Of a stretch of DNA of 21,264 nt, positions 1 to 21,264 are shown piece by piece. Made by a program: the position numbers and the translations under genes. The DNA is taken from positions 1 through 21,264 of IMG/VR virus record IMGVR_UViG_3300007539_000275. One strand, given 5' to 3'. The notes beneath the pieces were generated by a model. That model was not told the DNA's origin, made no database searches, and saw only the letters and a program-made list of their open reading frames with translations. This stretch comes from a virus. How positions within the stretch are numbered: the stretch's first letter is position 1; every line of letters starts with the position of its first letter.

Positions 1-1343
1 GCTGACATTTGTTTCGCTGACATATTTGATTCTGTACCTAATACCCATTCTCGGCCTTTTTGTCCAGCATTCTCTCTAGTTTCTGGACAGGCTGTATACC
101 AATACTTCATTGCCTTTGTTAGTTCCTTATAATCGACTCTATCATCAAAGATATATGGAGTCTCAGGCGAGCCCTGTAAACTCCTATTACTGGGGAAGAC
201 TGGGAAAGCCCAATCTCCACAATCTAGGAATGTACCATTATGATTGGTAGGGAACTCTGACGTAAATTCAATCCACTCACCATCCTTATCTTCGAACCTA
301 CAGCCATCCTGTAATCCTCCTGTCACATTATTAATGATAGGAGTGCCAGCGTGTAATGATTCGCACCAAGAAATTCCAAAGCCTTCATTCGACCCGATAT
401 TAATTGTAACGTCAGCCATATTATAATAGAAGTTTAATATACGCTGGTCAACTGGCGATGTTGAAAATATAACTTTGTACTTAGGACATACAGCATTCTT
501 AACTGCTAACAAGTCTGTGCCATTCGGGTCTACTAATTGTGTATGCATGAATAACGCACACTTACTAGACTCTTCCGGCGGAAGTCCTTCACAGAATTCA
601 TTGAACGCTAAAATTACATCGCTCGGCTGTTTACGTCTAATATTTCTGTTATTCCAGAAGAATATGAAATCAACATCGTTAGATTTTTTAAAGTTATCGC
701 GCCATTTCGAATACGCTTCCCAATCTGGGTGGTCATCTGCTATCTTATAGAACTTCTTTCTGTTAACTCCATGTGGTACCCACTGTACAGCCCAGTCTGG
801 CTTTGGATTCTCCCGAATAACATTCTTAACAATATTCTGTGTTTGTCTCGAGATATTCATTATCAAATCACAAGACTCGTAATACGGCTCATTCCAGAAT
901 GGATAAGGCAAATCATCCCAAATGCAATAATACATGATAGGAATATGCTGACGTATAGGATGTTCAATATCATACAGCCATTGCCAGAATCTAGGATCTG
1001 TAAAGTGCAATATTGCATCTGGCTTTTCCATATTTAATACTTCTTGAAGAACAGCGGCATTTCCATAGCCGTTATGTGCATAAACTTTAACAGATGCATC
1101 CTCAACGCCTGTATGTAGTGCTACATCAGCTGATAGATCATGTACCTGGCCGTGATTTGGATGGTTAATAATGGCTCCGAGCTGTACCCAATCGTACTTA
1201 TCACACGTGCCCATTACAAACTCATTTGACATAGTAGCGATACCACTATGCGTACGCAAATCATCGCTTAGTAATAATATCTTTGGTTTTTTTGGCTTAT
1301 CCGGATCTACCCGTCGAAGCTTCGGTAACTCAATTTTATTCAT
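1..1343 (-). CDS. Glycosyltransferase, GT4-like (C-terminus cut off by the window edge)
   Basis: The frame is open from an ATG at 1343 to the window edge, giving at least 447 residues with no stop. An AGGA ribosome site lies 9 bases before the ATG. A short beta strand, KILLLSDDLRTHSGIA, near residue 21 is typical of a nucleotide-sugar fold. The C-terminal half has the EX7E signature NEGFGISWCE (glutamates 320 and 328) followed by AGTPII, as in retaining group 1/GT4 glycosyltransferases. It should move a sugar from a nucleotide donor; the acceptor (DNA base, protein or glycan) cannot be read from the sequence. No signal peptide or membrane segment is visible, so it is probably cytoplasmic. It is a different protein from the glycosyltransferase at 9558-10643. 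Confidence 0.8.
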   Translation of the reverse strand, partial: MNKIELPKLRRVDPDKPKKPKILLLSDDLRTHSGIATMSNEFVMGTCDKYDWVQLGAIINHPNHGQVHDLSADVALHTGVEDASVKVYAHNGYGNAAVLQEVLNMEKPDAILHFTDPRFWQWLYDIEHPIRQHIPIMYYCIWDDLPYPFWNEPYYESCDLIMNISRQTQNIVKNVIRENPKPDWAVQWVPHGVNRKKFYKIADDHPDWEAYSKWRDNFKKSNDVDFIFFWNNRNIRRKQPSDVILAFNEFCEGLPPEESSKCALFMHTQLVDPNGTDLLAVKNAVCPKYKVIFSTSPVDQRILNFYYNMADVTINIGSNEGFGISWCESLHAGTPIINNVTGGLQDGCRFEDKDGEWIEFTSEFPTNHNGTFLDCGDWAFPVFPSNRSLQGSPETPYIFDDRVDYKELTKAMKYWYTACPETRENAGQKGREWVLGTESNMSAKQMS

Positions 1344-1364
1344 TCAAATATCCTACGTAACTTT

Positions 1365-1375
1365 ATTATAAATAT
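1365..1375. promoter_or_regulatory. Intergenic ATAAATAT motif, site 1
   Basis: The plus strand reads ATTATAAATAT; in the gene sense it is ATATTTATAAT, 21 bases before the glycosyltransferase ATG. Four other gaps carry the same core. It resembles the T4 late promoter core TATAAATA, but on the strand opposite to the genes. Its role is unknown. Confidence 0.3.
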
Positions 1376-1387
1376 GGTATACGGTTA

Positions 1388-1618
1388 TTAAACCTTGGTT
1401 TTGCCATTACTATGATTAAACATTCCATATACATTAATACCGATGATTACAGCGCTAAGTACTAAATGACTAAAGTTATCAATATAGCAATCATAAATTA
1501 TCCATCCAATATCTCCCAGTATCCATAGTATGAATGCTGTAGTAGTATTTAATCGAGCATTAAATATATACCCGCCAAGTACTAAAGCCGTACTAAACCA
1601 TCCTAGAACTTCTATCAT
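1388..1618 (-). CDS. Small integral membrane protein (CBU_0592-like)
   Basis: This 76-residue protein is mostly hydrophobic, with about three candidate membrane segments near residues 3-20, 27-45 and 50-67 and a polar C-terminal tail (NHSNGKTKV). The pattern GW-x-TALVLGGY, then a W/D/Y-rich second segment, resembles small CBU_0592-type membrane proteins found in bacteria and phages; this assignment is from memory and is tentative. The start ATG overlaps the stop of the upstream SLOG gene (ATGA), so translation is probably coupled. It would sit in the host inner membrane. No function can be given. Confidence 0.65.
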   Translation of the reverse strand: MIEVLGWFSTALVLGGYIFNARLNTTTAFILWILGDIGWIIYDCYIDNFSHLVLSAVIIGINVYGMFNHSNGKTKV

Positions 1619-2016
1619 GTGATGATTGTTACTTTTTTATTTAGTTTCAATGCCTGATTGATAGCAGATTTAGTGCCATCAGCTTTATCCCCCCTCGAAA
1701 TAAATGCGATCATCTTATCACAAGCCTTTGCAATTAATCCATTGCGATGGTGGAATTGTGATACATGATATGGCTTGCCATAATAATGCTTAGGCATTTG
1801 AGAATACAAGTTCATTGTAGTATGTGCTGGATTATATTCGTGGTATGTAACACCGAAGTCAATTGCATACTTACGCACATACTTATCAGCTCCATCTTTT
1901 GCGCCGCCTGATATGATAATTAACTCATCCCCAAAACGTTCTTTTAAACGAAAAACTGCATCTTGAATCTTTCGTCTATTCTCATACCGGCGACTACCTA
2001 TCATTGCAATCTTCAT
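1615..2016 (-). CDS. SLOG-fold protein (DUF2493/YspA-like)
   Basis: A 133-residue protein that opens with MKIAMIGSRRY, the first strand and glycine loop of a Rossmann-like SLOG fold. SGGAKDGADKYVRKYA follows at residues 36-51, the GGA-x-DGAD signature of DUF2493/YspA-like proteins related to DprA and LOG. Members of this superfamily bind nucleotides or nucleotide-derived ligands, and some are sensors in defence systems. A second conserved patch, NGLIAKACDKMIAFISRGDKADGTKSAI, fits the distal ligand-binding side (quoted in part: CDKMIAF, GTKSAI). The start overlaps the end of the upstream nuclease gene by four bases. A role in nucleotide metabolism or in sensing is inference. Confidence 0.75.
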   Translation of the reverse strand: MKIAMIGSRRYENRRKIQDAVFRLKERFGDELIIISGGAKDGADKYVRKYAIDFGVTYHEYNPAHTTMNLYSQMPKHYYGKPYHVSQFHHRNGLIAKACDKMIAFISRGDKADGTKSAINQALKLNKKVTIIT

Positions 2017-2945
2017 TCTTTAATACGATCTACTTTAGGACACATTCCGTTATCAGCGAATTGACAATACTTACAATTCTTACCATTCTTACCAGCGATA
2101 GCAGGATATAGCCGTTCTGTATTATACGTACCATCCTCATTAAAACAACTAGATACAAAACTATTAATAGAACGCACTAGATTGTTACGAGTAGGCTTGC
2201 CAGATGCCGGAATGAAATCTACTACACGTTTTTGAGGAAACATTGCACCTTCAATCAATTTACGCTTGACAATCATATACTTGATATCAATCATATCAAC
2301 AGGGATGCCTGTCTGATCAGCAAAATATGTTTTATACAATACTAATTGAGATATCTTAGCCTTATCTTTCTTTTGGTATTTATTCCATCCTCTAGTAGAT
2401 GTTTTGATATCAATGATAGTTATACGTCCGGTCTTCTTATTACGTATTACAATATCAAGAAAACCTTTCATCATCACATGAGAGTTTTCATTACTCACTG
2501 GATGATAAATTAACATTTCAATGCCTAAGAGCTCTTCCGTCTTCTTAGAAAAATACTGTCCTCGTCTCTTTTTGAACCAATCTAAAATTGCTACGCCATC
2601 ATCATAAAACTCTTCGAGCTCAAACTTGTTAGAGAAATGTTCGCGCATCTGTCCATATGCATTACGGTACTCTGTATACATATTATCACGCAATATCTTA
2701 TTAATAGGAAGATTGTCTGCAGCTTTTGCAGACTCCTGATACATTACAGTAAGATAGTGTTGTAGCGTTTCATGAAAGGCTGTTCCGAATACTGTATGAA
2801 TAGATGCTTCATACGGAGCAGCTTTCTTAATATACGTCAGTTCCCATTTCTTAGGACAAGTCTCATACATACTATACTGTGAGTATGAGATACGTACATC
2901 ATCTTTTTTCTGTTCTGGTAACGTAAATTCTAGAAATGTATTCAT
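2013..2945 (-). CDS. PD-(D/E)XK nuclease with Fe-S cluster motif (Cas4/RecB-like)
   Basis: 310 residues. The nuclease core is visible: H58 in GTAFHE, D164 in GFLDIV, D179 and K181 in IIDIKT, then Q200 and Y204 in QLVLY. This is the order of the RecB/Cas4/AddB nuclease family. Four cysteines are placed as in the iron-sulfur members: C30 (ETCPKKW) and C291, C294, C302 in CKYCQFADNGMC near the C-terminus. The expected activity is metal-dependent DNA exonuclease or endonuclease action in recombination, end processing or host DNA breakdown. No helicase domain is fused. Its start overlaps the stop of the small upstream reading frame (ATGA), placing it in the same transcription unit. Confidence 0.87.
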   Translation of the reverse strand: MNTFLEFTLPEQKKDDVRISYSQYSMYETCPKKWELTYIKKAAPYEASIHTVFGTAFHETLQHYLTVMYQESAKAADNLPINKILRDNMYTEYRNAYGQMREHFSNKFELEEFYDDGVAILDWFKKRRGQYFSKKTEELLGIEMLIYHPVSNENSHVMMKGFLDIVIRNKKTGRITIIDIKTSTRGWNKYQKKDKAKISQLVLYKTYFADQTGIPVDMIDIKYMIVKRKLIEGAMFPQKRVVDFIPASGKPTRNNLVRSINSFVSSCFNEDGTYNTERLYPAIAGKNGKNCKYCQFADNGMCPKVDRIKE

Positions 2946-3032
2946 TCCGTCATTGGCTTATCGAGCTCGTCATGGTCTAATCGCATATAATTTATGAAGT
3001 AAACTAACAATATCCAAATCTTTTTTCTTCAT
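2942..3032 (-). pseudogene. Tiny membrane-peptide gene disrupted by one extra A
   Basis: From the ATG at 3032 the frame stops at 2970 after 20 residues (MKKKDLDIVSLLHKLYAIRP). If one A is removed from the six-A run after codon 2, the frame reads MKKKIWILLVYFINYM and then RLDHDELDKPMTE, ending at 2942. The repaired 29-residue frame joins its neighbours at both ends by ATGA overlaps: its start overlaps the stop of 3029-3262 and its stop overlaps the start of 2013-2945. This fits the local style and makes the repaired form more likely to be ancestral. The break may be a real mutation, a homopolymer error, or a site of transcriptional slippage. Confidence 0.5.
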
Positions 3033-3262
3033 TTCGACTTAAAGTATTTCTTAAGTTCTCGGACTTGTTCTATATCGATTTGTAATATTGCAGCAGCCCT
3101 ACGTTCTAGGTCTTCTACTTTCTTCTGATGCTCTTCATATTTTCGCCGTTTCCGTTCCTTGTCGCGCTGATATATACGTTGTCTAGCCTCACGTATCTCT
3201 TTAGGATCCATCGGCGCCCACTTAAGTTCGTCTTTATCTAGTCGTAATGGCTTCTTACTCAT
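3029..3262 (-). CDS. Small charged protein, unknown function
   Basis: 77 residues, very rich in lysine, arginine and glutamate. Residues 20-55 (from PKEIREARQRIYQRDKERK to about EDLERRAA) are expected to form a long helix, possibly a coiled coil. No enzyme motif is visible. The start lies inside the 3' end of the upstream gene at 3255-3455 (8-base overlap), which supports real translation. A nucleic-acid-binding or structural role is possible from composition only. I do not recognise the family. Confidence 0.6.
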   Translation of the reverse strand: MSKKPLRLDKDELKWAPMDPKEIREARQRIYQRDKERKRRKYEEHQKKVEDLERRAAAILQIDIEQVRELKKYFKSK

Positions 3263-3455
3263 TCAATCGTTGTTTTAAAGGTCTTGCATTGCCGTCTTCA
3301 TCCTCGAACCATATAGAATGTGCTAGCTCAATCTCTCTCATAGTAATTGAAGATGCTTTGAAATCTGCGATAGTTATATCATCAATATCGATATCAGACT
3401 TCCGTTCAATCAAATCATCACGCTTAAGTCTAATATAACGTTTAATGTACTCCAT
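3255..3455 (-). CDS. Small protein, unknown function
   Basis: 66 residues beginning MEYIKRYIRLKRDD, with a basic N-terminus and an acidic middle (SDIDIDDITIADF). Its ATG follows the stop of the 3458-3850 gene with only two bases between, and its 3' end overlaps the next gene, so it is embedded in the transcription unit. No motif, signal peptide or membrane segment is seen. A plus-strand frame covers nearly the same bases, but it runs against all the neighbours and is taken as a shadow. Confidence 0.55.
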   Translation of the reverse strand: MEYIKRYIRLKRDDLIERKSDIDIDDITIADFKASSITMREIELAHSIWFEDEDGNARPLKQRLNE

Positions 3456-3457
3456 AA

Positions 3458-3850
3458 TTATTGCTCATTAAATTGACTAAAAACTAAAGATAATGCATAC
3501 AAACTCTGTATATTCACGCAGTCATAAACAGTATCATGAACGTCGATATATGCTCGACCATCTTCTTCAAGGACAATTGAAATTCCTTCCGTTATATCAT
3601 ATATCCAATAATATCCTGAGTCATCATCATCAGTGTCTATCGTATAAAACTCCTTGCGGGCGCCTATTGATATCATAGTATCCTCTGTAACTTTATATTC
3701 TGTTAGTAGCGGCATTTGATTGACTATACTACGTACAGCTGTACCGAATTCTTGATCATTTGGTATGTCTTTCGATAAAGATTGGATTCGGAGCAGGAAC
3801 ACGCTCATACCCATTATAGTTTCAATATCCGAATCGTTTAGTTTCATCAT
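3458..3850 (-). CDS. Acidic protein, unknown function
   Basis: 130 residues, acidic overall, with a tyrosine- and aspartate-rich centre (TIDTDDDDSGYYWIYDITEG) and predicted alternating strands after it. In T4 the translational repressor RegA lies directly after gp62, and this gene occupies that position here, but no RegA sequence features are visible. The second codon is also ATG, so the start may be 3850 or 3847. It starts four bases after the gp62-like gene ends. Function unknown. Confidence 0.6.
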   Translation of the reverse strand: MMKLNDSDIETIMGMSVFLLRIQSLSKDIPNDQEFGTAVRSIVNQMPLLTEYKVTEDTMISIGARKEFYTIDTDDDDSGYYWIYDITEGISIVLEEDGRAYIDVHDTVYDCVNIQSLYALSLVFSQFNEQ

Positions 3851-3854
3851 TATA

Positions 3855-4301
3855 CTATTTTGTCAGTTTTAATAATTGCGTAACTTCTTTATCTGATTTA
3901 CCGTACATTTCAACAATTGCTTTAACTTCTTCAGTCGGCATTAATTCCAAGTACTGTGTAACGGCTCTATAAGACTCTCCAAAGTGAACTGCTAACAATT
4001 CAATTAGTTCTTTATTATACTTAGTAGCCTTCTTACCTTTAATATACTTATCGAACGTCTTTGCCTTAGGTAACAGGTCATAATACAGTTGATATACATG
4101 TTTCTTTGATAGCGGCCCGATTGTATACTGCTGAAACATATCTACTATCTCAATATAATCCGGGTTCATTGATAGAAATCTATTTATCAAATATGGCGTA
4201 AATGACTTTCGATCTGCCTCACTGAGATCTTCCCATGGAGTTTTCTTCCAAGTTATCCCAGCGAGGTGATCAAATAATGTTTTAGGTTTAACTGTCGACA
4301 T
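3855..4301 (-). CDS. 62: Clamp-loader small subunit, gp62-like
   Basis: 148 residues. The N-terminus (TLFDHLAGIT) and the block PYLINRFLSMNPDYIEIVDM at about residues 36-55 match the conserved start of T4-type gp62 proteins, including the INRFLS pattern. A basic, tyrosine-rich part follows (YYDLLPKAKTFDKYIKGKK). In the T4 family one gp62 joins four gp44 subunits to load the gp45 clamp onto primer-template junctions. The gene is shorter than T4 gp62 (187 residues), as in many marine relatives. Its start overlaps the groEL stop (TAATG), so its translation is probably coupled to groEL. T4 has gene 62 directly after 44; here groEL separates them. Confidence 0.82.
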   Translation of the reverse strand: MSTVKPKTLFDHLAGITWKKTPWEDLSEADRKSFTPYLINRFLSMNPDYIEIVDMFQQYTIGPLSKKHVYQLYYDLLPKAKTFDKYIKGKKATKYNKELIELLAVHFGESYRAVTQYLELMPTEEVKAIVEMYGKSDKEVTQLLKLTK

Positions 4302-5920
4302 TACATCATTGGCATTTGCATTGCCTGGTCTTCATTATCTGACGGTATGTTAGTAATAACACAACTCGTCGTTAACATCGTCCCGGCTACAGAAGCTGCT
4401 TTCTGTAATGCAATCCTTGTCACTTTAACAGGATCAATAATACCAGCTTCAACCATATCAACTACATTTCCATTACGTATATCATATCCCATACATAATG
4501 AATCATAACTATCTAGTTCATTCAAAATTGAATCAACATCTTCAATTCCAGCATTCCTCATCATAATAGTGAAAGGAGTTCGAATTGCATTATGTACAAT
4601 ATCCGCGCCAGCTTTTTGATCATCATTATCAAAGTCGGCTGGAGTATCAGTGAAATAGTTTAGTAATGCAACTCCTCCGCCCGGTACAATCCCCTCTTCA
4701 ACAGCTGCTTTAGTTGCATTCAAGGCATCATCAACTCTATCCTTCTTCTCCTTCATTTCAAGTTCTGATTCAGCTCCTAAACGTATTACAGCGACTCCTC
4801 CTGTCAATTTAGCTAACCGTTCCTGCAGTTTCTCCTTCTCATATGCCGAATTACCTGATACTTCAATTTGTCCTTTAAGTTCATTGATTCTAGCTTCAAT
4901 CGCAGATTTCTCCCCTCTGCCATTAACAATGGTAGTACTATCCTTAGTGATAACAACCTTCTCTGCAGTACCTAATTTAATTCGTCCCACATCTTCAAGT
5001 TTCAATCCTGCCCTTTCGGATACAACGGTCCCTCCTATTAATATACCAATATCTTCTAAGAGATCATACCTTTTTGCACCAAAACCTGGAGCTTTTACTG
5101 TAGCAACGTTTACTGCCCCTCTAACCTTGTTCATAACCAGAGTAGATAAAGCTTCTCCGGCTACATCTTCTGCAATAATTAATATAGGCCTCGCAGTCTC
5201 AACTGACGTTTCTAGGAATGGAACAATTGATTTCATTGTGCCAATCTTTCCATCATACAATAAAATGAGAGGATTTTCTAACTCGGCAGTCATCTTATCT
5301 CTATTCGTTATAAAGTATGGAGATGAATAACCTTGCATGAATTTAAGCCCTTCTACTACCTCAAGTTCAGTCTCGGCCGTCTTTCCAGTTTCAACTGTAA
5401 TCACTCCATCACGACCAACCTTTTCCATTGCCTCTGCAATTATTGCTCCGATCATACTATCATTGTTTGCTGAGATAGTTCCCACATCACGAATGCTATC
5501 ATTATCCTCCACTGGCGTTGCTATGCTCTGCAAATACTGAACAATTTTCTCTACTTCCTTATTGATACCACGTGTTATCTCTACTGGGTTAGCGCCTTCA
5601 TCAATCTTTTGATGTCCCTTTGAAAGTATTGAATGAGCTAAGATGGTTGACGTAGTCGTGCCATCTCCAGCCTCATCATTTGTTTTGGTAGATGCCTCTT
5701 TAATCATCATCGCTCCCATATTCTCTACAGGATCTTCCAACTCAACTGCTTTCGCTACAGATACCCCATCTTTAGTAATACTAGGCCCCGTAAACTCATT
5801 TTCAATCACTACCGTTCTACCTTGTGGTCCTAGTGTTGATCCAACTGCCTCTGCTAGCTTGTTCACTCCAGCCATCAACTTTGTTTGCGCGTCTTTATTA
5901 AATGTCAAATCTTTTGCCAT
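4301..5920 (-). CDS. groEL: Chaperonin GroEL (Hsp60), phage-encoded
   Basis: 539 residues, full length compared with E. coli GroEL (548). The ATP site is intact: TKDGV with D51, DGTTT at 86-90, the catalytic aspartate D398 in RVDDAL, and PGGG at 413-416. The apical substrate and GroES surface (GYSSPYF, residues 198-203) is conserved. The C-terminal tail ends DNEDQAMQMPMM rather than in the usual GGM repeats that line the cavity. A clear AAGGAA ribosome site precedes the ATG. The gene sits between the two clamp-loader genes, and a GroES gene lies about 8.5 kb upstream in the same orientation. It should form a folding ring for phage proteins in the host cytoplasm. Confidence 0.97.
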   Translation of the reverse strand: MAKDLTFNKDAQTKLMAGVNKLAEAVGSTLGPQGRTVVIENEFTGPSITKDGVSVAKAVELEDPVENMGAMMIKEASTKTNDEAGDGTTTSTILAHSILSKGHQKIDEGANPVEITRGINKEVEKIVQYLQSIATPVEDNDSIRDVGTISANNDSMIGAIIAEAMEKVGRDGVITVETGKTAETELEVVEGLKFMQGYSSPYFITNRDKMTAELENPLILLYDGKIGTMKSIVPFLETSVETARPILIIAEDVAGEALSTLVMNKVRGAVNVATVKAPGFGAKRYDLLEDIGILIGGTVVSERAGLKLEDVGRIKLGTAEKVVITKDSTTIVNGRGEKSAIEARINELKGQIEVSGNSAYEKEKLQERLAKLTGGVAVIRLGAESELEMKEKKDRVDDALNATKAAVEEGIVPGGGVALLNYFTDTPADFDNDDQKAGADIVHNAIRTPFTIMMRNAGIEDVDSILNELDSYDSLCMGYDIRNGNVVDMVEAGIIDPVKVTRIALQKAASVAGTMLTTSCVITNIPSDNEDQAMQMPMM

Positions 5921-5936
5921 AACTTATTCCTTTTTT

Positions 5937-6863
5937 TTATTTCAGTACATCTAAAAGTTTAATAATAGTTGCTGCAGCATGAATTTCTTTATCTGCTACA
6001 AATGCATCTTGATATTGAGCCTCTGCCAATATTAATATTACATGGGCTAGATGACCCGTACCATAACTATCTATTTCATCATATAAATATTTGTATAGCG
6101 CCGTAAAGTCCTTTACTTTGCTATCTGCGATCAATTGTCTCGCATCTTTGAACGCTGTCTTCTTATCCTTATGCTTTATGATCTCTAACAGTTTACTCAT
6201 GTAGTTGGCTTGAATCACTGATGTCTCATCTAACTTCAATGTTTGATCTACCACTTGAGATTGTATTGAATTCAATACCATTCTTATATCCGGATAACCT
6301 GCATTGATAATTGTACTTACATCTGCCAACTCATATTTAACTTCAAGTTCATCCAATATCTGCACTACTCGCATTGCAACCTCTTTCTTATTGGGAGGTG
6401 CAATTTGAAATGCTTGACATCTAGATTGTATCGCCGGAATAATCTTATCTACATAGTTACATGTAAGAATGAACCTTGTCGTATTTGAAAAGGTCTCCAT
6501 TAAATTACGTAGCGCGGCCTGTCCGTTAGCCGTCATGTAATCTGCTTCATCCAATATCACAATCTTCCACTTGTTAAATCCTACCGTGGAAGCAAAGTTC
6601 TTGATCTTTGTTCTTACCGTCTCTACATTGTTCTCGTCCGATGCATTGATATACATTACCGTAGCATCAATCGAATTGGCTATTATCTTGGCAAGTGTAG
6701 TCTTACCCGTACCCGCATCTCCATAAAACAACAAATGGGGTACATCTTCCGATTCAATCCAAATTTTGGCTTTACCAATCAATTGATCATTCCCTACATA
6801 CCCATCAAGAGTATCCGGCCTAAACTTTTCTACATAAAGAGTATTTTCTTGATTACCGTACAT
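5937..6863 (-). CDS. 44: Clamp-loader large subunit, gp44/RFC-like AAA+ ATPase
   Basis: 308 residues with the RFC/gp44 layout. N-terminal VEKFRPDTLDGYVGN is the RFC box; Walker A is GDAGTGKTT (48-56), Walker B VILDEAD (102-108), sensor 1 TCN (134-136), and the arginine-finger motif SRC (147-149). A helical collar domain fills the C-terminus. Four copies with one gp62 should open and load the sliding clamp using ATP. Length matches T4 gp44 (319). The gene is preceded by an unusual GC-rich hairpin leader (6884-6936) and followed after 16 bases by groEL. Confidence 0.95.
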   Translation of the reverse strand: MYGNQENTLYVEKFRPDTLDGYVGNDQLIGKAKIWIESEDVPHLLFYGDAGTGKTTLAKIIANSIDATVMYINASDENNVETVRTKIKNFASTVGFNKWKIVILDEADYMTANGQAALRNLMETFSNTTRFILTCNYVDKIIPAIQSRCQAFQIAPPNKKEVAMRVVQILDELEVKYELADVSTIINAGYPDIRMVLNSIQSQVVDQTLKLDETSVIQANYMSKLLEIIKHKDKKTAFKDARQLIADSKVKDFTALYKYLYDEIDSYGTGHLAHVILILAEAQYQDAFVADKEIHAAATIIKLLDVLK

Positions 6864-6883
6864 TTCTTTAATTTCGTTTTATT

Positions 6884-6936
6884 GCCCGGGCGCGACCGAC
6901 CTCGTAGGGCCTGTAAGGCCCGGAGGGGGAAGGGAG
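6884..6936 (-). promoter_or_regulatory. GC-rich hairpin leader upstream of gene 44
   Basis: About 50 bases, roughly three-quarters G+C, inside otherwise AT-rich DNA. A strong hairpin spans 6900-6926: outer stem CCTC/GAGG, then inner stem GGGCCT (6907-6912) with AGGCCC (6916-6921) around the loop GTA. A self-complementary GCCCGGGC lies at 6884-6891 and could pair instead with the GCCCGG at 6918-6923. No U-run follows on either strand, so it is not a typical terminator. Its position in the 5' leader of gene 44 suggests an RNA control element, by analogy with the T4 replication genes. No coding sense was found. Confidence 0.5.
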
Positions 6937-6953
6937 CTAACCCAACATATTTT

Positions 6954-7172
6954 CTATCCTAACTCGTTCTTTTCTAACATTCTATCTAATGCCTTTGATA
7001 ACTGTTCATTAAACCAGTGGGCATGGTCTTCTGGAGACCAATGTCCTTCACCAAAACACTCTTGCAATGAGAACGTCTGATGATCAATTGTTAATTGAGG
7101 AGTGGCACATGGGAGTCCATCTGCTGTGAGTCCGGATCTTACTGATAATTCATATAACTTTTTTTCGCTCAT
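6954..7172 (-). CDS. Small protein, unknown function
   Basis: 72 residues from the chosen ATG at 7172 (MSEKKLYELSVRSG). This start has an AGGAAG ribosome site 5 bases upstream and lies one base after the dUTPase stop. The frame is open further upstream to 7220, but that would overlap the conserved dUTPase C-terminus. The protein has WSPEDHAHWFNEQL in its middle and ends in a charged helix. I do not recognise the family; its position between dut and gene 44 suggests a link to replication or nucleotide metabolism. Confidence 0.65.
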   Translation of the reverse strand: MSEKKLYELSVRSGLTADGLPCATPQLTIDHQTFSLQECFGEGHWSPEDHAHWFNEQLSKALDRMLEKNELG

Positions 7173-7173
7173 A

Positions 7174-7611
7174 TCAACTTCCTGTAGATCCATATCCTCC
7201 TTCGCCTCTTTCAGTAACACTTAATTCATCTACCTCTACCGGAGTAACTTTCGGGTATGGCATAATAATTAATTGGCCGATGCGGTCTCCATCTTGATAT
7301 CTTCGTAGCTTCTGATAATATGTTTTGGATTCGAATCGATATCGGAATGTAATCTCTCCTCGATATCCCGAATCAATTACTCCTACACAATTCGCTAATG
7401 AAAGATCTTTCTTTGAAACAGATGACCTCGGGAATATCAATCCAACGTAACCTTCAGGAATCTCTACAGCAATACCTGTAAAGTATTCAATATAATGATG
7501 GTCTGCATTTAAGATGCTAGATACACATGATATATCCAATCCGGCATCACCTTCTGTAGCATATGAAGGGATAACTGCACGTTCTGATAATTTTTTGAAC
7601 TTAACTTCCAT
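7174..7611 (-). CDS. dut: dUTP pyrophosphatase (trimeric dUTPase)
   Basis: 145 residues with all five trimeric dUTPase motifs in order: ATEGDAGLDI (18-27), GLIFPRSSVSKK (57-68), GVIDSGYRGEI (77-87) with catalytic D80 and Y83, GDRIGQLII (108-116), and the glycine-rich C-terminal arm RGEGGYGSTGS (135-145). It hydrolyses dUTP to dUMP and pyrophosphate, keeping uracil out of phage DNA and feeding dTMP synthesis. Length is normal for the family. Its ATG overlaps the end of the sliding-clamp gene by one base. Confidence 0.96.
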   Translation of the reverse strand: MEVKFKKLSERAVIPSYATEGDAGLDISCVSSILNADHHYIEYFTGIAVEIPEGYVGLIFPRSSVSKKDLSLANCVGVIDSGYRGEITFRYRFESKTYYQKLRRYQDGDRIGQLIIMPYPKVTPVEVDELSVTERGEGGYGSTGS

Positions 7612-8327
7612 TACGCTTCTTGCAATTTAACTAGGTAGTATTTCGAATCATAACTATCATGAGTGAAAGTAACAACTGCCAATCCTGCAGGAGATACTTC
7701 AAACTTACCAGATGTAGCATCTTTATTCGCTGTTAAGATTTCTTTGAATAGGTTAGCAGAGAAACATGTTATAGGCATATCACTAGTCGACGTACCATCC
7801 AGAGTAAACTGAATCCTATTAGTATTCAAAGATGAATAATTAACTACTAGCTCGATGTTTCCATCTTTACACATGACTCCGAAATTAGTTGCATCTGGCA
7901 ATGCACTTTTACCTTTAATGAATCTAGTTCTGAAGTCGTTAGTAATATCAATACTTACTACCATATCTGGCATATGCTTAAGATCTGGGACAGGTGGTAC
8001 TGTCTTAAGATCTGCCAACATAAATGTAAGGTCTACTGCTCCATCGCTAATGCTAATATGTGACGGCTTACCACCGCGTTCTTGAACGGATACATCTAAC
8101 TTCTCATCCAATACAGTTAGCATTTTAACTAGAGTGGTTGATTCATATACGCCGATTTCATTATCGCCGAAATCCAAATCTTTAACTGCTACCTCTCCGA
8201 TAACATTATTATCAGCACTAACAAATCTTAGAGATGTTCCGCCATCCTTAGCTTCCCACTTAACAGCTGCAGTTGCACCTCCTAAGTAATACTGATTGAT
8301 AAATTTAAGTAATCTATTCTTTTCCAT
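7611..8327 (-). CDS. 45: Sliding clamp, gp45-like
   Basis: 238 residues, close to T4 gp45 (228). The fold has no short catalytic motif. The assignment rests on the N-terminal helix and strand layout (LLKFINQYYLGG, SLRFVSADNNVIGEV), the middle block FIKGKSALPDATNFGVMCKDG (quoted in part: KGKSALPDATNFG), and a context of pol, 44 and 62 nearby. A ring of three subunits should hold the polymerase on DNA and serve in late transcription. It starts two bases after the dpdA-like gene ends. The C-terminal residues of the polymerase look like a clamp-binding peptide. Confidence 0.85.
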   Translation of the reverse strand: MEKNRLLKFINQYYLGGATAAVKWEAKDGGTSLRFVSADNNVIGEVAVKDLDFGDNEIGVYESTTLVKMLTVLDEKLDVSVQERGGKPSHISISDGAVDLTFMLADLKTVPPVPDLKHMPDMVVSIDITNDFRTRFIKGKSALPDATNFGVMCKDGNIELVVNYSSLNTNRIQFTLDGTSTSDMPITCFSANLFKEILTANKDATSGKFEVSPAGLAVVTFTHDSYDSKYYLVKLQEA

Positions 8328-8329
8328 TG

Positions 8330-9571
8330 TTATGTCGTTTCTGTGAAGAATGTATTAAATACGTCTTTATTAATTGTTGTTATACTTTGTCCTCCGAATT
8401 TCTTATAGTATTGCTTGTACTTCTCATATACCATAATGGCATTATCCGGATCTTCAAACATTTCATATATACTCTGTAACACTGCTGATAAGTCATTCGG
8501 GACCATATATTGAGCTAAATCTCTATGAGCCGCTACAATTTTGTTAGTCTCTGTAATAGTATGATTATACATATGAACATTATGCAATGTCATTCTAGGT
8601 ATGGCATCTTCATTATACCTATCCAGCATTCCCCATGTAAAGTCATCGCAGGCCGGGCATCCCATTATACAAGGAACTTTTACATCATGATGAAGGTCTG
8701 GTACTTTAGTATCAGCTAATAGCAATGTATTACCATCTTCATCTTTCGCACCTTTAGGCATATACACATCACTGAATGATAGCTTCTTGAAGTTATATGA
8801 ATGCAAATACGTTCCGTATACTGGATACTGACCAGGCGAACTTGAATCAGTGGTAACTGTTATTCTATTACCGTAATGCTTATTCAATAACTTTTGTAGG
8901 GTAGCTAAGATAAAGAAATCTGATATCTTTGATATCCCAAGTAAGTGAAGGTATTCTAAGTTCTTGTTTTCAAACTCTCGTTCTTTAAGGAATAATGCAA
9001 TTGCCCACATGAAATCAACCAACTTCTGCGGACCTCCAATCGCCCAACCGCTAAATTCAAAATGCTTAAACCTATTATACCAATATACATATTCTTGAGG
9101 ATTCGAGCCCTGTAACATGTTAAGGAACTTAGTCTTACCTGACTGATGTTTTTCGAACCATGCAAAGTTATCATAGCTGATATCAGCACATTGCTCGAAC
9201 ATATTTTCATACTTTGTCTTCGGCGGAATATCTAGGTTAGCTGCAATATCAGAATTAGCTTCTAACCAATGAAATATCTTTTCACGAAGGTCATCTGAAT
9301 ATGTCAATGCGCCCGTCGCAATCTGATATCCGCCTGAATCTCCAAATACTAATACATCAGGACCACAACCGAGCCTTTCGCGCATATCCATCTTTTTGTA
9401 GTGGTGGCCGGCCGTTATCAAAAAATACGGATGTCGAAACTCTTCCGGATATTCTTTATCATAAAACCTGCAAGTAACTCCTGAGGCTAATTTCTGATTC
9501 TTCATTAATGGTGACGCGAAGCCTCCTGCTGATAATGAAGGAAAATATATAAATTCTTTATCTTTTTGCAT
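8330..9571 (-). CDS. dpdA: DpdA-like guanine transglycosylase (TGT superfamily), probable DNA modifier
   Basis: 413 residues. TGT landmarks are present in order: D78 in GDSGGYQ (the DSGGFQ motif), NLDIPP near 114, LQG at 153-155, AIGG at 177-180, D242 in TTDSSSP as the probable nucleophile, and a zinc site C301, C305, C308 with H330 or H333. The two aspartates lie 164 apart, close to the 178 of the bacterial enzyme. The family swaps a guanine for a 7-deazaguanine. Phage relatives (DpdA) act on DNA, and the surrounding folE, queD and queE genes make the precursor. A tRNA-modifying role cannot be excluded from sequence. It overlaps the upstream glycosyltransferase gene by 14 bases. Confidence 0.85.
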   Translation of the reverse strand: MQKDKEFIYFPSLSAGGFASPLMKNQKLASGVTCRFYDKEYPEEFRHPYFLITAGHHYKKMDMRERLGCGPDVLVFGDSGGYQIATGALTYSDDLREKIFHWLEANSDIAANLDIPPKTKYENMFEQCADISYDNFAWFEKHQSGKTKFLNMLQGSNPQEYVYWYNRFKHFEFSGWAIGGPQKLVDFMWAIALFLKEREFENKNLEYLHLLGISKISDFFILATLQKLLNKHYGNRITVTTDSSSPGQYPVYGTYLHSYNFKKLSFSDVYMPKGAKDEDGNTLLLADTKVPDLHHDVKVPCIMGCPACDDFTWGMLDRYNEDAIPRMTLHNVHMYNHTITETNKIVAAHRDLAQYMVPNDLSAVLQSIYEMFEDPDNAIMVYEKYKQYYKKFGGQSITTINKDVFNTFFTETT

Positions 9572-10643
9572 ACCATGCTAACTTATTAATAAGACCAGTA
9601 CAAGAAAAATACTGCTCTGTCAATCTATCTCGATCGCTTTCTATGTAATCTGCATACCCGGAATGATATTCCATCATTAACTTGATCTGACTAACCAATT
9701 CCTTTTTATGCATTTGATAATCTTCCCAAGACTCAGTCCATATAGATGGATATTTAAACGTCTCATGATACATTTCTGTATAGCTTAGGCGATCCGGGAC
9801 TAGTGGAATTGCTCCCGCCAAAAGGGCTTCATAACATGAAATTCCCAACGTCTCTTGCAAGTTTGCAGAGAATACCATTTTAGATCTTGATAACAGACTA
9901 TGATATTCATCTTTAGTCATATCATATTCCTGACAAACTACAAATTTATACTGAGGTAATGCAGTTGCCAGGTCTTTAAATATCCTAGGCTGTTTCTCTT
10001 CTGAGATACGATGTGGGAATAAAATGATATCTTCTTTACTTTCGGCTGGCTTAATCAGGTCTTGCAAATATCCCATGGGCCAGCCCGTTAACTCAGTGTT
10101 CACTGCCTCGCCATCTTCTTCCGGTGCATCAAACAATCGATTGGTCTTAAACATGAATTGATGGTCCTTAGTAGCAAACCAATTATGATCGATAGCCTGC
10201 GCTAACGCGATCTCAGTGTTAATAACCCATCTATCCTTAATCAAACGCCCTAGGAAATCATTTGGATCATAATTGCCGGCATGCCATAGACCGTGTATCA
10301 CTACTGGAATCTGCAACAATTGACTCATATACTTTAGCTGCAATATTGTAGGATTCCATGCATCTGTATAGATAAAATGGTCCATTGGCTGAATCTTACC
10401 TTCAGTGAACAACCGCGCTATCTTCACCATCTGAGCGCTCTTGTATATATTAGTCCCACCAAAGTTTAAGAACGCCCCTGGGGTTGTAGCATTAGGTATA
10501 TCATTCGGGCCGTCAATGACATTAATATTATAACAACCATCAAAGTATTCTTTAAGTATTTTCGGAAAGAATGTCTTCCACTGGCCGGTATATCTAGACT
10601 CAACCGCCTCTAAATCAACAATCCAAATATTAGACATAGTCAT
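9558..10643 (-). CDS. Glycosyltransferase, GT4-like, coupled to dpdA
   Basis: 361 residues. FPHRISEEKQP at 209-219 is the donor-domain loop of GT4 enzymes, and the EX7E motif is QETLGISCYE (E264 and E272) followed by LLAGAIPLVP. The N-terminal half (IWIVDLEAVE, then LNFGGTNIY) would hold the acceptor. The start is at 10643 or the in-frame ATG at 10637; both overlap the upstream gene. Its 3' end overlaps dpdA by 14 bases, so the two are probably co-translated. The acceptor is unknown: a modified DNA base is an attractive option, a virion glycan another. Confidence 0.82.
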   Translation of the reverse strand: MTMSNIWIVDLEAVESRYTGQWKTFFPKILKEYFDGCYNINVIDGPNDIPNATTPGAFLNFGGTNIYKSAQMVKIARLFTEGKIQPMDHFIYTDAWNPTILQLKYMSQLLQIPVVIHGLWHAGNYDPNDFLGRLIKDRWVINTEIALAQAIDHNWFATKDHQFMFKTNRLFDAPEEDGEAVNTELTGWPMGYLQDLIKPAESKEDIILFPHRISEEKQPRIFKDLATALPQYKFVVCQEYDMTKDEYHSLLSRSKMVFSANLQETLGISCYEALLAGAIPLVPDRLSYTEMYHETFKYPSIWTESWEDYQMHKKELVSQIKLMMEYHSGYADYIESDRDRLTEQYFSCTGLINKLAWYAKR

Positions 10644-11085
10644 ACTGATAATCTTCTTTATTTACATGTTGGAAGTTTTCTACCGTGGCACATATCAAAT
10701 GGTATGGCTTATACTGTACCTTTACGCTGTCTGTCATCTTAAGATCGGATATACCTTCATCTTCAATCATGTACATTAAATGACATTTGATCTTTGCTAC
10801 TGGAGGTAACTGTTTCAACAGTTCGTTATCTACTTCTAGCGTTACAATCTTATCCCTATCAACTATCATCGCGATAACGTCTTGCATTTCAATTACAAAC
10901 TCATCTCTTTCAAGTAACTGTTTCACAGCATTTTTACAGAAGTAGATATGCGGTTTAGAAAAAACTCTATTATATGGATGGTCATCATTTTCAAATACTG
11001 ACATATCATATATAAATGCCGTCTCTATACCTGTTAACCGGCCTTCTACTTCCTTTCCATACCAATACTTTCTATATCCTATCAT
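10630..11085 (-). CDS. Unknown protein between DNA polymerase and glycosyltransferase
   Basis: 151 residues, predicted mixed alpha/beta, soluble. It begins MIGYRKYWYGKEVEGRLTGI and continues with ETAFIYD; acidic tracts include ENDDHP and MIEDEG. No catalytic motif is evident. Its 3' end overlaps the glycosyltransferase gene by 14 bases, and that gene in turn overlaps dpdA, so it may belong to the same functional group. I do not recognise the family. The start ATG follows a 36-base gap that contains a 12-base palindrome. Confidence 0.65.
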   Translation of the reverse strand: MIGYRKYWYGKEVEGRLTGIETAFIYDMSVFENDDHPYNRVFSKPHIYFCKNAVKQLLERDEFVIEMQDVIAMIVDRDKIVTLEVDNELLKQLPPVAKIKCHLMYMIEDEGISDLKMTDSVKVQYKPYHLICATVENFQHVNKEDYQYDYV

Positions 11086-11104
11086 AGTAACAATATAATA
11101 ACTA

Positions 11105-11116
11105 ATTTACGTAAAT
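11105..11116. promoter_or_regulatory. 12-base palindrome in the gap after DNA polymerase
   Basis: ATTTACGTAAAT reads the same on both strands and lies in the 36-base gap between the polymerase stop and the next ATG. The core TACGTA also occurs in the gaps before 1343 and before 18237. It could be an operator, but chance is not excluded in AT-rich DNA. Confidence 0.25.
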
Positions 11117-11121
11117 ACAAA

Positions 11122-13596
11122 TTAAAATTCAAAAAACTTGTTCAGATTGTTATTTTCGGGTACTGCGCCCCATCCTAATGCGCTATAGAAATCGCCTAAT
11201 TTATTATGGAATGCCGACTTGAACATATGGTCATAATCAATATATGTCGTAACAAAATTAACTATCTCTTCTGGATCGTCATTACCGGTAAGGGCTAGGG
11301 CCTGTAAATGTAATGGATTTGCTTTCAAATAAGCCCATTTAATCTTTTCACCATTACTAATCGGCTTTACCGTATTGATACCTAACTGATATAACATTTC
11401 ATTATAGTTAATAGCAGCTTTAACATGTACAGGCGTACCTTTCTTATATAAACCGTATTGGCCCTTGCCAGCTAAATACTTCTTAATTTTCTTTACGCCG
11501 ACTGGCGACATAACTTCTAGTAGCGGTAGTTCTTTAATATGGTCTTTAAAGTCTAACACTTTAGTATCTAAATCTTGCTTATCAATATCATTAAGTATAT
11601 CCTCTAACACTTCAGCCATAAACTTACGGAAGGCGCTCGGGAAGGATGATCTTACAACATCTAGACCCTTTACATCTAGTTTAGATATTGTATGACCTTC
11701 TTGATTAATAAGCCATTGGGCATATCGCTTCTTAGCAACCCATAAGCCGGCTTTGGCTACAAACTCTTGTTTAATGTCAAAACGGTGTTCTGTTACATTA
11801 TGGAACTTTAATGCATATATATCATACGCATTATTAATAAAGTCTTGAACTTCAGATGCTATTTCTATAGTAGCCTTTGCCATGAAGTCTTCATCCTTGA
11901 TATCAAAATCTGGATACCTCTTCTTGATAATCGGCAATGAAGAAAAGAATGTCGAATCTGTATCAGTATATATACAATAATCTTTCTTTTCTCCTAATTC
12001 ATTGATGTAATACTTATTACCAATATCTGCAGTGAACTTGATTAATTGTTGCCCCGTGCTTGTAGTTCCTACAGCATTGGAGGGATCAAAGAACCTGAAT
12101 GATGCATTACCAAGTACCCCATAGAATGAGTTAAGCAAAATCTTTGTAACTAACTGTCGTTGATCATAGTATTCTGCTTTAGCTTTATCGCCTTCCTTTT
12201 CATACTTTTTCCGTAGGTTCTTAAACTCTACACGTTCATCAAACCACTGGTCTAGTATACTAGGCAAGAACCCTTTAATCTTCTTATCATAAATAACACC
12301 ATTAGCTGCTATCGAGTAATCATTCTCTACCAAATAATTTCTTAAATCTTCCGGCGTTTCCCAGCCATTCCAGCCGTCAGTATAATGAGAGCCTTTACCT
12401 TTAACGAAGTCGATGCCATCAAACATTTCCAGTTTTGTAACTTTAGTCTCTGGAGATATGTTAAGTGTCATGATGATAGATGGATACAGCGATGTTAAGT
12501 CTAAGTCATATACCCATTTGTATCGACCAGGGTTGGGCGGCTTAACAAAGGCTCCTAATAAATTCAATGGCTCATCGGACTTAGGTGGCTTATTAGGTGC
12601 TACAATTCCTTTTCGTTTAAGATACGTTAGTGCGGCTCCATCTAGATATCTTGTAGGGAACAAAAAGTCTTCATATGTTACATGGCCCTTATGACATATA
12701 CTACGAGCTAGATCGATAAGCCGTAACTTCTGATCTATTTCATATACAAGATCAACATCATTCATGTTATAGTCGATATAGCCTTGTATATCATTACGGA
12801 ATAAGTCATCTAACGTACCATCATATTGCATCTTACCTTTACCCAATTCCTTTTGAGAAATAGCTTCTAGCGAATAACTAGACTCTTGAGAATAAGTAAA
12901 GTTCTTATACAGTGCTATATAATCTAGACATGATACGCCAGCAATACGATATCTATTACGATGTTGGAGCCAGAACACGTCACCTATAGGTGATAGCTGC
13001 CGAGCATAAGTTTCAGACATTACTCGGTTCATCCGATTAACTAGATATGGAATATCAAAGAAGTCAATATTCCATCCAGTAATAATTGTCGGATTGATCT
13101 TGTTATATGCCGACATGAAGCTGGTTATGAGTGTACGCTCATCTATACATGATATAACAACATACCCTTCTTTCTTTGTAGTCTCTACTATACCCTCTTT
13201 ATCAAGAATAAATACATAGCGATGATCATTAGCCTCATCATATAACGCAATCGATGTAATTTCATTCTGAGCTTCTTCGGGTGTAGGATAGCCATCTTTA
13301 ATATCTACCTCAATGTCAATGTACATAACACGATGTCCGATCGACGGCTCATCCGAATCAGTATACATATCTATCAACGTACGAACATCTGGAGCAATAT
13401 CAGATTCATAAAGACCGGGATGATCTGCAGCAGGAGTATCGATCTTCTTAACGCGGTTACCATCAAGGGCTACCATATCGCCGTAATCAGATCGTTCGTA
13501 GCAATACGGCTTGTATTTTATTTTAAGGTGTCCTTTCTTATCATCCCATATATGGACGGTATTAGTAGACTTTTCATATGCACATGCTTGATACAT
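11122..13596 (-). CDS. 43: Family B DNA polymerase, gp43-like
   Basis: 824 residues (T4 gp43 is 898). Proofreading exonuclease: Exo I YIDIEVD (D94, E96), Exo II GWNIDFFD (174-181), Exo III YNMNDVDLVYE (276-286). Polymerase: motif A DLDLTSLYPSII (364-375), motif B KILLNSFYGVLGN (485-497), motif C YTDTDS (543-548). The catalytic aspartates are present. The T4-type block SLYPSII followed by NISPE is kept. The protein ends NNLNKFFEF, a likely clamp-binding peptide. It should replicate the phage genome together with the clamp, gp44 and gp62 encoded downstream. Its start overlaps the folE stop. Confidence 0.97.
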   Translation of the reverse strand: MYQACAYEKSTNTVHIWDDKKGHLKIKYKPYCYERSDYGDMVALDGNRVKKIDTPAADHPGLYESDIAPDVRTLIDMYTDSDEPSIGHRVMYIDIEVDIKDGYPTPEEAQNEITSIALYDEANDHRYVFILDKEGIVETTKKEGYVVISCIDERTLITSFMSAYNKINPTIITGWNIDFFDIPYLVNRMNRVMSETYARQLSPIGDVFWLQHRNRYRIAGVSCLDYIALYKNFTYSQESSYSLEAISQKELGKGKMQYDGTLDDLFRNDIQGYIDYNMNDVDLVYEIDQKLRLIDLARSICHKGHVTYEDFLFPTRYLDGAALTYLKRKGIVAPNKPPKSDEPLNLLGAFVKPPNPGRYKWVYDLDLTSLYPSIIMTLNISPETKVTKLEMFDGIDFVKGKGSHYTDGWNGWETPEDLRNYLVENDYSIAANGVIYDKKIKGFLPSILDQWFDERVEFKNLRKKYEKEGDKAKAEYYDQRQLVTKILLNSFYGVLGNASFRFFDPSNAVGTTSTGQQLIKFTADIGNKYYINELGEKKDYCIYTDTDSTFFSSLPIIKKRYPDFDIKDEDFMAKATIEIASEVQDFINNAYDIYALKFHNVTEHRFDIKQEFVAKAGLWVAKKRYAQWLINQEGHTISKLDVKGLDVVRSSFPSAFRKFMAEVLEDILNDIDKQDLDTKVLDFKDHIKELPLLEVMSPVGVKKIKKYLAGKGQYGLYKKGTPVHVKAAINYNEMLYQLGINTVKPISNGEKIKWAYLKANPLHLQALALTGNDDPEEIVNFVTTYIDYDHMFKSAFHNKLGDFYSALGWGAVPENNNLNKFFEF

Positions 13597-14315
13597 TAGC
13601 TATTCTGATTAGCAATTTCAATGTTCTTATAGAACTCGCTACGAGTAGCCGGGTCATCTTTAAATGCGCCTGATAACTTTGTTGTTTGCATTGATGCGCC
13701 TTTATGTTTAACACCTCTACACTGTACACAGTTATGTGTCGCTGTTACCATTACAGCTACTCCAGCATTTGCTCCAATAATTTCTCCTACAGCGTGATGG
13801 ATAGCAATTGTTAACTGCTCTTGTATTGCCCCGCGCCTGGCAAAGTGTTCTACAAGCCTATTCAACTTTGATAAGCCGATTACATTACCGCCTTCTTCTG
13901 GGATATATGCTACAGTAGCATTGCCGGATATAGTTTGATGGTGATGCGAACACATTGACGTAATAGGAATATTTGATTCCTGTACTATGCCATCATAGCC
14001 ATCACTAGGAAATGATGTAACAGTAGGTGGGAGATCATACCTACCTGCCCATAAATCATTAACATATGCCTTTGCAACTCGGTATGGGGTCTTATCTGAA
14101 TTAGGATCATCTTCCCAATCAACACCTAGTGCATCCAGGAACTTACCATATGCTTCAGCCGCATTATCAATTATTTCTTGTTTCTCTTCATTTGAAAGTG
14201 GTTCAGTCAACTCCCCATTCTCAAGGTTCTTTTTATACAGCTGAGACGAGATCCCGTTTGCAAATCCCGCTTTAGCCTTTTCTAAGCCTCCTTTCCTATA
14301 TGTCTGTTCTGTCAT
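13596..14315 (-). CDS. folE: GTP cyclohydrolase I (FolE)
   Basis: 239 residues. The C-terminal 140 hold the type I catalytic core: zinc ligands C122 and H125 in CSHHH and C196 in ATHNCVQCRG, then VAYIPEEGGNVIGLSKLNRL and FARRGAIQEQLT (161-169 region). The N-terminal region of about 45 residues is extra and basic. It converts GTP to dihydroneopterin triphosphate, the first step toward folate or 7-deazaguanines. With queD and queE just upstream, the deazaguanine route is more likely. The ATG at 14315 has an AGGAAAA ribosome site and lies inside the 3' end of a 55-residue gene; its stop overlaps the polymerase start. Confidence 0.95.
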   Translation of the reverse strand: MTEQTYRKGGLEKAKAGFANGISSQLYKKNLENGELTEPLSNEEKQEIIDNAAEAYGKFLDALGVDWEDDPNSDKTPYRVAKAYVNDLWAGRYDLPPTVTSFPSDGYDGIVQESNIPITSMCSHHHQTISGNATVAYIPEEGGNVIGLSKLNRLVEHFARRGAIQEQLTIAIHHAVGEIIGANAGVAVMVTATHNCVQCRGVKHKGASMQTTKLSGAFKDDPATRSEFYKNIEIANQNS

Positions 14316-14463
14316 CTAGTTTTCCTATTAATAAACGTAATTCACTAAGTAATACTTCAACTTCTATCGGGTCCATTGTAATTGCACAACAGACATTAAC
14401 ATTTTCCTCTATCGTATCCATGATAGAGTATATACGTTCATATGTGTTAAGATTCTGAGCCAT
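14296..14463 (-). CDS. Small protein between groES and folE, unknown function
   Basis: 55 residues: it starts MAQNLNTYERIYSIMDTIEE, has a CC pair at 25-26, and ends in a leucine-rich helix (EVEVLLSELRLLIGKLDD). It overlaps the end of groES by 17 bases and the start of folE by 20, so it fills an otherwise empty gap exactly. The amphipathic helices suggest a small dimeric or partner-binding protein. No known family recognised. Confidence 0.65.
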   Translation of the reverse strand: MAQNLNTYERIYSIMDTIEENVNVCCAITMDPIEVEVLLSELRLLIGKLDDRTDI

Positions 14464-14749
14464 ACATTTTGACGTCGGCTTCTCGTATTAATACATACTC
14501 TTCATCATCGATCTTAATACTATTACCATTCTTTCCAGACAACAAGTTTGTTGCTGCTAATATACGATCGCCGGGCTGGCACGTCATAGGTATACGAGTC
14601 CCTGTTTGCGTGAATAGGCCCGGGCCTGCAGCCATTACTATTCCATACTTTAAAGATTCTTCTTGTCCTAATATAATACCAGATGATGTCGTATCTTGAA
14701 CATCTTCAGCCTTTACGAGTAGCTGATCTCCAATTGGTTTCATTTCCAT
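14447..14749 (-). CDS. groES: Co-chaperonin GroES
   Basis: 100 residues, the usual size. The N-terminus MKPIGDQLLVKAED and the mobile loop DTTSSGIILGQEES (residues 19-32) are typical of GroES, and the middle KYGIVMAAGPG corresponds to the usual G-V-V-A-x-G-x-G strand. It caps the GroEL ring. It is a true GroES relative by sequence, not the gp31 type used by T4. Two start codons are possible (14749 or 14743). It lies between queE and folE, far from groEL (4301-5920), so the pair is not in one operon in the usual bacterial way. Confidence 0.93.
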   Translation of the reverse strand: MEMKPIGDQLLVKAEDVQDTTSSGIILGQEESLKYGIVMAAGPGLFTQTGTRIPMTCQPGDRILAATNLLSGKNGNSIKIDDEEYVLIREADVKMYGSES

Positions 14750-14764
14750 AACTAGTTAAATAAT

Positions 14765-15556
14765 TTACACGCCGCGTTCTTGATTGTACGCTATAATATG
14801 ATCGCGACCTGTCATATTATAACCATGCTCTGCTACCATTTCAAATACAATCGGGTACATTTTAATCAATGTCTCTCTCGTATCGCCTGCAGGCATAATA
14901 TATGTTTTTTCTTTTGGAATTCCTAATTCTAGCCGATAATCTTCGATTTCTTTTAAGTTATCAGCAGTACCATCCCAGACCGGTTTATAATGATAATCAC
15001 TATGGTAGTCTATCATTTTACGAATAGCATCAGTATTCATACGTAACCTATTATGAATTTTAACCATTCGGTCATCAACCGTACTACCATTAGGAGTCTT
15101 TGTTCCAACTACCGGGACAGAGTTACTAAATTTAGGACTAATCGAAATTAATCCTAGCGGATAATCTGTTTCTACATAATGAGATCCTTCTGTTTCGATC
15201 GTAACAAATATCCCACGTTCATTAGCAAAATGACTTATCTCATTTACTAGTGCTGGATGCATTGTCGGCGATCCTCCAGTCAACATCATTTCTTTAACTT
15301 GGGGATTCTCGTCATAAATTTTAATGATATCATTGAAACAAAAAGTTCCTTTCTCTGGATGTATAGATGTATACCAAGAATCGCACCAACCGCCTTCGCC
15401 GAAAAAGCAACGGTGAGTGCACGCCGTGGTGCGTACAGCAATTGTTGGCATACCTTGACGACTTCCTTCGCTCTGAACGCATCGATATATTTCCAATATT
15501 GGAAGTACTTTGTTATAATCTTCAATACGGTTCATTTTTTCTGTTAATTTACTCAT
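14765..15556 (-). CDS. queE: 7-carboxy-7-deazaguanine synthase (QueE), radical SAM
   Basis: 263 residues. It uses SAM and a 4Fe-4S cluster to turn the QueD product 6-carboxytetrahydropterin into 7-carboxy-7-deazaguanine. Visible: the substrate-loop motif VQSEGSRQGMP (27-37), cluster cysteines C46, C50 and C58 in CTHRCFFGEGGWCD, and TGGSP (93-97). The cysteine spacing CX3CX7C differs from the usual CX3CX2C. The start is at 15556, one base after the stop of the endonuclease gene, or at the in-frame ATG at 15535, which aligns with the start of the stranded second copy near 16517. Either way its translation may now depend on readout through the endonuclease gene. Confidence 0.9.
   Translation of the reverse strand: MSKLTEKMNRIEDYNKVLPILEIYRCVQSEGSRQGMPTIAVRTTACTHRCFFGEGGWCDSWYTSIHPEKGTFCFNDIIKIYDENPQVKEMMLTGGSPTMHPALVNEISHFANERGIFVTIETEGSHYVETDYPLGLISISPKFSNSVPVVGTKTPNGSTVDDRMVKIHNRLRMNTDAIRKMIDYHSDYHYKPVWDGTADNLKEIEDYRLELGIPKEKTYIMPAGDTRETLIKMYPIVFEMVAEHGYNMTGRDHIIAYNQERGV
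15449..15529 (-). repeat. queE 5' segment, copy A (in the intact gene)
   Basis: 81 bases encoding RIEDYNKVLPILEIYR-CVQSEGSRQGM. It matches copy B at 16428-16508 with 63 of 81 bases and 26 of 27 residues identical. The last 21 bases are identical, and similarity ends right after the methionine codon. Confidence 0.9.
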
Positions 15557-15557
15557 A

Positions 15558-16358
15558 TTAAGATTTTAAAATTTTTCTTATCATAGTATCAGACGTATTA
15601 AACATCTCGCCTAATCTAGATGCTGATATTCCTTGTTTACGTAACATACAAATTTTTTCTTTATTATCCCACAAGTCTTGACGTTTTTTTTGTTTTAAGT
15701 CTTTTCTACTTTTTTGTGACTCCGATGGATTTCGTTTTTTTACATTATTTTGTGTTAATATTCTACTAATCACGGACGGATGACAGTTATATCGTTTAGC
15801 TAAAACAAATACGCCATCGCCGGTATTGTATTCTTCAATGATTTGACCCGTTTGTTGTTCTACGTCTTTTCTCACAATAGCACTCCTGTATTTTTTACGG
15901 GTTAATTTATTAGATCCACTTTGAGTTCTTTTTACGTCACGTACAACCCTACGAATTAAACTAGCGTCACAATTATATAATCTACTCAATTCTTCCGCCG
16001 ATTTTCCATTTATGTATTCATTGATAATCTTTTTGCTATTATCCCATATATCTTTTCGTAAATTACTTAGCGGCGCGCCCATTACTCCACCTGTTGCCCC
16101 ATTATACGTATCTTCTCGAATTACAAATTTTTTATCAACTAATTCGGCTTCTTTTAATTCTGCTTTCTCACGAGTTTCAAATAAAAACAATATTTCTTTT
16201 TTATAGTTGTGAATACCATTCAATTTTATCTCATTTAATAACGGAACACAAGACCCCATATAATCTACATCTTTGTACGGGTTATTTGCTGTCCTTACGC
16301 CTATATAAATTTTATTATTTATTAAATTTGTTATTTTGTAAATATAATGTTGTTTCAT
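15558..16358 (-). CDS. GIY-YIG homing endonuclease inserted at the queD/queE junction
   Basis: 266 residues. The nuclease domain is N-terminal: YIY at 5-7 and YIG at 18-20, then an acidic helix (ETREKAELKEAELVD) and YNGATGG near 84-90. Three helix-turn-helix-like repeats follow, near residues 112-142 (SAEELSRLYNCDASLIRRVV), 172-201 (LAKRYNCHPSVISRIL) and 236-264 (SASRLGEMFNTSDTMIRKIL), which should bind the target DNA. It has the strongest ribosome site in the window (AGAAGGAG). It stands between queD and queE and is flanked by two copies of the queE 5' end, the footprint of its insertion. It is AT-richer than its neighbours. Confidence 0.92.
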   Translation of the reverse strand: MKQHYIYKITNLINNKIYIGVRTANNPYKDVDYMGSCVPLLNEIKLNGIHNYKKEILFLFETREKAELKEAELVDKKFVIREDTYNGATGGVMGAPLSNLRKDIWDNSKKIINEYINGKSAEELSRLYNCDASLIRRVVRDVKRTQSGSNKLTRKKYRSAIVRKDVEQQTGQIIEEYNTGDGVFVLAKRYNCHPSVISRILTQNNVKKRNPSESQKSRKDLKQKKRQDLWDNKEKICMLRKQGISASRLGEMFNTSDTMIRKILKS

Positions 16359-16365
16359 TTATAAT

Positions 16366-16373
16366 CTCCTTCT
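16366..16373 (-). promoter_or_regulatory. Strong Shine-Dalgarno site of the endonuclease gene
   Basis: AGAAGGAG, 7 bases before the ATG at 16358. Most other genes here have weak or no such site and rely on overlap with the gene before, so this one appears to be translated independently. Confidence 0.75.
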
Positions 16374-16374
16374 A

Positions 16375-16384
16375 TAATAAATAT
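16375..16384. promoter_or_regulatory. Intergenic ATAAATAT motif, site 2
   Basis: The plus strand reads TAATAAATAT (gene sense ATATTTATTA), 16 bases before the endonuclease ATG. It is identical to sites 3 and 4. Confidence 0.3.
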
Positions 16385-16418
16385 AAGGAAATTATAAAAA
16401 CATTGATGTTGTTTTGGT

Positions 16419-16517
16419 TTATATTACCATACCTTGACGACTTCCTTCCGATTGAACAGCCCTGTAGATCTCGAGTATCGGTAGTACTTTGTTATAGTCT
16501 TCAATCCGTTTCTTCAT
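16419..16517 (-). pseudogene. queE: Stranded 5' fragment of queE
   Basis: A 32-codon frame starting MKKRIEDYNKVLPILEIYR, then AVQSEGSRQGM, then VI and a stop. It repeats the QueE N-terminus and breaks off after the GM of the substrate loop. Its ATG lies inside the last codons of queD, in the typical overlapping style of this genome, so this appears to be the original queE start left behind when the endonuclease unit entered. It lacks all radical SAM cysteines and cannot be active. Confidence 0.88.
16428..16508 (-). repeat. queE 5' segment, copy B (stranded)
   Basis: Partner of 15449-15529. Differences between the copies are mostly at silent positions, and only one of 27 residues changes (C to A). 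Both copies therefore evolved under selection in separate lineages before coming together. Confidence 0.9.
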
Positions 16518-16983
16518 AAATCGAACTATTTTTATCGTTTTCAAAACATTCTACCTTAATACACTTACAACGACCGCCATCAGTTTTCGAAAGGACTTCA
16601 TTGAACTTATCAAATACTAATTTAGCACAAGACTCAGCTCCCATCTTTTCTAAGAAGTGTACTTTACATAAGCCTTCCATGGCCATTTGCTCAAACAAGT
16701 CTCTGTAAGGATCATCTCCCTGTATTAACAATGTGTGATCCCACATATGGTCCATCCAATCTTTAAGTCCATTTCCTTGTGGAGCTGGTTTGAATCCCGA
16801 GTAGTCAACTATCCAGTTCATGTCATCCAATTGCTTATCTACATCAGGCTCATTGGATGCAAACCATACTTTAAATTTAAAGGAATATCCATGTAAGAGC
16901 TGGCAATGCGAATGTTGAGCTTTCCATTGTCTAATAGCAACAGAATAATTATCGAATAGTTTCGTACTTAAATAACGTGCCAT
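16501..16983 (-). CDS. queD: 6-carboxytetrahydropterin synthase (QueD)
   Basis: 160 residues. It makes 6-carboxytetrahydropterin from dihydroneopterin triphosphate, the step between FolE and QueE. Conserved features: H24 and C27 in QHSHCQLLHGYSF, H31, then VDYSGFK (59-65), DHTLL with D82 and H83, the AES block with E117, and VECFE with E145 near the end. The third zinc ligand of the E. coli enzyme (the second H of HGH) is Y33 here (HGY). A ribosome site AGGAAAT precedes the ATG. Its last codons overlap the stranded queE start. Confidence 0.87.
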   Translation of the reverse strand: MARYLSTKLFDNYSVAIRQWKAQHSHCQLLHGYSFKFKVWFASNEPDVDKQLDDMNWIVDYSGFKPAPQGNGLKDWMDHMWDHTLLIQGDDPYRDLFEQMAMEGLCKVHFLEKMGAESCAKLVFDKFNEVLSKTDGGRCKCIKVECFENDKNSSIYEETD

Positions 16984-16995
16984 AATATTTCCTGT

Positions 16996-17142
16996 TTATT
17001 TAATTATACCTAACTTTTCGTCAAAATCTTTAGGCGTTTCTCTCAAATACTTATTGTAAAAGTATTCATCATCGAGTAAGTCATCGCCGTACTCCCCGCG
17101 AGCGTCTTCTAAACGTAAAAGAATTTCTTTTGTCTTACTCAT
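16996..17142 (-). CDS. Small acidic protein before queD, unknown function
   Basis: 48 residues, MSKTKEILLRLEDARGEYGD, then DLLDDEYFYNKYLRETPKDF and EKLGIIK. It fills the 194-base gap before queD and has codon use like the neighbours. The pattern of helical, acidic and tyrosine-rich residues suggests a small folded protein. No family recognised. Confidence 0.6.
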   Translation of the reverse strand: MSKTKEILLRLEDARGEYGDDLLDDEYFYNKYLRETPKDFDEKLGIIK

Positions 17143-17177
17143 ATCTTAATATATGAAAGATGATTCAAATAACCAAA

Positions 17178-17879
17178 TCAATCGATTACTTTTAAGTAAG
17201 TAAATAAATATGGTTTGTTCAAGTAGTGTCCTGTAAAGTAATCAATATCTACTTTATCTAAGCCGTATAATTTAGCTTTATACACTGCCTGCTCATATTC
17301 GTCTAACTTAGCCCATTCATCCTTACGAGCGACTAGCTCTGCACCTTTGGCTTGCCAATCTGTTGTTTCAATAAATGTTTCCAGCTTCTCGACAATATCA
17401 ACAAACTTATCATAATCTCTACAATCTAGTTCTATATGAAACATTTCTATAACCTGATCTTCGTCTATCCAATCGATTGCAAAATCTAATCCATACTTAG
17501 GCTTAGCAAAAACTAACTTACGAAGTTTAGGATGACGTTTGGCATGATTAACTAATTGCGTACGAGCCTTTCCGGCAAATCCAAATCTATGTAAGATATG
17601 GGCATGATCGATAAAAATGTTCGGATGATGTTCAATCTGATCATACCAATGTTGTAATACAACATTCAATGCATCGTCAGACACTCTACGTGCCATTCTA
17701 TCTTCAGTATGGATGTTAACCTCATTGACAGCATGATATTCTTTTTCAATCGAGTTAAGTTGATAGCCTTCACGATCGAAGAAATCTAATTCCCAATCAA
17801 CTGAATATTCTTCGATTGGCTTCTTGAGCCAAAGATCTTTAATGATCTTGGTTTTGTTTCTTTGAAACAGCATCGGCAA
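17178..17879 (-). CDS. Unknown protein downstream of the pterin dehydratase gene
   Basis: 233 residues, soluble, rich in charged and aromatic residues. Notable stretches are IFIDHAHILHRFGFAGKART (88-107), KPKYGLDFAIDWIDEDQVIE (126-145) and a C-terminal YFTGHYLNKPYLFTYLKV. The histidines and aspartates of the first stretch could bind metal, but no known motif is matched. The start at 17879 overlaps the dehydratase gene by 41 bases, with a second ATG at 17873. The function is unknown. Confidence 0.65.
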   Translation of the reverse strand: MPMLFQRNKTKIIKDLWLKKPIEEYSVDWELDFFDREGYQLNSIEKEYHAVNEVNIHTEDRMARRVSDDALNVVLQHWYDQIEHHPNIFIDHAHILHRFGFAGKARTQLVNHAKRHPKLRKLVFAKPKYGLDFAIDWIDEDQVIEMFHIELDCRDYDKFVDIVEKLETFIETTDWQAKGAELVARKDEWAKLDEYEQAVYKAKLYGLDKVDIDYFTGHYLNKPYLFTYLKVID

Positions 17880-18237
17880 ACTCTATATCTTTTTGTGTAA
17901 TTGCATTATGTGAATGCGAATATATTGTAATCTTTACAGTATCATATGTGAAGAAAATATCAGCATGGTGATCCATTTTTTCTGATATCTTTGCTACATC
18001 ATTAACAAATTTAAGCGTCTTTTTATAATCTTCAAATTTACTATCTAATACAATCTGTACTATACCTTTATCATTAACTTCGACTTGCCAATCTTTTGCT
18101 CCAACCTTAGATAATTGCGATGTAACTTTATCTTGCGGAATAATTACCGTATCCGGATGTTGGGTGTCTGCTAATCGACTCGCTCCGACTTTGATCGGTT
18201 CGTACGCCTGTTCTACTATCTTGCTGAGCTTTATCAT
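17839..18237 (-). CDS. phhB: Pterin-4a-carbinolamine dehydratase (PCD/DCoH) homologue
   Basis: 132 residues. The C-terminal 90 match the small PCD fold: DW at 49-50, FVNDVAKISEKMDHHADIFF (77-96) and VKITIYSHSHNAITQKDI (101-118). H90, H91 and H108 reproduce the spacing of the catalytic His61, His62 and His79 in rat DCoH. The family dehydrates 4a-hydroxy-tetrahydropterins. The N-terminal 35 residues are extra and begin MIKLSKIVEQA, similar to the start of the unrelated protein at 18807-19322. It may serve pterin chemistry linked to FolE and QueD, or a distinct role; the reaction in a phage is unproven. Confidence 0.8.
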   Translation of the reverse strand: MIKLSKIVEQAYEPIKVGASRLADTQHPDTVIIPQDKVTSQLSKVGAKDWQVEVNDKGIVQIVLDSKFEDYKKTLKFVNDVAKISEKMDHHADIFFTYDTVKITIYSHSHNAITQKDIEFADAVSKKQNQDH

Positions 18238-18241
18238 TCAT

Positions 18242-18251
18242 TAATAAATAT
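18242..18251. promoter_or_regulatory. Intergenic ATAAATAT motif, site 3
   Basis: TAATAAATAT on the plus strand, 4 bases before the dehydratase ATG. This is too close to be a normal sense promoter for that gene unless the message is nearly leaderless. Confidence 0.3.
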
Positions 18252-18279
18252 TTACGTACTTAAACATCTAGTCATGCTA

Positions 18280-18591
18280 TCAGTTTAATTTATATGCAGG
18301 AGTATATGTCCATGCTAGCCAATACTTCTCTCCGTTAAGGATATGAGATGCGGTTGATGCATACTCGCCGGCGAATTCAGACATATAATTGATCATCGTA
18401 AAGTGATCATTAAACAAGGTAAAGTTCCTAGCATCAGGATACTCTTCATCAAAAGTTAAACCATTATACGTCCTTTCCTGTAATTCAAAAAGCATATACT
18501 TTAGATACTCTCTATCTACACGCGGGATTGATTGGAAATCGAACGTTACTTCTACTCGATTCAGTTTAACTTTTCGGTTCTCTTTTACCAT
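18280..18591 (-). CDS. Small protein, unknown function
   Basis: 103 residues. It opens with a basic segment and a strand (KVKLNRVEVTFDFQSIPRV), then a helix (REYLKYMLFELQERTYNG), and ends WLAWTYTPAYKLN. It is soluble, with no catalytic motif. Its start overlaps a putative membrane microprotein gene. Function unknown. Confidence 0.6.
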   Translation of the reverse strand: MVKENRKVKLNRVEVTFDFQSIPRVDREYLKYMLFELQERTYNGLTFDEEYPDARNFTLFNDHFTMINYMSEFAGEYASTASHILNGEKYWLAWTYTPAYKLN

Positions 18592-18688
18592 TAATGAACT
18601 GTTTTTGTATTAATAAATATGTAATTGTAATTGCAAAAGCAATTAAACTTGTAACTATTTCAATATAAAAAAAAGATTTCAGAAACAC
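18566..18688 (-). CDS. Candidate single-pass membrane microprotein (GTG start)
   Basis: 40 residues if started at the GTG at 18688. FLKSFFYIEIVTSLIAFAI, then TITYLLIQKQF form one hydrophobic segment, followed by a basic tail NGKREPKS. It fills the gap before 18591 and overlaps that gene by 26 bases. The ribosome site is weak, and the frame holds an eight-T run and a 7-bp hairpin (TAATTGC/GCAATTA), so translation is uncertain. Confidence 0.4.
   Translation of the reverse strand: MFLKSFFYIEIVTSLIAFAITITYLLIQKQFINGKREPKS
18611..18620. promoter_or_regulatory. Intergenic ATAAATAT motif, site 4
   Basis: TAATAAATAT on the plus strand, 19 bases before the ATG at 18591 and inside the candidate microprotein frame. 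If it is a control site, that weakens the case for the microprotein. Confidence 0.3.
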
Positions 18689-18698
18689 AAATTATCTA

Positions 18699-18803
18699 TC
18701 AACTTTCTTCATCTTCCGAAGATGTTTGTTCAAAATTATATGTACGTATACGTTCCAAATGTTCTTGTATATACAATGTCAATATCCAGTCATCTAATAC
18801 CAT
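18699..18803 (-). CDS. Candidate 34-residue protein
   Basis: MVLDDWILTLYIQEHLERIR followed by TYNFEQTSSEDEES: an amphipathic helix with an acidic tail. The ATG lies three bases after the stop of the gene at 18807. There is no clear ribosome site, so coupling would be needed. Confidence 0.45.
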   Translation of the reverse strand: MVLDDWILTLYIQEHLERIRTYNFEQTSSEDEES

Positions 18804-18806
18804 ATA

Positions 18807-19322
18807 TCAAGCCGTATTGGCTCTTAATACAATACTATCGCCTGTCCAGTGTGTGTTTGTACGACCAATCTTCCATCCTATAGGCATATTCTTTTTAATG
18901 TATGCCATGTACAGCTTGAATCTACGATCATCATCTGCATTAGACTTTGTAGGGGACATTTCTATCTGCTTTAAATTTTTATTCTTCTTGATAACATCAT
19001 TTACAATATCTATTATAGTAGCCATTATACGAAATATATGTCCGGAATTAACATTTAATATATGCGGGTCTTGGCCTGATTCTACTTTCGATGGCCGGAA
19101 GGATATATCGCATGTAGTGCGATTTTTATCAAATGGGACTTCAACTTGATACTCGATATCAGCTCCATCTGCATCTGGATTAGGAACATCAAATGTATAC
19201 ATGTCTTCTTCAAGTTCAGATGTTACAGTAGTTTTAGGGCCAGTCCATTCAAACGGCTTAGTATTTGACTCGCCAACTTCGTTCATTATTTGTTTTATGA
19301 TATTAGATAATTTCATATTCAT
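18807..19322 (-). CDS. Unknown protein with possible capsid-targeting N-terminus
   Basis: 171 residues from 19322, or 169 from the second ATG at 19316, which is favoured because a related TGA-x-TATG context is repeated at 19967. The N-terminus MKLSNIIKQIMNE is a short amphipathic helix ending in an I-x-x-E pattern. It recalls the leader peptides of T4 internal head proteins that are cut after I/L-x-E, though this is only resemblance. The rest is a mixed fold (DMYTFDVPNPDADGADIEYQ in the middle, GWKIGRTNTHWTGDSIVLRA at the end). No enzyme motif. It directly follows the second endonuclease gene. Confidence 0.65.
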   Translation of the reverse strand: MNMKLSNIIKQIMNEVGESNTKPFEWTGPKTTVTSELEEDMYTFDVPNPDADGADIEYQVEVPFDKNRTTCDISFRPSKVESGQDPHILNVNSGHIFRIMATIIDIVNDVIKKNKNLKQIEMSPTKSNADDDRRFKLYMAYIKKNMPIGWKIGRTNTHWTGDSIVLRANTA

Positions 19323-19339
19323 TTCAACATATTTTTTAC
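19314..19339 (-). repeat. Duplicated gene end, copy in the endonuclease 3' end
   Basis: 26 bases encoding the last residues VKNMLK, the stop and the next ATG. It matches 19967-19992 at 22 of 26 positions. Confidence 0.6.
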
Positions 19340-19969
19340 ATAGATAAATTTATAACCTTTTGTAGATTTACCTCTACCATTTAATACATTACTAATGTCA
19401 GCCTGTCGTATATTAAGTGCATTAGCTGCTTCAGTCTGGCTACTGAATACGCGATTTGTGGTTGTTTCTACGATAGGAGTACGACTCTTTGATTTTTTAC
19501 CACGCTGTGATTTGCCTGGATCACCAGCTGATATCAGTTTGGATATTTCAGCAGGACTAAACTTACCGGTTTTCGTCCAATGGATTCGTTTGCTAGAATC
19601 GTATTCCTTTTTAACTCTAACAGACGCCTCCTTTTTAGCTTTATCAGACTTTTTAAAAGTTCTGCCTCCTGTGTTTTTAGGAGGTTTTGCATCAACTTTT
19701 AAGTTAGTTAATACGTCAAAATTTTCACGTATGTAATCTTCTTCTAACTTATACGCTAAATCTTCGTCTTCTATATCCTTGTGTAAAAAGATTACGCCAG
19801 GCTGTAATCCTTCTGCCTGAATACGCTTTATCTTATTTTCAGTTGGATTGTTTTTACCATTACCAGACCAGTGACCAGAGTGGCTTTTCCACCTATCTCC
19901 TTTGCCTTTACCGCAATAGAAGACTTTATCGTTATGCCTAGGGTCTGTTAATAGGTAAATATAGTACAT
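19319..19969 (-). CDS. GIY-YIG homing endonuclease with NUMOD-type DNA-binding end
   Basis: 216 residues from the ATG at 19969; a GTG at 19975 is a second option. The N-terminal nuclease has MYYIYLLTD and FYCGKGKGDRW, with EEDYIRENF as the likely acidic site and TNLKVDAKPP after it. A basic linker follows, with KSDKAKKEASVRVKKEY. The C-terminus TPIVETTTNRVFSSQTEAA (about 164-182) and NALNIRQADISNVLNGRGKS is a NUMOD1-like helix-turn-helix. It would cut a specific phage DNA site and spread its own gene. Its final VKNMLK repeats the end of the gene before it. Confidence 0.9.
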   Translation of the reverse strand: MYYIYLLTDPRHNDKVFYCGKGKGDRWKSHSGHWSGNGKNNPTENKIKRIQAEGLQPGVIFLHKDIEDEDLAYKLEEDYIRENFDVLTNLKVDAKPPKNTGGRTFKKSDKAKKEASVRVKKEYDSSKRIHWTKTGKFSPAEISKLISAGDPGKSQRGKKSKSRTPIVETTTNRVFSSQTEAANALNIRQADISNVLNGRGKSTKGYKFIYVKNMLK

Positions 19970-19992
19970 AATCACTTCAGCATATTTTTAAC
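19967..19992 (-). repeat. Duplicated gene end, copy in the upstream gene
   Basis: Partner of 19314-19339. It encodes VKNMLK and the stop of the 117-residue gene plus the ATG of the endonuclease. The match stops abruptly on the upstream side, where GPNA differs from KFIY. Confidence 0.6.
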
Positions 19993-20325
19993 AGCATTTG
20001 GTCCTGACCACATTCTGCATGACCAGTACCTAGCAGATGTCTTAGGACCGGGAGAATCACAATTATGTCTAGCACGGAATGATTTACGTCGTTCTGGATC
20101 TTTTGTCTTTATACTAAGGCCGGTCGTATCTCCAAATGATACTTTACGTACATTACCAGACTTAGGATCTTTAACATATACATAAAACTTTTTATTGCCA
20201 CCGCGTTTCACTTTATTCAACTCTACATTCCTTCCTTGATACTCTGCTTCTAATATCGGAAATGGTTTGCTAGATTCTACAATTTCTAATTTGAGTTTAT
20301 TGCTTTGAAATATAATTCGTTCCAT
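19972..20325 (-). CDS. Unknown phage protein with RKxFRARHxC...YWSC motif
   Basis: 117 residues. The N-terminal half is a small strand-rich domain (LKLEIVESSKPFPILEAEYQ; FYVYVKDPKSGNVRKVSFG). The C-terminal half has DPERRKSFRARHNC (76-89) and ARYWSCRMW (98-106), a cysteine, histidine and arginine-rich motif that I recall from marine T4-like phage proteins, sometimes attached to structural proteins. The paired cysteines could bind a metal. I give no family name. The ATG lies directly after an ATAAATAT site. Confidence 0.7.
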   Translation of the reverse strand: MERIIFQSNKLKLEIVESSKPFPILEAEYQGRNVELNKVKRGGNKKFYVYVKDPKSGNVRKVSFGDTTGLSIKTKDPERRKSFRARHNCDSPGPKTSARYWSCRMWSGPNAVKNMLK

Positions 20326-20336
20326 ATTATAAATAT
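20326..20336. promoter_or_regulatory. Intergenic ATAAATAT motif, site 5
   Basis: The plus strand reads ATTATAAATAT followed by ACTATT, which is close to the full T4 late promoter pattern TATAAATACTATT, but pointing away from the adjacent minus-strand gene. It touches the ATG at 20325. Confidence 0.35.
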
Positions 20337-20337
20337 A

Positions 20338-20472
20338 CTATTTATGCTTTACTAAATTAGTATTTCCTTTCATATGTCTAGGAATATATGGGCAATTACT
20401 ACAACCTAATCCACAACAATACCCGCGTTGAATAAGATATTCTCTACTGATAGGTCGATTATACGATTTCAC
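20338..20472 (-). CDS. Small cysteine-rich protein (DUF5522-like)
   Basis: 44 residues from the GTG at 20472. EYLIQRGYCCGLGCSNCPYI (11-30) matches the YCCGxGCxxCPY signature that I associate with DUF5522, a small bacterial family of unknown function. The four cysteines could hold zinc or an iron-sulfur cluster. A GGAGGT ribosome site sits inside the last codons of the reductase gene (the GG of CAGGSC), and the frames overlap by 14 bases, so the two genes are coupled. A redox or assembly link with the reductase is speculation. Confidence 0.7.
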   Translation of the reverse strand: MKSYNRPISREYLIQRGYCCGLGCSNCPYIPRHMKGNTNLVKHK

Positions 20473-21264
20473 AACTACCTCCAGCACAAGCCAGCTCGCC
20501 CTTCAAATCCGTCATATCTTCTTCTTCGATTACTTTAGTAAGATCAATATCTGTTAATGATTTCATCATTTCATGATACCGTTCCTCGGTAATATCTTCA
20601 AATGGAGCCTGGGTATATGTACCTCCGTCATATGGTAGTACTGATAAGCCATTGTAATGTTCCCGCTCAGACCACATCCATTCTCCCGCAGGATCCCATT
20701 CATGTTCCCGTAGTGATATAGTAGCCGATACGTTATGCGTGTTGTTTCCAGAACGATGGCCTGGGCGAATCCATTCTTGAGCTACACGTTTAACGCGTTC
20801 TAATAACTGGAACGGGGACTCTGTTCTCATGATTGCACCTGCGGGCGCTTTTTGAGGTATTGAAATTACTGCAGTATCATGCGGCCTGAAATATTCATCT
20901 TCAATAAGTTCTGGGTGATTCTCTACCAAATATTTATAGATAGATTCATTCTTACCTACCCGTATACGTCTGATGTAATAGTCATTATGCCAAGCATGTA
21001 TTCCAGATGACGTTCCCAGAGTTAATGATGTCGTTCCTGCCGGCTTAACCGTTGTTGTTCGAGCTGCCTTATTAATTCCAATTAACTCGGCTACACGCGC
21101 ATTTTCTTTCTTAACAATTTTAGCAGCTTCTTTCATATCATACTCTAATACTGCTGCCGATGCAATTCCTGTCATTGATACTCCGATAAGAGCATCCTTT
21201 TCTGTAGTACGCTTCCATACAGGTCTAAGATAATGAAAATCTGTATACCCCGCCTGTAACGTAC
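20459..21264 (-). CDS. Class II (B12-dependent) ribonucleotide reductase, C-terminal part
   Basis: 268 residues are in the window; the frame runs past the right edge. Conserved parts are GYTDFHYLRPVW, DALIGVSMTGIA, PAGTTSLTLGTSSGIHAWHN and the RRIRVG segment, then NNTHNVSATISL. It ends ELACAGGSCEIV. The CX4C pair fits the C-terminal redox cysteines of monomeric adenosylcobalamin-dependent triphosphate reductases of the Lactobacillus leichmannii type. It reduces ribonucleotides to deoxyribonucleotides for phage DNA synthesis, works without oxygen, and needs B12 from the host. Class I is unlikely because the last residues and the PAGTTS loop fit class II better. Confidence 0.85.
   Translation of the reverse strand, partial: TLQAGYTDFHYLRPVWKRTTEKDALIGVSMTGIASAAVLEYDMKEAAKIVKKENARVAELIGINKAARTTTVKPAGTTSLTLGTSSGIHAWHNDYYIRRIRVGKNESIYKYLVENHPELIEDEYFRPHDTAVISIPQKAPAGAIMRTESPFQLLERVKRVAQEWIRPGHRSGNNTHNVSATISLREHEWDPAGEWMWSEREHYNGLSVLPYDGGTYTQAPFEDITEERYHEMMKSLTDIDLTKVIEEEDMTDLKGELACAGGSCEIV

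Follow-up and report, generated by a model that had tools for sequence, protein, structure and literature searches.

A phage homing endonuclease gene that very probably carries a replacement 5′ end for its target, queE

How does a phage come to have two 5′ ends of the same gene, one on each side of an endonuclease gene? The window (the whole 21,264-base fragment of a virus record that was analysed, a single metagenomic contig) includes the preQ0 genes folE, queD, and queE. By its list of open reading frames, the minus-strand order is queD, a queE stump (copy B), a GIY-YIG homing endonuclease gene (HEG), and a complete queE (copy A) (Table 1). Copy B begins with a 17-nt overlap of the queD stop, and the full queE begins one base after the HEG ends, the HEG stop touching the queE start. 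As we read this and related loci, the arrangement is very probably the work of a free-standing HEG that brings along a substitute 5′ end for the queE it targets.

Table 1. Features of the queE locus in the window, and genes of a second HEG-like family in other loci
Feature	Position	Strand	Basis or remark
queD (PTPS family)	16501..16983	-	ORF; PF01242, E = 4e-12; gene upstream of the stump
Copy B, putative stranded start of the former queE; ORF of 32 codons, MKKRIEDYNKVLPILEIYRAVQSEGSRQGMVI and stop	16419..16517	-	Part homologous to copy A: 16508-16428
Terminal 21 nt of copy B	16428..16448	-	Identical to 15449-15469 of copy A
Element leader (CCAAAACAACATCAATGTTTTTATAATT...)	16359..16417	-	Homologue of the 62-nt leader in L252/L253/L371
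Promoter-like ATATTTATTATA in element leader	16373-16384	-	
GIY-YIG HEG, 266 aa; nuclease domain and three helix-turn-helix-like units	15558..16358	-	PF19835, HTH_28, phrog_314
Full queE (copy A gene), radical SAM	14765..15556	-	phrog_2076 QueE, E = 9e-46; part homologous to copy B: 15529-15449
Apparently foreign 5′ end of the working queE, to about codon 56	15389..15556	-	Likelihood placement
21 nt of copy A matching the copy B terminus exactly	15449..15469	-	
queE body	14765..15388	-	Places beside syntenic lineage (L003, L004, L017 ...)
Second HEG-like family	L385:2828-3280		Directly upstream of queE
Second HEG-like family	L391:1364-1840		Directly upstream of queE
Second HEG-like family	L156:4773-5243		Directly upstream of queE

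The homologous parts of copies A and B match at 63 of 81 nt and at 26 of 27 residues (E = 1e-11 in a tblastx comparison of the window with itself), and the similarity stops at one point, right after 21 identical nt. An earlier note on this DNA had described these features, together with the overlap of copy B with the queD stop and its end after 32 codons, and all were reproduced. Over the first 60 nt the copies match at 42 positions, and 18 differences are ordinary for unrelated queE alleles. A tandem duplication of the queE 5′ end, followed by endonuclease invasion and divergence in place, might be suggested by two copies flanking the HEG and sharing their last 21 nt; but they differ like unrelated alleles while copy B keeps 26 of 27 residues, and in a second locus (L253, below) the copies fall into different allele groups, which leaves this history hardly credible. 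On the same two grounds the view of the earlier note, that A and B are diverged and not a recent tandem duplicate, holds; they are not sister sequences.

The 21 identical nt are a separate matter. Among 4330 pairs of homologues of like divergence (39-45 matches in the first 60 nt), identity at all 21 positions is found in 5, and because so few comparable pairs reach it, it is not ordinary conservation. The best match of any relative in the first set to this sequence is 18 of 21, and a search across IMG/VR found the 21-mer in no other contig. In the window it could be a crossover tract, or the product of later conversion between the copies; an extra assumption is needed either way.

Copy B occupies the place where a queE start would be expected. 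In 76 of the 149 loci having both genes, queE directly follows or overlaps queD. The 3′ end of the window queD together with copy B aligns with the intact queD-queE junctions of L131-133, L112/113, and L103 at 76-78% over 160-167 nt, with zero or one gap, copy B being contiguous with queD as queE is in those relatives; the earlier note had proposed this comparison. From these gap-free or one-gap alignments it follows that copy B sits at the ancestral queE start. Short queE-start ORFs of the copy B type are found only in HEG-bearing loci.

Two observations concern the surroundings of queD. In the rnr-queD-queE-groES-folE-pol position (L003, L014, L144, and others), QueD is of three unlike types, with about 40, 65, and 80% identity to that of the window, so that queD must be swapped often. 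Further upstream, 1029 bp of the window (17013-18041) are 90% identical to L243 (IMGVR 3300031841_003996), compared with about 70% for the rest of the window; this block is best read as a separate recent exchange with its border just upstream of queD.

The window enzyme matches PF19835 (SegE_GIY-YIG) and HTH_28 above their curated cut-offs, and the homing endonuclease family phrog_314 with E = 2e-28. Y7, Y18-G20, R22, E70, and N86 are invariant in the alignment of its family, the conserved GIY-YIG catalytic positions thus being present, and an AlphaFold2 model (pLDDT 74) has a GIY-YIG-like order of strands and helices. It is predicted to be a free-standing GIY-YIG homing endonuclease of the Seg type, and a cutter of the HEG-free allele. 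A scan with a two-sequence alignment (the window enzyme and its L094 relative) gave a family of seven members (window, L252, L253/L327, L371/L372, L358, L254, and L094); scans of IMG/VR and of GTDB contigs with single HEG sequences gave no matches. All seven lie directly upstream of queE (-10 to +8 nt), the next matches being far weaker and elsewhere. Each is preceded by a promoter-like ATATTTATWATA, and in the window an AAGGAG within the leader precedes the HEG. The same ATATTTATWATA is found at 1364-1375, 16373-16384, and 20325-20336 of the window and at about 80 loci, mostly on the coding strand and upstream of genes, and is probably a phage promoter.

Several other nuclease genes were seen in these genomes. 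A second putative endonuclease gene in the window (19319-19975), with a GIY-YIG-like N-terminus and an I-HmuI NUMOD-like C-terminus, starts beside the end of the gene at 19972-20325. Elsewhere, there are GIY-YIG genes whose ends lie 4-20 nt upstream of a gene for DNA polymerase, the clamp loader, or QueD (L141:2905-3558, L149:7400-8065, L236:9200-9805, L083:2388-3164, L085:500-1327, L126:3240-3980, and L391:140-886); no 5′ stumps were found at HEGs abutting queD, pol, or rfc in these phages. Within the window-enzyme family, the L371 HEG (3010-3822) is interrupted by an in-frame stop following codon 50, with an open queE downstream, while its relative in L372 is intact and 99.9% identical; the L371 gene would therefore seem to be a decaying endonuclease.

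The most direct evidence for the origin of such a stump comes from L253 and L327, two contigs (that of L327 being 167 kb long) which are identical over a stump, a small ORF, a HEG, and queE. Their stump (MKRIEDYNKTLPIVELYTAVQSEGSRA) matches the start of queE in HEG-free L336 and L348 at 75 of 75 nt, and in ten others at 96-99%, as against 75% for their own queE start; the latter is instead 97-99% identical to those of the HEG-bearing L252 and L371. The ORF upstream of the stump continues the match, the two together being 93% identical to L348 over 280 nt, and in L348 queE is uninterrupted. Compared with HEG-free alleles, the L253 queE is 50-77% identical at first and 93-100% identical from about nt 210-240 on. 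Among isolates, the HEG-free Immutovirus has a queE 91% identical to that of L253.

Comparison of L252, L253, and L371 also gives the borders of what moves. Leader, HEG, and queE 5′ end are common to the three at 86-100%, with differing flanks. The left edge is sharp in three pairwise comparisons, falling 61-63 nt upstream of the HEG; in comparisons with L371/L372 the right edge is at queE nt ~135-150, L252 and L253 being similar to nt ~300. The mobile unit can thus be delimited as about 1 kb, made up of a 62-nt leader, the HEG, and ~140 nt of queE. The leader of the window HEG is recognisably homologous, its start lying 10 nt beyond copy B.

These loci bear on another possible history, a modular exchange in which a foreign queD and the first 27 queE codons were imported upstream of a resident intact queE, the endonuclease merely lying at the exchange boundary. 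The QueD type of the window (78-89% identical to L083 and others) is unlike that of most syntenic relatives, another exchange border lies at 17013 where the L243-like block begins, and phage nuclease genes often mark exchange borders (PMC10448857); copy B, moreover, has no lineage assignment (see below). In L253, however, the native start is that of the stump and not that of the full gene, by which exchange is largely refuted for this locus. Taken with the misfit of the copy A 5′ end to its own body and with the recurrence of the layout, both described below, this makes modular exchange improbable for the window. The preferred reading, in which a foreign queE 5′ end moves together with the endonuclease, restoring the gene and stranding the old start, had been put forward in the earlier note; it gains its support from L253/L327, where the stump is that of HEG-free phages and the working start that of HEG-bearing ones, and from placement of the window queE.

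For this placement, segments of the window queE were assigned by likelihood to positions on a reference tree of 105 queE genes, nt being counted from codon 10. A joint tree with the queE halves as separate rows was abandoned as uninformative, rows without common columns having joined artificially. The body of the window queE is nearest to phages sharing the rnr-queD-queE-groES-folE-pol order, unlike the first ~141 nt, which place with the L056/L047/L049 clade. Forcing the 5′ end to the position of the body costs 18.4 units of log likelihood (dlnL -18.4, where windows elsewhere in the gene give -1.5 to -9.9). Two separate pieces, nt 0-60 and 81-141, agree on the placement, and the cumulative signal switches at nt 132-141. 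In a leave-one-out comparison, 5 of the 105 queE genes conflict as strongly as this 5′ end; with recombination of queE so frequent in these phages, the conflict reaches the 5% level against the family background and is by itself moderate evidence. The predicted foreign tract was found, although not its end where copy B ends: it runs ~60 nt past that point.

Copy B itself (81 nt, with nearest homologues at 75-78%) was assigned to no lineage with either of two reference sets. It is compatible with the position of the queE body, 27% of genes fitting worse. The expectation that the two 5′ segments would separate on a tree, A with a donor and B with the vertical lineage, was therefore borne out for A, which places in another clade than its own body, and not for B; that B is the vertical copy in the window is argued from its position and from the L253 case.

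A reading in which the copy A gene is native throughout, and queD with copy B the sole foreign part, was considered and then dropped. Two other irregular queE genes may be recorded here: in L344 (4001-4777) a stop codon, which may reflect mutation, recoding, or error, falls exactly at the Q of VQSEGSR in a gene that is otherwise open, and in L142 (4776-5371) queE is in two pieces, with codons 88-144 missing.

The layout recurs. L254, whose QueE belongs to a different subfamily, has a stump (MSKIDSNKLLISSDFYSVQ followed by DK and a stop), a HEG, and a full queE, and in L385 the arrangement is repeated around a different, small enzyme; in L253, L254, and L385 the stump is separated from the HEG by other small ORFs. 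The ends of the four kinds of stump (VQ, SRA, SRQGM, and SRAGYP) all fall in a span of about ten codons, in a motif that aligns with the IQGEG/LQGEG of solved QueE structures. Enough upstream sequence was available for 198 distinct queE genes. A HEG immediately precedes 10 of them; stumps accompany 4 of these 10 and none of the other 188 (Fisher p = 3e-6). No phage was found, that is, with both copies and no endonuclease, a finding the earlier note had named as fatal to its account. Both the recurrence of the stump-HEG-queE order, with stumps ending at the same motif, and the restriction of stumps to HEG-bearing loci tell against the modular exchange considered above.

Recurrence also bears on two more technical readings. 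HEGs are often intronic, and the window is one contig, so that the ORF might belong to a self-splicing intron, or the layout be an assembly error; but the window region and related loci gave no Rfam match, the downstream queE is complete without splicing, and the layout is present in independent contigs, L253 and L327 agreeing in two of them. Either of these would be extremely surprising.

A further proposal adds to the preferred explanation and does not replace it: the stump might be retained because it has a use, such as bridging translation from queD or serving the element as its left homology arm. The start of copy B does overlap the queD stop as in intact junctions, copy B is undamaged over 27 codons, and in the model for the yeast WHO elements a gene fragment is an essential homology arm (PMC7282813). 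Yet an undamaged state is also expected after a recent insertion, and 6 of the 10 HEG-bearing loci have no stump, from which it follows that stumps are lost or not always formed; retention for use is a possible but rather doubtful addition.

The small enzyme of L385 belongs to a second HEG-like family (Table 1) of ~150 aa, with zinc-finger-like cysteines and a GIY-YIG-like motif, and without a Pfam match. Its three loci (L385, L391, and L156) share a private queE start, MGQI.RMTE.EK...ELY, on native VQSEGSR bodies across two queE clades. It seems somewhat probable that 5′-end replacement is a general, repeatedly evolved strategy of phage HEGs, at least two GIY-YIG families (the helix-turn-helix type and the small zinc-finger-like type) having converged on the queE substrate motif, each with its own cut-resistant start.

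One observation lies outside queE. In L310 (728-2549) a stump reading MKIKLEYVWLT and then a stop (728-763) is followed by a GIY-YIG HEG (802-1413) and a full glutamine synthetase gene (1425-2549, beginning MKIRLEYVWLD...), with 25 of 30 nt common to the stump and the gene start. This may be the same layout in glutamine synthetase; no empty-site relatives of this case were present among the phage records searched.

Seen in the sequences themselves are the layout in several independent phages, a stump equal to empty-site relatives (L253), a HEG and 5′ end common to differing flanks, and a chimeric queE. A series of events that would give rise to them can be suggested. In a mixed infection, the GIY-YIG enzyme would cut an empty queE at or near the codons of the conserved V-Q-S/G-E-G-S-R-x-G substrate motif. 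The broken 3′ half of the recipient gene would then be repaired from the donor, copying back through the donor queE 5′ end, the HEG, and the leader; the donor 5′ end is divergent, and presumably resistant to cutting. What had been the 5′ half of the recipient gene would end up stranded, attached to the element at its left end, the product being stump, leader, HEG, and an intact chimeric queE.

Where homing nucleases land in codons that are essential or useful, an intron or intein is normally required to spare the gene. A third solution, so far described in a few eukaryotes, seems to be at work in the phage elements: a spare, resistant gene end is brought along. With such an element type, the mosaic starts and short stumps of genes in phage genomes would be explained; if it is general, selfish nucleases could invade active-site codons of useful genes free of cost, and discordant 5′ ends of phage genes would be accounted for. 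The phage case is open to experiment because HEG-free relatives exist as isolates (Immutovirus). Modification of DNA with 7-deazaguanine is reported to protect phage DNA from restriction (PMC6884629), and elements in queE would link selfish DNA to that modification pathway.

Among known phage HEGs, SegE, SegF, and SegG of T4-like phages are alike in that an intergenic GIY-YIG gene targets its neighbour and co-converts the flanks, and a SegE-type domain is matched here; those reviewed, however, sit between intact genes and leave no stranded gene end (PMC2988022). In Aeh1 nrdA/mobE and T4 gene 60/mobA, as here, the site of HEG insertion is a part of a conserved phage gene that is critical to its function, but both halves are needed there as separate proteins (PMC2988022), whereas here queE is whole again, with one fragment left over: the downstream gene has its full length, and its first 27 codons are present a second time in the stump. 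The features are rather those of a gene-end-replacing element, a divergent working end being carried with the HEG, and the native end being stranded and, in L253, equal to that of empty-site relatives.

The closest parallels are eukaryotic. WHO elements of Torulaspora and Lachancea yeasts home into FBA1, and their HEG is accompanied by a divergent substitute for one end of the target gene; as in the phages, each insertion yields an intact chimera and leaves a fragment of the gene, its old end, stranded (PMC7282813). They differ in having intein-zinc-finger (LAGLIDADG-type) enzymes, in targeting nuclear genes, and in replacing the 3′ end, compared with GIY-YIG enzymes with helix-turn-helix units, phages, and the 5′ end here. 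In fungal mitochondria, mobile ORFs form gene hybrids in atp6 of Allomyces and in atp6, atp9, cox2, and nad3 of Glomus (PMC3630166). The resemblance to an atp6 element suggested in the earlier note is apt, though these replace 3′ ends: an endonuclease ORF lies between a foreign working end and a stranded native end, and the copies differ in DNA and little in protein. The carboxy-terminal end is the one replaced, the enzymes are mostly LAGLIDADG (GIY-YIG in atp9), and the setting is an organelle and not a phage (PMC3630166). A search of open-licence papers found no report of a queE-targeting HEG or of a phage HEG that replaces a 5′ end. The principle is thus known from WHO and mitochondrial elements; replacement of the 5′ end, in phages, by GIY-YIG enzymes appears, by this search, to be new.
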